Translations under genes and position numbers: made by a program | In this document: positions 1-64,000 of the stretch, in pieces | Layout of the letters: each line of letters starts with the position of its first letter | How positions within the stretch are numbered: position 1 is the stretch's first letter | The notes under the pieces: generated by a model | Told to the model about the DNA's origin: nothing | Databases searched by the model: none | Seen by the model: only the letters and a program-made list of their open reading frames with translations | Source: Gammaproteobacteria bacterium | Lineage (GTDB): Bacteria; Pseudomonadota; Gammaproteobacteria; S012-40 | DNA length: 64,000 nucleotides | Assembly: GCA_029881255.1 (NCBI GenBank) | Contig: JAOUMY010000006.1 | Span: 62,001 to 126,000, forward strand | Reading direction: 5' to 3'

Positions 1-1761
1 TACAAGCGCATACGTGCCGACATGACATCGCGCGGCGCGCGCTACAGTAGCAAGAGCGATTCCGAAATGGTCTTACACCTTTACCCTGAATTGGGTCTGG
101 AAGAAATGCTCAAACACCTGCGCGGCGAATTTGCATTTGCCTTGTTCGATAAGCGTCAAGACCGCCTGATGCTGGTGCGAGATCGTTTCGGGATTAAACC
201 GCTGTATTGGACTCAGGCCGGAGACACGCTGGTATTCGGGTCGGAATTGAAAGTCCTGTTTGCCCATCCCGAAGTGTCACGCAAGATCGATACACAAGGC
301 CTCTATCATCAACTCATGCAAACCATTGTTCCTGGCAGTACGCCGTTTGAAGGCATACAACAGGTACGTCCCGGACACATGCTCATCGTTGAGCGCCGTC
401 ATGGAAAACTCAAGATCGAAGAACGCAAATACTGGGACATGGATTTTCCGACCATGGACGAGCGCGCGCAGGTCGAAGACGATGAGTTTTATATCGAAGG
501 TGTGCGCCAACAATTGCTGGAAGCCGTCCAACTGCGTCTGGAGGCAGATGTTCCTGTTGCCTGTTATCTTTCAGGCGGTATCGATTCGTGTTCCATACTC
601 GGCCTGTCTTCTGCCAGTCAGCAATCACCGGTAAAGGCCTTTACGATCGGTTTCGACGATGCCGAATATGATGAGACGGCCATAGCCCAGGAGATGGCGC
701 AAACCGTTGGCGCCGATCACGACATCATGATGCTCAAGGCAGATCATCTTTACGACAATCTGGAACGCACCATCTGGCATACCGAGCGTTCCATCTACAA
801 CACGCTTGGCGTTGCCAAACTGCTGATGAGCGAGTACGTAAACAAGTCCGGATACCGTGTCGTCGTCACCGGCGAAGGTTCCGATGAACTCTTCTCCGGC
901 TATCCCGCCTTTCGGCGCGATATGTTTTTATACGGACTCGATCACCTGTCCCAAAGCGAGCGTGCTAGCTGGGAACAAATGCTCGGGGAAAGTAATAAGC
1001 TGTTCACGGGCGCCATGCTCGCCGACGAAGAGTATCGCGACCCGGCATTGGATAAGTTAGTCGGCTTCACCCCTAGTTGCCTGCAACCCTGGCTGAATAG
1101 CTCCAGGCATGCCCTGGGACTTATGCATCCCGATCGTTCTCAGTCGATGAGCGACTATCGTCCCGGCGACAGCCTGGCAGCAAATCTCGATGCCGATATG
1201 ATTGACGGCCGACATCCACTGGACAAGGCGCAATACGTTTGGATCAAGACTCAGTTAGAAGGCCAGATCCTGACCTGGGGTGGTGACCGTGTCGACATGG
1301 CTAACTCCATGGAGGCGCGCCCGGCCTTTCTCGATCACCACCTGGCGGAGTTTGCCTGTGCGATTCCACCTTCCATGCGCATCCGTGGGCGTACAGAAAA
1401 ATACGTATTGCGCGAGGCCATGAAAGGACTGTTACCAAAAGTACTTTATGAGCGTGAGAAGTTTGCTTTTATGGCCCCGCCAGCGCATACCGATCCCAGG
1501 AAATGGCAGGCCATGAAGGCCCTGGCCGATGACTTTCTTTCGCCTTCGTCTATCGAAGATGCCGGCTTACTCAATGCCGATGGCGTCGCCTCCCTGTTCT
1601 CCCTGCACGAAAGTGCTGACACGCCTGCTGCGACCCAGGTGCAACTGGATGCTGTCATTAATCATATGCTTAGCGTGCAAATCATGCATCGTCGACTGGT
1701 AGCCGACGACATTCCGAGGCTGGCGAAACAGAAGGCGGAACAGTTAGGCTGGCGCGTGTGA
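1..1761 (+). CDS. Glutamine-hydrolysing asparagine synthetase family protein (5' end outside window)
   Basis: The frame is open from base 1, so the start and the N-terminal nucleophilic Cys lie upstream of the window. What is visible begins in the glutaminase domain (motif VRDRFGIKPLYW) and continues into the synthetase domain, whose ATP-pyrophosphatase loop SGGIDS falls near base 580. The family moves ammonia from glutamine to an AMP-activated carboxylate, making asparagine or, in paralogues, other amides. The visible 586 residues plus the missing start would exceed the usual 550 or so of E. coli AsnB, which fits the larger amidotransferase paralogues found in polysaccharide or osmolyte clusters. 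The true acceptor cannot be told from here. Confidence 0.9.
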   Translation, partial: YKRIRADMTSRGARYSSKSDSEMVLHLYPELGLEEMLKHLRGEFAFALFDKRQDRLMLVRDRFGIKPLYWTQAGDTLVFGSELKVLFAHPEVSRKIDTQGLYHQLMQTIVPGSTPFEGIQQVRPGHMLIVERRHGKLKIEERKYWDMDFPTMDERAQVEDDEFYIEGVRQQLLEAVQLRLEADVPVACYLSGGIDSCSILGLSSASQQSPVKAFTIGFDDAEYDETAIAQEMAQTVGADHDIMMLKADHLYDNLERTIWHTERSIYNTLGVAKLLMSEYVNKSGYRVVVTGEGSDELFSGYPAFRRDMFLYGLDHLSQSERASWEQMLGESNKLFTGAMLADEEYRDPALDKLVGFTPSCLQPWLNSSRHALGLMHPDRSQSMSDYRPGDSLAANLDADMIDGRHPLDKAQYVWIKTQLEGQILTWGGDRVDMANSMEARPAFLDHHLAEFACAIPPSMRIRGRTEKYVLREAMKGLLPKVLYEREKFAFMAPPAHTDPRKWQAMKALADDFLSPSSIEDAGLLNADGVASLFSLHESADTPAATQVQLDAVINHMLSVQIMHRRLVADDIPRLAKQKAEQLGWRV

Positions 1762-1880
1762 AGAAAGGCTTTGACCGTGTGCAAAACGAAGCTGCTCAGT
1801 CATTCAGGCATGATATTTTCTGATAGACTCGATCACCTTATTTCACTTTTATTTTTTAAAAAAAAGCAGATATTAGCGCT

Positions 1881-1898
1881 GTACGAGATCGTTCGTAC
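1881..1898. promoter_or_regulatory. Palindrome GTACGA-N6-TCGTAC ahead of small exported protein gene
   Basis: A perfect 6-bp inverted repeat (1881-1886 and 1893-1898) with a 6-base spacer is followed by a T-rich run and then the AGGAG ribosome binding site of the gene at 1919. It could be an operator or a small hairpin in the leader. No known regulator is recognised. Confidence 0.3.
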
Positions 1899-1918
1899 TT
1901 CTTTTTCAGGAGAGTTAT

Positions 1919-2179
1919 ATGCGCTACATCCCACTTTTTTTGGGCTTGTTTCTATCCAGTGCCGTAATGGCAGAAGAAACCATGAAGAACTGGCCGTTAA
2001 AGGGTGAAAACGAGTCAGCCGCCGAAGTCCAGGCGGCCTATAAAGAACAATGTGAAGCTTGGTCAAAACAACGCGCCGAAGAAGGCATTAAAGCCGATGC
2101 CGACTACATCAACAAATGCACGCAAGGCATGACCGCAGTTTGGCCAGTTGGCGTAGACAATAGCAGTAGTGGCGAGTAA
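1919..2179 (+). CDS. Small exported protein, unknown function
   Basis: This encodes 86 residues. The first 18 or so form a signal peptide (MRYIPLFLGLFLSSAVMA) with an AxA-like cleavage site before EETMKN. The mature part is about 68 residues, charged and helical in appearance, with two cysteines (CEAW and NKCTQG) that could form a disulfide in the periplasm. A good ribosome binding site (AGGAGAG) lies 7-8 bases upstream of the ATG, and a strong terminator follows the stop, so it looks like a real single-gene unit. I do not recognise the family and assign no function. Confidence 0.75.
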   Translation: MRYIPLFLGLFLSSAVMAEETMKNWPLKGENESAAEVQAAYKEQCEAWSKQRAEEGIKADADYINKCTQGMTAVWPVGVDNSSSGE

Positions 2180-2202
2180 GCGGTTGTCGACCGGTTTTGC
2201 AC

Positions 2203-2227
2203 AAAACCCCGCCTTGCGGGGTTTTTT
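2203..2227 (+). terminator. Rho-independent terminator after small exported protein
   Basis: A 10-bp stem (2203-2212 with 2216-2225) with a CTT loop has a GC-rich core and ends in a run of six T. It lies 24 bases after the stop codon of the gene at 1919. Confidence 0.9.
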
Positions 2228-2292
2228 AATGCCTAGCGAAAAGAATCCATCTGGCGCTATACTCTGTGCAGAAATTAGGAGGAAGCCTAGCC

Positions 2293-2745
2293 GTGAAAAT
2301 TGGAGCACTCTGTCGTCAGCAATACCAGGTCGTGGAGGTTGAAACCTCTGTAGCGGAAGCTAGCCAACGGATGAATGATGCCCATATCCATGAGGTCATT
2401 GTGGTACGTCGATCGGAGATGGGTAACATACCCATCGGCACGCTTACCGACCATGACATCACTGCCGAACTTGCCGATGAAGAAGTCGACCTACGCGAAA
2501 TCAGCGTGCGGGATGTCATGAGTTTCAATATATTGCTCGCCTATGACTTTGAGGACTCCAGCACTATCATCGAGCGCATGCGCGCCGATGGCATACACCG
2601 CCTGCCCGTCGTGGATAAAAACGACGTCTTGCTTGGCGTAGTTTCACTAAACGACCTGGTGAATATTCCTGCTGAAAGTGGTAAGGATTTATCGACAATG
2701 TTGAGTCATCCGCATGAAGGACAGGCGAACCAATCCCTGAATTAG
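2293..2745 (+). CDS. CBS-domain pair protein
   Basis: I place the start at the GTG at 2293, since a strong AGGAGGA site sits 9 bases upstream; a GTG at 2266 in the same frame has no such site. The 150-residue product is essentially two CBS motifs: residues ~10-65 (including the pattern GTLTDHDI) and ~70-130 (including RLPVVDKNDVLLGVVSLNDL). CBS pairs bind adenine nucleotides such as AMP, ATP or SAM and act as regulatory modules. As a stand-alone protein its target is unknown. It is convergent with the DUF2802 gene, with only 31 bases between them. Confidence 0.85.
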   Translation: MKIGALCRQQYQVVEVETSVAEASQRMNDAHIHEVIVVRRSEMGNIPIGTLTDHDITAELADEEVDLREISVRDVMSFNILLAYDFEDSSTIIERMRADGIHRLPVVDKNDVLLGVVSLNDLVNIPAESGKDLSTMLSHPHEGQANQSLN

Positions 2746-2776
2746 CGTATGTTTGCGGCGTAGGTTCGAGGAGAGA

Positions 2777-3202
2777 TCAAACGGTTTGTTGTAGCGGCTC
2801 ATCTTCATGGATTTTTTGCAACAGGCTGAGCAATTCAATTTCACCTTTACTCAGACCGCTGGTCTCGGAAACTGATTCAACGGTTGCGCCATCGCGTATC
2901 ATCCGTATGGCATGTTGATAGGTCTGATAGGAAGGGTCTTTCAAGGTCAGTTGATCCTGCGCCTCCTCCAGCTTGGACATACGACGTTCTATCAGTTGCA
3001 AGCGCTTGCCCACACCCTTGGAAGAATCGTACAAACCCTTCACATCCCAGGAAAGCTCATTCATACGCTTATAAATTTCAGCGTTTTTCATTTTCTCCTC
3101 AGCAAGACGTTTGAGAAAGATGGCGGTAATCGCCATATTTGAAAGCGCCAGTATGGCGACCGCCGCCAGACCTAAAAGAATTGGGTTAAATTCGTATAAC
3201 AT
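2777..3202 (-). CDS. DUF2802 membrane-anchored protein, end of chemotaxis operon
   Basis: This 141-residue protein has one N-terminal membrane segment (residues ~7-28), a coiled-coil stretch (~30-90) and a C-terminal helix-turn-helix-like part (motif GATVESVSETSGLSKGEIELL). DUF2802 proteins occur right after the last cheW in polar flagellar clusters of Pseudomonas-type bacteria. The same position here, 54 bases downstream of cheW, supports a link to chemotaxis arrays or motility. The biochemical role is not known to me. Confidence 0.8.
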   Translation of the reverse strand: MLYEFNPILLGLAAVAILALSNMAITAIFLKRLAEEKMKNAEIYKRMNELSWDVKGLYDSSKGVGKRLQLIERRMSKLEEAQDQLTLKDPSYQTYQHAIRMIRDGATVESVSETSGLSKGEIELLSLLQKIHEDEPLQQTV

Positions 3203-3256
3203 ACATGATCACTATAACTTGCCTGATATAGACAAAGAGACGGGACACGCCGTTTA

Positions 3257-3733
3257 TCAAAAACCCGTCATGTCCTGTAGTTCTTCATTATTAAAAAGTC
3301 GATTCAGATCGACGAGGATTAATAGCTTCCCGTCCATGCTGGTCACGCCCTGTATAAAACGCGAGGCATCTTCGCTTCCAACATTGGGTGCCGCCTCAAC
3401 CTGCGACTGGGGGATATCGACAACTTCAGCAACACTGTCGACTAGCATTCCAACTTCCTGCCCATCCACATCGATAATCACAATTCGAGAGGAATCTGTC
3501 GTTTCAGTTGGCGGCAAACGAAATCGTTTACGCGCATCCATTACAGTCACGACGTTGCCGCGTAGATTGATGATGCCGAGCACGTAGTCTGGCGCGCCAG
3601 GCACCGGTGCAATCTCGGTCAGGCGTAATACCTCGCGAACCTGTGTTACGGCAATACCATACGTCTCCGTAGCCAGGTGAAAGGTTACCCAACGTTGGGT
3701 AGGATCTTCTTTCGTTTTGGTTTCAACAGCCAT
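3257..3733 (-). CDS. cheW: Chemotaxis coupling protein CheW
   Basis: This 158-residue single CheW-domain protein couples CheA to chemoreceptors in the cytoplasmic array. The conserved stretches VREVLR, APDYVLGIINLRGNVV and VVIIDVDG-like segments are visible, and length matches the family. Two in-frame ATGs exist at 3739 and 3733; the second has better spacing from a GGGA site, but the choice is not decisive. It lies downstream of the ParP-like gene and upstream of the DUF2802 gene, the usual order at the end of this cluster. Confidence 0.95.
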   Translation of the reverse strand: MAVETKTKEDPTQRWVTFHLATETYGIAVTQVREVLRLTEIAPVPGAPDYVLGIINLRGNVVTVMDARKRFRLPPTETTDSSRIVIIDVDGQEVGMLVDSVAEVVDIPQSQVEAAPNVGSEDASRFIQGVTSMDGKLLILVDLNRLFNNEELQDMTGF

Positions 3734-3818
3734 ATGCATTTCCCGTCGTGCAATGAAATTGAATGAAAAATTAATACAACAATACTAGTCTGGAGTACTC
3801 GCTCTAAAACACCAGGCG

Positions 3819-4841
3819 TTAACGTGGTATTTCAAGCTGCTGTCCCATCATTTCCAACAAACCCTGGCCATCGAGTAAAAACGTGCGCATCGAACGCACA
3901 TTACCCGCCATCCACGGGGACTCCTCTTTGCTACCACGCCATGTGACCTGGCGCTGGTTGATCTCGACCATATCCTGAACTTCGTCGCATAATATTCCAA
4001 CCGCGACGCCTTTGAGCCAGATAATAAACTGTTCTGTGGCGGCAACACGCAAGGCATGCATGCTCTGGGGAATAAATAGTCTACTGCCATCAACAACCAA
4101 AGCGCGTCCCTTGCCAGGTCGGTTGTATTCAAATATCCAGGGTGCGGCACCGGCAACAGGCGTAAGCTCTCTGTTTGGTTTGTCGATGTTTTCAAGCTCT
4201 GTCACTGAAATCATCAACTGCATTTGCGCCACGCGAAAACGCATCATTGAAAATCGGTCGCTGGCATAGTTGGGTATGATCTGTTGAGTGGTCTCGAATA
4301 TAATCGGCTTCGGTGCTGTAACCGGCGATTTCGCCTCGATGACTCCTGCACGTCTAAGTTTGGCCAGTGGTGTATCGTCGAGCTCATCATCACGCGTAAT
4401 CGCGTAGGACAGCATTTTTTCAGCCTCAGCGATCACTTCCGGATCATCAGAACAATCGCGGTATTCCACGGTGGAGCGATCATCCTCATTGTCGTTGTCT
4501 TCTACTTCATCGTCTGAAAAACGGTAGCCGTCGATATCATCGTTCTCGATTTCAAGTTGCTCGGATTCGAGAAGATCGCTTTCATCGCTTTGTGCCTCAT
4601 GCATTTCTAAGTCATGTGCTACAGCTTCCGGTATGCCGAGGTGTTGAGGCGATGCAGACAACTCCGCACTTTCTTCCACTTGATGGTTGCGCCCGGCGCC
4701 AACCAGTCCTGCGATATTTTCCGCAGCGCGTGCGGCACTAATCGATTCGTCGGCCTGGGTTTCCTGCAACAATACGTTTAAATAATCCATTACAGCGTCG
4801 GACTGCGCACTTAATTTCTTTTCTTTAGTATTGCTACTCAT
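3819..4841 (-). CDS. parP: ParP-like protein with C-terminal CheW-like domain
   Basis: The 340-residue protein has an N-terminal helix (DAVMDYLNVLLQE), a long acidic linker (about residues 60-150, rich in D and E) and a CheW-like domain in the last ~140 residues. In Vibrio and Pseudomonas the equivalent gene, between parA/parC and cheW, encodes ParP. ParP binds CheA and keeps arrays at the pole. The start is taken as the ATG at 4841, which overlaps the stop of the upstream ParA-like gene as ATGA, implying translational coupling; a TTG at 4856 is a weaker alternative. The name is inferred from architecture and position. Confidence 0.8.
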   Translation of the reverse strand: MSSNTKEKKLSAQSDAVMDYLNVLLQETQADESISAARAAENIAGLVGAGRNHQVEESAELSASPQHLGIPEAVAHDLEMHEAQSDESDLLESEQLEIENDDIDGYRFSDDEVEDNDNEDDRSTVEYRDCSDDPEVIAEAEKMLSYAITRDDELDDTPLAKLRRAGVIEAKSPVTAPKPIIFETTQQIIPNYASDRFSMMRFRVAQMQLMISVTELENIDKPNRELTPVAGAAPWIFEYNRPGKGRALVVDGSRLFIPQSMHALRVAATEQFIIWLKGVAVGILCDEVQDMVEINQRQVTWRGSKEESPWMAGNVRSMRTFLLDGQGLLEMMGQQLEIPR

Positions 4842-5632
4842 GATGCATTGGCCCAACGATGAGGTGTTTGTCGTACCTCAGATTTAAGAAGTGTCTGCAA
4901 AAGCTTTCGGTACGCTATCGCGCCACGCGCTTTTGGAAAGCTCAATGTCAGCGGCATATGTTGCGCACTGGCATCGCGGAAGCGGGTATCGACTGGAATA
5001 AATCCATCCCACAACTCATTTGGAAACTGGTGTTGTAAAATTTCCAGGCTGTCATTAGAAGCGCGCGTACGCGCGTCGAACATGGTCGGCACGATCAGAT
5101 AGGGCAATTTGTCCTGACGCGACTTACTAACCATATCCAGGGTATTAACAATACGTTCCAGGCCTTTCAGGGCGAGATATTCTGTCTGCACAGGAATTAT
5201 CAGTCGTTGACATGCGGCAAGCGCATTCACCATGAGTATGCCCAACACAGGCGGACAGTCCATCAACACATAATCATAGCGATCACTAAATGTTTTCAAC
5301 ACTTGGGAAACAACCAGACCTTTCCCAGCCTGTACGCCTAATTGTCTGTCCAGGGTTGCCATCGCGGAAGAAGCGGGAATCAAGTCGAGATTCTCGACCG
5401 GTGTTTTGACTATGACTTTATCCTGTTCCGTTGGATCATCACCAAACAATCCGTACACACTGTGTTCGATGGTATCGGGGTTTAAACCAAAATAAGAGGT
5501 CAATGAACCGTGAGGATCCAGGTCAAGTAACAAGACACTACGCCCCACTACTGCCAGTGGACCGGCGAGATTGACCACCGTGGTTGTCTTACCAACGCCG
5601 CCTTTTTGATTCGCTACTGCCCAGACTTTCAT
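4838..5632 (-). CDS. ParA/MinD-family ATPase of the chemotaxis cluster (ParC type)
   Basis: This 264-residue P-loop ATPase carries the deviant Walker A motif KGGVGKTT near its N-terminus and MDCPP as Walker B. In polar flagellates the ParA-like protein encoded between cheB and cheW (ParC in Vibrio) segregates chemotaxis arrays to the cell poles. The gene overlaps the ParP-like gene by 4 bases. A GAAGG site lies upstream of the ATG. A 155-base spacer to cheB could hold a promoter, but I found no convincing one. Confidence 0.88.
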   Translation of the reverse strand: MKVWAVANQKGGVGKTTTVVNLAGPLAVVGRSVLLLDLDPHGSLTSYFGLNPDTIEHSVYGLFGDDPTEQDKVIVKTPVENLDLIPASSAMATLDRQLGVQAGKGLVVSQVLKTFSDRYDYVLMDCPPVLGILMVNALAACQRLIIPVQTEYLALKGLERIVNTLDMVSKSRQDKLPYLIVPTMFDARTRASNDSLEILQHQFPNELWDGFIPVDTRFRDASAQHMPLTLSFPKARGAIAYRKLLQTLLKSEVRQTPHRWANAS

Positions 5633-5787
5633 CGCAATACCTTCGGAAAATCATTCATACATCGGAAATACACTCAACAATGCATATGAAATGCCAGTGT
5701 TTGTCATGAGAGGCCTAAAGAAACGGTCTATATAGAAGGTGAGTACATGTTCACAACGGTAGATTCGAGGTAATCGTTTGCTTTCGA

Positions 5788-6915
5788 TCAAATTTCCTGA
5801 ACAAGCGTATCGCCAACAACACCTAGCGCAAGCACCTTATCAACGATGCCAGCTTCTTTAACCGCAGCAGGCATACCGTAAACCACGCAGCTGACCTCGT
5901 CCTGTACCCAGATTGTGGCACCTAGTTTCTTCAATTTTTTGGCGCCTTCCCGTCCATCAGCGCCCATGCCGGTCAACACCAATGCTAAAACATCGCCGCC
6001 AAACGCATCGGCAACTGACTCGAAGGTAATATCAACACTCGGCTTATAGGTAGAATGCATGTCTCCCTCTCCCAGTTTGATAGTCGCTTCAGAACCACGT
6101 TTTTTGACGATCATCTGTTTTCCACCGGGTGCGAGATAGGCAACACCCGGTTTTAACATATCGCCGTCTTGTGCTTCTTTAACATGGATTTGGCATATCT
6201 CATCGAGTCGTTGAGCAAAAGCAGGGGTAAACGTTCCCGGCATGTGTTGGACCAACAATACCGGTACATGAAAATCCTGAGGCAATTTGGATAAAACCTC
6301 TTGCAAGGCAGCTGGCCCTCCAGTGGATGTTCCAATGGCCAACACGGAATATTGCTTTCCGGTTTTTCTGTGTCGAACCGACTCGCGACGCTCTGGTTGC
6401 GCAACAGGTGCAGGTTTAGGTTCAGGCGCTCTCGGTTTTGTTTCTGTGACCGCCGCCTTGGGCCTTTCCCGTTTCTTCTCCCACGGTACAGGTGGAGGAC
6501 TAACTGGCTGAATCACTGCACCCTTGGCAATGCTGATAATTCTTTCACACAGCATTTTTTTCGCTTCGTCTTTATTGCGCGTAATGTCTTCGAAACGTTT
6601 GGGAAGAAAATCGATGGCTCCCGCCTCAAGCGCGGCGAGAGTTGCACGCGCGCCTTCCATCGTAAGTGATGAAAACATCAAAATTCGGCTGGGACAGGAA
6701 CTCATAATTTTGCGCGTCGCGTCTATGCCGTTGAGGTTTGGCATTTCGACGTCCATGGTAATGACATCCGGCTTAAGCTTTATGACTTTTTCTACGGCCT
6801 CATTGCCGTCTTCAGCAGTGTCTATAACTTCAATCTGCGGATGTTCATTGAGTATATTGCTGATCTGTCGTCGAAAGAAGCTGGAGTCATCAACGACTAA
6901 AACCCGTACGGGCAT
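5788..6915 (-). CDS. cheB: Chemotaxis methylesterase/glutamine deamidase CheB
   Basis: CheB removes methyl groups from receptor glutamates and deamidates receptor glutamines. The N-terminal receiver (residues 1-~120) has the acidic pair D9/D10 and phospho-acceptor D55 in ITMDVEMP. A proline-rich linker (~140-180) precedes the CheB catalytic domain, with its Ser in GTSTGGP, His in VQHMPG and Asp in TGMGADG. The 375-residue length is typical. A GAGGAGA site lies 5 bases from the ATG, and cheA ends 10 bases upstream. No cheR partner is in the window. Confidence 0.97.
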   Translation of the reverse strand: MPVRVLVVDDSSFFRRQISNILNEHPQIEVIDTAEDGNEAVEKVIKLKPDVITMDVEMPNLNGIDATRKIMSSCPSRILMFSSLTMEGARATLAALEAGAIDFLPKRFEDITRNKDEAKKMLCERIISIAKGAVIQPVSPPPVPWEKKRERPKAAVTETKPRAPEPKPAPVAQPERRESVRHRKTGKQYSVLAIGTSTGGPAALQEVLSKLPQDFHVPVLLVQHMPGTFTPAFAQRLDEICQIHVKEAQDGDMLKPGVAYLAPGGKQMIVKKRGSEATIKLGEGDMHSTYKPSVDITFESVADAFGGDVLALVLTGMGADGREGAKKLKKLGATIWVQDEVSCVVYGMPAAVKEAGIVDKVLALGVVGDTLVQEI

Positions 6916-6925
6916 ACTGTTCTCC

Positions 6926-9139
6926 TCACGCTCGCCTTACATAGGCTTTCATCAAACTGGGGACGTCTAGTATCAAGGCAATACGACCGTCACCGGTGAT
7001 AGTCGCGCCGGACAATCCTTTGGTGCCATGCAACATTGCGCCTAAGGGTTTTATAACCACTTCTTCCTGGCCAACCAAGGTTTCAACCACAAAACCCGCG
7101 CGTTGATCGCCAATCGCGACCACAACGACGTGTCCATTGTTTGGATGCGCTTTCAATTTTCCATCTTTTTCAAGCCAATCACTCAAGAAGTAAATCGGCA
7201 ACGGCCTGTTACGCAACATAATCACTTTCTGGCCATCGACGATGTTGGTGTTTGAAAGATCAAGATTGAAAATTTCGCTGACGCTGACTAATGGCAATGC
7301 AAAGATTTGCGTTCCGAGCATTACCATCAGCGTTGGCATAATCGCCAGGGTCAAGGGCACTTTGATACTCAAGCGAGTACCGTGTCCCAGTGCAGAATCA
7401 ATATCCACAGAACCATTGAGCTGTACGATGCGTGTTTTGACGACATCCATGCCCACGCCGCGACCAGAGATATCAGAAATTTCATCTTTGGTCGAAAATC
7501 CCGGCGCAAAAATTAAATTATAGGCATCCCTGTTATCCATCCTCGCTGCCGCTTCTTCATCCATCAGACCTTTTTCAACCGCTTTCTGACGAAGGCGATT
7601 GGGATCCATCCCGGCACCATCATCCTGTATGGTTAACAGAATGTGATCACCCTCTTGCTCTGCCGATAGTATGACCGTACCAGCGCGCGGTTTACCGTTT
7701 CTCTCGCGTGTCTCTGGCTCTTCGATTCCGTGATCAACGGCGTTGCGCACCAGGTGAACCAGCGGATCAGCCAACGCTTCCACCAGGTTTTTATCCAGAT
7801 CGGTGTCTTCACCACGCAGCTCCAGATTGACTTCCTTTTTAAGGCTGCGCGCAAGATCTCGGACCACGCGAGGAAAACGACCAAAAACCTTTTTGATCGG
7901 CTGCATGCGCGTCTTCATTACAGACGTTTGCAAATCGGCGGTGACGAGATCCAGATTGGCTATCGCTTGCGAGAATTCTTCGTTACCTTGATTCAGCGTA
8001 CTCTGCAAGGTAACCAGACGATTACGCGCCAATACTAACTCACCAACCATGTTCATGATGTCGTCGAGTCGTTTGGTATCAACGCGTACTGTACTTTCAC
8101 CCTGTGGCGCGGCATCTTTCGCTGCCTTTCCCGCCGCGGGTTTCGCAGCGCTTTCAGCGGGTTTTGTTGGCGCCGGTGCAGATTTGGTTGGAGGCGCTGT
8201 GACAGCAGAAGATGCTGCAGGACTTCGCGCTGCAGGCGCGGCTACTGCTTCGGCATGAGCTCCACTAAATTGTCCCTTGCCATGTAATTCATCGAGTAAA
8301 TCTTCAAATTCGTCTTCCGAAATTTCTTCGCTGGAAACAGGCTTTGCTGGAGCGGCGGCGACTTCGCCCGGCGCTCCCTCGACCATGCCGAACTTTCCTT
8401 TTCCGTGCAAATCATCCAGCAAGCTTTCAAATTCGTCTTCAGAAATATCGTCACTGGTACTTGGTACTGCCGCTTCACCACTGGCTTTAAACTGCCCCTG
8501 GCCATGCAGCTCATCGAGCAGGCGATCGAATTCCTCTTCGGTAATCTCATCGGATTCTGGCGCAGCTGGAGGTGCTGCTGCATCAGCGCTAGCCTGGCTA
8601 GCGGTGTCCTCATCCAACGCATTCATCAGTTGCGCGAATTCCTCGTCGCTAAAATCGCCATCGGGTGTCGGTGCAGGCGTTTTGCTTGCAGGAGCTTGTT
8701 CAACAACGGGGGCGGGTGCTACGGGAGGCGCTTGCGCAGTTTCAGCAGACCCGTCATCTTTCAACAGCGCCTTTAACTGTACGATCAGTTCAGGATCTGC
8801 AGCATCAGGTTCAACGCGCTGGTGCAGACTTTCGAACATGGCGTTCAGACTATCAAGCACGCGCAACATCACATCCATGAGATGTGCTGTTACGGACTTT
8901 TCACCATTGCGTAACAGATTAAACACATCTTCGGCAACGTGACAAACTTCAACGAGCGACGTCAGACTAAGAAAGCTTGCGCCGCCCTTTATCGTATGGA
9001 AACCACGAAAAACTGCATTGAGCAGGTCTGTATCAGTCGGGCTCTGCTCAAGATCGACAAGCTGCTCCTGCAGCTTTTCGAGAATCTCGCCAGCCTCAAC
9101 TAAAAAGTCCTGTAATAGTTCTTCGTCTTCAAATGACAT
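6926..9139 (-). CDS. cheA: Chemotaxis histidine kinase CheA
   Basis: CheA autophosphorylates and passes phosphate to CheY and CheB. The order is: Hpt domain with the phospho-His in GFHTIKGG (residue ~48), a long Ala/Pro-rich linker, dimerisation helices (DDIMNMVGELVLARNR), the HATPase domain (VHLVRNAVDHG; DDGAGMD; GRGVGMDVV) and a C-terminal CheW-like P5 domain. The linker contains three good and one degenerate copy of an acidic helix motif of the form SEDEFxxLLDxLHGxGxF, and no obvious CheY-binding P2 domain. I prefer the ATG at 9139 because its AGGA site is better spaced than for the ATG at 9142. Confidence 0.97.
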   Translation of the reverse strand: MSFEDEELLQDFLVEAGEILEKLQEQLVDLEQSPTDTDLLNAVFRGFHTIKGGASFLSLTSLVEVCHVAEDVFNLLRNGEKSVTAHLMDVMLRVLDSLNAMFESLHQRVEPDAADPELIVQLKALLKDDGSAETAQAPPVAPAPVVEQAPASKTPAPTPDGDFSDEEFAQLMNALDEDTASQASADAAAPPAAPESDEITEEEFDRLLDELHGQGQFKASGEAAVPSTSDDISEDEFESLLDDLHGKGKFGMVEGAPGEVAAAPAKPVSSEEISEDEFEDLLDELHGKGQFSGAHAEAVAAPAARSPAASSAVTAPPTKSAPAPTKPAESAAKPAAGKAAKDAAPQGESTVRVDTKRLDDIMNMVGELVLARNRLVTLQSTLNQGNEEFSQAIANLDLVTADLQTSVMKTRMQPIKKVFGRFPRVVRDLARSLKKEVNLELRGEDTDLDKNLVEALADPLVHLVRNAVDHGIEEPETRERNGKPRAGTVILSAEQEGDHILLTIQDDGAGMDPNRLRQKAVEKGLMDEEAAARMDNRDAYNLIFAPGFSTKDEISDISGRGVGMDVVKTRIVQLNGSVDIDSALGHGTRLSIKVPLTLAIMPTLMVMLGTQIFALPLVSVSEIFNLDLSNTNIVDGQKVIMLRNRPLPIYFLSDWLEKDGKLKAHPNNGHVVVVAIGDQRAGFVVETLVGQEEVVIKPLGAMLHGTKGLSGATITGDGRIALILDVPSLMKAYVRRA
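8267..8653 (-). repeat. Tandem EF-LLDELHG motif repeats inside cheA linker
   Basis: In the CheA linker the motif (I)(S/T)E-E/D-EF-x2-LLD-E/D-LHG-x-G-x-F occurs three times, starting near residues 200, 233 and 274, with a weaker fourth copy near 164 (DEEFAQLMNALD). The copies are separated by Ala/Pro-rich spacers of 15-23 residues. They look like short linear binding motifs. In Vibrio the comparable CheA segment is the LID region, reported to bind ParP; that this repeat does the same is inference. Confidence 0.8.
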
Positions 9140-9148
9140 CATTCATTC

Positions 9149-9883
9149 CTAGAAACCGAAACTTGACAATAAATCATCAACCTCGTTCTGCCCTGAAACC
9201 ACGTTGTCGCCTTCCATGCCTGGCACCTGCGGCCCGTCAAGACCACCGGTGTTCACACTTCCTTCACTCTCACGTTTGATACTGCTTCCACCTAGCTTGA
9301 TCAGCTCGACCAGACTGCTTTCGACTTCTGACACCAGCTTGATAACCCGCTTTATAATCTGTCCGGTGATATCCTGGAAATCCTGGGCCATGAGTACATC
9401 GTTTAGATTGTTCTTGACCATATCCATATCATTACCGGCGCTGACAAAAAAGGCCTGCAGGTTACGACTCAAATCCCGAAACTGTGCGGGATTGAGCTCG
9501 CGATGCGTAAACTTCTCCCAAGTTTTTCCGAAACTGCCAATAGTATCTGACAGCGCATCACATACAGGCGTCACCGCTTCGATTGCATTCAAGGTGCGGT
9601 GCGCGGCTTCATCGGTTTTGGTTATAACGTAGCTCAAACGTTCTCTTGCATCAGGTATCTCCTCCTGCGCAAGACTGTTAATTCGTTCATCGTATCTGAA
9701 GCTGTTTAGTGCTTCGTGAAATTCGCGAGTCAGTTTTCCCAATTCGCGGAACAAGTGGGACTCTCTTAGATCTGTCAGTTGCGCGATGCATGCATCCACC
9801 TTCTCGTTATTGCCTTCCTCTAACTGAGCAACGAGATCGCGGGCGATGGCAAGTAATTCGCTGTCTTCTGGCTTTTCACTCAT
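9149..9883 (-). CDS. cheZ: CheY-P phosphatase CheZ
   Basis: CheZ removes phosphate from CheY-P and so resets the motor signal. The 244-residue helical protein carries the catalytic core sequence LMAQDFQDITGQIIKRVI, with the conserved Gln in DFQDITGQ, and ends in the amphipathic CheY-binding tail DDLLSSFGF. It sits between cheY and cheA as usual in beta/gammaproteobacteria. The start ATG follows AGGA closely. Confidence 0.96.
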   Translation of the reverse strand: MSEKPEDSELLAIARDLVAQLEEGNNEKVDACIAQLTDLRESHLFRELGKLTREFHEALNSFRYDERINSLAQEEIPDARERLSYVITKTDEAAHRTLNAIEAVTPVCDALSDTIGSFGKTWEKFTHRELNPAQFRDLSRNLQAFFVSAGNDMDMVKNNLNDVLMAQDFQDITGQIIKRVIKLVSEVESSLVELIKLGGSSIKRESEGSVNTGGLDGPQVPGMEGDNVVSGQNEVDDLLSSFGF

Positions 9884-9900
9884 TCCTGGTGCCTCTTCCC

Positions 9901-10293
9901 TTACTTGCTCGCATTTACCCGTTCAAAAATCTTATCTATTTTTTCCTTCAGGGTTGTTGCAGTGAAAGGTTTGACTATATAGCCGTTGACGCCGGCCTGA
10001 GCAGCCTCGACGATTTGTTCCCGCTTTTGCTCAGCAGTTACCATAAGGACAGGCAAATGCGCTAGCTCTGGATCAGATCGAACATTTTTCAACAGTTCAA
10101 TACCGGTCATACCCGGCATATTCCAGTCAGTTACCAGAAAATCAAATTTTCCTGATTTCAGCATGGGCAATGCAGTCGATCCATCATCCGCCTCCTGGGT
10201 ATTGTTAAACCCCAGATCCCTGAGCAGATTTTTGATAATCCGTCGCATCGTAGAAAAGTCATCCACAATGAGGATTTTCATATTCTTATCCAA
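9901..10293 (-). CDS. cheY: Chemotaxis response regulator CheY
   Basis: This single receiver domain of 130 residues when phosphorylated binds FliM and switches flagellar rotation. It has the acidic pair D11/D12, phospho-acceptor D56 in VTDWNMPG, Thr in MVTAEQK and Lys in YIVKPF. The chosen start is a TTG at 10293, because a GGAGG site lies 5 bases before it, whereas the ATG at 10281 is 17 bases away. Close relatives also carry a few residues before [10 protein letters not shown] 208-base gap to fliA holds a possible sigma-28 promoter. Confidence 0.96.
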
Positions 10294-10329
10294 GGTAACC
10301 TCCAGACCTAATCTAAGCTTCCTTCACTT

Positions 10330-10357
10330 GTATCGACACATAATTGTTAAATATTTA
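10330..10357 (-). promoter_or_regulatory. Possible sigma-28 (FliA) promoter for cheY
   Basis: On the minus strand TAAA (10357-10354) is followed after 16 bases by GTCGATAC (10337-10330). This matches 6 of 8 positions of the GCCGATAA -10 element of FliA promoters, with a spacer one base longer than ideal. The position, about 37 bases before the cheY start and downstream of fliA itself, makes sense for a late chemotaxis operon. Confidence 0.4.
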
Positions 10358-10445
10358 ATACTTGTCTTACAGGAAGTTGGAAAAAAACAAACAATCTTCG
10401 TTTGTCATGCACAGTGGGGTGTTTCGCAGAAATATTAATGTGCCC

Positions 10446-10470
10446 GTGTTTTTCCAAAACCGGAAAACAC
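10446..10470. other. Hairpin in fliA-cheY spacer
   Basis: GTGTTTTTCC (10446-10455) can pair with GGAAAACAC (10462-10470) with a single bulge. It lies about 30 bases after the fliA stop on the minus strand. There is no clean T-run behind it, so it may be a weak terminator, an attenuator or an RNA-stabilising 3' structure between fliA and cheY. Confidence 0.45.
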
Positions 10471-10501
10471 AGGAATTGGGAGACCATCAGTCTAAAATCG
10501 C

Positions 10502-11236
10502 TTACTCTTCGTTATCCCAATTGGCCATGCGGGATTGAAGACGGATCACAGCCTGGCTGTGGATTTGACAGACACGGGATTCACTAACCCCTAAAACATT
10601 ACCGATTTCACGCAGATTGAGTTCTTCGTCATAGTAAAGGGCCATAACGAGTCGTTCACGCTCCGGCAGACTTGCAATAGCATCTGCAAGATAGCGTTTA
10701 AAGTCATCCCGTTGAAGTCCATCCAACGGCGTACCGATATCATCACTTAGCGAATCTGCTAGCGATTCCTCGCCCGGCGTTATGTCATCAAAACTCATGA
10801 CGCGATAACCACTGGCCGCTTGCAGTATCTGATGATATTCATCAATAGAAACATTCAGTAATTTCGCTACTTCATGGTCACGCGCATCACGTCCGGTTTC
10901 GTTTTCGATGACTCGTATCGCATCTGCGACCACGCGAGCCTTTTTATGCACTGAACGAGGCGCCCAATCGCTACGACGTATCTCATCCAACATTGCGCCA
11001 CGTATGCGAATTCCCGCATAGGTTTCAAAACTCGCGCCCTGTGTTGAATCATAGTTACGTGATGCTTCCAACAAGCCGATCATACCAGCTTGTATTAAAT
11101 CATCTGGTTGTACGCTTGGGGGTAAACGACTAATAAGATGATAAGCTATTCGCTTTACTAAAGGCGCATACTTGGCAACGGTTTCGCTATCGCTAGGTTG
11201 ACCGGTAACTTGTTTATAGGTAGCGACTCCGCTCAT
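10502..11236 (-). CDS. fliA: Flagellar sigma factor sigma-28, FliA
   Basis: FliA directs RNA polymerase to late flagellar and chemotaxis promoters. The 244 residues cover region 2 (DDLIQAGMIGLLEASRNYD), region 3 and region 4 (NLREIGNVLGVSESRVCQIHSQA, split here as the helix-turn-helix). The ATG overlaps the flhG stop as ATGA, so the two are translationally coupled. The order flhF-flhG-fliA-cheY is the one found in polar flagellates. Confidence 0.97.
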   Translation of the reverse strand: MSGVATYKQVTGQPSDSETVAKYAPLVKRIAYHLISRLPPSVQPDDLIQAGMIGLLEASRNYDSTQGASFETYAGIRIRGAMLDEIRRSDWAPRSVHKKARVVADAIRVIENETGRDARDHEVAKLLNVSIDEYHQILQAASGYRVMSFDDITPGEESLADSLSDDIGTPLDGLQRDDFKRYLADAIASLPERERLVMALYYDEELNLREIGNVLGVSESRVCQIHSQAVIRLQSRMANWDNEE

Positions 11237-12117
11237 AGTGAGGCCTCCACTGGAATCCGACTCGCTTGTATCAAACGTTCAATAAAAAATTCGAGATGTC
11301 CTGATGCCACGACAGGCATAGGCCACTTATCGGCTTTCTGTGCGAGATTCTTGAATGCAATCGCAGATTTTGATCTTGGATAAGCTTCCACCACCGGTTT
11401 TTGCCGCTGTATCGCCTTTCTGAGCAAGGGATCAAAGGGCATAACACCAAAATACTTCAGGGTAACATCGAGAAAACGTTGAGAGACTTTCAGCAATTTT
11501 TCGTACAACTCCCGCCCTTCCTGTACGCTATTAACCATATTCGCCAAAACATGAAACCGTTGAACACCGTATTCACGGCTTAGCAATTTAATTAATGCAT
11601 AGGCATCGGTAATCGATGCCGGTTCATCGCAGACTACGACAAGAACTTCCTGTGCCGCGCGACAAAAGCTGACAACTGACGAGGAAATTCCAGCGGCCGT
11701 GTCGATGACAAGCGTGTCGATGCGATCATGCAATTCACTAAATGCCCGAATCAAACCGACAGACTGGATTTCATCCAGCTCCGCCATCGCCTTGGTTCCC
11801 GATGATGCTGGCACCACTTTCAATCCCAGTGGCCCTGTAACAATAATTTCCGACAAACTGCGTTCACCGCTAATCACATGTTGCAGATTGTAAGGGCTGT
11901 GCAAACCCAGCAAGACGTCCACATTGGCCATACCGAGATCTGCATCGAGTAACATGACCTCGCGTCCCATGGATTGAAAGGCCAGCGCCAGATTTATCGA
12001 TACATTCGATTTACCCACGCCACCTTTACCGCTCGCAACTGCGATGACGCGTACCGGTTTGTGCTTTCGCATCTGGCGCAATCCCGCCGCCTGGTCCTGA
12101 AACTTATGCCAGGTCAT
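11233..12117 (-). CDS. flhG: Flagellar number regulator FlhG (FleN), MinD-like ATPase
   Basis: FlhG limits flagellar number, in Pseudomonas by inhibiting the activator FleQ, and works with FlhF. The 294-residue protein has the N-terminal activation helix region (FQDQAAGLRQM), the deviant Walker A motif ASGKGGVGKSN and a MinD-type ATPase fold with VIDTAAG. Its start overlaps the flhF end by 14 bases. Confidence 0.95.
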   Translation of the reverse strand: MTWHKFQDQAAGLRQMRKHKPVRVIAVASGKGGVGKSNVSINLALAFQSMGREVMLLDADLGMANVDVLLGLHSPYNLQHVISGERSLSEIIVTGPLGLKVVPASSGTKAMAELDEIQSVGLIRAFSELHDRIDTLVIDTAAGISSSVVSFCRAAQEVLVVVCDEPASITDAYALIKLLSREYGVQRFHVLANMVNSVQEGRELYEKLLKVSQRFLDVTLKYFGVMPFDPLLRKAIQRQKPVVEAYPRSKSAIAFKNLAQKADKWPMPVVASGHLEFFIERLIQASRIPVEASL

Positions 12118-13540
12118 CGCTCACAATCTCCCCAAATGCCATCTGTAATACATCGTCGTCGGCTTTTTGATGCTTGCTGTTTAACAGGGAAACTGCGCGC
12201 TTTACCAATTCAACGCCACGCGCACGATGTAGATCTTCAGGCACGCGTTGACCATCACTGATATAACTGACAGGTAGTTGGTGATGCATAACGGTCGACA
12301 ACACACCGCCGATGCTCAAGCTTTCATCCAGTTTGGTAATAATACAGGCTTCAAGTACCGCTTTCTTGAACGACGTGATGGTCTCGTCAAGCGCCTGAAT
12401 TTGCGTTGAGGCCGAAACCACCAACAACGTTTTAATTGAATTCGAGCCTTCATTTAACATCGCGAACTGCTCGGTCAAACGCAGGTCGCGTTGCGACATG
12501 CCAGCGGTATCGATCAATATGAGTTGCTTGTCATAAAGACTTTTGAGAGTTTTTTTCAATTCCTGCACATCTGATGCAATTCGTACGGGTGTACCCAAAA
12601 TTCGCCCAAACGTGCGCAGTTGCTCTTGCGCGCCGACACGATAATTATCCGTCGTAATAAGCGCAATGCCTTTCGTTCCGTGAGACAAGGCATATCGTGC
12701 AGCCATTTTCGCTATCGTAGTCGTCTTTCCAACACCAGTAGGTCCGACCAGCGCAAACACACCACCGTTTTGCACAATGTCATCTTCGACTGTAGGAATG
12801 TTTGCCGAGAGTAGCTTCATCGCGTTACGCCAGATGATTTCGAAAGTCGCCTCATATTGCACGCGATCTGCCAACCGTCTTGCTGTTGCGGGACTCAATC
12901 CCAACTCATACAAATGGCGTAACAACTTGGCCTTTTTCGGCATGCGTTTGCTGAGTTCGTTCCAGGCGAGACTGGAAAGCTGGTTTTGCAATAAACCTTT
13001 AATGTCCTGTAATTCTGTCCAGAGTTTCCCGAGATCCTTATCTGTCGTTTTGCTCGGCGCACTTGTTTCAGCTACCGGCTTTTTCGCGACAGGCTTTTTT
13101 ACCGTTCTATCCGGCGTGGACTGTCCGCCGAAACGCTCTTCAACGGTGTCTTTAAATTTTTCCAGCCATTCCTGCGAAACCTGTCCAGTCTCGTTTCTGG
13201 ATTCCGATTTCTGTCTTTTCTTCGACGCTGAAGAAAAATTGTAGCGATCCTCGGTGGGCAGTTTGTCATAACCAGGAAGTGGTTCAGTGGTCGCCGTCGG
13301 CGCGCTGGAATAGGTATTTAATTCTGCCTCGCGTTTTTCGCTACGCGCGAGTTCGCGTTCGATAATGGCATCGGTATTCTGTGAATCGAAAATAGATTCG
13401 TCGTAATCTATTGCGGCAATCACTTCGACACCGTTACTAAGACTACGATTGGATATGATGACTGCATCCGCGCCAAGCTCCGCGCTCACCATATTGATGG
13501 CGGTGCGTATGTCCGGTGCATTAAAGCGCTTCAACTTCAT
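12104..13540 (-). CDS. flhF: Flagellar placement GTPase FlhF (SRP-like)
   Basis: FlhF is an SRP-family GTPase that marks the pole where the flagellum is built. The 478 residues comprise the B domain (start MKLKRFNAPD), a variable Lys/Thr/Ser-rich segment (~60-170), the N domain, and the G domain with P-loop GPTGVGKTTTIAKMAARY and the DTAGMSQRD and TKLDES motifs. It is flanked by flhA and flhG, the canonical order. Confidence 0.97.
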   Translation of the reverse strand: MKLKRFNAPDIRTAINMVSAELGADAVIISNRSLSNGVEVIAAIDYDESIFDSQNTDAIIERELARSEKREAELNTYSSAPTATTEPLPGYDKLPTEDRYNFSSASKKRQKSESRNETGQVSQEWLEKFKDTVEERFGGQSTPDRTVKKPVAKKPVAETSAPSKTTDKDLGKLWTELQDIKGLLQNQLSSLAWNELSKRMPKKAKLLRHLYELGLSPATARRLADRVQYEATFEIIWRNAMKLLSANIPTVEDDIVQNGGVFALVGPTGVGKTTTIAKMAARYALSHGTKGIALITTDNYRVGAQEQLRTFGRILGTPVRIASDVQELKKTLKSLYDKQLILIDTAGMSQRDLRLTEQFAMLNEGSNSIKTLLVVSASTQIQALDETITSFKKAVLEACIITKLDESLSIGGVLSTVMHHQLPVSYISDGQRVPEDLHRARGVELVKRAVSLLNSKHQKADDDVLQMAFGEIVSDDLA

Positions 13541-13578
13541 CTACAACTTCCTCAGTCTTTTCATATATACACGGTCTC

Positions 13579-15672
13579 TCACTTACCAACCGTCGCCACA
13601 ACTTTTATCTGTTTGTTGTCCGGTACTTCGTTATAAGACAGGACATGCAGATTTGAGATTGAACGTCTGGCGAATCGCGCCAGTAAGGCTCTGAGCTGCG
13701 GTGCAACCAGCAGTACCGCCGGTTGGCCCGCCATCTCCTGACGCTGGGCCGCGTCTAAAAGGGAACTGTTCATCTTCTCAGCCAGCCCCGGTTCAAAACC
13801 CGCTTCATGACTACCGGAGGCCTGAACCGTCTGGAGCAATAACTGTTCCAGTGATGGGTCAAGCGTAATCACCGGCAACTCTTCCTCCAGACCATTGATA
13901 TGCTGGAGAATTGAACGACTTAGCGCCTGTCTGACGGATGCGGTCAGATAGTCTGTGTCCTGACTAGTTGTCGCCGCATCCGCCAAAGTTTCGGCGATAG
14001 TGCGGATATCTCTGATAGGTATTTGTTCCATAAGGAGATTTTGCAGCACTTTAAGCATTGCACCGAGTGATAAAGTATTGGGAACCAGCTCTTCCACCAG
14101 CTTCGGCGCGGTTCTACCCAGATTGTCCAGTAGCTGTTGAGCCTCTTCTCGTCCCAACAATTCATGGGCATGGCCCTGTAACACCTGGGACAGATGAGTG
14201 GCCACTACCGTGCTGGCATCAACCACCGTATAGCCTAGCGTTTGTGCATGATCTCTTTGTCCGCGCTCTATCCAAACGGCATCCAATCCAAAGGCCGGGT
14301 CCTTACCTGGAACCCCCTGTAGCTTGCCAAAAACCTGCCCTGGATTGATGGCCATGTCCCGGTCCGGATAGATGTCGGCTTGACCGACGGGTACGCCATG
14401 TAAGGTGATGCGATAGGTGTTCGGGTTGAGTTCAAGATTGTCACGAATGTGTACTGGCGGAATGAGAAAGCCCAACTCTTGGGATAATTTTTTGCGCACA
14501 CCCTTGATTCGCGCCATCAACTCACCACCCTGGCTTTTATCGACCAGGGGAATCAAGCGATAACCCACTTCCAAACCAATGAGGTCTACCGGTATCACAT
14601 CATCCCAACTCAACTCCTTGGGCTGCTGGGCCTGTTTCTCGGTTTCCATCGGCACAGGGGCTTCTTCTACCTGCGGTTCCTGACGGAGTTGCCACCAGGA
14701 ACCCGCGCCGGCGAGTAGTGCTAGCGTAAGAAATGCAACATTTGGCATGCCGGGAATAACACCCATGGTGCCCATGATGCCGGCGGTGATGGCCAGAGTG
14801 CGAGGCGAACGAAACAGCTGCGATACCATCTGCCCACCCAATTCCTGCTCGGATGACACACGCGTAACAATGATTGCAGCGGCCGTAGAAAGTAGTAGCG
14901 ATGGAATCTGTGCAACCAGTCCATCACCGATAGTCAGCAAGGTATAGTTCTTGGCGGCCTCATCAAACGGCAAGCCATGTTGCAACATGCCTATGATCAA
15001 TCCACCGACGATATTGATAAACAGTATCATGATGCCGGCGACGGCATCGCCGCGCACGAATTTACTCGCACCATCCATCGAACCGTAAAAATCGGCCTCA
15101 CGTACGATTTCGTCGCGGCGCTCTTGCGCCTGCTCCTGGGTGATCAGTCCCGCATTCAAATCCGCATCGATGGCCATTTGTTTACCCGGCATCGAATCCA
15201 AGGTGAAGCGTGCGCTGACTTCTGAGATACGGCCACCACCTTTGGTGACCACGACGAAATTGATAATCACAAGAATGGCAAATACAACAAAACCGACAGC
15301 GTAGTTGCCGCCGATAACGAATTCACCAAAGGCTTCGATTACCTGGCCAGCCGCACCGGTCCCGGTATGTCCTTCCAACAACACCACCCGCGTCGAAGCA
15401 ATATTGAGTGCGAGACGCATTAAGGTCGCGAAGAGCAGCACGGTTGGAAAAACCGAAAACTCCAAAGGTCGATTGACATATACCGAGGCGAGCAGAACAA
15501 CTAATGAGAGTGAAATACTGAACGTAAACAACATGTCTAGCAAAAATGGCGGTAACGGTAACACCAGCATCGCCAGTATAACCACCAGCGCCGCAGGAAC
15601 GCCTAAACCGCTACGACTCAGAATCTGAAAGATCTGTGCTGCTTTTTGTTGGTTTTCCTGGAGAGTTGCCAC
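13579..15672 (-). CDS. flhA: Flagellar type III export gate protein FlhA
   Basis: FlhA forms the nonameric export gate of the flagellar type III secretion system. At 697 residues it has eight or so N-terminal membrane segments, the conserved cytoplasmic FHIPEP-type loop region (residues ~140-190, including GGRISEVSARFTLDSMPGKQ) and the large C-terminal cytoplasmic domain that docks substrates and chaperones. It is separated from flhB by 28 bases. Confidence 0.97.
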   Translation of the reverse strand: MATLQENQQKAAQIFQILSRSGLGVPAALVVILAMLVLPLPPFLLDMLFTFSISLSLVVLLASVYVNRPLEFSVFPTVLLFATLMRLALNIASTRVVLLEGHTGTGAAGQVIEAFGEFVIGGNYAVGFVVFAILVIINFVVVTKGGGRISEVSARFTLDSMPGKQMAIDADLNAGLITQEQAQERRDEIVREADFYGSMDGASKFVRGDAVAGIMILFINIVGGLIIGMLQHGLPFDEAAKNYTLLTIGDGLVAQIPSLLLSTAAAIIVTRVSSEQELGGQMVSQLFRSPRTLAITAGIMGTMGVIPGMPNVAFLTLALLAGAGSWWQLRQEPQVEEAPVPMETEKQAQQPKELSWDDVIPVDLIGLEVGYRLIPLVDKSQGGELMARIKGVRKKLSQELGFLIPPVHIRDNLELNPNTYRITLHGVPVGQADIYPDRDMAINPGQVFGKLQGVPGKDPAFGLDAVWIERGQRDHAQTLGYTVVDASTVVATHLSQVLQGHAHELLGREEAQQLLDNLGRTAPKLVEELVPNTLSLGAMLKVLQNLLMEQIPIRDIRTIAETLADAATTSQDTDYLTASVRQALSRSILQHINGLEEELPVITLDPSLEQLLLQTVQASGSHEAGFEPGLAEKMNSSLLDAAQRQEMAGQPAVLLVAPQLRALLARFARRSISNLHVLSYNEVPDNKQIKVVATVGK

Positions 15673-15700
15673 GCCTTGTTTCTACCTTGTCCAGCTCATA

Positions 15701-16837
15701 TTAGTGGTCGCGACGTAAATCATCGGGAATAGGAACGTCTTCGAGTGTTATAGGCTTTGAAAAATCTGTACCAGGTCGACGACGTAAATCGAATATATAA
15801 GCGAGAACCTTGGCCACAGCCACATACAGGCCGGATGGAATTTCTTCGCTGACTTCTGTGCTGTAATAAATTGCCCGTGCTAACGCAGGAGAAGACAATA
15901 ACGGCACACTATTGGCGCGTGCGATTTCGCGAATTTGCGCCGCAATCAAGTCTGCGCCTTTAGCGACGACAATAGGCGCCCCACCCCGTTTGTCATCATA
16001 TTTCAAGGCAACCGCAAAATGCGTCGGGTTAGTAATGACGACGTCGGCCGTGGGTACTTCAGCCATCATGCGACGTCTATGCATTTCAAACTGTACCTGG
16101 CGGATACGTGACTTGGTTTCGGGACTACCCTCAGTCTGTTTGTGTTCCTGCTTGACCTCTTCCTTGGTCATCATCAATTGCTTTTTGTTATCCCACAACT
16201 GAAACGGCGCATCGATCGCTGCAATAACAATTAACACCGACGACAAAATCAAAAAAAACCAGGTAAGATCTTCACCGATGGTTTTCAATGCTGGCCTGAG
16301 CGATTGATAACCGACTGACAAGATATCGTTTGCCTGCCAATACAACAAAGCAACCGCGGCAGCGCCAACCAGCGTCACTTTTCCTATCGCCTTCAATAAT
16401 TCAATCAGGCCTTTTACGCCGAATATTCGTTTGATTCCGGAAATGGGATTCATCTTACTGAACTTGGGCTGCATGGCCTGCAAACTAAAGTTCCAACCGC
16501 CAATTGACAGCGAAGATATAAACGCTACTGCAATCATTACTGCAAAGAAAGGTACTATCGCCCACAGACCTTCGAGTATTTGTTCCTGAAACACCAAACT
16601 CATGTATCGGTCATCAAATACTTTAATGCGTTCCGGGCTAAGGCTATCAATTAGTATCGCCATTAAATCCCGTATCAACTCATCACCGAGCAACATCAGC
16701 GTCGCCGCCGACGCAATCATCATGAAAAAAGTATTAAATTCGCGCGAACGCGGAACCTGACCCTTCTGGCGGGCCTGCTCAATTCGTCGCCCCGTGGGGT
16801 CTTCTGATTTTTCTTGACCGTCTGCGTTTTCTGCCAT
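15701..16837 (-). CDS. flhB: Flagellar export switch protein FlhB
   Basis: FlhB controls the hook-to-filament substrate switch of the export apparatus. The 378-residue protein has four membrane segments followed by a cytoplasmic domain with the self-cleavage site NPTH (in VVITNPTHFAVALKY). The N-terminal signature EKSEDPTGRRIEQARQKGQV is typical. It is encoded directly after fliR. Confidence 0.97.
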   Translation of the reverse strand: MAENADGQEKSEDPTGRRIEQARQKGQVPRSREFNTFFMMIASAATLMLLGDELIRDLMAILIDSLSPERIKVFDDRYMSLVFQEQILEGLWAIVPFFAVMIAVAFISSLSIGGWNFSLQAMQPKFSKMNPISGIKRIFGVKGLIELLKAIGKVTLVGAAAVALLYWQANDILSVGYQSLRPALKTIGEDLTWFFLILSSVLIVIAAIDAPFQLWDNKKQLMMTKEEVKQEHKQTEGSPETKSRIRQVQFEMHRRRMMAEVPTADVVITNPTHFAVALKYDDKRGGAPIVVAKGADLIAAQIREIARANSVPLLSSPALARAIYYSTEVSEEIPSGLYVAVAKVLAYIFDLRRRPGTDFSKPITLEDVPIPDDLRRDH

Positions 16838-16860
16838 TGCGTTATACTGTCAGTGAAAAT

Positions 16861-17637
16861 CTAGTGTTGATTGACCAAACCCTTAACCGCCGTAAAAGCA
16901 TCCGTTGAAATAATTTCAAACTGCGCCAATACCACGGGTAGAGTCATCATTAAAATGTAAAACCCACCGGTAATCGTGACCGAAAAACCGACGGCAAATA
17001 TGTTTAGCTGCGGCGCGGCACGACCCATTACACCCATCGCCATGTTTACCAGTAATAAGGCAGTAATCGCAGGTAATGCGACAAGCACTGCACCAGAAAA
17101 CATTTTCGTACCCCAATTCGCCAATTCCCAATATCCTGCGACTTCTATACCCGAGGCGGCGATTGGTAACGAAAAGAAACTATCCGAAACAACACCGATC
17201 AAGGCCAGGTGTCCATCAAGTCCCAGAAAAATCAGTGTAACCATCAATACAAAAAACATCGCCAGTACCGGCGTCTGAGATCCATTAATGGGATCCACCA
17301 TGGTGGAAAAACCGAGTCCCATTTGCATGGCAATCACCTGTCCGCCGATTACAAATACCGCAAATACCAAATGAAAAATAAATCCCATCACGACGCCGAT
17401 CAGAATTTGATGGAGGATTAGTAAGGCACCTTGAATGCTAAGCGTATCGATTTGTGGAACGGCAGGAATGATCGGTGCGACGATAACGGTGATTCCCAAC
17501 GCAATGGCCAGTCGCGCCCTGACCGGAATAAAGTTGGAACTGAATGCGGGCATTGCGGTAACCATCGCAGCGATGCGCACAAACGGCCAGAAGTAGCTAC
17601 CAAGAAGACCACCGATTTCCTCGCTGGTAAACAACAT
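16861..17637 (-). CDS. fliR: Flagellar export gate protein FliR
   Basis: FliR is part of the FliPQR core of the flagellar type III export channel in the basal-body membrane patch. This 258-residue protein has six or so hydrophobic segments, with the conserved GxxMGF-type region (LIGVVMGFIFHLVFAVF) and ALPAITALLLVNMAMGVMGR. It starts 3 bases after the fliQ stop. Confidence 0.95.
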   Translation of the reverse strand: MLFTSEEIGGLLGSYFWPFVRIAAMVTAMPAFSSNFIPVRARLAIALGITVIVAPIIPAVPQIDTLSIQGALLILHQILIGVVMGFIFHLVFAVFVIGGQVIAMQMGLGFSTMVDPINGSQTPVLAMFFVLMVTLIFLGLDGHLALIGVVSDSFFSLPIAASGIEVAGYWELANWGTKMFSGAVLVALPAITALLLVNMAMGVMGRAAPQLNIFAVGFSVTITGGFYILMMTLPVVLAQFEIISTDAFTAVKGLVNQH

Positions 17638-17640
17638 ACA

Positions 17641-17910
17641 TCAACCCAGTAAATAGGGAATGTCGGTAAACGTCCTTTCCAGGTAGGCCAGCATCAATGA
17701 CAACATATACGGCCCGGCAAGCATCAGTGTCGCCAGAGTAACGAGTAATTTTGGAATAAAAGAGAGCGTCATTTCGTTGATCGAGGTCGCTGCCTGAAAC
17801 ATACTCACTAGCAAACCGACTGCGAGTGCAGGTAGCAATATGATAGACACCAGTATAACTATAATTTCAAGCGTGTGTCGAAACACATCAAGTACCATCT
17901 CCGGCGTCAT
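17641..17910 (-). CDS. fliQ: Flagellar export gate protein FliQ
   Basis: FliQ is a small two-helix subunit of the FliPQR export gate. The 89 residues match family length. The first hairpin is around ~18-38, and the conserved FQAATSINEMTLSFIPKLL lies between the membrane helices. It lies between fliP and fliR with spacers of 12 and 3 bases. Confidence 0.95.
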   Translation of the reverse strand: MTPEMVLDVFRHTLEIIVILVSIILLPALAVGLLVSMFQAATSINEMTLSFIPKLLVTLATLMLAGPYMLSLMLAYLERTFTDIPYLLG

Positions 17911-17922
17911 GGCCTTGTCTCC

Positions 17923-18660
17923 TTATACATAGAAACTCGACGCGAGCGTCCCCATAATCAGAGACCATCCATCGACCAAAACAAACAACATAATTTTAAA
18001 CGGCAGCGCGATCATCATTGGTGACAACATCATCATACCCATAGCCATGAGCACGCTGGCAACGACTAAGTCAATAACCAGAAATGGAACATAAATCAAA
18101 AATCCCATAGTGAAGGCGGTTTTGAGTTCACTGGTAATAAACGAAGGAATCAACAGACGAAAAGGAATTTGCTCTGCAGACTCTAATGGTGGATGACCTG
18201 AAATCTTCATAAACATTTCAAGGTCAGATTCCCGTGTCTGGCCAATCATAAATTCTCTAATCGGCTGTTGCGCTTTGGCGAAGGCAACATCAATCTCAAT
18301 CTTTTCTTCCATATAGGGAGAAAGAGCATCTGCGTATATCTTTTCAAAAACGGGCGCCATAATAAAGAAGGTCAAAAACAAGGCGAGACCAATCATGACC
18401 TGACTTGATGGCGCCTGCATCAAGCCGATTGCCTGACGCAAAATGGAAAGCACAATAACAATACGCGTAAAGGCAGTCAGCATCATCAGACCTGCAGGCA
18501 GCAGTGTGATCAAGGTCATCAAAGCGACTATTTGCAAGGTCAGGGTATAGGTCTGTGAACCGTTGGGATTTGTCGTAACCGACATCGCAGGAATACCGGG
18601 ATCCGCCGCCAGACTAATGCCAGGAATCAACAGCAACAAGATCAGAATACGCAATGCCAT
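17923..18660 (-). CDS. fliP: Flagellar export gate protein FliP
   Basis: FliP forms the pentameric base of the FliPQR export channel. I use the ATG at 18660 (245 residues), preceded by GGAAGG at good spacing and overlapping the fliO stop by one base (TGATG); an in-frame ATG at 18675 is possible. A signal peptide ([17 protein letters not shown]) is followed by the family signature ([20 protein letters not shown]) and further membrane segments. Confidence 0.96.
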
Positions 18661-19109
18661 CACTTTGCCTTCCATTGTTTAATTGCCTGGTTGAGTTTGG
18701 TCGAAAAACTTTCGCCTGTCGTATCGACGCCAGCAACAGACACTGGATTTTCCAATACATGTAGTGTTTGTATCGATGAAGAAGTAACGCCTACCAGTAC
18801 TTGTTGTTCACCTACTTGCAAAAGCAAAACTTTTTCACGACTTCCGATATTTAATCCGCCAATAATTCTTAAAGATTGACTAGATACTGTCGATACATTA
18901 CCGAATCGACGCAGAAACCAGGCGCTACCAAAAATGGCGAAAACAACAAATAAAAGACCAATCGTCACCTTTAGCATACTGCCGCTGACATCCATCGCAG
19001 ATGCGCTCGACATTTCACTGGCACGCATAGGGCCCTCTTCTGCCAAACCCAATACCGGGAACACGATCAACAGGCAGAAGATCGTTATCAAAAGAGTAGA
19101 TTTTTTCAT
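18660..19109 (-). CDS. fliO: Flagellar assembly protein FliO
   Basis: FliO is a small membrane protein that helps FliP assemble. The 149-residue product has an N-terminal signal-like segment (residues ~5-23), a second membrane helix (~47-68, [19 protein letters not shown]) and a cytoplasmic beta-rich domain ([17 protein letters not shown]). FliO is poorly conserved, but the position between fliN and fliP and the layout are diagnostic. Confidence 0.9.
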
Positions 19110-19111
19110 GT

Positions 19112-19528
19112 TCAGGTTAGTTTCTGGATGCGCTCCATTGCGGTGATAACATCTGTGAGACGGATACCAAATTTCTCATTGACCACAACAACCTCGCCAT
19201 GGGCAATCAAGGTACCGTTTACGAGTACGTCCAACGGTTCACCCGCAAGACGATCGAGTTCAACAACAGACCCTTGGTTTAACTTCAAAAGATTTCGAAT
19301 ACTGATTTGCGTGCGGCCGATTTCCATCGAAATAGTGACCGGAATATCAAGTATCATGTCGAGATCGACAGCATCTCTGTCATCATCGCCGATTCCGTCA
19401 AAACCTATAGGCGCAGAACCACCACCGCCCAGCAACTCATTCGCAGAACCGCCACCTTCGGCATCAGCCTGTTCCGCCAGCGCATCGGCCCACGGATCAT
19501 CATCACCCGGTTCATTCGGCTCAGCCAT
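19112..19528 (-). CDS. fliN: Flagellar motor switch protein FliN
   Basis: FliN builds the C-ring together with FliM and FliG. The 138-residue protein has an acidic N-terminal part (~1-60) and a C-terminal SPOA domain (DIPVTISMEIGRTQISIRNL, then EPLDVLVNGTLIAHGEVVVV). It follows fliM by 9 bases and precedes fliO by 2. Confidence 0.96.
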   Translation of the reverse strand: MAEPNEPGDDDPWADALAEQADAEGGGSANELLGGGGSAPIGFDGIGDDDRDAVDLDMILDIPVTISMEIGRTQISIRNLLKLNQGSVVELDRLAGEPLDVLVNGTLIAHGEVVVVNEKFGIRLTDVITAMERIQKLT

Positions 19529-19537
19529 AAGCTTCTC

Positions 19538-20536
19538 CTATTGCTCACTTGCCCGGTGAGACCCGGGACTCTTAATCGGCGCCACAATACGCAGCGCCTT
19601 CTTTCCTTTCGCAACGCCAACTTCAGCGCGAAAAACAGGTACGCCTGCCGCTCGAATACTGGTAGTTTTTGGCACCTCGATAGAGATGACATCGCCAACC
19701 TCAAGATCTCTCACCTGTCTCAACGTCAACTCTGTTTCAGACAGAATAGAAGACAGCATTAACTTGGCGTCCATAATTTCTTCCTTTAGCGCCTGTGACC
19801 AACGCTCATCCATTTCCACGTGGTCACTCAAGACACCGGCATCGAGCAGTTCTCGAATCGGCTCAAGCATTAAATATGGAAGACAGATATGCATTTCACC
19901 GCCGCCGCCTTCCAGTTCAATATTGAAAGAACTGACCACGACGACTTCACTTGGGCTTACGATATTGGCGAAATGGGGATTTACCTCAGCACTGAGAAAT
20001 TCAAAATCCACCTCTAGTACCGGTGCCCACGCCTCTTTCAAATCGTTAAACGCGCGATATAAAATATTCTCAACAATACGTAGTTCAACAGGTGTAAATT
20101 CACGTCCTTCAATCTTGGTATGAAAACGCCCTTCACCACCAAAGTAGTTATCAACCATGATGTAAACTAATTTGGGATCGAAAACGAATAGCCCTGTACC
20201 GCGTAATGGGCTCATCTTGATCATATTCAGGCTGGTGGGTACAAACAGACTATGTACATATTCGGCAAACTTCATCATCTGCACGCCGTTTACAGATATT
20301 TCCGCAGAACGACGCAGTTTGCTAAATAAACTCACCCGGAAAAATCGCCCAAAACGCTCATTAATCATCTCAAGCGTGGGCATACGACCGCGAACGATGC
20401 GGTCCTGGCTAGCGAAGTCGTAGGTTGTTAATTCGTCATCAAGCCCTGTCCCGGTTTCCGATTCAATATTCCCACTAGATACGCCGTGTAACAGGGCATC
20501 AATTTCGTCTTGGGATAAAATATCAGGGCCTGACAT
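19538..20536 (-). CDS. fliM: Flagellar motor switch protein FliM
   Basis: FliM is the C-ring subunit that receives CheY-P. Its N-terminal CheY-binding motif is intact (ILSQDEIDALLHGV). The middle domain (~45-230) contains the GGxG-like segment YFGGEGR, and a C-terminal SPOA domain contacts FliN. The 332-residue length is standard. Confidence 0.97.
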   Translation of the reverse strand: MSGPDILSQDEIDALLHGVSSGNIESETGTGLDDELTTYDFASQDRIVRGRMPTLEMINERFGRFFRVSLFSKLRRSAEISVNGVQMMKFAEYVHSLFVPTSLNMIKMSPLRGTGLFVFDPKLVYIMVDNYFGGEGRFHTKIEGREFTPVELRIVENILYRAFNDLKEAWAPVLEVDFEFLSAEVNPHFANIVSPSEVVVVSSFNIELEGGGGEMHICLPYLMLEPIRELLDAGVLSDHVEMDERWSQALKEEIMDAKLMLSSILSETELTLRQVRDLEVGDVISIEVPKTTSIRAAGVPVFRAEVGVAKGKKALRIVAPIKSPGSHRASEQ

Positions 20537-20543
20537 TGCGCAC

Positions 20544-21053
20544 CTACTGCGTTACAAAGCTGGTGAAATACAAGGCTTCCAGCGCATTCGCTTTGCCTGT
20601 TTCTTCTTCAATCAATCTGTTTATTTCGCTAAGCGCCGCCGTTCGCATTTTCTCTTTGCCTTCCGACGTATAGAGCGTTTCTGCTTCTTGCGAACTGAAT
20701 AACAACAATAAATTATTGCGGATGATAGGCGCGTGATTTGTTAATTCTTTCAATGCTTCCGGATCACGAGACATCACTTGAATTTCGACCTGTAGAAAGC
20801 GCGTGCGACCACGTTCCTTGAAATTGACAACAAAGGCTGGATCTAGTGGAAAGTAAATCGCCGGTCCTTCCGCGTTCTTACCTTGAGGCTCAGCATGTCC
20901 ACCACTGCCACCCATACCCAGTGACTTCACCAGAAAGAACACGCCCCCCATGCTGACGGCGACCAGGAGCACTGCCCCAATAATCATTGCCATCACCAGT
21001 TTCATTGGTGAGCCGGACGACGCTTGTGGCGTATTCGTCGCTTCTTCAGCCAT
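20544..21053 (-). CDS. fliL: Flagellar basal-body protein FliL
   Basis: FliL is a single-pass inner-membrane protein around the stator that supports motor torque. The 169-residue protein has one membrane helix (~17-40) and a periplasmic domain, with the family pattern YFPLDPAFVVNF and FLQVEIQVMSRD. As the first gene of the block it has a sigma-54 promoter 44-58 bases upstream of its start. Confidence 0.96.
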   Translation of the reverse strand: MAEEATNTPQASSGSPMKLVMAMIIGAVLLVAVSMGGVFFLVKSLGMGGSGGHAEPQGKNAEGPAIYFPLDPAFVVNFKERGRTRFLQVEIQVMSRDPEALKELTNHAPIIRNNLLLLFSSQEAETLYTSEGKEKMRTAALSEINRLIEEETGKANALEALYFTSFVTQ

Positions 21054-21096
21054 ATTCCGTAACCTTAACGAGTGGATGAGATCAAACGGGATAAAA

Positions 21097-21111
21097 GCAA
21101 GAGGGGTGCCA
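21097..21111 (-). promoter_or_regulatory. Sigma-54 (RpoN) promoter of the fliL operon
   Basis: The minus strand reads TGGCAC-CCCTC-TTGC, a full match to the -24/-12 consensus TGGCAC-N5-TTGC. It is 44 bases upstream of the fliL ATG, placing the transcript start around 21085. In polar flagellates this class of promoter is activated by FleQ/FlrA, which FlhG in turn restrains. Confidence 0.85.
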
Positions 21112-21269
21112 GCGATTCAAGAAAAGGATTTTATTTAAATATCAAAGACTTTAGCGGGCCAACAGGCGCAGTGACAGAGATTTGACTTCATCTTTCCACT
21201 AGATTTGCGCCGAATCAATGGCTGCGGCATAAACTCGGGAGAAATTTTTTATGTCAAAAAAACAAAACC

Positions 21270-22337
21270 TTAGACAGGTTCAGCATAGGTGTTGCGAATC
21301 TCGAGTATACCTTCGATGTTTTCTTTAAACAGCTCAACTATCTCTGGATCGAAATGGTGGCCACTCTCCCGGTATACAAAATTTGTGGCGTCTTCTACTG
21401 TCCAGGCCTTTTTATAAGGACGTTCCGAAGTGAGCGCATCAAACACGTCCGCCAACGCCACAATTCGGCCAATCAGGGGTATCTCCTCCCCCTTCAAGCC
21501 CTGCGGGTAACCCGAGCCGTCCCATTTTTCATGATGGGTATAGGCGATGTCAGCGGCCAGGTTTAGCAAGCCTGACTCATGTCCTGACAATATCTCTCGT
21601 CCGATAGAAACATGAGTTTTCATAATTTCCCATTCATCTGCGTCTAATTTGCCGGGTTTAAGCAGGATCTTGTCCGGAATTCCAATTTTCCCAACATCGT
21701 GCATTGGGCTGGCATTTAACACCAACTCACACTGATCTCGGTCCAGACCCGCGGCTCGCGCCAGCAAACTCGCGATTCTACTCATGCGAATTATGTGCAG
21801 ACCGGTTTCATTATCACGATATTCCGCAGCGCGTCCCAGGCGTTTAATTATTTCCAAACGCGTTGACTCCAACTCCTGCGTCCGTTCCCGCACTTTTTCT
21901 TCTAATGAGCGATTCTGATCACGAATTTGATTGTGCAAAACACGAACTTCCAACATATTACGAATTCGCGTGCTGAGCTCGGTGCGGTCAAATGGTTTGG
22001 TGAGATAGTCGCGGGCGCCTGCTTCCAGGGCTCGCAGGCGAGAAACCCGATCGGTTTGTGCTGTAAGCACAATGACTGGCAAAAAATCTTCCTGATTATC
22101 AATGAATTCCTTCATGGCAGCCATTACCATAAAGCCATCGATCTCGGGCATATTGAGATCTAGCAATACCAGGTCGTGGCGATGTACTTTGAAGAGAGAT
22201 ATGGCCTGGGCGGGATCAGTAGTCGCTGTTATGTGGAGAAAACCATCCAGCTCCAGGCTTTTTTCCAAAAGCTTTACGTTGGCTGGCTGGTCATCGACGA
22301 CCAGAATGCTGGCATTTTTAAGAATCTCGGTGATCAT
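21270..22337 (-). CDS. Two-component response regulator with HD-GYP domain
   Basis: This 355-residue protein has an N-terminal receiver (1-~125; acidic VVDD, phospho-acceptor in LVLLDLNMPEIDGF, Lys in YLTKPF), a short coiled coil (~135-165) and an HD-GYP domain (MHDVGKIGIPDK; THHEKWDGSGYPQG; DVFDALTSERPYK). HD-GYP enzymes hydrolyse cyclic di-GMP, affecting motility and biofilm choices. All expected metal-binding His and Asp residues appear present. It lies beyond the fliL promoter and is not obviously part of the flagellar operon. Confidence 0.92.
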   Translation of the reverse strand: MITEILKNASILVVDDQPANVKLLEKSLELDGFLHITATTDPAQAISLFKVHRHDLVLLDLNMPEIDGFMVMAAMKEFIDNQEDFLPVIVLTAQTDRVSRLRALEAGARDYLTKPFDRTELSTRIRNMLEVRVLHNQIRDQNRSLEEKVRERTQELESTRLEIIKRLGRAAEYRDNETGLHIIRMSRIASLLARAAGLDRDQCELVLNASPMHDVGKIGIPDKILLKPGKLDADEWEIMKTHVSIGREILSGHESGLLNLAADIAYTHHEKWDGSGYPQGLKGEEIPLIGRIVALADVFDALTSERPYKKAWTVEDATNFVYRESGHHFDPEIVELFKENIEGILEIRNTYAEPV

Positions 22338-22454
22338 TTAGTTAAATTTGATACCGTCCTGGTTGGCTACCGCTGGATCTTCCCAAGGATTCTACTTCAT
22401 ATCGTTCAAAATGCCAGCAATTAGCTCCTCTCCATTCGATTAATTTATATCGGT

Positions 22455-23891
22455 TTATAATCTTGCAGTTACGGGATCTACTTTAGTAGGGAAGCGTCTT
22501 TTGAACACGTCCATAAACCCACCACTATTCTGGTTGACCAGTCGATCTGTTCTAATTTCTCTACGGCGTTGCGTTGAGTAAAGCAGCCCCATAATCAGTA
22601 CACCTAGGAGTACCAGAATGGCGCCAAAACTCTCGCTATAATCTATGTTTTCCAGATTGCTGAAGGAAAACTCATCATTTCCAAAGGACAGAAGATCATC
22701 ACGAGTCGTCTCGGTGGATGATTTGCCTATGATACTGGTCTTTTCATTGAGTGCGACCGGTTCAGGATTGGCAATAGGAGCCTCGGGCACAACCAGCGTC
22801 ATTCTTTCCGCAACAAGTTCCTCCAGAAGCTCGATCCTTGCTCTTAAGTCCTCGTTTTCCTTCTTTAAAGCGGTGGCCGTTGCTAAGGAGTCATTCAACT
22901 CCTGGCGCATCAATTCTAATTCTTCAGGCTTAATTGCAGACTCTTCGTCGAAAGCAAGCGTGTCTGAATTACCTGGCGCGGATTGCTCCATAGCAACATC
23001 ACTTGCGCCCTCAATCTTGAACAGACTCGTCGCCACGTCCGTATTGGAAGTTAGATTAGCTCTAGGACCTTGACTCCAAGCCCTTTCCTGCTTGGCAATC
23101 AGATTCACCGCGTCCATATGAGCGGTCTCGGCAATCGAATCTTCACTGGCGAGCTTCAGTGACACCCCAGGCAATAATTGATTGATATTGCTCTCTGCAA
23201 ACGCGTGTGGATTCTGTTTATATATAGCAGCCATCACCTGTTGCAAGGTGAAATCACGACTTGGAACCATTCTACGTGCGATGAAACCAACGATCTCACC
23301 ACGCTTGACAGGTCCGTAGCTCAGCTTGGACTGTGTATTAACTTTGGTCTCAACTTTAGAGGCCACCGCAACCATAGGCACGGCTGAGGAATTCTGTGGA
23401 TTATTGGCAACTTTTACTGAATTAACAGTAACTTGCTGCATCGGCGAAATAGTAGTAACTGTGCCGGAAACGCTTTGATCGGACTCTTGAGCAGGCATAA
23501 GTAATACATCGTATCCTCGTACCAAGCGCCCACCAGTCCAGTTGGCCTCTACAAAAAAGTGAAAAGCCAGCTCTTGAATGCCGGATTTACTGCTGACATG
23601 TACGACCGGCGCTTTGCCGTTCTTTCCAGGCCTGACCTCGAACCTGAGATCCCGCAGGTTGCTATTCAACTCAACCTTGGATTCATCGAATACCGTCTTG
23701 TCGGCGAGTTTGACCACCAACCCCTCTAACTCCTGCGGGGTATAGGACGGAATATCAATCTCCGCCTCCAGTGCCTGGCCAAATTCAGACTTCACATGCA
23801 CGTCGCCTAGACTTAGTGCAAAAGCCGGTGAACTCATTACCAACAAGGTAAACATTTTTGTCAGAAATCGTAAACGTGTCAGGAATCGCAT
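22455..23891 (-). CDS. Short FimV-like protein (FimV N-terminal domain, LysM-like, one membrane helix)
   Basis: The 478-residue protein has a signal peptide (~1-26) and a FimV N-terminal domain (~27-135, starting LSLGDVHVKSEFGQALEAEI). A LysM-like segment follows (~205-270, with YGPVKRGEIVGFIARR and NINQLLPGVSL), then a coiled coil (~325-375) and a membrane helix (~425-445, FGAILVLLGVLIMGLL). Full-length FimV (around 900 residues) has a long cytoplasmic part with TPR repeats; here only about 30 residues follow the helix. FimV-like proteins organise the pole, type IV pili and twitching. This short form may be a polar landmark without the TPR module. Confidence 0.8.
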   Translation of the reverse strand: MRFLTRLRFLTKMFTLLVMSSPAFALSLGDVHVKSEFGQALEAEIDIPSYTPQELEGLVVKLADKTVFDESKVELNSNLRDLRFEVRPGKNGKAPVVHVSSKSGIQELAFHFFVEANWTGGRLVRGYDVLLMPAQESDQSVSGTVTTISPMQQVTVNSVKVANNPQNSSAVPMVAVASKVETKVNTQSKLSYGPVKRGEIVGFIARRMVPSRDFTLQQVMAAIYKQNPHAFAESNINQLLPGVSLKLASEDSIAETAHMDAVNLIAKQERAWSQGPRANLTSNTDVATSLFKIEGASDVAMEQSAPGNSDTLAFDEESAIKPEELELMRQELNDSLATATALKKENEDLRARIELLEELVAERMTLVVPEAPIANPEPVALNEKTSIIGKSSTETTRDDLLSFGNDEFSFSNLENIDYSESFGAILVLLGVLIMGLLYSTQRRREIRTDRLVNQNSGGFMDVFKRRFPTKVDPVTARL

Positions 23892-24108
23892 AATTTTACA
23901 TTCTCTATCACTCTACCCCCGACTATCGTCCAGATTGTGAATTTCCTTTAACAATTTAAGCTAACTTTAACAAACGAAAGGCAAAGAATCCCTCAAAACT
24001 ATAGACTCAGTACAGCCAGACTCCACTGGCAAATCGACCAATATTTTATGAAATTTGCTGATAACTTGTGTGATATTGAGGGAATTTGTTACTATCTTGC
24101 GCTATACA

Positions 24109-24185
24109 GCCCCGGTAGCTCAGTAGGATAGAGCAGCCCCCTCCTAAGGGGCAGGTCGGACGTTCGAATCGTCTCTGGGGCGCCA
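24109..24185 (+). tRNA. tRNA-Arg, anticodon CCT
   Basis: The acceptor stem GCCCCGG pairs with CTGGGGC, followed by G and an encoded CCA. The anticodon loop is CTCCTAA (anticodon CCT, reading AGG) on a 5-bp GCCCC/GGGGC stem. The T-arm has the GTTCGAATC loop. Total length with CCA is 77 bases. A terminator follows directly. Confidence 0.97.
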
Positions 24186-24195
24186 CACAAGCAAT

Positions 24196-24230
24196 ACAGG
24201 GCCTCCACAACGGGGGCCCTGTTTGCGTTT
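24196..24230 (+). terminator. Terminator after tRNA-Arg
   Basis: An 11-bp stem (24196-24206 with 24212-24222, one G-T pair) has an ACAAC loop and a T-rich tail, starting 11 bases after the tRNA CCA end. Confidence 0.8.
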
Positions 24231-24240
24231 ACGACCCGTA

Positions 24241-24257
24241 GATTCGAACGTCCGACC
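24241..24257 (-). repeat. Inverted 17-base copy of the tRNA-Arg T-arm
   Basis: The 17 bases here are the exact reverse complement of 24154-24170, which span the variable-loop edge and T-arm of the tRNA. It lies just after the tRNA terminator. It may be a remnant of an integration event at the tRNA, since tRNA 3' parts are common attachment sites, but the copy is inverted, which ordinary attachment-site duplication does not produce. Confidence 0.6.
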
Positions 24258-24354
24258 ACTCAATCAGTCCGTTCGAGTAGCGAGCAGCGCGAGTGCAAGC
24301 CTTTCCGCAGCCAACACCCTAAGGGATTGGCAAAAAATTAAGAGATAAAAAAAA

Positions 24355-24380
24355 CCGGGCCATATTGGCCCGGTTTTTTT
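24355..24380. terminator. Bidirectional terminator after ExeA-like gene
   Basis: The 8-bp stem CCGGGCCA/TGGCCCGG (24355-24362 with 24366-24373) is flanked by A8 on the left and T7 on the right, so it can work on both strands. It lies 16 bases downstream of the stop of the minus-strand gene ending at 24397. Confidence 0.9.
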
Positions 24381-24396
24381 ACGATTCAGAACAAGA

Positions 24397-25854
24397 TTAA
24401 TCGTGGTTAGAAGCAAGCTCAGGAGCTTGGCTATCGGAGTATTCTCCGCCACCTTCTGAAGCGACATCGTTGCTCAAACGAGGCTTAATACCTGAATTCG
24501 AATCATGCAGATTTTCGAGCAATTGGCGGATATCAAGTAAATGCGACCCACCCTCTCTAGATCTGGCTTCAGCAGGTATTTCATCCAGCGTGTAAATAGG
24601 CTCACTACCAGAGCTATGACCATCGGCGCCAGAATCAGTCGAACTATGCGAAGCAGTGTTGCTATGCGATACATTATGAGTAGGTGCCCCATGCGAAACA
24701 CTTTGTGTTGCCTCGTGTGAGACAATACTCGTCGCTTCACCGTGGGCTATGCTGCTAGTCATTCCTGAGTCTACTGGCTTCTCAGACATTTTTTCAAAAG
24801 CGAAAAAAGAAAGTGCTGCAACCAGCGCCGCAACTCCTGCAAGTGTCATGGTTTGTTTTCCAAACAGATGGCCGATACCTTTTGCAGGAGTACCGAAATT
24901 AAATTTTTCGTTGTCTTTTTCACCGTCCGAATGACGAACTGACGCCGCCTTTCCAAGCTCTGGACGTAAAGGAATTGCGTCATCAAAAACAGAGTCAAGC
25001 TTCTTGCGAAATTCATCTTGACTGGACAACTCTGGCTCGCGAGTTTCCGTTTGATCAACTGCTGTCGAACGCAATTTTTCTATATCGCGACGATTAAATC
25101 GATGTATCTGGCGAGACATTCCATATTTCAACAACTGATCACAGTATTGATTTATGATTTTTGGAATACCACCCGTCAATTGATGAAGCGCCACATAGGC
25201 ATCATCATCAAATGCTGGATCGCCGGCCCAGCCTACAACTTTCAAACGATGAATAATGTAATCAGGCATGTCCAGCAGTTGCAGTGGCTGCAGGGAGCAA
25301 GACATCAATACCTGTTGTCTAAAGGCTTCATTTTGTGCAGAAGATAACTTTGCATCCAATTCGCTATTGCCAACCAATACGACTTGCAATAGCCCTTTTT
25401 CGTTTAGGCGCAGCGACGATAAAAGACGGATCAGCTCAATGCAGTTTTGCGACATAGTCTCTGCGTTATCAATAGCTAACAGGACTTTCTTGTTTGATTT
25501 TGCATGCTCAAGCACAAACCGGTGCAAAACATTAAACAATTCTTTCGGCTGCTGCTCTGTAATGGGAAGATCCAGGGCCGCCAGTATTTCAAGCAAAAAG
25601 TCGCCGACTTTTTGTTGTGGGTTTCGAACAAAAGCAACAATGGTGTCTTTGTTCTGTTGACCAAGCAAATGAGTTATCAGCGTGGTTTTACCCATGCCTT
25701 CCTCACCAGTCAAAATCAACACTCCGTCAGGCTGCTCAAGACCTGCGCGCATCTGAATCAACGCCCTGTCAAAAGGCACAGAATTGCATAGAAATCTTGG
25801 ATCTGGCTCCAGGCCGAAAGGCCGCTCTATCAGGTTATAGTATTGTTTATACAC
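24397..25854 (-). CDS. ExeA/MshM-type AAA ATPase with one membrane helix and His/Ser-rich periplasmic tail
   Basis: The 485-residue protein starts with an AAA ATPase domain: Walker A in GEEGMGKTT (residues ~50-58), Walker B in VLLAIDNAE (~124-132), and the typical opening YYNLIERPFGLEPDPRFL. After a linker comes one membrane helix (~337-355). The tail is low in complexity, with repeated SH(G/E) units and six or more His residues, then an acidic C-terminus. This family (GspA/ExeA, MshM, DamX-related) drives insertion of secretion or pilus machines through peptidoglycan. No secretion genes are adjacent, so the partner is unknown; the FimV-like protein nearby could be related. Confidence 0.82.
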   Translation of the reverse strand: MYKQYYNLIERPFGLEPDPRFLCNSVPFDRALIQMRAGLEQPDGVLILTGEEGMGKTTLITHLLGQQNKDTIVAFVRNPQQKVGDFLLEILAALDLPITEQQPKELFNVLHRFVLEHAKSNKKVLLAIDNAETMSQNCIELIRLLSSLRLNEKGLLQVVLVGNSELDAKLSSAQNEAFRQQVLMSCSLQPLQLLDMPDYIIHRLKVVGWAGDPAFDDDAYVALHQLTGGIPKIINQYCDQLLKYGMSRQIHRFNRRDIEKLRSTAVDQTETREPELSSQDEFRKKLDSVFDDAIPLRPELGKAASVRHSDGEKDNEKFNFGTPAKGIGHLFGKQTMTLAGVAALVAALSFFAFEKMSEKPVDSGMTSSIAHGEATSIVSHEATQSVSHGAPTHNVSHSNTASHSSTDSGADGHSSGSEPIYTLDEIPAEARSREGGSHLLDIRQLLENLHDSNSGIKPRLSNDVASEGGGEYSDSQAPELASNHD

Positions 25855-26752
25855 GGTTCACGTTCTGCTTGTTATATTGAAAGTCGCGCTATCGAGATGA
25901 ATAGCGATTATTTTCGTTCCATCGATTGTTCATTTTTCTTCCGTCGCGTGCGACCCCGTAATTTATTTAGGTGAAGTCGCACATCATCCTATTTGGGACA
26001 TCTTAACAACAGATTAATCCGCAAAAACGCTACTACTACGGTACCCAAATATAACAAAACCATGAATCGATGAAGTCACTGCGGACATATTGAGAAACAA
26101 GAGGAGATATTGATAATTGACGACATGAATCCACTGAGTACGTCTGACAACCACACGCCAGGCTAAGCCTCGATGAATCTGTCCTACTTCCCCCCGCACA
26201 ACAATCGTGTATGTTTTATTTTCGATTGTTCCCCAATGTCCCGCGTTGTTACACAAAGACGACACATCATGTCTTTAAGCTTTTTCTTTTAAGACATTCT
26301 AATACATAATGCACCCGTTTTGTCTATACATTGCGTAATCGTAATGTACGTTATCAAATATGTGGTCAGTGTACCTTGCCGATTACAGGCAAAGGATTGC
26401 TCTTGCCAGTAATCCTTCCGCACATACGATCAAAGACAAAAATTCGACACTCGGTTACAACAGGCCTCGCATGCAGCCCTAGTTCTCCGGTATATTCCTG
26501 CGCGCACTGTTCCAATCGTTGCTTTGACGATTAAGATCCGCTTAAATTTTTGTAATCATTGGCAGAAGTATGAGAAATTTGATTTGATCTTTAAGAGTTC
26601 AGTAATTTAAATGCGATAAAAAACGGGTTCTGTTAGCGCGAAGCCCAGCCATACCGAATATTTGAGTTGGCGGCACCGCTGAAGAGAACCTGGTTAAGTA
26701 TCAAAACACACAACAACGATAATCAGTTTTCCTTGTGGATGAAGTGGGTATT
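25855..26752. other. About 900 bp without a convincing gene
   Basis: The stretch between the ExeA-like gene and the RND operon contains only short frames with no family resemblance and no ribosome binding site. Small inverted repeats are present (for example CGCTAT/ATAGCG near 25888-25908). Promoters for the divergent genes on either side must be here. The size is unusual for this gene-dense window. Confidence 0.6.
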
Positions 26753-27844
26753 ATGAAAGTAGCAAACAAAGTCTTCCTGGGTGTAACTCTACTCTCAATT
26801 CTATTTAGCGGTTGCGATCACACAGAGCATTCCGCCCATGGTGGAACGCCAACATTGCAGGTCACCAACCCTTTACGTAAGGACCTTTCCATCACCAAAG
26901 AATACGTAGGCCAGGTGCGCGCTATACGCCGTATTGAAATGTTAGCGATGGAAAGAGGGTATATCGAAAGCATTTTTGTCGATGAAGGGCAAAAGGTGCG
27001 TGAAGGCCAGCCTATGTTCAAGCTGGTTCAGAACCACCAGCTAGCCGAACTGGCCAAGGCCACTGCTGAAGCCAATGCGCTTCAGATAGAATTCCAAAAT
27101 ACCAAAGCCCTGGCTGACCAGAACATCGTTTCTCAAAATGAGCTTGCCCTGGCTAAGGCAAATCTCGATAAGGCCAACGCTGAAGTCACCATGGCGCAAA
27201 CCCACCTAAACTGGACCGAAGTTAGCGCACCATTTGATGGCTTTGTCGACCGTTTGGAAGTCAGGAATGGCAGCCTGGTCGAAGAAAACGGCATGCTGAC
27301 GACACTTTCCGATATCAGTAAAATGTGGGTCTACTTCAATCTACATGAAGCTGAGTATCTCGATTACGCGTCAGGCAAAACCAAGCAGTCAACGGTCAAG
27401 GTAAAACTCAAACTGGCCAATGGCTCGATTTATGATAGAGACGGCGTAATCGAAACCATCGTAGCCGACTTTGATAACAAGACCGGAAACATCGAATTCC
27501 GCGCAACTTTTGAAAATCCACAGAGCATACTCCGACATGGACAGACAGGTAACGTATTGATGTCGACACCTTATCTGGACGCCATCGTCATTCCTCAAAA
27601 GGCGACGTTTGCCGTTCTCGACAAAACCTATGTGTATGTAGTCAATGCCAGCAACGAACTAGAACAAAGACTGGTGACCGTAGGCGCAGAGCTACCCCAC
27701 GTATTTATCATCAAAGAGGGTTTGACCGAAGCGGACCGGGTTTTATTGGAAGGTCATCGCAAGGTTCACAAAGGGATGAAAATCGAACCCAGTTTTGTAT
27801 CTGCTGAGCGCGTTCTCGAAGGTCTGAACCTGTACGCGGAATAA
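26753..27844 (+). CDS. RND efflux periplasmic adaptor lipoprotein (AcrA/MexE type)
   Basis: The adaptor links the inner-membrane RND pump to the outer-membrane channel. The ATG at 26753 (363 residues) places a lipoprotein signal at the N-terminus with lipobox LFSGC, cysteine near residue 20; a GTG at 26735 adds six residues that would spoil it. The barrel-sandwich and hairpin regions are recognisable (YIESIFVDEGQKVREGQPMF; APFDGFVDRLEVRNGSLV). It is the first gene of a three-gene operon, 30 bases before the pump gene. Confidence 0.93.
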   Translation: MKVANKVFLGVTLLSILFSGCDHTEHSAHGGTPTLQVTNPLRKDLSITKEYVGQVRAIRRIEMLAMERGYIESIFVDEGQKVREGQPMFKLVQNHQLAELAKATAEANALQIEFQNTKALADQNIVSQNELALAKANLDKANAEVTMAQTHLNWTEVSAPFDGFVDRLEVRNGSLVEENGMLTTLSDISKMWVYFNLHEAEYLDYASGKTKQSTVKVKLKLANGSIYDRDGVIETIVADFDNKTGNIEFRATFENPQSILRHGQTGNVLMSTPYLDAIVIPQKATFAVLDKTYVYVVNASNELEQRLVTVGAELPHVFIIKEGLTEADRVLLEGHRKVHKGMKIEPSFVSAERVLEGLNLYAE

Positions 27845-27874
27845 TTCAGAATAACCAAGACGTAGGTTAATTAT

Positions 27875-30800
27875 ATGTTTCAGATATTCTTGAAGCGGCC
27901 TGTTATGGCGATCATTTTATCGCTGGCCATCGTATTCGTAGGGGTGTTGTCGCTGAAGTCGCTACCGATTTCACAGTTCCCGGATATCGCTCCTCCACGT
28001 GTCACGCTTTTCATTGCCTATCCAGGCTCCAGCGCCGACGTTTTGGTACGCTCGACGCTCATCACAATCGAACGCGCTATCAACGGTGTTCCCGGCATGC
28101 GTTACATCATCTCGGATGCCACCAGTGCCGGTGAGGCGATGATACAGGTTCTATTCGACTTAGGGGTCGACCCGAGCCAGGCGATGATTAACGTCAAAAC
28201 CAGGCTAGACACCGTCATGAGCCGATTACCACAGCTCGTACAATTGGAAGGTGTTATCGTCGAGCGTGTTCAACCGAGTATGTTGATGTACATCAATATG
28301 TACAGTAAAGACAAACATGCGGACGAAAAATTTCTCTACAACTACGCTAATGTAAACGTCATTCCCGAAATCCAGCGTATCAACGGTATTGCCCAGGCAA
28401 AGATACTGGGTAGCCGCCAATACGCCATGCGCATCTGGTTAAACCCAGATAGAATGCGTGCCTATAGCGTCTCCACCGAAGAGGTTATGGAGGCAATAGA
28501 CAACCAAAGCATTATCGGCTCACCCGGGCGCCTCGGGGTTGCATCCGGTTTAGCAGCCCAGTCCAAAGAATATACCTTGATCTACGCCGGGCGTTATAAC
28601 AAACCGGAACAATACGAAGACATCATTATCCGCGCCGATTCGGAAGGGGAAATTCTTCGTCTGAAGGATATTGCGCAAGTTTCCCTAAACAGTGAATTCT
28701 ACGACATCTATTCAAACAAAGATGGATTCCCTTCCGCCGCCATCGTACTCAAGCAGAACTACGGTAGTAACGCGAGTGAAGTAATCGCGCGTGTAAAAGA
28801 AAAAATGATTGAACTCGCGCCACTGTTCCCAAGCGGTATGGAATACGAAATAAATTATGACGTTTCCACTTTCCTGGATGCCTCAATCGAAAAAGTAATA
28901 CACACCCTGGTGGAAGCCTTCATCCTGGTGGCACTGGTGGTATTCGTATTCCTTGGCGACTGGCGATCTACGTTGATACCAATTTTAGCGGTTCCGGTAT
29001 CACTTATCGGTGCGTTTGCCTGTATGCAACTGTTTGGGCTTTCGATTAACCTGATTACGCTTTTCGCTCTGGTTCTCGCTATCGGTATCGTTGTTGACAA
29101 CGCTATCGTTGTGGTCGAGGCCGTACACGCCAAGATGGAGACATCCCACACCGTTACGCCATACCAAGCAACACAACAGGTATTAGGTGAAATCGGTGGT
29201 GCTATCATCGCCATCACATTGGTTATGACCGCGGTATTCGTACCACTAGTATTTATGTCCGGTCCAGTCGGTGTGTTCTATCGACAGTTTGCGATTACCA
29301 TGGCCTCATCGATTGTTATCTCGGGTTTTGTAGCCCTGACACTGACGCCGGTACTGTGCGCTATGTTGCTGAAAAACACGCATGGACAAAAGAAAAGAAA
29401 AACGCCTATCAGCATGTTTATCGATGCCTTTAACCGCTGGTTTGAAAAAGTGACTGGCCGCTATGTTGCGATACTTAATGTCATTGTGGTCAGAAGACTC
29501 ATTACCTTCATCCTCGTAGGCGGCTTCGCATTTGGCGTAGTTGCGGTTAACAAAATTCTACCGTCAGGATTTATCCCTGGTGAAGACCAGGGCATGATTT
29601 ACGCCATTGTCCAAACACCACCAGGTTCCACACTGGAAATGACTAATAAGGTCGTACGCAGATTACAGGCTATGGCAAAGAATATCGATGGTATACAGTC
29701 TGTTTCTGCACTAGCTGGTTACGAGGTTATGACAGAAGGTCGCGGTTCCAATGCCGGTACCTGCATCATCAACCTGAAACATTGGTCTGACCGCAAGCAT
29801 TCAGTGCACGAGATCATGCTTGAGTTGGAAGAAAAGGCACATGCCGAAATCGGTGAAGCCATTGTTGAATTCTTCGAGCCTCCCGCGGTACCTGGCTATG
29901 GTGCGTCTTCTGGCCTGGCCTTCCGTCTGTTGGATAAGGGCGGGGATGTTGATTACTTCGAATTTGACAAGTTGAACCAGGATTTCATGACCGGATTGCG
30001 TAAGCGTCCAGAGTTAAAAGGTCTATTTACTTTCTACGCAGCCAACTATCCACAATATGAAATTAAAATCGACAACGAACTTGCAATGCAGAAAGGTGTG
30101 TCGATCAAGGCCGCAATGGATAACCTGGGTATTCTAGTTGGAAGTACCTACGAACAAGGCTTTATACGCTTTAATAACTTCTACAAGGTCTACACCCAGG
30201 GCGCTCCGGAGTTTCGTCGCTACCCTACAGATGTTCTTAACTATTACGTGAAGAATGAAGAAGGGGAAATGGTGCCTTATTCTTCTTTCATGACGCTGGA
30301 AAAGCGTCAAGGCCCGAATGAGCTGATGCGTTACAACCTGTATAACTCAGCAGTCATTCGTGCCGTTCCCGCCCCTGGGTACACTTCTGACGAATCGATC
30401 AAGGCAATCAAAGAAGTTGCCGCAGAAGTGTTGCCAAAAGGCTTTGATGTAGGCTGGGAAGCACTGACTTATGACGAGGAACGTCGTGGTAACGAAGCTG
30501 TTGTCATTTTCATCGTGGTACTGATATTCGTGTACATGGTATTGGCGGCACAGTATGAGAGCTTCATGTTGCCACTGGTCGTTATCCTGTCTCTTCCAGC
30601 AGGCGTATTTGGATCGTTCTTCTTACTCAAAGTATTAGGCCTGGCCAATGATGTCTATGCCCAGGTCGGCCTGATCATGCTCGTCGGTCTACTCGGTAAG
30701 AATGCGGTGCTGATAGTGGAATACGCGGTCCAGATGCAGGAAAAAGGCATGTCTATTGCCGATGCTGCGATTGAAAGCGCCAAGGTTCGATTCCGTCCTA

Positions 30801-31060
30801 TATTGATGACTTCCTTTGCCTTTATCGCCGGTCTTATCCCCTTGGTTATCGCTACCGGAGCTGGTGCGGTAGGTAACAGAACCATCGGTACGTCCTCTTT
30901 GGGGGGTATGCTGATTGGTACTATCGGCGGTGTAATTATCATCCCCGGCCTGTACTACATCTTTGCGAAAATGATCGAGGGCAAAGACCTAATAAAATAC
31001 GAAGATCATGAACCTTTAACCGAGCACTATCAACATAGCAAGCATGACCATGAAAAATAG
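27875..31060 (+). CDS. RND multidrug efflux inner-membrane pump (HAE1 family)
   Basis: The 1061-residue proton-driven pump has the expected two sets of six membrane helices and two large periplasmic loops. The segment GIVVDNAIVVVEAVHAKM carries the proton-relay Asp of helix 4, but the second Asp usual in AcrB/MexB (DD) is Asn here. That segment and GPVGVFYRQFAITMA resemble, from memory, pumps of Bacteroidota more than the MexB/AcrB type of gammaproteobacteria. Substrates cannot be predicted. The next gene overlaps its 3' end by 17 bases. Confidence 0.94.
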   Translation: MFQIFLKRPVMAIILSLAIVFVGVLSLKSLPISQFPDIAPPRVTLFIAYPGSSADVLVRSTLITIERAINGVPGMRYIISDATSAGEAMIQVLFDLGVDPSQAMINVKTRLDTVMSRLPQLVQLEGVIVERVQPSMLMYINMYSKDKHADEKFLYNYANVNVIPEIQRINGIAQAKILGSRQYAMRIWLNPDRMRAYSVSTEEVMEAIDNQSIIGSPGRLGVASGLAAQSKEYTLIYAGRYNKPEQYEDIIIRADSEGEILRLKDIAQVSLNSEFYDIYSNKDGFPSAAIVLKQNYGSNASEVIARVKEKMIELAPLFPSGMEYEINYDVSTFLDASIEKVIHTLVEAFILVALVVFVFLGDWRSTLIPILAVPVSLIGAFACMQLFGLSINLITLFALVLAIGIVVDNAIVVVEAVHAKMETSHTVTPYQATQQVLGEIGGAIIAITLVMTAVFVPLVFMSGPVGVFYRQFAITMASSIVISGFVALTLTPVLCAMLLKNTHGQKKRKTPISMFIDAFNRWFEKVTGRYVAILNVIVVRRLITFILVGGFAFGVVAVNKILPSGFIPGEDQGMIYAIVQTPPGSTLEMTNKVVRRLQAMAKNIDGIQSVSALAGYEVMTEGRGSNAGTCIINLKHWSDRKHSVHEIMLELEEKAHAEIGEAIVEFFEPPAVPGYGASSGLAFRLLDKGGDVDYFEFDKLNQDFMTGLRKRPELKGLFTFYAANYPQYEIKIDNELAMQKGVSIKAAMDNLGILVGSTYEQGFIRFNNFYKVYTQGAPEFRRYPTDVLNYYVKNEEGEMVPYSSFMTLEKRQGPNELMRYNLYNSAVIRAVPAPGYTSDESIKAIKEVAAEVLPKGFDVGWEALTYDEERRGNEAVVIFIVVLIFVYMVLAAQYESFMLPLVVILSLPAGVFGSFFLLKVLGLANDVYAQVGLIMLVGLLGKNAVLIVEYAVQMQEKGMSIADAAIESAKVRFRPILMTSFAFIAGLIPLVIATGAGAVGNRTIGTSSLGGMLIGTIGGVIIIPGLYYIFAKMIEGKDLIKYEDHEPLTEHYQHSKHDHEK

Positions 31061-32486
31061 TAGTTCAATAAAAATATTCGCAGTGGGATGTTTGTCCCTA
31101 CTTGCCCAGGCCTGTTCGATACCGAACATGACGCAGAAAGACCCGGATGCTCCACTACCGGCTGAGTACATCACGGGGGTGAAAGATACGGCCAACTCAG
31201 CGAGCGTCAATTGGAACGAGTTCTTCGATGACCCGAATTTATTGGCATTGATCGAAGTCGCGATTGCCAATAATAAAGAACTCAATATCGTTCAGCAAAG
31301 GATCCGCAGTGCCGAAGCAGAAGTGCAGGAACGTCGTGGCGAGTACCTACCTTTCTTGAGTGCCGGCGCGGGCGCAGATGTGGATAAAGCGGCGGAGTTC
31401 ACCCGCAATGGTGCGGCCGAACATGTTCTGGAAATTGTTGAAGGTGAAGAATTTCCAAAATACTTGCAGAACTACGGCGTCGGCTTGTTTGCCTCTTGGG
31501 AAATCGACGTCTGGAAAAAGCTGAGAAACTCAACTCAAGCTGCCGCGTTCGAGTATATGGCGTCCAAAGAAGGCAGAAACTTTGTGATTACCCATTTGGT
31601 GTCCGAAGTCGCCCATGCCTACTATGAGCTTGTTGCCCTGGACAATATGCTGGTCAACATTGAGCAGAACATACAGTTGCAGATGAAAGGTATCGATGTC
31701 GTCAAGCAGTTGATCAAATACGGTCGTGAAGATCTCCTGGCGCTTACCCGCTATGAGGGTGAAGTTGCCAAGAACCAGGCAACGATTTATGAAATCATGC
31801 AGAAAATCGTTGAGACCGAAAACGAAATCAACGTATTGCTCGGACGCGTTCCACAACCGATACATCGCTCGTCTGGTGGTTTTCTCGATTATCATCCAAA
31901 GATGATACAGGAAGGTATTCCATCGCAACTGGTGGCCAATCGACCTGATATCCGTAAGGCTGAATTGGAATTAAAGGCAGCCGAACTCAGTATTGAGGTC
32001 GCAAGAGCTGAATTTTATCCGTCGTTTGAGATTAAGGCAGGAATTGGATTCGAGGCTTTCCGTACTCAATATTTGTTCGCTAACCCTGCATCTCTAACAA
32101 TGAATGCGGTTGGCGAGGTAATGGCACCACTGTTAAACCGTAATGCGATAATCGCAAAATACAAAAATGCCAATGCCAACCAAATCAAGGCGGCATACGA
32201 GTACGAACAAACCGTAATCACAGCGTTCACGGAAGTCGCCAACAAGATTTCGAACATCGATAATCTGGAAAATCAGTATGTGCTAAAACGCAAACAGGTG
32301 GAAGCGCTGGGTCACTCAATTGATCTCGTTAACAAGCTCTTCCAATCTGCGCGTGCGGATTATCTGGAGATTCTACTCACGCAACGTGAGGCGCTGGAAG
32401 CCAAGATGGAACTCATCGAAATCAAACAAAAACAAATCGTCGGTGCCGTCGATTTATACAGAGCCCTTGGAGGCGGATGGCACTAG
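31044..32486 (+). CDS. Outer-membrane efflux channel lipoprotein (TolC/OprM family)
   Basis: The 480-residue protein forms the outer-membrane duct of the pump. It has a lipoprotein signal with cysteine in LLAQAC, followed by the two repeated helical-barrel halves (INVLLG between; VANRPDIRKAELELKAAELS opening the second). The start overlaps the pump gene by 17 bases; ATGs at 31044 and 31050 are both possible. The stretch SWEIDVWKKLRNSTQAA is again of a kind I associate with Bacteroidota channels. A terminator overlaps the stop. Confidence 0.92.
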   Translation: MTMKNSSSIKIFAVGCLSLLAQACSIPNMTQKDPDAPLPAEYITGVKDTANSASVNWNEFFDDPNLLALIEVAIANNKELNIVQQRIRSAEAEVQERRGEYLPFLSAGAGADVDKAAEFTRNGAAEHVLEIVEGEEFPKYLQNYGVGLFASWEIDVWKKLRNSTQAAAFEYMASKEGRNFVITHLVSEVAHAYYELVALDNMLVNIEQNIQLQMKGIDVVKQLIKYGREDLLALTRYEGEVAKNQATIYEIMQKIVETENEINVLLGRVPQPIHRSSGGFLDYHPKMIQEGIPSQLVANRPDIRKAELELKAAELSIEVARAEFYPSFEIKAGIGFEAFRTQYLFANPASLTMNAVGEVMAPLLNRNAIIAKYKNANANQIKAAYEYEQTVITAFTEVANKISNIDNLENQYVLKRKQVEALGHSIDLVNKLFQSARADYLEILLTQREALEAKMELIEIKQKQIVGAVDLYRALGGGWH

Positions 32487-32502
32487 TGCCACCGCCTTTT
32501 TT
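32471..32502 (+). terminator. Terminator at end of RND operon
   Basis: A long stem (AGGCGG/CCGCCT plus TGGCAC/GTGCCA with one bulged A, 32471-32483 with 32486-32497) is followed by T6. Its left arm lies inside the last codons of the channel gene. Confidence 0.88.
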
Positions 32503-32506
32503 CGGA

Positions 32507-32878
32507 TCAATACACACCAGGTATCAGCTGGTGTGTTCTCACCACGCCAATGATGTAAAAGAACACCAACAAAGCTATCACCCAGGCCCACAGATGTTTG
32601 CCTTGTAGACGTTTGTTACGGAAGGCATACATACCCAGGCCGATATAGGCAAATAAGGCTATCAATTTGGCGAGAAACCAGGTTTCGACGAATGGGTTAA
32701 TTCCGTATGAGACAGCCATCGTGATTCCGGTAATCGTTAATACCGTGTCATTCAGGTGAGGCAAGATGCGAAGCGGTTTTGGCAGAGGCATGCGATAGCG
32801 GGCGTAGTACCATCCCCCCCTGAACAGAAACAAAGCTAAAGTCACCAGTACCGTGGTGACGTGTATCGTCTTAATCAT
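32507..32878 (-). CDS. SirB2-family membrane protein
   Basis: The 123-residue protein is very hydrophobic, with four membrane helices, and carries the family pattern (HLNDTVLTITGITMA and WFLAKLIALFAYIGLGMYAF). I take the ATG at 32878, with AGGGAG 5 bases upstream, rather than the GTG at 32884. SirB2 proteins are uncharacterised membrane proteins; the old link to invasion gene regulation in Salmonella is indirect. The 3' end contains a 9-bp hairpin (about 32512-32536). Confidence 0.85.
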   Translation of the reverse strand: MIKTIHVTTVLVTLALFLFRGGWYYARYRMPLPKPLRILPHLNDTVLTITGITMAVSYGINPFVETWFLAKLIALFAYIGLGMYAFRNKRLQGKHLWAWVIALLVFFYIIGVVRTHQLIPGVY

Positions 32879-32964
32879 AAACACTCCCTGTTTGCACCCT
32901 GGCTATCTTAAACAAACAATACTGGCACCGCCAACCAGTTGCTGTACTGACTTTGCGTATCGGA

Positions 32965-34383
32965 TTATGGTGCATTCGGGGCGACAAATACCTCGGCGGC
33001 CAGCACACCGTCGGGAAATCGGGTCTCAAGTACCGTCAGGGCAGCAAGATCTACATTGCGTTGATCGTCCGGTTCTGCGGCAGGGTCGCCATTGGTCACC
33101 TTTCCGAGAAACGGATCATAGTCCCCGCGATCATAAAAGCGTTGCAAAAATACTGTACAATCGGCGCCGTCTGCATCTGCGCACACGTCAGTAAAATATC
33201 CCGGTAAATTCATACCTGGGCCCATCCCACCGCATGGATCTGTATCACTAGCAGAAGCGTTTTCCAGACAGGTGAGTATAGCGCTGACATTGCGACGTAT
33301 ATTGTTTCCTGACGTATTAACGTAGCTAGCCTGGCGTATCCCGCGTGTTATCCACGTAATTTGTCCTAACTCGTCAAAGTAACTGGTGCTGTGCAAGTCA
33401 GTGGAATACGACCCAACGTGAATATCAGCCGCCGGATTTTCCAAATGCGAGCCGAAGTTGCCCAAACGCCAATAAGCAGCACCTGAACCATCAGCGCTGA
33501 GCACTGCTTTCAAAGCCAGATACGGAAGCTCAAACGTTTCTGTCTCCAGCGGCAGGTTTTCTGCCGGCTGTACAGCAAACTGCATATAGCCTTGCGCCGA
33601 ATAGCTAGCTGCGGTTTCAATACCGCTACGACTCACATCTATTCGAAACCCTTCAAACCCGGTGGCGCTTGCATCGCCAAACGACAAATAGATTTGATTG
33701 CGTTCACTCTCCGCATGACGCTCAAAATCGACACGCAAATCACTGGGCGCCTGACTATCTGTTGTCCCCTGTGCCAATCTCAACCACAAAAACTGTCCGT
33801 TGGTATCGGTTCCCACTGTTGTCCAGGTGAGATACATTAACTTATCCACCGCTTGATCCAGCGCGTCTCGCTGTTGCGCGAAAAAAAGCCATACTTGAAA
33901 GGAGTTTTCGGATTGTTCTACCTGAACATGGGTAGGCGCATCGGGATCTGCTGGATTATACGGAACCGTAATGAGTCCCTGACCAATAGTGTATGGCGAA
34001 CTTTTTAATACGTGGTAGATTAAGAAGTCAGCCAAACAGCTCTGCGATTGTGACAAACCGACCAGGTATTTTGTCAGGCTATAGCCATCAACCATAGGAT
34101 TGGCGTTTTGGTCTAGATACTGTTCGCAATTGGGTTGGTCAACAACTCTTGAACGGACTTTTTGCGCCGTCTGTTGTTCCTCTTTTGAAATAACAACACT
34201 TGAAAGTGTTCCCGGCAGCTTCATCGTCAATTCCGGCGCGTCAGGCGCATCCGGATTCACATATTCCTCATCCGGGCTCTGACTATCAAGCAACTCCTGG
34301 AATGGACAGCCGCTAAGCAAAGTCATTCCAGAAAACACTATTACCATAACTAATACATGCTTTATCTCTAAGGCCCGTCGCAT
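32965..34383 (-). CDS. Lipoprotein of unknown function
   Basis: The 472-residue product has a lipoprotein signal peptide (residues ~8-26, lipobox LLSGC). The mature part begins with a Pro/Asp-rich linker (VNPDAPDAPEL) and contains at least seven Cys, which could form disulfides. Beta-strand-like segments dominate. I recognise no domain. It stands alone between the SirB2 gene and the divergent hybrid kinase, 80 bases from the former. It is probably anchored in the outer membrane facing the periplasm. Confidence 0.8.
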   Translation of the reverse strand: MRRALEIKHVLVMVIVFSGMTLLSGCPFQELLDSQSPDEEYVNPDAPDAPELTMKLPGTLSSVVISKEEQQTAQKVRSRVVDQPNCEQYLDQNANPMVDGYSLTKYLVGLSQSQSCLADFLIYHVLKSSPYTIGQGLITVPYNPADPDAPTHVQVEQSENSFQVWLFFAQQRDALDQAVDKLMYLTWTTVGTDTNGQFLWLRLAQGTTDSQAPSDLRVDFERHAESERNQIYLSFGDASATGFEGFRIDVSRSGIETAASYSAQGYMQFAVQPAENLPLETETFELPYLALKAVLSADGSGAAYWRLGNFGSHLENPAADIHVGSYSTDLHSTSYFDELGQITWITRGIRQASYVNTSGNNIRRNVSAILTCLENASASDTDPCGGMGPGMNLPGYFTDVCADADGADCTVFLQRFYDRGDYDPFLGKVTNGDPAAEPDDQRNVDLAALTVLETRFPDGVLAAEVFVAPNAP

Positions 34384-34659
34384 AAATATTCACCAAACCA
34401 ATAGTCAACAAGTGTTATCTATATCGACGTCACATCCTCTAATTAAAGCATCGAGTACCGTAATGTATTTCAGCCAGCAAGGAACAAAATTTTACATAGC
34501 CATACGTAGAGGAAAAACTCTCATTATTTCAAATAATTGTGGACATACAATACGAGTTGAAACATTGCGCCTTTAGCAGCGCAATTGCGCCATACTCAAT
34601 TCCCATTGGCGATGACACGCTAACCTCTCATCACAGTTAACTTGAGATATATTGACCTA

Positions 34660-37600
34660 ATGCTGCATTCCCTAAGCTATTTCCATAATCACACGGCGGA
34701 GTTTATATCTATCGTGTTGGTAGCAATTTCAGCCTATGCCGCATTCGAGATTGCTGACACACATAAGCGCTCGACAACAGATTACAAGCTCTGGTTGATG
34801 GTCAGCGGTTTTACTCTGGGTACGGGTATCTGGAGCGCACATCTCATTTCGATGCTGGCTTTTGAGTACGAATACAGCCTTTCGTACAATATTCCGATTT
34901 CGATAACGGCGTTGTCTATCGCCTCAGTGGCATGCATTTATGTCATTGATCTCCTAAATCAAAGTGATCAAAAGATAAGTCACGCGATTAAAGCCGCTTT
35001 GGTTCTTACACTCGCAATTTGTAGTGTGCACTACATAATTTTGGCCGCAATGGAAACTGCCATAGTATTCACTTATAAGCCTACCATGATCGCAGCATCT
35101 GTCATTGCCATATTGGTTTTGTGCGTACTAACGCTTATCTGGTTTCGTTATGCGCGTGCGCGTTGGCAAAACAGCGTCAGTTTTAGAGGCGCGTCAAGCG
35201 CCATTCTGCTTTGCCTGACTACTTTTGCTGCTCATCAACTCAGTATGCTCGGAATGGATGCATCGGTTTCCGATATGCAAGCCAACCAATATCAGACGAA
35301 TATGGATAATCGGTTTTTTGTGCTACTCATATTTGTTGCAATTGCTACGACAACTCTCGCATCAATGTTTATTTCTCGTCATCACAAAACTGAAAAAAAG
35401 GGCCTGCGTTTAGCCATTCTTTTTACAATCATGGCGATTATTGCCATCGTCACAACCAGCATCAGCGCAGGCTTTTTATATTCTGCGGCTTATATCAACG
35501 CACGTCAACACGCCAGCGAAGTACTCGAATTCGAAGCCAAACTAATAGAAAATATCACACATTTGGATGCATCTCTTCTAAGCACAAAAGACAATCAGTC
35601 CGATGATGCCCTGCGCACTCTATTTAACAATCACGAACATCAATTACATGACGTATATTCTGCAAACGTTGAAATTTTCAGGTTGCGTAACGACCAGTTG
35701 TTTTTCATACATGGGAATCACAACAACAATAAGTCCATAGCAATTGCATCACTTGATAAACGATCTCCTTATCTGCTGGCGCTAAACAGACGATCAGGAA
35801 ACATTATCGGTCACGACATTTCGACAGGTGAAGAGTTTCTCATTGCATTCAATTTTTTCGAGAATACGAATATCGGCATGGTTTCCCGAATCCCCATGGA
35901 CGCAATCAGATCCCCGTTTATCAGTGCTGTCATATTTTCTCTTGTTGGCGCTATTGTCGCGATGCTTTTTGGCACATGGTATCTACTGGCTACGTTTAAC
36001 CCGGTTATTGACCGTCTGCGCGATGAAAACATTGAACGGCGCAAAGCAGAAGAACAATTGCAAAAGGTTACCGACGAGCTCGAGGCCAAAGTTCTCGAAC
36101 GGACAGACCAACTCCAACAAGCACTATTCAGTGCGCGCTCAGCTAACAAATCCAAATCGGAATTTCTCGCCAACATGAGTCATGAAATCCGCACACCCAT
36201 GAACGGCGTTCTAGGTATGTTACAGCTATTGCGCAGCACTAAGCTGGATAAGGACCAACGAGATTTCTCCGATACTGCCTTTCGTTCAGCCGAATCGCTA
36301 CTTGTGGTTATTAATGACATTCTCGATTTCTCTAAAATAGAAGCCGGAAAACTTGAACTTGATAGTACGGATTTTGATCTGGTGGATATTGTGGAAGATG
36401 TGGTAACACTGCTTGCTGAATCTGCCCACCGCAAAGGTTTGGAAATCATACATAGCATTTCAAAGAACACACCACATTGGTTAAATGGAGATCCTGGCCG
36501 ACTACGCCAGGTATTAACGAATCTCATTGGTAACGCGATTAAATTTACTCACGCGGGGGAAGTTGTGGTTCGCGTTAGCCTAGACGCTAAAAAAGACGGA
36601 AAATTTAGTGTTCGATTTGAAATAGCTGATACCGGGATTGGCATCTCAGAAGCAGGACAGAAAAAGATATTTGAGACCTTTCAACAGGCCGACAGCTCGA
36701 CCACGCGCAAGTTCGGCGGTACGGGATTGGGTCTGTCCATTTCCCGCCATCTCATACAACTCATGGGTGGAGATATTGCGGTAAGATCATTTCCAGATGT
36801 CGGCAGCACGTTCTGGTTTAACGTACAACTAGGAAAACCAGAGATGGAGCACGAAACCAACGATTGCAACTATGACTTCAAGAAAATCCGGGCAATCATA
36901 GTAGATGATAACGAAACAAACCGGGTTATCTACAGTCACCAGCTACGAGAATGGGGCATAAAACATGACATCGCGGAAGACGGCAAACAGGCCCAGGAAA
37001 AAATTCTCGCTGCTGCCGATTCCGGAAATGGATATGACCTTGTGCTTCTAGACATGATGATGCCTGAAATAGACGGCTTGCAAGTTTATGAAAAGATGCA
37101 CACGGAGTTGGGTAAGAATACGCCAAAGGTGTTTATGCTTACCTCTGTAACAGCTGGAGACGTCGCGAGTAAAGCCAAGGCCTTGGGAGTCGACATTGTT
37201 CTTACCAAGCCAGTAAAACAGTCCTTGCTTTACAATACTATCGTCTCACTTTCCATAAACCCCAAAAAGGCCGTAGTGAACGAAGCTCTCCCAATCAGTG
37301 AAACCGTAGTCGAAACGCCCATCAGTTCGCTCAAAATTCTTCTGGTTGAAGACCATAATATCAACCAACGCGTCGCTATGGGAATTCTCAAAGCACTCGG
37401 TTACAAGGCTGATATCGCACAGAATGGACAGGAAGCGGTACAAGCCGTTTCCAAGATTGACTATGATTTAATCTTGATGGATATCCAGATGCCCGTGATG
37501 GATGGTATTGAAGCAACGCGCGCTATACGTCGGCAAGAAGGTAATCGACACAATATCATTATCGCCATGACCGCCAATGCCATGCAGGGCGATCGTGATC

Positions 37601-37725
37601 GTTGTATGAAGGCAGGCATGGATGATTACATAGCCAAACCCTTCAAGCCTGAGGAACTCTCAAGATGTATTGAAACGCACTTAGGCAATACATTGGGAAA
37701 AAACGGGCAGTCTAAAACCGGATAA
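34660..37725 (+). CDS. Hybrid sensor histidine kinase with MHYT-like sensor and two receivers
   Basis: The order is: MHYT-like seven-helix sensor (residues ~10-245), another membrane helix, an extracytoplasmic segment (~275-410), a membrane helix, a short coiled coil, HisKA (phospho-His in [13 protein letters not shown]), HATPase ([25 protein letters not shown]) and two receivers ([13 protein letters not shown] and [13 protein letters not shown]). The three MHYT repeats are degenerate: [20 protein letters not shown] and [11 protein letters not shown] keep the His but not the whole motif. MHYT domains are thought to sense gases through a metal. The ATG at 34660 is chosen; a TTG at 34642 is possible, and neither has a good ribosome binding site. 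No separate output regulator is adjacent. Confidence 0.9.
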
Positions 37726-37732
37726 TGAAAAA

Positions 37733-37757
37733 AGCCCCATTGAATGACAATGGGGCT
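37733..37757 (-). terminator. Terminator between hybrid kinase and mini-ORF
   Basis: A 10-bp stem AGCCCCATTG/CAATGGGGCT (37733-37742 with 37748-37757) is followed on the minus strand by T6. On the plus strand the tail is only weakly T-rich. It therefore best terminates a minus-strand transcript running from the pilZ side through the mini-ORF. Confidence 0.85.
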
Positions 37758-37797
37758 CTGTTGTTGATGCGCACGTACTTCCTTTCAAAACCCGGCG

Positions 37798-37842
37798 TCA
37801 ACAAGTTCCTCCGGAAGTTCGATACATACATCGGTTAGACAT
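37798..37842 (-). CDS. Candidate 14-codon gene with exact Shine-Dalgarno sequence
   Basis: The reading frame is ATG to TGA and encodes MSNRCMYRTSGGTC. The ATG is preceded by AAAGGAGGTGATCC, a full complement of the 16S 3' end, with a 7-base spacing from GGAGG. A 7-bp hairpin lies just upstream of this site and a terminator with T6 about 40 bases downstream of the stop, so a short minus-strand transcript is well framed. The peptide has two Cys and resembles no family I know. It could be a leader, a small modified peptide or a translation-regulating device. It may be co-transcribed with the PilZ gene 121 bases upstream. Confidence 0.45.
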   Translation of the reverse strand: MSNRCMYRTSGGTC

Positions 37843-37843
37843 T

Positions 37844-37857
37844 GGATCACCTCCTTT
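37844..37857. promoter_or_regulatory. 16S-3'-end-like sequence / perfect ribosome binding site
   Basis: On the minus strand this is AAAGGAGGTGATCC, the longest Shine-Dalgarno match in the window. On the plus strand the region 37842-37859 reads like the 3' terminus of 16S rRNA (TTGGATCACCTCCTTTCT). A minus-strand transcript would bind ribosomes strongly here; a plus-strand transcript would carry an anti-Shine-Dalgarno. Confidence 0.75.
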
Positions 37858-37963
37858 CTCAGGGCGTGGACAAAACACCCTGCCACTTCCCTGGTAAGTC
37901 GGCAAGGCGACGCGTATTCCTATTCACACTCTGTAAAACATATCGGTACAAAAGATTCCTATC

Positions 37964-38584
37964 TTAAGCTTCATCCCAATCATCCAGATCGGAAAGACCG
38001 CGGATAGATTCACGTTGTCTTTCCATTATGTAACGGGTAAGCGCACGCCTATCCTCTTCGGGAAGTTGGGGAAACTGAACACCGATGCGAAAGTAATCCA
38101 GGCTCTTACGTTTCTTTGGCACGGAGCTAACCACTTTTGCCACTGTTTCAATTCCAACCCTGGCGCTAATGGCAATGATTTTCATTTTGAAATAGATTCC
38201 ATTTTTGTATGTCACTTTGGAATTGAAACTCAGACCGCCTTCGCTTATATCTACGGTATTTGTACGTACAGTTTTCGTGTCGGAGTGCACACTCCTGAAA
38301 CGTTCAAAGAAAATAATTCCTGCAATGAAATCCACTTTTTTATTCAATACGTCCAGATATTGAGACACGGCGTTGCTTTCGCTACGAATTAAGGTCATCA
38401 GACTTCCCATCTGACGATTGAGTGAGTCTAAATACATGCTGTCTTCATCGGTGCGAGGCGACATCGCCTTGCGACTGTCGAGTATTTTCTTTGCCTCGTC
38501 ACTGGAAATAGGCGCAAACTCGATATAGACGCGATCCTGCAAGCGATAATAGCTACGCCGGTTATCATCATCGATTCTTTGCAT
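37964..38584 (-). CDS. PilZ-domain protein
   Basis: The 206-residue protein carries the two cyclic-di-GMP-binding signatures of PilZ domains: the Arg motif near the start (NRRSYYRLQDRVYIEF) and DISEGGLSF in the middle (~115-123). A helical insertion of about 90 residues separates them, which is a known cyanobacterial/proteobacterial variant. The ATG follows AGGAGC at acceptable spacing. It likely acts as a c-di-GMP effector; the target is unknown. It is divergent from the SelO-like gene. Confidence 0.85.
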   Translation of the reverse strand: MQRIDDDNRRSYYRLQDRVYIEFAPISSDEAKKILDSRKAMSPRTDEDSMYLDSLNRQMGSLMTLIRSESNAVSQYLDVLNKKVDFIAGIIFFERFRSVHSDTKTVRTNTVDISEGGLSFNSKVTYKNGIYFKMKIIAISARVGIETVAKVVSSVPKKRKSLDYFRIGVQFPQLPEEDRRALTRYIMERQRESIRGLSDLDDWDEA

Positions 38585-38774
38585 TCCAATGGCTCCTGAA
38601 GATCACGGTCACACAAACATAAGCAATATTTGTGCATGTTTTTTAGACCCAAATGGGGGTCGCCAAGCTACTGTTTTTATTAATCTAAATAGTTTCTTTT
38701 GTTTTCAGATAGTTATCACTGGTTTTTAGTCAAAATTTGTAAAGTATGGGCAGAATCAGTCCGATAGCGATGAT

Positions 38775-40631
38775 ATGAGTCAAATTAAAGCCAGAAAGCG
38801 CGCAGGTGCGGCATCCGGCACATCACAGCAATACCCCAAATTTGGGAAGATAAACGGTGAACACCCACTAAAGCACACCGTACCGGCCAGCTATGTGGGT
38901 TATTCCGCGCGTTATCGCCCGAATGGCGAGGTCTACTATTTCAATTTTGAACTCGCCCGTGAGATGGGCCTGATCCCCAAGCATCATGACGGCAAACTCG
39001 ACGTCGCCTTAAACGAGGCCATCCTGGAGACATTTTCCTTACAAATTATTAACGAATTCGACGTCCTGAATAACACGCCGATAGACAAAGATACGGTCAA
39101 ACCTCACCAGTATATGGCGACCCGCTACCTGCAGTTACAGCATCCGAACAAGACTGGACTGACTTCGGGTGACGGTCGCAGCATCTGGAATGGCACGGTC
39201 AAGGGGCCAAATGCGATCTGGGATATATCCAGCTGCGGTACGGGTGCTACACGTCTGAGCCCTGCAACAGCAATCGAAAAGAAGTTCTTTAAAACCGGCG
39301 ACAAGAATGTGTCTTATGGTTGCGGGCTAGCACGCACATCTGAGGGGTTAAGTGGCGCCATCATGAGCGACATTCTGCATCAAAACGGCATCCCTACCGA
39401 ACGCACTCTGGCCATTATCCGTTTCCCCGGCGGGACTTCAATCAATATCCGTGCGTCAAAAAATCTCCTGCGCCCTGCCCATTTTTTCGGTTTTATGAAG
39501 CGCGGCGATCGAGAGTCGTTGCAAAACATGCTCGACTACTATGTCGAACGTGAGATATACAATGGCGCACTCGAGCCTAAACGCTTGCCGGCCTCATCTT
39601 ATACAGACTTTCTCAACTATGTCTGCGACAATTTCGCGCGTGCTACCGCTCTCTACGAAGGCGAATATATCTTTTGCTGGCTGGACTGGGATGGCGACAA
39701 TATTCTCACCGACGGCGGAATCATCGACTACGGTACGATTCGACAGTTTGGCCTCTTTCATCACGAATACCGCTATGAAGACGTGGATAAGTGGTCGACG
39801 AATATCACCCAGCAACGCAATAAGGCTCGTAGCATCGTGCAAACCTTTGCCCAGATCGTTGATTTTGTCCAAACCGGCATACAAAAGCCTTTAGGTGAAT
39901 ACAAGTCACACGACATCTTGGAGCGATTTGACCAATGCTTTGAAAAAACTTTTCTCTCACATCTGCTCTTTCGCATAGGATACACGCCGGAACAGCGGCA
40001 AAAACTACTTGCCGATGAACAAGGACTTACCCTTGTCCGACAGTTTCGCACACAGGTGCGATATTATGAAAAGGCCGTTGCGCCGGGGAAACCCTACAAG
40101 GTCGCCGACGGCATTATGCGAGATGCTATTTTCTGCATGCGTGACATGCTTCGCGAGCTACCAAAGTACCTCATAAAGAAAGGCGTGCGATTTCCAGCCG
40201 AGAAATTTGTTGACGTCATGTCCTCCACATACGCCAGCGACCGACTCCTTGCCAAGTTTCGTAAAGATACAAATCGTATCAATCGCTTTCAGAATACCTA
40301 TCTGAAACTAGCCGATCGTTGTGCGGATATTGTTGGGATGAACAAAGAAAGTGTAATTTTTCAATTATTTGAACGCAGCGCACTAATTAATCGCTATGAA
40401 AAAATTACCGGCGATGCCTTAATCCATATCTCGGAAAGGCTTACGCGAACCAGTCTTCCCCTAAACTTTCAACAGCGCACACTGCTTATCGAACAATTTA
40501 TATCTGATCAGGTACTTGACCCAGATAGACGAGCAGATGACAGGGTGTTACAAGCTCCAAAAGGTAAAAATATGCAGCAAATATTTCGATGGCTATTTAG
40601 GACAATAAAACAAAACAGAAGTGGCATCTGA
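38775..40631 (+). CDS. Divergent SelO/YdiU-like pseudokinase-fold protein
   Basis: SelO proteins transfer AMP to target proteins. Several SelO signatures can be aligned by eye over the first ~330 of 618 residues: GDGRSIWNGTV (SelO: GDGRALLLGEV), WDISSCGTGATRLSP (SelO: LQLKGAGRTPYSR), SDILHQNGIPTERTL and WDGDNI...GIIDYGT (SelO: NTDNMS...TIDYGP). In this alignment the ATP-binding Lys of LKGAG becomes Cys and the conserved Glu of the SIRE segment is replaced, while the metal-binding Asp residues stay. It may be a pseudoenzyme or have shifted chemistry. The C-terminal half has no obvious match. A strong terminator follows. Confidence 0.7.
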   Translation: MSQIKARKRAGAASGTSQQYPKFGKINGEHPLKHTVPASYVGYSARYRPNGEVYYFNFELAREMGLIPKHHDGKLDVALNEAILETFSLQIINEFDVLNNTPIDKDTVKPHQYMATRYLQLQHPNKTGLTSGDGRSIWNGTVKGPNAIWDISSCGTGATRLSPATAIEKKFFKTGDKNVSYGCGLARTSEGLSGAIMSDILHQNGIPTERTLAIIRFPGGTSINIRASKNLLRPAHFFGFMKRGDRESLQNMLDYYVEREIYNGALEPKRLPASSYTDFLNYVCDNFARATALYEGEYIFCWLDWDGDNILTDGGIIDYGTIRQFGLFHHEYRYEDVDKWSTNITQQRNKARSIVQTFAQIVDFVQTGIQKPLGEYKSHDILERFDQCFEKTFLSHLLFRIGYTPEQRQKLLADEQGLTLVRQFRTQVRYYEKAVAPGKPYKVADGIMRDAIFCMRDMLRELPKYLIKKGVRFPAEKFVDVMSSTYASDRLLAKFRKDTNRINRFQNTYLKLADRCADIVGMNKESVIFQLFERSALINRYEKITGDALIHISERLTRTSLPLNFQQRTLLIEQFISDQVLDPDRRADDRVLQAPKGKNMQQIFRWLFRTIKQNRSGI

Positions 40632-40638
40632 TAAAAAA

Positions 40639-40664
40639 AGCCCGAACCGAAGTTCGGGCTTTTT
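40639..40664. terminator. Bidirectional terminator, SelO-like gene and DUF2892 gene
   Basis: The 9-bp stem AGCCCGAAC/GTTCGGGCT (40639-40647 with 40652-40660) has A7 on the left side and T5 on the right. It ends both convergent transcription units. Confidence 0.92.
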
Positions 40665-40673
40665 CGCATTTAG

Positions 40674-41033
40674 CTAAGCATGTTTAACATGATCAGAATG
40701 CAACAAAGTATGCTCAAGATGATTTTCCGGCTTTGGATCTCGTCCGAGTAGCGCATCGATCTGATAAGGAAAACTTCCACACTGATTCCTCCCGTTGACA
40801 CTGCAGGTGCGCACCTTGAACATGGTGTACATGGGATCACAACCAAGAATCCCAGTTATGCAAGGGTAAACAGACAGCACCATTAACACACTTTGCCACA
40901 TTTCAACCGTCGCACCAGGCTGAATAATCAGGTAATACGGATAACCTAACATAGCAAATCCCAAAACTACACGTAAACACCGCTCTATCACACCGATATT
41001 TTGTTCCACAAAATAATCACGTTGCTTCTCCAT
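40674..41033 (-). CDS. DUF2892 (YgaP membrane-domain-like) protein
   Basis: The 119-residue protein opens with the DUF2892 pattern NIGVIERCLRVVLGFAML. It has two membrane helices (~20-37 and ~46-63) and a following GCDPMYTMFKVRTC segment like the usual G.CPLY motif, with five Cys in the second half. The C-terminal tail is hydrophilic and His-rich. Family members occur with rhodanese or redox proteins. An AAGGAGG site precedes the ATG, and a palindromic Crp-like site lies 67 bases upstream, next to the regulator gene. Confidence 0.78.
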   Translation of the reverse strand: MEKQRDYFVEQNIGVIERCLRVVLGFAMLGYPYYLIIQPGATVEMWQSVLMVLSVYPCITGILGCDPMYTMFKVRTCSVNGRNQCGSFPYQIDALLGRDPKPENHLEHTLLHSDHVKHA

Positions 41034-41099
41034 AATCCACCTCCTTAGTGTTGCCTCGCTGTTGGCATTTTTATTATTTCAACTGACTACATCAAGGTA

Positions 41100-41114
41100 T
41101 GTGACATAGTCACA
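41100..41114. promoter_or_regulatory. Crp/Fnr-type palindrome TGTGAC-ATA-GTCACA
   Basis: This is a perfect 6-bp inverted repeat with 3-base spacer resembling a CRP box (TGTGA...TCACA), but one base shorter in spacing. It sits between the Crp/Fnr-family gene end (41117) and the DUF2892 gene start (41033). The neighbouring regulator or the cell's global Crp/Fnr is the likely binder. Confidence 0.6.
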
Positions 41115-41116
41115 AT

Positions 41117-41785
41117 TTAAACTGCATGAGCAAGTGATTTTAACTCGTCAACATTGCGCAAACTTATGCAACATCGTCTCAGTTCAACGACATTTCTGTG
41201 TTCCATAGTTTTCAGTGTGCGGCTAACCACTTCGCGCGCAGTTCCCAATTTCGCAGCCAACTCGCTGTGACGTTTACGCACTTCTAAATGACTGTCACAC
41301 AACTGCAGCAATAATTGTGAAAGTCGTTGTTCGACTGGAACACTGGAAATATTTTCGATTAAATCTGCAACCTGGGACATTCCTAGCTCAAGACATCTGA
41401 AAACATAGCTACTGAATTCCTCTGATCGCGAAAGCACCATCAAGAAGGCTGGCTTGGGCAGACTCCACACCAATGTACGCACTTCCGCAGTTACGTCTGC
41501 CATACAAGGAGTCGACGCCAATAGACTCGAACCACTAACAAAACAACACTCTCCAGCGACAACTGAATCTAATACGATTTCGGCACCGTTGCGCGAATAC
41601 CGCTTTACACTCAATTCACCGTCTATAACAATGGGTAAACTTCTCGCATACTCACCGCGTCGACAAACGACCTCTCCTGGTTTGAAAACAATCTTTTTAC
41701 ATAGATGTTCAACTTTGGAAATTGCAGCAATGCAACTTTTGTCGTCAAAAGGACAAGCAATAGCAGACACAGATTGCGTGGCCAT
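41117..41785 (-). CDS. Crp/Fnr-family transcription regulator
   Basis: The 222-residue protein has an N-terminal cyclic-nucleotide-type sensor domain (~20-140) and a C-terminal winged helix, with recognition helix around LGTAREVVSRTLK. The N-terminus carries Cys in CPFDDKSC and HLC, more in CRRGEY and ECCF. A Fe-S cluster or redox role is possible but spacing does not match E. coli FNR (C20, C23, C29, C122). I prefer the ATG at 41785, with AGAGGTGG 5 bases upstream, over the GTG at 41800. Two inverted repeats lie upstream. Confidence 0.88.
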   Translation of the reverse strand: MATQSVSAIACPFDDKSCIAAISKVEHLCKKIVFKPGEVVCRRGEYARSLPIVIDGELSVKRYSRNGAEIVLDSVVAGECCFVSGSSLLASTPCMADVTAEVRTLVWSLPKPAFLMVLSRSEEFSSYVFRCLELGMSQVADLIENISSVPVEQRLSQLLLQLCDSHLEVRKRHSELAAKLGTAREVVSRTLKTMEHRNVVELRRCCISLRNVDELKSLAHAV

Positions 41786-41838
41786 ATAACCACCTCTCAC
41801 ATGAGTGTTTTCATTTGGGACCGATCAACATATAAAGG

Positions 41839-41893
41839 TGATACCTCTGCGGTATCATGGACTACGAGATATACTCCCCATGAGAATCTCGTA
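41839..41893. promoter_or_regulatory. Two inverted repeats upstream of the Crp/Fnr-family gene
   Basis: TGATACC-N5-GGTATCA (41839-41857) and TACGAGAT-N15-ATCTCGTA (41863-41893) are both perfect and lie 54-108 bases before the start of the regulator gene. They look like operator or leader-hairpin elements for that gene. Neither has a terminator-like T-run. Confidence 0.5.
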
Positions 41894-42018
41894 TTATTTT
41901 GAAAGGATTATCTGGAATATCCGTGTTTATAAATCAAGTATAGCCGGAGTTTCGGTGGTCACAATATAACCAACCGTTTTAACTCACTAATTTTTTTTAT
42001 TGCGATAAACTCCGTTTT

Positions 42019-43518
42019 TTACCCCTTTGTATTATGCGCGCTTGACGGAAGTTGGCGCTTACCGCGTTGTTCGATCCGTTGTACAAGTTCTCCAAGTATC
42101 GCCTCGTATAAGTGATCTCCGATAACCTTATCTTCAACACCACAATCAATGTTGGGGTTATCATTGACTTCAATCACCACAACGCCTTTATCAGTCTGTT
42201 TGAGATCCACGCCGTATAGACCATCGCCGATTAGATTTGACGCCTTTAGTGCAATATCTATTACCGCTTTGGGAACTTCCTCAATCTTCCATGTACGAGC
42301 TTCGCCCTCGTCCATTTTTCCGTCCTGCTTGTGCTTTACGATCTGCCAATGCTTGCGCGACATAAAATACTGGCAGGCATACAGGGGTTGGCGATTGAGA
42401 ATTCCGATGCGCCAATCATAGGGGGTATAGAGAAACTCTTGCGCCAATAACAGATCAGATTCTTTAAAAAGGCGTTCGCAAATTTCTTTTAGTTGCTGCA
42501 CATTTTCCGCTTTGAAAACTCCACGTGAAAATGCCCCATCGGGAATCTTTACCACGAGAGGTAGAGACGGTGCGTAGCTTTCGTAGCGTACTCGACCCTT
42601 TTGAATGATATGTGTCTGCGGAATTGGAATATTGTTCGCCGTCAACAGCTCGGTCAAATAGACTTTGTTCGTACAACGCAGTATAGAATCTCCACTATCG
42701 ATAACAGGTATACCCTCAGACTCAGCCTTTTTCGCAAAGCGATACGTATGGTGCTCTATCTCAGTTGTTTCCCGAATAAACAAGGCATCATATTCACCCA
42801 GTTTTGAATAATCCCTTTTGGTAATCAATTCGACGTTGATGTCCATGCGCTTACCCGTTCGGATAAATTTGTCCAGTGCCTTTTTATTCGACGGCGGCAA
42901 CTTTTCTTCCGGATTATGCAGAATGGCAATATCGTAACGGGCATAACTCTTGGATTTCGGTGAACGCCAGCGCTTAGAGAGATAGGCGTTGAAGGCCTGC
43001 ACAAAAAAGGCCTGCAACTTTTCATCAAGGCTGTTCAGATGTACGGAACGAATGCTGGATATAAACCACTTACCTTTTTGTTTCAGCTCCACCCGCAGAA
43101 GCGGTGATCGAAACTGGTCATAAATATTACGCGACAGTTCCTGAAGTATGGGTTCCTGACAGGTTCCAAAAATGATATTCAGCACATAAGTATCTTTTGC
43201 CTCAGACAACTTGGAAAGGCTTTTCTGCAATGCCTCATCGAAGTCTTCCATATTCAGACTATATATAGCCTTACTATTCAGATCCATCATGGTCCGAACT
43301 GTCGGAATAACATTATGATTCCTTGCCTCCGCTAAAAGAGAACAGTAGTAGCCAGTACTAAGATAACTTGATCCACGGCACAGATTCACCACTTTGAACT
43401 GCCGCTTCTTAAGAAACTCCGCCTGCCCCAAATAGTCTCTTGCTAACACCACCCGTAAATCGGGATAGTTTTCTTTCCAGTCTTTCTTACTCTCAACAAT
43501 TACAATGTGTTCAGACAT
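42019..43518 (-). CDS. RimK-like ATP-grasp ligase with N-terminal RLAN domain
   Basis: The 499-residue protein has an N-terminal domain of the RimK-associated type (~1-200, opening IVIVESKKDW) followed by an ATP-grasp domain (~230-480), with the nucleotide-binding stretch SLPLVVKIPDGAFSRGVF and the Mg-binding EVNDNPN near the end. RimK-type enzymes ligate amino acids, often glutamate, to peptides or metabolites. The gene starts 10 bases after the GNAT/C39 fusion gene, implying one operon. The substrate is unknown. Confidence 0.82.
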   Translation of the reverse strand: MSEHIVIVESKKDWKENYPDLRVVLARDYLGQAEFLKKRQFKVVNLCRGSSYLSTGYYCSLLAEARNHNVIPTVRTMMDLNSKAIYSLNMEDFDEALQKSLSKLSEAKDTYVLNIIFGTCQEPILQELSRNIYDQFRSPLLRVELKQKGKWFISSIRSVHLNSLDEKLQAFFVQAFNAYLSKRWRSPKSKSYARYDIAILHNPEEKLPPSNKKALDKFIRTGKRMDINVELITKRDYSKLGEYDALFIRETTEIEHHTYRFAKKAESEGIPVIDSGDSILRCTNKVYLTELLTANNIPIPQTHIIQKGRVRYESYAPSLPLVVKIPDGAFSRGVFKAENVQQLKEICERLFKESDLLLAQEFLYTPYDWRIGILNRQPLYACQYFMSRKHWQIVKHKQDGKMDEGEARTWKIEEVPKAVIDIALKASNLIGDGLYGVDLKQTDKGVVVIEVNDNPNIDCGVEDKVIGDHLYEAILGELVQRIEQRGKRQLPSSAHNTKG

Positions 43519-43528
43519 ATCGTCTTCG

Positions 43529-44629
43529 TTAACCTTTATCCTGTTTGTTTAAAATTAACATTGCCTTCAACCCTGACTTGCCGTAACGGGCCATGCGTTC
43601 GAAATCACGCAGGGGAATTGGCATGTTCATGCAATCGATTGCGGATTTATTACATTCGTAATCGATATAGGGATCGTGTACAAAAATGAAATTCTCATCA
43701 AAACCGGTGACAACCACCCAATGTGGAAATTTTTCCCGATAGATGCGGTAAGAACTTATTAGCACAACCGGGATGCCACCTTTTTCAAACTTGTCCTGTA
43801 GCTCCTGCAAACTCAAACTATCGACTCGCAGGCTAATACGCGATTTTTTGATCTGGTCGATAAAATCTTCCTGAACCAGACGCATAACTTCTTTCTTTTC
43901 CTGGCTGCGCACTGAATTCATAAACAAGGCACCTTCCTCGTTGACATAGATTTCCACGTCAAAGTCCCGTCGATGCGCGGCCAGTGCCAAGCCATACGGA
44001 TCACATCCACCGTGACCTGAGGTCATAAATACCGTTGTCGATTCGCGCCATAACTGTATTTCGCTTTTACGATTTAACTCGACACCATTGTCAAGCGACT
44101 TCATCGCCATCAACAGACAGGCAGGCCCACAGGTGAATTCAAGTGACTGGGGATAAAAAGGTACTCGCTCAATCGCCGGTCTAATGTGCGGAGCGATATT
44201 TTTTTCCATGCGAACAGCGTCCATATGATCCTCGTAGTAATCGTGGTGTTCGCCGAATTCCTTAAACCCAAACCGATGATAGAGCTTAATCCCCTTTACA
44301 TTGTCTTTCCTGATTTCAAGACGCAAGGCTATGCAATTATTCTCCAGGGCGGCTGCTTCAGCTGCCTCGAGTAATTGCGTGCCGATGCCCTTTCCTTGAA
44401 ACCCAGGATCGACGGCAAAAGAGTAAATTCGGGCGAGCGACGTGCCTGTATTAAACAACACCATGATATAGGCGATAAGCATGCCGTCCTGCTCGACCAC
44501 CAGGGTCACATCATTACCTTTCGTCAGGAGATAGCGGAAATTGCGTCGCGACAGACGATCGGTTTCGAAACAGCGGTTTTCCAGGCGCACTAAACCATCG
44601 AGATCATTGGGGCTTGCACTTCGTAACAT
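43529..44629 (-). CDS. GNAT acetyltransferase fused to C39-like cysteine peptidase
   Basis: The 366-residue protein has two domains. Residues ~1-145 are a RimI-like GNAT fold with acetyl-CoA-binding motif GFQGKGIGTQLL. Residues ~155-360 are a C39-like papain-fold peptidase, with the apparent catalytic Cys167 in EFTCGPAC, His303 in FPHWVVVTGFD and Asp319 in VHDPY. GNAT/C39 fusions beside RimK-like ligases are known from genomes but have no assigned function that I know of. A substrate that is acetylated, trimmed and ligated is plausible but unproven. Confidence 0.82.
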   Translation of the reverse strand: MLRSASPNDLDGLVRLENRCFETDRLSRRNFRYLLTKGNDVTLVVEQDGMLIAYIMVLFNTGTSLARIYSFAVDPGFQGKGIGTQLLEAAEAAALENNCIALRLEIRKDNVKGIKLYHRFGFKEFGEHHDYYEDHMDAVRMEKNIAPHIRPAIERVPFYPQSLEFTCGPACLLMAMKSLDNGVELNRKSEIQLWRESTTVFMTSGHGGCDPYGLALAAHRRDFDVEIYVNEEGALFMNSVRSQEKKEVMRLVQEDFIDQIKKSRISLRVDSLSLQELQDKFEKGGIPVVLISSYRIYREKFPHWVVVTGFDENFIFVHDPYIDYECNKSAIDCMNMPIPLRDFERMARYGKSGLKAMLILNKQDKG

Positions 44630-44810
44630 TTGAGTTCAGCTTCCTGGGATATGAAAGACGCGCATTGTAGGAACAGTCGCGTACTAAGACGAGCGAGAAT
44701 TTAAAATATTCAATTAATAATATTAATCAAAACGATCACGATTAGTATATATCCGAAATATTATTTGTGGAAGACAATGCGGACCGCTAATCGAAAGAAT
44801 ATGAGTCGTC

Positions 44811-45461
44811 GTGAGTACTGCTATATCCTCCCAGCAACCCCCAATACAAAGCCAATTCGACGCTATAGAAGGGGCACTGTCAGTTGAAGGCTATCTCATA
44901 CTTGACCAATTATTTGATACCTCTATTATCAAACAGCTGACGCACCACGCGCAGAACCTGGACGTGTCTTACTTCAAAAAAGCAGGAATTGGGCGCATCG
45001 ATGAGCTGCAACAAAACTCTGCCATACGCAGTGACGAGATTTGCTGGGTAAACGAAAATGACCTCGCCCCCAAGACGTATTTAGACTGGACGGAGGGTTT
45101 ACGTACACACCTAAACCGCACCCTGTTTCTGGGATTGCAAACGTTCGAGTGCCACTTCGCTCACTACGCTCCGGGCGCATTCTACAAAAAACACCTGGAC
45201 GCCTTCAGAGGCAGTAATTGTCGGAAGGTTAGCCTTATCCTCTATCTGAATGAGAACTGGTGTAAGGATGACGGAGGTGAGCTACTGCTGTATGACCAGG
45301 GTGGACATACCGTTATTGAAACTATCAACCCTACCGCTGGCAGATTAGTGGTATTCCTGAGCGAAATCTTTTATCACGAAGTCCTTCCTGCCCGCAGAGA
45401 CCGCTATAGTCTTACCGGCTGGATGCGAGTCAGGGAGCCATCTCTGCTGGGACCTGAGTAA
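44811..45461 (+). CDS. 2-oxoglutarate/Fe(II)-dependent prolyl hydroxylase-like dioxygenase
   Basis: The 216-residue protein has the iron triad H128-x-D130 (in YKKHLDAF) and H189 (FYHEVLP), with the 2-oxoglutarate-binding R198 in RYSLTGW. RYSLTGW and the length resemble bacterial PHD-type prolyl hydroxylases, such as the Pseudomonas enzyme that acts on EF-Tu. The start is a GTG at 44811 with only a weak ribosome binding site; an ATG at 44801 is out of frame. It is divergent from the GNAT/C39-ligase operon. Its 3' end overlaps the convergent thioesterase gene by 32 bases. Confidence 0.85.
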   Translation: MSTAISSQQPPIQSQFDAIEGALSVEGYLILDQLFDTSIIKQLTHHAQNLDVSYFKKAGIGRIDELQQNSAIRSDEICWVNENDLAPKTYLDWTEGLRTHLNRTLFLGLQTFECHFAHYAPGAFYKKHLDAFRGSNCRKVSLILYLNENWCKDDGGELLLYDQGGHTVIETINPTAGRLVVFLSEIFYHEVLPARRDRYSLTGWMRVREPSLLGPE

Positions 45462-45849
45462 ACAACGCTTCCAACATTTCCGGCACAAAGGGTCGCCCCC
45501 GCTCATTGAGCGATGTACCAGTTACTTTGGCGTTCAGAATTAACTTGTCATCAGCGGCGCGATAAATGTCTTGCAGAAATTCGAAACGCACTTTCGAGGC
45601 GCGCTGCAGATTAAGACCCACCCAGAACTTCTCGCCACTACGCAGTGGTAAACGATAATCCAGCTCTGCGCGCACGACCACCAGATTGATATTTTTCATC
45701 GCCAGTTCGGCGAAGTCGATACCCCGGTCTAATAGAAACTCATGACGCGCATGTTCTAAATAGTTTTGATACACACTGTTGTTGACTACGCCTTGTATGT
45801 CGCATTCGTAGTCGCGCACTTTGAAATCCAGCTTGTATGCGTATTCCAT
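45430..45849 (-). CDS. Hotdog-fold acyl-CoA thioesterase (4HBT/YbgC-like)
   Basis: The 139-residue hotdog protein carries the catalytic Asp region VRDYECDIQGVVNNSVYQNYLEH, split here into DIQGVVNNSVYQNYLEHA. Family members hydrolyse acyl-CoA or acyl-ACP thioesters. It lies 16 bases after the RND pump gene on the same strand, so it could be part of that operon, though functional linkage is unclear. An AAGGAAG site precedes the ATG. Confidence 0.85.
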   Translation of the reverse strand: MEYAYKLDFKVRDYECDIQGVVNNSVYQNYLEHARHEFLLDRGIDFAELAMKNINLVVVRAELDYRLPLRSGEKFWVGLNLQRASKVRFEFLQDIYRAADDKLILNAKVTGTSLNERGRPFVPEMLEALFTQVPAEMAP

Positions 45850-45865
45850 TTTCTTCCTTTTTTCG

Positions 45866-48800
45866 CTATCGATAAATCGAAGTGCCCTGTATCGGCGTCT
45901 GTTCTCGCAGGCGCAACAGACTCGGCAACAGTATCAAGGTAAATACCGTACTCAGAGACATGCCACCAACAATGACGACCGCAAGACCGCGGTACAACTC
46001 TGCGCCCGCTCCAGGCACCAGCAACAGCGGCAACATGCCGAAAATGCTGGTTAAGGTCGTCATCAATATTGGACGTAAACGCAAGCGTACCGACTGCTCT
46101 ACCGCTTCGCGTCGAGACATTCCTTCACGCTCTGCCTCACGCGTCTGATGAACCAGCAGGATGGCATTATTCACCACCAGGCCGAGTAAAATAACAAAGC
46201 CAATCATGGTCAACAAATCCATGGGCTGGAAACTGAAGAGGTTCATGATGCTCAACGCAATGATTCCACCGATGGTTGCCAGCGGTATGGTTAACAACAC
46301 AAGCAGACTATCGAGAAACGATCTAAACAAGGCGCTGATCAACAAATAAAGAATCACAATGGCTAACGCAAAACTGCCCAGCATGCTCGACAAGGCCACT
46401 TCGAGTTTGTCCGCTGTACCGGAGTAACGCACATCGCCATCTTCCGGCAAGAGTTCAACCAGCTGCGGCTCCACTTTTTCACGCAAGACTTCAATCGCCT
46501 CTTCCAACGATACGTTATCCGGTGGTGTTACCTGTAACGTGATCGTACGACGCCGATTGATACGACGAATCTCTTCCGGCCCGGCTGTTCGAACAACATT
46601 GATCAACTCTCCTAAAGGTACGACACCGGCATTTGGCGTAGACAAGGGAATCGCTGCCAGATCTTCTGGCGTGCGCCATTCCTGCGCGCGCAATATGACA
46701 TCGAGGCGTTGTTCACCATCAAAATAATCACCGACATACATTCCACTACCGAGTGCGCGTATAACTCCACCGATGTCGCCGCGTGTCCACCCAACTTCGG
46801 CGACGCGCCTTTCGTCAGGTACCAGGCGTAGTTCAGGATTCGCCAGATCCAGTCCCGGAAACGGTCGTACAGACGATCCAGGCAAAACTTCAGTGACCTC
46901 ACCAAAGCCTTTTTGTGCCGCCATCAATAAAGATTCAAGATTACTTCCCTGTATATCAATATCGATTGTACGCCCGCCACCGAAACCACCGAATAGTGAA
47001 GACCGTTTGGCAAAGGCCAGGGTATCCGGGAAACCACCTATCAATTTGTTCACCAGCGGCACCAGCTCATCCGTACGCGACGGATCTTCCGCGCGCACAC
47101 CCATAAATGCGCCGCCACCGAATACCACAAAGAAATAGTTCTTCACCTTGAGATCTTTTTCACCATCGACATAGGGCTGCATACGCTTGGCCACCACCAT
47201 GCCCATCTCTTTTTCGAGAGTGTCGACGTTAATGCCTGGCGGAGGAAGAATAAAAGCAAAGACCAGATTGCGATTGCCTTGTGGTAAGTAATCGGCTTTC
47301 GGCAACAATGCCCAGGCAAGAACAGATGGCAAAATAATTAACGTGGCTATCCACAGACCACGTCGCGTTGAAGTATCAGTGAGGAACATAACTTTGGCTG
47401 TGGCAGACTTCCACCAATGAGCGTGTATGTCATTAAGTTCGGTTCTGGCCAACCACTGTTGCGCCGCCGTGGGTAATACGGTGATTGCCGCTAGTAGTGA
47501 AAAACAGATTGCAACCGCAATCGTTACCGCCAAATCAGCGAATAATTGCCCCGACTCTTCTTCAAGGAATACCACAGGTAAAAATATGGCAACCGTCGTC
47601 GCAGTAGATGCCAAAAGCGCACCCCACACCTGGGAGGTCCCATGCAGGGCAGCGGTTGGTGCATCCTCGCCCTCCTCTCGAAGCCGGACGATATTTTCCA
47701 GCACCACAATAGCCGCATCGAGTACCATTCCCACCGCGAAGGCCATACCTGCCAGGGAAATAACATTAATCGTACGCCCAAAGGCATCCAGCAGAATAAA
47801 CGTACTAACGATAGAAACCGGAATCGCAACGGCCACAATCAGTGTTGCGCGAAACTTGCGCAAAAACCACCACAACACACCCACAGCGAGCAATATGCCC
47901 ATGACCAGATTACTGGTCACTAATTCAATCGAACGATCGATATACGTGGTTTCGTCGTAAACCTGCTCGAAACTCAGCCTGGCGCGTTTCAGTGGTCCCT
48001 GACGTAACTCTTCTGCCGCATCGCGCAAGCCTTGCATGACATCAAGCACATTAACACCGGTTTCGCGATGGGCATTAATTGCCATGGCCACGTCGCCATT
48101 CTGGATTACAAAGCCGGTGCGATCTACCAGACGCACATCAATGTCGGCGACGTCGCGTAAGCGTATGGGATTGCCCTCACGCCACTCCAGCACCATATCG
48201 CCGATTTGTTCAACATCGTATTTACCTGCAAAGCGCAATGTATAACGCCGCTTGCCGACATCGACCTCACCGGCCGAGGTGTCCTTACTCGCACCGGCCA
48301 GCCTCGCAACTCGAGGCAATTGCACGCCCAGGGTCGCTGTTTTATAGGGATCAAAGGAAATTCGTACTTCACGTTCGCGCCCGCCGCGCACTTCTGATTG
48401 CGCTACGCCTGGCACCTGTTCAAATCGAGTTTGAATAACCTCTTCAGCGAAGTCGTGATAACTGGAAATGTGGCGATCGTTTCCCGGCAGAGGTTTGAGT
48501 ATGAACCAGGCAATCGCACGGGAATTGCCACCGACGCTATGTATGGTCGGCTCTTCGGCATCTTCGGGGTAGAAGGGAACACGGTTGAGACGGTTGAGAA
48601 CTTCGAGTAGACCGCGCTGCATATCCATGCCCACCATGAAGGTCATGGTGATCTCACCTGTGCCGCGCTGGGCCTTGGACACCATATCGGTCATGCCAGG
48701 GAGCCCGCGCAAAACCTTTTCCTGCGGTTCGACGATTTCCGATTCGATTTCTTCCGGCGCGGCTGAACGCCATGCGGTACGAATCGTGATTTCGGGTTTC

Positions 48801-48922
48801 TCTACCTCAGGGGTTAACTGCACGGGCGAACGGGACAAACTGATAAACCCGAACAAGATAGCCAGAATGACCCCGACCATCACAGCCACCGGATTTCCTA
48901 GCGAAATTTTGGTCAGATTCAC
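45866..48922 (-). CDS. RND efflux inner-membrane pump, second system
   Basis: This 1018-residue RND transporter has twelve membrane helices in two halves and two periplasmic loops. Helix 4 has GMVLDAAIVVLENIVR, which keeps the first proton-relay Asp and replaces the second with Ala. The N-terminus (LGNPVAVMVGVILAILFGF) and the PEKPEITIRT-like segment are of the common AcrB/MdtB-like proteobacterial type. It overlaps the adaptor gene stop by 4 bases (ATGA). No outer-membrane channel gene is nearby, so it may use TolC. Confidence 0.93.
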   Translation of the reverse strand: MNLTKISLGNPVAVMVGVILAILFGFISLSRSPVQLTPEVEKPEITIRTAWRSAAPEEIESEIVEPQEKVLRGLPGMTDMVSKAQRGTGEITMTFMVGMDMQRGLLEVLNRLNRVPFYPEDAEEPTIHSVGGNSRAIAWFILKPLPGNDRHISSYHDFAEEVIQTRFEQVPGVAQSEVRGGREREVRISFDPYKTATLGVQLPRVARLAGASKDTSAGEVDVGKRRYTLRFAGKYDVEQIGDMVLEWREGNPIRLRDVADIDVRLVDRTGFVIQNGDVAMAINAHRETGVNVLDVMQGLRDAAEELRQGPLKRARLSFEQVYDETTYIDRSIELVTSNLVMGILLAVGVLWWFLRKFRATLIVAVAIPVSIVSTFILLDAFGRTINVISLAGMAFAVGMVLDAAIVVLENIVRLREEGEDAPTAALHGTSQVWGALLASTATTVAIFLPVVFLEEESGQLFADLAVTIAVAICFSLLAAITVLPTAAQQWLARTELNDIHAHWWKSATAKVMFLTDTSTRRGLWIATLIILPSVLAWALLPKADYLPQGNRNLVFAFILPPPGINVDTLEKEMGMVVAKRMQPYVDGEKDLKVKNYFFVVFGGGAFMGVRAEDPSRTDELVPLVNKLIGGFPDTLAFAKRSSLFGGFGGGRTIDIDIQGSNLESLLMAAQKGFGEVTEVLPGSSVRPFPGLDLANPELRLVPDERRVAEVGWTRGDIGGVIRALGSGMYVGDYFDGEQRLDVILRAQEWRTPEDLAAIPLSTPNAGVVPLGELINVVRTAGPEEIRRINRRRTITLQVTPPDNVSLEEAIEVLREKVEPQLVELLPEDGDVRYSGTADKLEVALSSMLGSFALAIVILYLLISALFRSFLDSLLVLLTIPLATIGGIIALSIMNLFSFQPMDLLTMIGFVILLGLVVNNAILLVHQTREAEREGMSRREAVEQSVRLRLRPILMTTLTSIFGMLPLLLVPGAGAELYRGLAVVIVGGMSLSTVFTLILLPSLLRLREQTPIQGTSIYR

Positions 48923-49989
48923 GAGGGATCGCCACCAGTCTGAATGGAAAGTGTTTGACCGGGCCGCAATCGCTCACTGCCACGTATGACTACACTATCA
49001 CCGGCTTTCACTGCGCCAATGACTTCAATAAGATCGCCGCTGGCAATACCTGTCTGAACCTCTACACGCTCGGCCTTATCTTCTTCACCAACGCGATAAA
49101 TCGAAATCCCACTGCGCCGCATCACCAGGGCATCCCGTGGCACTGCCGTAACCATGCGCGGCGTACCTACTGGCATTGACACTCTGACGGTCTGACCTGC
49201 CAACCAACCTGAAGCATCACTCACCTCCAGACGCACGTCATAAAGAAGTGACTGTCGCTCACCAACCGGTACCAGGGCTTTCACACGCCCTGTGGTGGGC
49301 GTTTCACCCCTATGCATCTGTAGATACTGGCCCTGCACAATATTGACTACGGTTTTTTCCGATACCCTCACCACAATCTCAAGCGCATCCGGATTGGACA
49401 GTGTTACAACCTTGTCGCCATTGCCTATCCATTCTCCGTTACGGCGGTAACGTGTGGCCACCACTCCATCAAAAGGGGCGCGGATGACAAAGCGAGCCAA
49501 GGTCTCGTTATCGAGCTTCACCTTGGCAGACATCAGGCTTACCTCACTTCCGGCCACATCACGCTCCATAAGTCGCTTTTCCAGATCGTTCTGCGTCGCG
49601 TGACCGCTGCCTATTAACGCCTGTAATCGCGTCAGCTCGCGTTCGATAAAGGCGAGTCTTGCCTCCTCACGTTTCAGGCTGGCAGCATTCTCTTTTGCCC
49701 GCAATTCCTGCAGGGTTAAATCAAGCTTGGCCACGGGCTCGCCTTTGTGCACCCGAGTCCCCACCTCGGCCACCCAATTGAGCTTGCCTGCCACTTCGGC
49801 CGGCAGCTCGGCTTCCTGCCGACTGATTACGGTTCCCGGTACCAATATCGTTGGTGCCAGCAATTGTTCAACGGCGGCGGCAACCACAACAGGTGCCGGC
49901 CTTGGACCTCTTTTTTCTTTATCTGCGGCAATACTGCTGAAGGGAATCACACTTGAAAGCGCAAGCAGCAATAGAATTCTGATTTTCAC
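48919..49989 (-). CDS. RND efflux periplasmic adaptor, second system
   Basis: The 356-residue membrane-fusion protein has a cleavable signal peptide (~1-21, cut after SIAA-type site) rather than a lipobox. It has lipoyl/hairpin segments (LPAEVAGKLNWVAEVGTRVH; IRAPFDGVVATRYRRNG) and the beta-barrel. It is the first gene of a two-gene operon with the RND pump, with translational coupling. Confidence 0.92.
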   Translation of the reverse strand: MKIRILLLLALSSVIPFSSIAADKEKRGPRPAPVVVAAAVEQLLAPTILVPGTVISRQEAELPAEVAGKLNWVAEVGTRVHKGEPVAKLDLTLQELRAKENAASLKREEARLAFIERELTRLQALIGSGHATQNDLEKRLMERDVAGSEVSLMSAKVKLDNETLARFVIRAPFDGVVATRYRRNGEWIGNGDKVVTLSNPDALEIVVRVSEKTVVNIVQGQYLQMHRGETPTTGRVKALVPVGERQSLLYDVRLEVSDASGWLAGQTVRVSMPVGTPRMVTAVPRDALVMRRSGISIYRVGEEDKAERVEVQTGIASGDLIEVIGAVKAGDSVVIRGSERLRPGQTLSIQTGGDPS

Positions 49990-50147
49990 GTGGGACCTAA
50001 ACCTGAGTTGTGATAATAATTCGCTTTTTATACAGACCGCCTATGATGTCACATTGTTCATAAAGTTGACAGCAGCGGTAGATTTCCAAGCACTTTGCGC
50101 TAGCATGCGCTACTTTATATGCCAAATATTTTACTGGAATAACACTT

Positions 50148-50603
50148 ATGTCAGAACAATGGAAACCACGCGTCACCGTTGCCGCTGTAATCGAGCGCGA
50201 GAATAAATTTCTTATCGTGGAAGAAGAGATTGACGGCAAAATTGTGCTGAATCAACCGGCGGGACACTGGGAGGACGGTGAAACTCTCATTGAAGCAGTT
50301 ATTCGGGAAACACGTGAAGAAACAGGCTGGCTGTTTTCACCTGAAGCAATTATCGGAATTTATCACTGGCGTCATCCACGAAGTGGTGACACCTATTTAC
50401 GATTTGCCTTTTGCGGGGAAATATCGGACTACAATGCAAACCAACCCCTGGATGATGGGATTGTTGCCGCAAACTGGTATACCAAAGAAGAGTTACAAAA
50501 ACGCGGGGCACAACACCGAAGTCCACAACTAATGTTATGCATCGAAGAATATCAGAGAGGAATACGCGTACCCCTGGACATCATTACGACTGTCACAAGC
50601 TAA
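50148..50603 (+). CDS. Nudix hydrolase (NudJ-like)
   Basis: The 151-residue protein holds a complete Nudix box GHWEDGETLIEAVIRETREE (residues ~43-62), with the metal-binding RETREETGW. NudJ-type enzymes hydrolyse thiamine pyrophosphate precursors (HMP-PP) and nucleoside phosphates. A GGAA-type site precedes the ATG. Its 3' end overlaps the convergent HNH gene by 4 bases. Confidence 0.88.
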   Translation: MSEQWKPRVTVAAVIERENKFLIVEEEIDGKIVLNQPAGHWEDGETLIEAVIRETREETGWLFSPEAIIGIYHWRHPRSGDTYLRFAFCGEISDYNANQPLDDGIVAANWYTKEELQKRGAQHRSPQLMLCIEEYQRGIRVPLDIITTVTS

Positions 50604-51202
50604 AATGACGCAGGTGCGAGATCCATCAAACAGTCGTGATGAAACTGCCGCTTTAAAAATTCCATCTGATCCGCCAGGATGCGACGATTCTTCAACGCCA
50701 AATATTCGGCTGGATTCGGTACGAAAGGTATTGCTAAAAGCGGTTGACGCGCCTCTTCCGGTGTCCGTCCACCTTTCGCGGTATTGCAACGTCGACACGC
50801 CGCTACGACATTTGTCCACCAGTCGATCCCACCTTGTGATCGAGGCACCACGTGGTCACGTGTCAGATCCCCATCTGTATACGTCTGCCCGCAATACATA
50901 CACATGTTGCGATCGCGACGAAATAATTCGCGGTTAGTTAAATGGGGAATATGGTTATGATGTCCGTGATGAAAACGGGAATTACGAACAGCGATAATGG
51001 AATTAATCGAAATTGAGGAGCGTAGACCAGAAAGGCGAGAATACCCGCCGAGTATTGTGAACTCTGTTTCGCCGGTTTCCCATGCAACCAATTCTTTGAC
51101 GTAAAGACAAACTGCATCCTGCCAGGGAATCCAGCCTACCGGATACCCGGACACATCGAGTCGCAAAATTGATGGACCTGTTATCCCGAACATCATACAC
51201 AT
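50600..51202 (-). CDS. HNH endonuclease-family protein
   Basis: The 200-residue protein has an N-terminal part with no recognised domain (~1-85) and an HNH domain in ~95-165: the CxxC pair in YCGQTY...RRCNT and the catalytic DHVVPRSQGG with WWTNVV. Such stand-alone HNH proteins are common, and often of housekeeping or repair type rather than mobile. Starts at 51202, 51196 and 51193 are possible behind AAAGGA. Confidence 0.85.
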   Translation of the reverse strand: MCMMFGITGPSILRLDVSGYPVGWIPWQDAVCLYVKELVAWETGETEFTILGGYSRLSGLRSSISINSIIAVRNSRFHHGHHNHIPHLTNRELFRRDRNMCMYCGQTYTDGDLTRDHVVPRSQGGIDWWTNVVAACRRCNTAKGGRTPEEARQPLLAIPFVPNPAEYLALKNRRILADQMEFLKRQFHHDCLMDLAPASF

Positions 51203-51421
51203 CCTATCCTTTGGCCCTTTTATAATTTATCGGCCACCTCAGTGGAAAACTGAAACCTAGTATAGAAGCTAGACAACGGTAAAACTTAGAGATTACGAAC
51301 TGTGTCACAAACCGGGATTACCGGACAAGCGCTTTTTTACCCGGTCTCTTGCCTACTAAGTATTGCTCCGTTCCTGGCCTTTTACACCAGAATCTACAAT
51401 CACTTTTGGATATGCATAAAA

Positions 51422-51448
51422 AAAGCCGCTCATCAGCGGCTTTTTTTT
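51422..51448. terminator. Bidirectional terminator after SleB-like gene
   Basis: The 9-bp stem AAAGCCGCT/AGCGGCTTT (51422-51430 with 51435-51443) has A-run on the left and T8 on the right. It lies 33 bases downstream of the SleB-like gene on the minus strand. Confidence 0.9.
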
Positions 51449-51480
51449 GGAGTTGAACTCCAAGGGGTTTTTATTAATTT

Positions 51481-51987
51481 TTATGAACGGCTTTTCAGAA
51501 AGACGTGACTACCAATTTGAGTAGTAACCTCTTTCAGAGGTGCCCAGTGTGGATTGGCCAACTTCGGCGCATAGTAATAAAGTGCCCCTTTGGTCAAATC
51601 CACCGCGCCTTTAGTGCGAAGATGGTGGTCCTGATATTTTTTGTACACAAATTCAGCAATTTGTTTTGCCATACGCCAGGATTTACGATCGTCTGGAGTA
51701 TCTGGTTTTCCATCATGCGTCCAGCTGAACTGGCGACGCTGCCACACAACCTTACATATGGTGTCTGGATACTGTTCTGAATACACGCGATTCATGGTCA
51801 CCATAGCAACAGCAAGCTGTCCAGCCGTTGGCTCACCACGGGCTTCAAAATAAACATTTTGTGCCAGACAACGGAGTTCACGGCCTTCGTGTGGTTGTTC
51901 AGTATCACTGGCTTGCGAAGCCATACTGGTGGTGGTGGTCGCCATCAATATCAGCAAAGCAATGGTTTGTCGTAATTGAACTAACAT
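51481..51987 (-). CDS. SleB-like cell-wall hydrolase
   Basis: The 168-residue exported protein has a signal peptide (~1-24) and one Hydrolase_2/SleB catalytic domain, with the signature VYFEARGEPTAGQLAVAMVT (the Glu is the likely catalytic acid). SleB-type enzymes are lytic transglycosylases acting on peptidoglycan. A terminator follows. No ribosome binding site of note precedes the ATG. Confidence 0.88.
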   Translation of the reverse strand: MLVQLRQTIALLILMATTTTSMASQASDTEQPHEGRELRCLAQNVYFEARGEPTAGQLAVAMVTMNRVYSEQYPDTICKVVWQRRQFSWTHDGKPDTPDDRKSWRMAKQIAEFVYKKYQDHHLRTKGAVDLTKGALYYYAPKLANPHWAPLKEVTTQIGSHVFLKSRS

Positions 51988-52454
51988 TTTTTATTCACCC
52001 ACATATTCACGAGTCATGTCACTTTAATTGCCATTCATTAATGCAATATTATGTTTTCATGCATATCTGCACTACTCGTGCCACATGTTTTTTAATATAA
52101 ATAACAAAAAGATACGACTGTTTTCTAAAGCAATCGAAATGGTCACTAGTAAAATTGTAAAGAATCCCGGCGCTTACGCGTGATCCCCTCAATTGGTTTC
52201 CGTTCCTAGTTATTTTGTATGAATTGTCGCCCCGTCACGACAGCGTGCTGATTTTATTAGATTAATCTCCCTATGTCATTAAAGTGCTCGGCTCGGGAAT
52301 TTATCCCTATGTTTTTCCATGTTTTTTTAGGCATATAAGCAACTGATTAAGAAAGTGTTTATTTGGCTGTAAATCCTTCCGACATTAGTCATATAATCTG
52401 ACTACTTATCGTTATGCTTACACATTCAGCGACTTAGGATTTTTTTTGTAAAAA
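51988..52454. other. AT-rich intergenic region without genes
   Basis: This 467-base stretch between the divergent SleB-like and ICMT-like genes has no reading frame worth calling. Near its right end there is a TATAAT box inside a palindrome. The high A+T content fits promoter regions for both genes. Confidence 0.6.
52386..52404 (+). promoter_or_regulatory. TATAAT inside palindrome TAGTCA-N7-TGACTA
   Basis: A perfect -10 hexamer (52392-52397) is embedded in a 6-bp inverted repeat, 58 bases before the ICMT-like start. No good -35 box lies 16-18 bases upstream, so this may be an activator-dependent or repressible promoter. Confidence 0.35.
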
Positions 52455-53105
52455 ATGCAACTTTTTTCAATGTACGGACTAATTCTGGCCTGGATGGGCT
52501 ATTTTCTCATCCATTCGCTATTAGCTTCCTTCTGGTTCAAACAGAAAATCAGAAGAGGTTTTCCGTCTAGCAGACGCTGGTACCGGTTGGTATATAACAG
52601 CTTAGCTGTCATATTGCTGATTCCAGTGGTAATTATTCTCCATAAAGGTAACTGGGAAGCGATTTGGCAGTGGACCGGGGCATGGAAATACCTGCAGATG
52701 GTGTTTTCCGCAGTCATTGTCGTTTTATTCCTGTGGAGCCTAAGTCTTTACCGGGGCATGGATTTTAGCGGCCTGGACGCCGCCTTTAACCGAAACAAGG
52801 CCACTTCAGCGGAATTTCGGGTTAGTAACTGGCACCGTTATGTACGGCATCCCTGGTATTCACTGGCTCTGGGACTAATTTGGATCCAGGATATGAATGT
52901 TGGCATACTGACCACGGCCATTGTCGTTTCTATCTATTTTGTGATCGGTTCTCGCCTGGAAGAGAATAAACTGATTTGCGAATTCGGCGATACTTACCGA
53001 CGATACCGAGAACTTGTCCCTGGCTTAATCCCGCTTCCGTGGAAATACCTGTCTGCGCAGGAGTCCGAACGTTTAACTTCGACTAGCCCGGCACCCCCCG
53101 AATGA
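52455..53105 (+). CDS. Isoprenylcysteine methyltransferase-like membrane protein
   Basis: The 216-residue protein has five or so membrane helices and the C-terminal ICMT/PEMT-type motif WHRYVRHPWYSLALGLIW ... GSRLEENKLICEFGDTYRRY, which binds S-adenosylmethionine in that fold. Bacterial members methylate unknown acceptors or lipids. No ribosome binding site stands out. It ends with a Pro/Ser-rich tail. It is not operonic with the SleB-like gene. Confidence 0.78.
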   Translation: MQLFSMYGLILAWMGYFLIHSLLASFWFKQKIRRGFPSSRRWYRLVYNSLAVILLIPVVIILHKGNWEAIWQWTGAWKYLQMVFSAVIVVLFLWSLSLYRGMDFSGLDAAFNRNKATSAEFRVSNWHRYVRHPWYSLALGLIWIQDMNVGILTTAIVVSIYFVIGSRLEENKLICEFGDTYRRYRELVPGLIPLPWKYLSAQESERLTSTSPAPPE

Positions 53106-53211
53106 GTTTGCCTGCATCACGCCAGCAAAACAGAATCGAGCGAGTAAACGAACACTTTTGGCGAACTCGTTTCAGAGACACTTACACAAGTCAGGTTTGT
53201 TCACAGACTAC

Positions 53212-55116
53212 CTAGGATGATTGGCGTTCTTCCAGCAAACCCCATCGTTCAATCGCTCGTTCCAGCTCGGCACTGATCTCCTCCAGCCGGGATAGCTGCG
53301 CCGCCACCGCCTGTTGGTTTTGCTGATAGAAGGACGGATCGGTACTCGCCTGCTGCAATTTCAGCTGTTCAGCTTCCAGCGACTCAATTAGCCCAGGCAA
53401 GGCATCGAGTTCGCGTTGTTCTTTATAGCTAAGCTTGGCCGGTTTGCTTTCTGATTTAGTTTGCCTGGCAGGCGTAGGTGTTCGCTCAACAGCGGGGGGA
53501 TCGTCACGCAGAGGTTTCTTTTGCGCGGAAGACTGTCGTTCGTAGTCACTCCATCCTCCGACGTATTCCTGCACTCGACCATGCCCGTGAAAAACAATCG
53601 TCGAGGTAACAATATTGTCGAGAAAATCACGATCATGACTGACGACGATGAGCGTACCCTCGTACTCACTCAACAGATCTTCTAGTAAATCAAGAGTATC
53701 CATATCCAGATCGTTGGTTGGCTCATCGAGCACCAGCACATTCGCCGGTTGAGTAAATAATTTTGCCAACATTAGACGATTGGATTCACCACCGGAAAGG
53801 GTACTAACCGGCGAGTTCAGACGCTCAGGATCGAACAGAAAATCTTTTAAGTAACTTATTACGTGACGAGAACGTCCCTGTACCGTGATAAAGTCTTTGC
53901 CGTCACCAACGTTCTCAATTACGGTGCGCTTAGGATCGAGCAAGGTACGTTGCTGGTCGAAATAGGCCACGGTGAGATTTGTACCCTGCGTTACTTCGCC
54001 GCTATTGGGTTCCGTTTTCTTGAGCAGGAGTTTCAATAGAGAGCTCTTGCCGCAACCATTGGGGCCGATCAAACCGATACGATCACCTCGCATGATTCGC
54101 GTGGAAAAATGCTCAATCAAGGGTTCGCCTTCCCAGGCATAGTTTATGTCTTCGACTTCGAATACTATCTTGCCGCTACTTCCTCCGCTGTCCAGTCCCA
54201 TGAAGACACTACCTTGCACGTCACGTCTGCGCGCACGCTCTTCACGTAGAGCCTTTAGGCGACGCACTCGTCCTTCATTGCGCGTACGTCTGGCCTTTAT
54301 ACCCTGGCGTATCCATACCTCTTCCTGGGCGAGCTTTTTGTCAAAACGTTGGTTCTCGTTTTCTTCTGCAGCAAGTCGTTCCTCTTTGCGGCGCAGAAAA
54401 TTATCGTAGTCGCCGGGCCAGGAGGTCAGATGCCCACGATCCAGTTCGATGATGCGTGTCGCCAGACGGCGTAAAAAGGTGCGATCGTGGGTAACAAATA
54501 ACAAGCCAATGTTTTGCTGCACGAGAAATTGTTCGAGCCATTGAATTGCCTCGATATCCAGGTGATTGGTAGGTTCGTCGAGTAATAACAGGTCAGGCTG
54601 ACAGGCCAGCGCCTGTCCCAGCAAGGTACGGCGTATCCATCCGCCGGATAGTTCGTTCATGGACTTATTAACCGGTAGTTCCAGCTTTGAAACCACGGCG
54701 TCGACACGCTGCTGTATCGTCCAGCCATCTCTCGCTTCCAATTCGTGCTGCAAGCGAGAAAGTTTTTCCATCAACTTTTCATCGCTTGATGTTTCGAGCT
54801 GATGGGTAATTTTCTGATAATCACTGACTAGTTGCGCCAGGTCACCCAGGCCTTCGACAATTACATCAAATACCTTGCGTGTATCGTCGCGAGGGACATC
54901 TTGCTGCAAGCGGGCAATGCGCACGCCTGGCTTGCACCACAGCTCTCCATCATCCAACTGGATTTCGCCCGCAATCACCTTCATCAGAGTAGATTTCCCG
55001 GTGCCGTTACGTCCGATCAAACACACTCTTTCGGCAGACTCCAGGGTGAGTTCCGCTTTATCGAGCAAGGGATGATGGCCAAAGGCTAAAGAGGCATTAT
55101 TGAGTCGGACCAGCAT
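53212..55116 (-). CDS. uup: ABC-F ATPase Uup
   Basis: The 634-residue protein has two ABC domains without membrane segments: Walker A GRNGTGKST and GPNGCGKSS, signatures LSGGWIRR and LSGGESNR, Walker B LLLLDEPTNHLD and VLVLDEPTNDLD. A C-terminal coiled coil (~560-630) marks Uup among ABC-F factors. Uup is linked to ribosome function and transposon excision in E. coli. Confidence 0.95.
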   Translation of the reverse strand: MLVRLNNASLAFGHHPLLDKAELTLESAERVCLIGRNGTGKSTLMKVIAGEIQLDDGELWCKPGVRIARLQQDVPRDDTRKVFDVIVEGLGDLAQLVSDYQKITHQLETSSDEKLMEKLSRLQHELEARDGWTIQQRVDAVVSKLELPVNKSMNELSGGWIRRTLLGQALACQPDLLLLDEPTNHLDIEAIQWLEQFLVQQNIGLLFVTHDRTFLRRLATRIIELDRGHLTSWPGDYDNFLRRKEERLAAEENENQRFDKKLAQEEVWIRQGIKARRTRNEGRVRRLKALREERARRRDVQGSVFMGLDSGGSSGKIVFEVEDINYAWEGEPLIEHFSTRIMRGDRIGLIGPNGCGKSSLLKLLLKKTEPNSGEVTQGTNLTVAYFDQQRTLLDPKRTVIENVGDGKDFITVQGRSRHVISYLKDFLFDPERLNSPVSTLSGGESNRLMLAKLFTQPANVLVLDEPTNDLDMDTLDLLEDLLSEYEGTLIVVSHDRDFLDNIVTSTIVFHGHGRVQEYVGGWSDYERQSSAQKKPLRDDPPAVERTPTPARQTKSESKPAKLSYKEQRELDALPGLIESLEAEQLKLQQASTDPSFYQQNQQAVAAQLSRLEEISAELERAIERWGLLEERQSS

Positions 55117-55188
55117 AATTGGAGTTCAGTATGTTCGGGAAAGAGCGGCATTATGCCAGATTCCAGCAAATATCCCTATGGCTCCAGA

Positions 55189-56337
55189 TCAAACACTCAT
55201 CATCGAGGTCAACGCCGTACCAAGTATGCGTGTTCCCATGATATTGAAATAGTCTACTTTCGCGATGGCATTAAACGCCGGAGGCATGGTAAACAACACA
55301 TCGTAACGTTCACCGGGAGCGACCACAAACTCATTACTGACTATCGTCCGCCCAAGGGGACGACCATCGGAGGAAACCACCTCAAAGTTAATATCACCGA
55401 AATTGATACTGGCAGGCAGATAACCGACATTGATAAGACGCACCAGAACACGTTCATCGGTAAATGCGTGAATTGCGCTGACGGGATCATCCATAAGAGG
55501 CGCGCCTTCTTTGCCATTGATGAGAAAATAATCCGGGCGATAGCGGACGGTATTGTTTCGATTGCTTGCCCGAAACTGATGCCAGGTACTATCCACGGTA
55601 TGCAGATGCCAGACGAACTCACGATCGAATTGCGGGCCTCCACTCCAGATGCTTTTCAAGTCTCCATCAGGTGGACGAACGATAATGCCTCCACTCATAC
55701 CCATTTCCATATGCAGAACTGTATCGACATGGCAGTGATACATATAGGTTCCTGCCTGAGGTGCGGTAAACACATAGGCAAACGGTGACGGAAATCTAGT
55801 TGAGCCAAATGGCGTGCCGGGCATAGGGAACGGCATCGCACCAGACACATAGCCTGAAGTCGTCGGTACGCCATCGTTGGCCTGATCTACATCAAGCCCG
55901 TGTAAATGTATGGTGTGTGGCGCCGCGCTAAATAACACCAATGAGACCAGTTGCCCTTCGACAACTTCCAGCAATGGTGCGGGAAAAACTCTGTCTCCAT
56001 TGAATCCACCACTCATGGTGGTATTAAAACTCCACACAACAAGCTGAGCGCCATCACTCATGGATACCGGCGGTGGATCCATATTGGTTGCGCGCAGGGA
56101 GATAGTGTTATTACTACCTGGGGTTAGTGACTGAAAACGCGGCGCAATATTCGCCTGTATATTGATCTCGTTTGCATTGATTTGTGCTTGGCCACGAAGA
56201 GCACGAGTGTTATTTTGCAAATGATTTGTTTCGCCCGATGGAAGCCACTCACTGCATGCACTGACAGTACTAACAAGCGCAGTAAGTCCGAGCAACTCAC
56301 GGCGTGTGATATGTTGTTTCGCTTCCTCGTCACTCAT
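55189..56337 (-). CDS. Two-domain multicopper oxidase subunit with copper ligands in domain 1 only
   Basis: The 382-residue exported protein has a twin-arginine signal (TRRELLGLTALVSTVSAC), possibly lipidated at the Cys. Domain 1 (~95-225) holds a complete first half of a multicopper site: H141-x2-H144-x-H146 and H201-C202-H203-x5-H209-x4-M214, which can supply type 1 copper plus four trinuclear His. Domain 2 (~235-382) keeps the cupredoxin outline (PDYFLING; RLINVGYLPASINFG) but the HxH positions are N312 and G314 and no further His pair follows. It is encoded 4 bases downstream of the partner gene, which has the opposite pattern. Confidence 0.88.
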   Translation of the reverse strand: MSDEEAKQHITRRELLGLTALVSTVSACSEWLPSGETNHLQNNTRALRGQAQINANEINIQANIAPRFQSLTPGSNNTISLRATNMDPPPVSMSDGAQLVVWSFNTTMSGGFNGDRVFPAPLLEVVEGQLVSLVLFSAAPHTIHLHGLDVDQANDGVPTTSGYVSGAMPFPMPGTPFGSTRFPSPFAYVFTAPQAGTYMYHCHVDTVLHMEMGMSGGIIVRPPDGDLKSIWSGGPQFDREFVWHLHTVDSTWHQFRASNRNNTVRYRPDYFLINGKEGAPLMDDPVSAIHAFTDERVLVRLINVGYLPASINFGDINFEVVSSDGRPLGRTIVSNEFVVAPGERYDVLFTMPPAFNAIAKVDYFNIMGTRILGTALTSMMSV

Positions 56338-56341
56338 ACCA

Positions 56342-57268
56342 TTAACTCGCGTTCATCATAATCAAACCACCACCGGGATACACACCATTATTCGTGACGG
56401 CGGGAACATAGTGCGAATGCAAGGGATACAACCCAGCCTGCTGGCCGACGGCGAGCAATGTGTCCACAACTTCCCCCGGCCGAACAGACACAGTGTCTTT
56501 TTCAATGATATCGCTTACCTGCGAACGGTTACGCGAAACAATACTGACGTGGTAACCATGAAAGTGCATCGGATAGTAAATCAAACCAGCGTTGATGAAC
56601 CGTATCGCAACATTCTCACCCAGGCCCAATGTTAGCTTTACGCCTTCTCCGCCCAGATACAGCAATCTGTTGACGAAGAAGTAATCCGGCTCATAGTTGA
56701 GAAAGTCATACGATAATCCCGAATCCACCGCATCATTCAAGCGTGAGTCTATTTCCTGCATCAGCAAAACATGCTCTCGTTGAAAAGGTGGTAGACCTTC
56801 AAAAAACGTATTTGAACCATCCTGTGCACGAACCACAACGGAACCTGAAAGGCCCATGGCGCGCCCAAGCGTGTCATTTATGGCATCAAAATACAGATAG
56901 CTTCCCGGCTGTACGGGCGCGCTAAACGAATAGACTTGGGACTGGCCTGGCTCGCACACTGTTGCATTATTTAACAAGCCGGGGATTTCCAGACTTACCG
57001 ACACCGCCAGGGTATTAGTGAGATTAATCGTGACGAGATCTCCACTCAAAGCCTCTATAGCAAGAGGGCTACCTGTGTTCTGATCGGTAAACTGCCAAAA
57101 TGCAATGACCTGTTTCAGACCGGCAACCGGGACTCGGACTACTCGTTCCGCCACCACGTCATATTGCACATTGGCCGCGCGAGCACGCTTAGGCCAGCTC
57201 AATAACCCTGGAATAGATACGCTGGCAGATGAGAGCAAACCTGCTTTTATAATACTGCGTCGGTGCAA
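56342..57268 (-). CDS. Two-domain multicopper oxidase subunit with copper ligands in domain 2 only
   Basis: The 308-residue protein has a Tat signal (HRRSIIKAGLLSSAS...RARAA). Its domain 1 aligns with that of the downstream gene but has lost the ligands: E94/P96 for HxH and F127-D128-A129, G135, L140 for the HCH...H...M set. Domain 2 has H235-x-H237 (YPMHFHGYH) and H284-x-H286 (YPLHSHY), the other four trinuclear His. The start is a TTG at 57268 placed right at the Tat signal, with AGGGG 8 bases upstream; no better start is in frame. Copper sites are complete only in combination with the product of the next gene. Confidence 0.88.
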   Translation of the reverse strand: MHRRSIIKAGLLSSASVSIPGLLSWPKRARAANVQYDVVAERVVRVPVAGLKQVIAFWQFTDQNTGSPLAIEALSGDLVTINLTNTLAVSVSLEIPGLLNNATVCEPGQSQVYSFSAPVQPGSYLYFDAINDTLGRAMGLSGSVVVRAQDGSNTFFEGLPPFQREHVLLMQEIDSRLNDAVDSGLSYDFLNYEPDYFFVNRLLYLGGEGVKLTLGLGENVAIRFINAGLIYYPMHFHGYHVSIVSRNRSQVSDIIEKDTVSVRPGEVVDTLLAVGQQAGLYPLHSHYVPAVTNNGVYPGGGLIMMNAS

Positions 57269-57397
57269 GACCCTAACCCCTGCTAGATTTGCGAAATAGA
57301 TAACGATTTCTAGTAATTATGCTTTTTGTTCTCATGGACTGGCGGACATCGGATGCAATTGTGATTAAAATGCTAAAGAAATCACAGTGAACCCACG

Positions 57398-58492
57398 ATG
57401 AAAATACGTTTTATCGACTTTGGATACGTCTCGTCACTCCGTTCACAGGCGATTTATCATGGACTTGCGGAGGCGATGGCTCCAGACGATGAACCCATAT
57501 TATGTCTGGCCAACCCAAATGAACCCTATATGTGCGTAGGTATGCACCAGGATATCAGACTGGAGATCGACGAGGCCTATTGCCAGCGTAACCACTTGCC
57601 GGTTCTTCGGCGACAGATAGGTGGGGGTACGGTTTATCTGGATCGACACCAGTTGTTTTACCAATTTATTTATCCTCGCAACAAAGCGCCGACGCGTCCC
57701 GTCGATATCTACCCTATATTCATCGAGCCGGTAGTGAATACTTACCGCAATTTCGGTGTTAATGCGCGCTTTGAGCCTGTCAATGATATTCAGGTCGGTC
57801 AGCGAAAAATTGGTGGTACAGGCGGCGCCACCATCAATAATGCCATTGTAATGGCCGGTAGTTTCATGTTTGATTTTGACTCTACAATAATGAGTGACGC
57901 AGTAAAAAACCCCTCACGGCAATTTCGCTCGAGCCTGAAACTGTTTCTCGACGAATACATAAGCACGCTAAAAAAGGAACTCGACAATCCACCCACGCGG
58001 GACGAACTGATCAACAGATTTTTGCTGGAGGTTGAGCAGTGCTTGAATCTTACGGTTCGAATCGATAAACCAACGGCTAGGGAACTCGAATTCATTACAC
58101 AATCCGAGAAGGAGCTATCTGATCCGGAATGGTTATACGAATCCGGACGACGACTGGTTCCATCGGGAATCAAGATTTCGGCGCAACGCTATCTTACCGA
58201 AACTTCATTTAAAACCGACTTTGGACAACTATCGGTATTGTTGTTAGAACAAGATATGAGAATCGTCGCACTGTCAATCTTCGATACGGACAGCGATGGA
58301 ATTGAGAACAAAAAACAGACCGAAACGCTGAATTCATTATGTCAGCAATTGATCGGCTCCCCATTGGAAAAAGAAGCCTTACTCAATATGCTGCAAGAGA
58401 TTACCTTTTCGTTTGAATTACAGGGTGACAGAATATGTGCCGAGGACTTGTGTAACGCGATACTATCTGGCACCCAACATCCACGGAACTAA
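57398..58492 (+). CDS. Lipoate-protein ligase A family protein
   Basis: The 364-residue protein has the BPL/LPL catalytic fold, with RRQIGGGTVYLD for lipoate/AMP binding and the Lys in QVGQRKIGGTGG as the catalytic lysine. A C-terminal accessory part (~255-364) is as in LplA. It may attach lipoate, or octanoate, to carrier proteins. No lipoyl-carrier gene is adjacent. It is divergent from the multicopper oxidase pair across 129 bases. Confidence 0.85.
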   Translation: MKIRFIDFGYVSSLRSQAIYHGLAEAMAPDDEPILCLANPNEPYMCVGMHQDIRLEIDEAYCQRNHLPVLRRQIGGGTVYLDRHQLFYQFIYPRNKAPTRPVDIYPIFIEPVVNTYRNFGVNARFEPVNDIQVGQRKIGGTGGATINNAIVMAGSFMFDFDSTIMSDAVKNPSRQFRSSLKLFLDEYISTLKKELDNPPTRDELINRFLLEVEQCLNLTVRIDKPTARELEFITQSEKELSDPEWLYESGRRLVPSGIKISAQRYLTETSFKTDFGQLSVLLLEQDMRIVALSIFDTDSDGIENKKQTETLNSLCQQLIGSPLEKEALLNMLQEITFSFELQGDRICAEDLCNAILSGTQHPRN

Positions 58493-58601
58493 ACACCCTT
58501 GTGGGTGGTTGGCATACACTTCGATTTAGGAAAGTGCGCAAAATGGACTTACTAAATTGACAGCCAGTCTTCGTTGTAGCCAGAAAATGGCGATGACCTG
58601 T

Positions 58602-59045
58602 TTATGCTACACCAAACCATGCCATCACATCCGACAAACCCGCGTCAGTCAATGTCTCTTCGGCATTGCGGTTTATAACGCCTATTCGGAGTGAAACAAC
58701 CTGCCCGTTGCGCCAAGGCCACCAGGCACAAAATAGTATTCCTTCACCTGGAAAAGTCGCGGTCAGTAATTCCTGTCCGGCATTGATCCCACCAAAGGCG
58801 CTGGTAATGTTGTCAATAGACTGGGGGGCGCTGTGCAAATTTTCCTCGTCCCAGATCTCTGGCAGATAAGTTTCGAGTATAGCTCTCGCCTTGTGCTTTT
58901 CCTCGATTTTGAATTCGCCCAGCACAACCAAGAAACGATCATCACGCCGAAAATCCAGTATTCGACTTAACGAATTTGATAAGGTGCTTGCGGCCTGTTC
59001 AAGATTCACGTCTATCTCCTGACTAAGATGATGCCTCGGTATCAT
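58602..59045 (-). CDS. Hypothetical protein downstream of the AarF-like gene
   Basis: The 147-residue protein has no signal peptide or membrane helix and a mix of helix and strand. I recognise no family. It follows the AarF-like gene by 28 bases on the same strand, which suggests co-transcription. The stretch GEGILFCAWWPWRNGQVVSL is notable for its aromatic residues. Confidence 0.6.
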   Translation of the reverse strand: MIPRHHLSQEIDVNLEQAASTLSNSLSRILDFRRDDRFLVVLGEFKIEEKHKARAILETYLPEIWDEENLHSAPQSIDNITSAFGGINAGQELLTATFPGEGILFCAWWPWRNGQVVSLRIGVINRNAEETLTDAGLSDVMAWFGVA

Positions 59046-59073
59046 CTGTTTCGGATAATACCAGGATCTCTAC

Positions 59074-60753
59074 TCAATCCCGGCTTCCGCGCCAGATAGA
59101 GATCAGTAACCAGACGCCTCCGAGCGCCGCCGTGATAAAACCAATAATGCCCCAGACGGGCAAGCCCAAAACTGTTGTTTCCGGCTGAGTTGCAGTAACA
59201 ATAGAAGTTCCTATTATCAATGCCGCAATGACGATACCAATAGTCAATCGACTCGCCGCACGATCAACTTGATGTCCGAAGTGGTCGAGCCGTGTCATAT
59301 CGATATTGAGTTGCAATCCGCCACGCTTGATCGAGCGTAACAAATCCTTTGCTTCTTTCGGCAGATCAGCGACATTTTCAATGAACTGCGCCGTTTGTTC
59401 AAACCCTTTTTTTGCTACCACATCTGGGCGATAACGTCGGTGAATAATTTGTGTAATAAACGGCGTTGCCTCACTAACGATATTGAAATCCGGATCGAGA
59501 CGTTTTCCAACGCCCTCAAGCGTTATAAACGCTTTAATGAGTAAGGTTAGATCAGGCGGCATACGCAATTCATTGGTGCGAATAATGCGCACCAGATCAG
59601 TCAATAAATCCGTAAAGCGCAGTTCTTTGAGATCCAGGCCATGATAGGTATCGAGAAAATCATCGATATCAGCAAAAAGCCGTGTTTCGTTGATGCTGGT
59701 ATCCGGATTCCAAAGTAGCACCACCTCCAAGACACCTTGTGGGTCTTTTTTTACCAATGCAAAAAGTAGATCGGTGACTTCTTCACGACGCTGGTCGCTT
59801 AGACGCCCGACCATGCCGAAGTCGATCAAGGCGATGCGCTGATCGGGCAGACAAATCATATTGCCTAAATGTGGATCGGCGTGAAACAGACCATCACGTA
59901 TCACCATTTTTAACACCGCATCGGCGCCATACTTGGCGATCAACTTTTTGTTGTATGCCAGTTCATCCAGTCTGCCCTGATTGGTGCCGCGCACACCGTC
60001 TATGTATTCCTGTACATTCAGCGTCTCACTCGTCCACTGCCAGTAGACACGAGGGATGACGATATGTTTTTCGTCGCTCAGATTAGCCGAGATTCTTTCG
60101 GCGAAGCGACACTCGGTTTCCAGATTGAGTTCGCGCCTGAGCGACTGACCAAACTGATGCACGATATCCAACGGCTGAAATCGTTTGATCTCGTCAATAT
60201 TGTTGGCGGCAATTTCGGCGAGACGTTGGAGTAGGCGAAGGTCCTTATCGACGCGCTCGACGATATTTGGTCGGCGCAGCTTTACGATGACATTGTCACC
60301 GTCATGGGTGACGGCGCGATAGACTTGCGCAATAGAGGCAGCTGCAATCGCCTCTTTTTCTATAGAACGGAATATCTTTTCTGGATCATCTCCCAAGGCC
60401 TGTTGCATATGGGAAACGACCGAGTCATACGGCAATGCAGGCACATCATCCTGCATGGCTTCAAACGCCTCGATCCACTCCGGTGCAAACAAATCCATGC
60501 GAGTCGAGAGGACCTGGCCAAGTTTGATGAAGGTCGGTCCCAACTCTTCCATGGCATGACGCAAACGCTGTGGCGGGGTTAACTCGCGTATAGTCTGCAT
60601 GTCTTTCCAATGCAGTACTTTGCCCGCTCGTTCGAGTATGCGCGCCACGCCGAGACGATTGACCACATCGCCAAAGCCCCAACGAATGAGTATGGTGGCG
60701 ATTTCATGTAATCGTCCCAAGTCACGTGCCGCGCTCAGCGTTTCCTTCAACAT
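59074..60753 (-). CDS. ABC1/AarF (UbiB-like) atypical kinase
   Basis: The 559-residue protein has the ABC1 signature FIKLGQVLSTRMDLFAPEW (KxGQ motif), the Ala-rich AAASIAQVY loop, DGLFHADPHLGNM and IALIDFGMVGRL. Two hydrophobic C-terminal segments (~505-550) anchor it in the membrane. Family members act in ubiquinone synthesis or lipid transfer; since it is outside the ubi cluster and next to a helical DUF6781 protein, a role other than UbiB is possible. Confidence 0.88.
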   Translation of the reverse strand: MLKETLSAARDLGRLHEIATILIRWGFGDVVNRLGVARILERAGKVLHWKDMQTIRELTPPQRLRHAMEELGPTFIKLGQVLSTRMDLFAPEWIEAFEAMQDDVPALPYDSVVSHMQQALGDDPEKIFRSIEKEAIAAASIAQVYRAVTHDGDNVIVKLRRPNIVERVDKDLRLLQRLAEIAANNIDEIKRFQPLDIVHQFGQSLRRELNLETECRFAERISANLSDEKHIVIPRVYWQWTSETLNVQEYIDGVRGTNQGRLDELAYNKKLIAKYGADAVLKMVIRDGLFHADPHLGNMICLPDQRIALIDFGMVGRLSDQRREEVTDLLFALVKKDPQGVLEVVLLWNPDTSINETRLFADIDDFLDTYHGLDLKELRFTDLLTDLVRIIRTNELRMPPDLTLLIKAFITLEGVGKRLDPDFNIVSEATPFITQIIHRRYRPDVVAKKGFEQTAQFIENVADLPKEAKDLLRSIKRGGLQLNIDMTRLDHFGHQVDRAASRLTIGIVIAALIIGTSIVTATQPETTVLGLPVWGIIGFITAALGGVWLLISIWRGSRD

Positions 60754-60774
60754 AGTGGATGAGTAAACGCCTAC

Positions 60775-61404
60775 TTACTTCTTCAATGCGTCGGCCATAC
60801 CCGCGAGTATGCCGCTAGCGATTTGCGCGATTTGATTCCCCGCTTGTTTGCCTGCCTTCATCGCCGCTTCCATTCCTTCTTTACCAGCGGTAGTGAGTTG
60901 CTGACGTAGTTGCTCCGCTGCTTCCTTGGCCTGACGCCCGGCATCACTACCGGAGTTTTTCAGATGCGAAGTAAGATCGCGGAATGATTCGTTAGCAAGT
61001 TTTCCCGCCTGCTGGGCAGCGGCGTTGACGGTATCAATGAAAAGGTCTTCGAGGTTCTCCAACTGGGATAAGGTTTCCTTGAATTCGTGGTCGGCAAAAT
61101 CGCTCACTTTACCCATTGCTTCGGTGGCGGCCAGTTTGGCTGCCTGGGCAGATTTTGCCACCGCTTCATCCATGCCCGACAAGGCCTGTTTGAAACTGGT
61201 ATTCATTTTGTCCTTATTGGCCTCTACCCCCTGAGTAACGCCGGTAGTGACCGCACCGATAACGGCCTTAATTCCTTCCTTATCCAACTGGCGTTCGGTT
61301 AACGCCTTTAAGGTAATGTCCCGAACGGTCTGTTGAATATCCACATCTTTTTCAACCGCTTCACGTGCCGCGTCTTGTGTTTGCTGGATGTTTTCGTCTG
61401 ACAT
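60775..61404 (-). CDS. DUF6781-family helical protein (phasin-like appearance)
   Basis: The 209-residue protein is almost all amphipathic helix, rich in Ala, Gln, Glu and Lys, with no membrane segment until a weak hydrophobic C-terminus. It resembles phasin-like or apolipoprotein-like helical proteins. I chose the ATG at 61404, with GAAGGAGA 6 bases upstream, over an in-frame start 39 bases earlier. It is 21 bases upstream of the AarF-like gene on the same strand, suggesting a two-gene unit. Confidence 0.72.
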   Translation of the reverse strand: MSDENIQQTQDAAREAVEKDVDIQQTVRDITLKALTERQLDKEGIKAVIGAVTTGVTQGVEANKDKMNTSFKQALSGMDEAVAKSAQAAKLAATEAMGKVSDFADHEFKETLSQLENLEDLFIDTVNAAAQQAGKLANESFRDLTSHLKNSGSDAGRQAKEAAEQLRQQLTTAGKEGMEAAMKAGKQAGNQIAQIASGILAGMADALKK

Positions 61405-61469
61405 GCCGATTCTCCTTCGATACCATTTCTTCCAGCATGCCACAAATACGGCTATGAAAAAACCAAGGC

Positions 61470-62342
61470 TTAGACACTCTTCGCAATCAGTGTATTAAAA
61501 GCCTCGGACATTTGTTGAAACACCGGTCCTGGACAGTGTCTTATGCTTCGTCCGTCCACTTCCCTAACCGGGATGAGTTCCGCACCGGTTCCTGTCAGAA
61601 AGCATTCGTCGGCAGTATAGATATCATAAGTAGACATACTCTGTTCGCGATTTTCGATCTGCATCTCGGCGGCCAGTTCCATAATGATCTGCCGCGTGAT
61701 ACCAGCCAACGCACCATCGTTAACAGGCGGCGTTAATAACACACCGTCACGAACGATAAATACATTGTCTGTTGTTCCTTCGGTTACCTTACCCTGGGCA
61801 TTCAAAACAATAGCCTCTTGAGCATTGGCATTCTGCGCCTCTATCCTGGCAAGAATGTGATTCAAATAATTGAGGCTTTTGATTTGCGGACTCAAACCAT
61901 CCAGGGGTAGACGACGCGTCGAGGCAGTAATCACACGTATACCTTGGCTACGTTGTTCCGTTGTAATCATGCTCAGTTGATCTACGATGGCGAACAAGCC
62001 TGGGCGTTTACAAGACACTGGTGAGATGCCTAGCGAGCCAATTCCTCTTGTGACCACCAGACGAATATAACCGCTGTCTCCAGCATAGGCCTCAATCAGG
62101 TCCAACAGCAAGGTTTCCAACTCGGCATCATTCAACGGCAACTCAAGACAGATTGCATTCGCTGAATCACGCAAGCGACGCAAATGCGCCGGCCAATAAA
62201 AGAGTTTCTTGTTATAAAAACGGATTCCTTCAAATACGCCATCACCATATAACAAGCCGTGATCGAGAACACCGATTTTTGCTTCGGATGCAGGCACGAT
62301 TTCGCTTTCTATCCAACACAGTGGCAATACGCTATTAGACAT
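61470..62342 (-). CDS. Class IV aminotransferase (branched-chain/D-amino acid type)
   Basis: The 290-residue protein has the fold-type IV PLP signature: Lys in QIKSLNYLNHILARIEA, and motifs GDGVFEGIRFY and VTEGTTDNVFIV. Members transaminate branched-chain or D-amino acids, or act as aminodeoxychorismate lyases; EGTTDNVF favours a transaminase. I use the ATG at 62342, with AAAGGTGA 5 bases upstream. It lies 5 bases after the PhzF gene, so they share a transcript. Confidence 0.88.
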   Translation of the reverse strand: MSNSVLPLCWIESEIVPASEAKIGVLDHGLLYGDGVFEGIRFYNKKLFYWPAHLRRLRDSANAICLELPLNDAELETLLLDLIEAYAGDSGYIRLVVTRGIGSLGISPVSCKRPGLFAIVDQLSMITTEQRSQGIRVITASTRRLPLDGLSPQIKSLNYLNHILARIEAQNANAQEAIVLNAQGKVTEGTTDNVFIVRDGVLLTPPVNDGALAGITRQIIMELAAEMQIENREQSMSTYDIYTADECFLTGTGAELIPVREVDGRSIRHCPGPVFQQMSEAFNTLIAKSV

Positions 62343-62347
62343 ATAAT

Positions 62348-63133
62348 TCACCTTTGAAACCCCAATCCTGCTTTGCCACCGATTTCAATGGCGTTATTTA
62401 ACTCATGCAGTGACAGTCGTGCCCCTCGCGCTGATGCCTGAAAGGCGACGAGCGAATCTTTTTGCAAATGCTTACTCCAGTAATCAACTAGGGCGCAGTG
62501 AACCGAACCTGTGGCAGGGTCTTCATCAATTCCAACCGCCGGGGCAAAAAAACGCGAGATAAAATCGTATTCCGGTGTATCACTCACAGCGCTTACCGCC
62601 ACACCACGGATTGGCAATGCTGCCAGACGCACAAAATCGGGCTGGAGACCACGCACTGTTTCCGCGCTATCGACAACCACAACCAAATCGTCTTTGCCCT
62701 TGCCGACAAATATCGGCGCACAACCGAGGGCGTCTTCCAGTCCTGGGAAATCGTCGATAGATTGAATCGGGTCAGTCGGAAAAGTCAGCACAATCTCGTT
62801 TTCGAAATTACGGGCGAGCAATACACCGCTACGGGTTTGAAAGCGGATAGTTTGCCCGTCAGGAACGACGCCTTCCGACCACAACACACTGGCACTGGCC
62901 AGGGTTGCATGGCCGCACAAATCCACTTCTGTCTCGGGAGTGAACCAACACAAGTCAAACACCTCCGTCCCTTTCGCAGGCACCGTGACAAACGCGGTTT
63001 CCGACAAATTCATCTGCTGCGCCAACTTCTGCATCCACACAGGTTCGGCTTGCTCACGCAACAACACAACCGCAGCGGGATTCCCGCTAAACCGGCCATG
63101 GGTAAATGCGTTTACCTGAAAGATTGAAGACAT
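62348..63133 (-). CDS. PhzF-family isomerase-like protein
   Basis: The 261-residue protein has the PhzF opening FTHGRFSGNPAAVVL and the signature DEDPATGSVHCALVDYW in the C-terminal half. PhzF-type enzymes isomerise or epimerise small acids; PhzF itself acts in phenazine synthesis, but most relatives are uncharacterised and no phenazine genes are near. ATG 63133 is chosen over a GTG at 63139. The gene starts opposite to the MocR gene, sharing the repeat-rich spacer. Confidence 0.88.
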   Translation of the reverse strand: MSSIFQVNAFTHGRFSGNPAAVVLLREQAEPVWMQKLAQQMNLSETAFVTVPAKGTEVFDLCWFTPETEVDLCGHATLASASVLWSEGVVPDGQTIRFQTRSGVLLARNFENEIVLTFPTDPIQSIDDFPGLEDALGCAPIFVGKGKDDLVVVVDSAETVRGLQPDFVRLAALPIRGVAVSAVSDTPEYDFISRFFAPAVGIDEDPATGSVHCALVDYWSKHLQKDSLVAFQASARGARLSLHELNNAIEIGGKAGLGFQR

Positions 63134-63185
63134 GCTCACGTCACTCCGCCACTGAATTGAGCAAGTGTAGCCACAGACAACGAAT

Positions 63186-63273
63186 CAGTACAGTTCCAGA
63201 TCAGTGACTTTATAACCGATACAGTTTAAAGTATCCATCAACTGTACCGAATAGACGAATCCTAACTGTACTG
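63186..63273. promoter_or_regulatory. Four AACTGTAC-type boxes between phzF-like and mocR genes
   Basis: CAGTACAGTT (63186-63195) is the exact reverse complement of AACTGTACTG (63264-63273). Further copies are AACTGTACC (63240-63248) and the degenerate GATACAGTTT (63218-63227). The arrangement, two in each orientation, is typical of MocR/PdxR operators and suggests the divergent regulator binds here and controls both genes. Confidence 0.65.
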
Positions 63274-63276
63274 ACG

Positions 63277-64000
63277 ATGTCGACACGCTATGAACAAATG
63301 GCCGATGCCCTGGCCCAGCATATTGACCAGGGCGTTTTTGAAGCGGGAGAACGCCTGCCAGGCGTACGCAAGCTCGCGCAGCAATTTGGTGTAAGCGTTT
63401 CCACCGCTGTCCAAGCACAACAAGTCCTGGAAAGCCGTGGTTATATTGAGGCACGTCCTCGCTCTGGTTTCTTTGTTCGCGTTCAAAGCTGGCAGACACC
63501 GAGTCCACCGCTACTGCCCAAACCCTCTAAACGCCCGACTATCATCACCGGACAAAACCTGGCGATGAAACTCAGTCAGGTCACCCATCAAACAGGAATC
63601 GTGCAATTAGGCGCGGCGGTACCAAACGCGCAATTTCTACCCACGCGCGCAGTCAATCAGTCATTCATCAAAGTAGCCAAACAATATCCCCAGTGCGATG
63701 CGCGCTATATGTTTCCCCCGGGCAGCCTTGAACTACGTCGACAAATCTCGCGACGCATGACTTACGCAGGCTGCCAAATCGCGCCGGATGAACTCGTCAT
63801 CACCAGCGGTTGCCAGGAAGCCTTGATGCTGTGTTTGAGAGCCGTAAGCAAACCGGGGGATATCGTGGCAATCGAGTCCCCGAGTTTTTATGGTTTGCTC
63901 CAGGTTATCGAATCACTAGGACTCAAGGCATTGGAAATTCCGACAGACCCACAAAGCGGCATTAGTCTGTCTGCATTACAATTGGCGATAGAACAGTGGC
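63277..64000 (+). CDS. MocR-family regulator (GntR helix-turn-helix plus aminotransferase-like domain), 3' end outside window
   Basis: The frame is open to the window end (241 codons visible). The N-terminus is a GntR winged helix (TRYEQMADALAQHIDQG; LPGVRKLAQQFGVSVSTAVQ), followed after a linker by the start of a fold-type I aminotransferase domain (FPPGSLELRRQISRRM; TSGCQEALMLCLRAV). Such regulators bind PLP and sense amines or amino acids. The divergent phzF-like and aminotransferase genes are the probable targets. Confidence 0.9.
   Translation, partial: MSTRYEQMADALAQHIDQGVFEAGERLPGVRKLAQQFGVSVSTAVQAQQVLESRGYIEARPRSGFFVRVQSWQTPSPPLLPKPSKRPTIITGQNLAMKLSQVTHQTGIVQLGAAVPNAQFLPTRAVNQSFIKVAKQYPQCDARYMFPPGSLELRRQISRRMTYAGCQIAPDELVITSGCQEALMLCLRAVSKPGDIVAIESPSFYGLLQVIESLGLKALEIPTDPQSGISLSALQLAIEQW

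Follow-up and report, generated by a model that had tools for sequence, protein, structure and literature searches.

Adjacent genes with reciprocal copper ligand sets point to a probable heteromeric two-domain multicopper oxidase in bacteria

Two adjacent genes in a gammaproteobacterial genome, here termed A and B, encode homologous two-domain cupredoxin proteins which divide between them the copper ligands of one multicopper oxidase. It is highly probable that the two products are the subunits of a two-domain multicopper oxidase that resembles type C and is an obligate heteromer, carrying a composite copper site at each interface between domain 2 of A and domain 1 of B (A.D2/B.D1). No account of a mixed-subunit multicopper oxidase of this kind was found in the open-access literature. 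The genes lie in a stretch of 64,000 nucleotides, referred to here as the window, for which a first-pass annotation had proposed an obligate heteromer arising through gene duplication and reciprocal loss. This proposal is supported by the adjacency and reciprocity of the genes in other genomes, their co-divergence, matched export signals, a predicted A-B structure and an independent repeat of the same split in Paenibacillus.

Copper ligands of the two proteins

Both open reading frames lie where the first-pass annotation had placed them, and on the strand it had given (Table 1). The short distance between them suggests, from gene arrangement, a single transcript with coupled translation. The two proteins share approximately 30% identity over 288 aligned positions, and both exceed the curated cut-offs of PF07732 and PF07731, with B also exceeding that of PF00394. 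No NCBIfam equivalog was matched by A or B, and an assignment to NirK was rejected, with TIGR02376 scores of 38.1 and 19.7 bits falling below the cut-off of 296.3.

Table 1. Features of the A-B gene pair in the window
Feature	Positions	Strand	Remarks
Gene A, two-domain cupredoxin protein	56342..57268	-	308 aa, TTG start
A, Tat-like signal	57176..57262	-	RRSII, hydrophobic core, A-x-A
A domain 1, F127-D128-A129 in place of His-Cys-His	56882..56890	-	D128 invariant in eight A sequences (alignment A3)
A domain 2, H235-x-H237, trinuclear ligands	56558..56566	-	invariant across A family
A domain 2, H284-x-H286, trinuclear ligands	56411..56419	-	invariant across A family
Gap of 4 nt, stop of A to ATG of B	56338..56341	-	
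Gene B, two-domain cupredoxin protein	55189..56337	-	382 aa
B, Tat-like lipoprotein signal	56254..56304	-	RRELL, hydrophobic core, VSA-C28 lipobox (lipobox by eye)
B domain 1, H141 (type 1) and H144-x-H146 (trinuclear)	55900..55917	-	
B domain 1, H201-C202-H203, H209 and M214	55696..55737	-	trinuclear His flank type 1 Cys; type 1 His and Met

Direct reading of the translations agreed with every ligand residue that the first-pass annotation had named for A and B. In B, all of the type 1 ligands (H141, C202, H209 and M214) and four trinuclear histidines occur in domain 1; domain 2 holds none, its four ligand sites reading N, G, K and D in a joint alignment. Domain 1 of A carries no copper ligands, with E94, P96, G135 and L140 at the sites other than the replaced His-Cys-His motif, and A has no type 1 site. 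The other four trinuclear histidines are found in domain 2 of A, and the reciprocal loss thus leaves one full set per pair, as had been claimed. L003, a complete two-domain relative encoded by this genome, shows the full 12 residues at the ligand columns of the joint alignment, which indicates that these columns represent the true ligand positions.

Considering that the type 1 site of B is full and that a simpler role is plausible for each protein alone, A and B might act separately, B carrying electrons as a type 1 blue copper protein and A serving as a copper-binding or scaffold protein, with no trinuclear cluster being formed. This is improbable, since the four extra histidines of B and the four of A correspond exactly to the eight trinuclear positions of the complete relatives, and separate action would not preserve both halves and their adjacency so strictly.

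Distribution, co-divergence and origins of the split

The same split was observed in approximately 70 adjacent pairs from Gammaproteobacteria, one alphaproteobacterium, Planctomycetota and Bacteroidota. The division of ligands is more regular than chance would produce. Among the aligned two-domain proteins, 61 were of the A type (four of four domain 2 histidines, at most two of eight domain 1 ligands) and 72 of the B type (eight of eight domain 1 ligands, at most two of four domain 2 histidines), with 39 single-gene relatives having 12 of 12 ligands in the joint alignment; these counts take in relatives of unequal closeness as well as the independent Paenibacillus pairs. The 12 ligands are kept across the pair, and no chain of either the A or the B clade holds them all. 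A B neighbour was present for every A with enough flanking sequence, and the expectation that adjacency would recur in other genomes, with losses that are always reciprocal, was borne out wherever the contig allows. Close matches to an A profile occurred in approximately 25 of 369 genomes sampled evenly from the class and in one of 398 sampled from the phylum at large, namely its own genome, indicating that A is uncommon although its occurrence spans many families. When named genomes were scanned with a B profile, 80 loci were obtained.

A second A-B pair occurs on contig 5 of the same genome, its A being 50% identical to that of the window. The same-strand genes preceding this pair (L149:6886-15397) encode a LolA-like lipoprotein carrier, two MacB/FtsX-type permeases and an ABC ATPase, in an operon-like arrangement. 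Two further pairs are carried on two plasmids of the cultured deep-sea alphaproteobacterium Indioceanicola profundi SCSIO 08040 (L154 and L155), where B has no evident signal and the A of L154 has a Tat signal. Protein accessions for this strain are WP_162937815.1 and WP_162937814.1. A Pfam tally of 63 neighbours, examined for clues to the substrate, gave nothing recurrent except cytochrome c in five; in L034-L037 a small single-haem (CxxCH) cytochrome c gene lies upstream of a B-A pair, its product being a possible electron partner. No natural A-B gene fusion was found, the long open reading frames in L014 and G327 being N-terminal extensions of A. An A with such an extension occurs in L014/L165 (G003) and in L159 (G327), with open frames of 929 and 1128 aa, and the extension in L014 and its relative L017 consists of carboxypeptidase-regulatory-like repeats, as judged by eye.

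With many ligands gone from each chain, one or both genes might be regarded as decaying pseudogenes or non-catalytic paralogues. This is the least probable of the readings considered, as the retained half-sites are invariant between proteins that are only 28-30% identical, reading frames are intact in several phyla, and in both the A tree and the B tree the window pair is sister to the other pair from this genome.

In a tree of 96 proteins, with A members from Proteobacteria, Planctomycetota and Bacteroidota, all A proteins form one clade and all B proteins another (SH-aLRT 97 and 96), and the inner structure of the two clades matches. The A and B trees have 14 of 20 splits in common, and comparison of the A and B distance matrices gave a mirror-tree r of 0.853, with none of 20,000 permutations being as high. 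Such long co-divergence argues against a reading in which A and B form separate homotrimers, one perhaps inactive, with their adjacency a relic of tandem duplication. All cited characterised two-domain oxidases are homotrimers (PMC13151041; PMC3192119), which speaks for this reading. Homomers of A or of B would nonetheless lack a complete trinuclear site at any interface, and separate homotrimers are very unlikely, only slightly less so than decay of the genes. The first-pass annotation had also held that full-ligand homologues occurring alone would count against a heteromer. Complete single-gene relatives do exist, yet the tree places them in separate lineages outside the A and B clades.

A comparable split has been found in Paenibacillus, where three pairs (L068, L071 and L077) display the same reciprocal loss in B-A order and nest inside a clade of complete single-gene Paenibacillus and Cohnella proteins. 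Forcing these pairs into the A or the B clade was rejected (p-AU 0.00097 and 0.0286), which indicates that the split arose at least twice. In other Paenibacillus and Cohnella species, complete single-gene relatives are fused to a further cupredoxin domain.

Export signals and predicted structure

Based on our own hydropathy and motif rules rather than a trained predictor, 44 of the 75 adjacent pairs listed, which include a few duplicates, have a Tat-type signal on A and none detectable on B, with Planctomycetota (L046) among them. Sec-type signals on both proteins were called in 11 pairs, Tat-type signals on both in five listed rows, including the window pair (listed twice), and a Tat signal paired with a Sec signal in one row (L044); most of the other rows reflect truncated ends, three-gene loci or erroneous calls by the rules. 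In the window pair, a Tat-like signal appears on both proteins and B looks like a lipoprotein (Table 1). TatC is encoded in the same genome. The signal-less B proteins start with a short, often Gly/Met-rich stretch, which in L015, L020, L085, L106 and their relatives ends in a conserved Cys (GGGCYxYP in many).

Export of one subunit carried by another through Tat, known as hitchhiking, has been established for HybOC and PaoABC (PMC4273604). As in the A/B pairs, a Tat signal is present on one subunit and its partner or partners have none; the enzymes themselves are unrelated, and the likeness lies in the export route rather than in the family. Taking into account the absence of a signal on B in most pairs, B should be exported bound to A, and this pattern constitutes the strongest indirect evidence that A and B bind before export. 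It also weighs against the two alternatives in which A and B have no contact: a missing B signal implies association, contrary to separate action as carrier and scaffold, and a signal-less B forming its own homotrimers would stay unexported.

In several pairs, A and B share a frame and only one stop codon separates them, and A-linker-B chains were derived from the natural DNA by reading the intervening stop as Gly. AlphaFold2 modelling of the L085 A-B chain with a paired 17-row alignment gave a pLDDT of 82.3 and a pTM of 0.86. The best Foldseek matches of this model were ceruloplasmin and factor V/VIII, with 9bxa (for comparison with MnxG/MnxEFG) also among the fold-search matches. Alignment of residues 1-645 of the model with human ceruloplasmin (4enz, chain 1-697) using VIA-align gave 508 aligned positions at 4.0 A (Z 24.5), the model superposing on four consecutive ceruloplasmin domains, and the B half gave a Z of 28.2 against 3g5w. 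The predicted A-B layout is that of neighbouring units of the ceruloplasmin ring, with A.D2 facing B.D1, an interface which the A-B linking order may bias. A chain in natural B-A order (L037), with the stop read through and a 14-row alignment, gave a model too poor to favour either interface (pLDDT 62.6, pTM 0.44).

Related oxidases, subunit composition and proposed mechanism

A and B have two cupredoxin domains per chain and align over their whole length with the nearest solved relatives, the type C oxidase 3g5w and mgLAC (2zwn). The best structural and sequence match is 3g5w, a blue copper oxidase from Nitrosomonas europaea, which likewise consists of two cupredoxin domains, both with HxH pairs and the first with the type 1 ligands. 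In contrast to A and B, which divide 12 ligands over two products, it is encoded by one gene, carries all 12 in one chain and is a homo-oligomer. B resembles type C enzymes in having type 1 ligands in domain 1 only, and A has no type 1 site at all; the four HxH motifs that type C enzymes hold in one chain are distributed as two in A and two in B, four being reached only by the pair. With two domains per chain, neither protein belongs with the six-domain oxidases such as ceruloplasmin and MnxG. In ceruloplasmin, the trinuclear cluster is kept at only one of three equivalent interfaces, and all of the domains reside in one polypeptide. Two kinds of subunit are also present in POXA3, a heterodimeric fungal laccase, but there the large subunit is a complete laccase and the small subunit donates no copper ligands.

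Published descriptions treat two-domain oxidases as homotrimers and divide them into types according to the location of their type 1 copper (PMC13151041; PMC3192119). In type B laccases (SLAC and CjMCO), the trinuclear cluster lies between domains of neighbouring subunits (PMC13151041), as proposed for A and B, although these enzymes have their type 1 copper in domain 2 and are homotrimers. In bacterial six-domain oxidases, a single trinuclear site is located at the junction of domains 2 and 3, and the type 1 copper belongs to domain 2 (PMC3600357). This site resembles A.D2-B.D1 in gene order, but it is formed within a single chain and its type 1 copper is in domain 2 and not in the domain that follows. 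MnxG requires partners (PMC5622069), although MnxE and MnxF are small proteins that are not oxidase-like, unlike A and B. No oxidase with a copper set shared between two homologous gene products was found described in the open-access literature, nor was a heteromeric or heterotrimeric multicopper oxidase with a split site, in a search covering open-access literature and few subscription journals. Earlier surveys discarded sequences without four copper regions (PMC3192119), which would account for this absence.

A and B would descend from a type C-like, homo-oligomeric two-domain oxidase that held its type 1 copper in domain 1 and formed its trinuclear cluster where domain 1 met domain 2 of the adjoining subunit. 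Following gene duplication, the copies would have lost opposite half-sites, and the emptied domains (domain 1 in A, domain 2 in B) would have persisted as structural parts. In the present-day enzyme, A and B would bind each other and hold copper in the composite site. Electrons from the substrate would be taken up by the type 1 copper of B (H141, C202, H209 and M214) and pass through the His-Cys-His motif to a trinuclear cluster of four histidines from B domain 1 and four from A domain 2, where O2 would be reduced to water. In many relatives, signal-less B would cross the membrane by Tat, folded and bound to A.

In several Gammaproteobacteria (L141-L146, L148 and L152), three such genes occur together. 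Of their products, tB has the complete domain 1 ligand set, tA has the HxH pairs in domain 2 (e.g., HPFHHHGEH and WHSH), and tC is a ligand-free third protein with neither half. In the 96-protein tree tA and tC are sister groups, indicating that duplication of A probably gave rise to the dead third subunit. The three-gene loci may have the same origin as the two-gene split. A third independent origin was considered for them and set aside, as A, tA and tC already lie on one side of a branch and the grouping of B with tB was not rejected (p-AU 0.21). Domains of the tC kind have also been detected in open frames of approximately 2700 aa (L152:6303-10001, G112:C22 and G223:C48), which may represent surface proteins that carry an inactive oxidase unit.

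These loci bear on the architecture of the A/B enzyme, for which a ring, as well as its size and subunit ratio, may be proposed by analogy with relatives. The heteromer could instead be a simple A-B dimer resembling the halves of a four-domain protein. A.D2 and B.D1 suffice for one trinuclear site, and no third subunit was found in the window's genome with a tC-protein profile, which matched A and B themselves only. The dimer is nevertheless unlikely, if a more serious possibility than any of the other alternatives, as the known two-domain relatives form rings of three units, and in the three-gene version a third subunit without ligands is present. Should A and B form a three-unit ring, it would contain three different interfaces, and the earlier description, with just an active and a dead interface type, is an oversimplification. 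Concerning the stoichiometry, A2B would fit the sisterhood of tC and tA, and AB2 would fit the A-B-B arrangement in a close relative (G048, loci L012 and L033), where A is followed by two B genes.

On a broader scale, we lean slightly towards the view that obligate heteromeric multicopper oxidases constitute an overlooked widespread class, in which homo-oligomeric two-domain enzymes repeatedly gave way to asymmetric mixed rings as half-sites were lost reciprocally, in the main A/B lineage and in Paenibacillus. The three-gene lineage would then be a B-A-C heterotrimer with one active and two dead interfaces, the same ring as ceruloplasmin in three chains, and this unfused counterpart would show the unfused stage of six-domain oxidase evolution. 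If so, current annotation misses a class of multi-subunit copper oxidases, and these proteins would provide living intermediates on the path by which two-domain rings evolved into six-domain proteins. They would also open the entrenchment of heteromers by neutral drift to study, with an independent repeat and complete single-gene relatives serving as controls.
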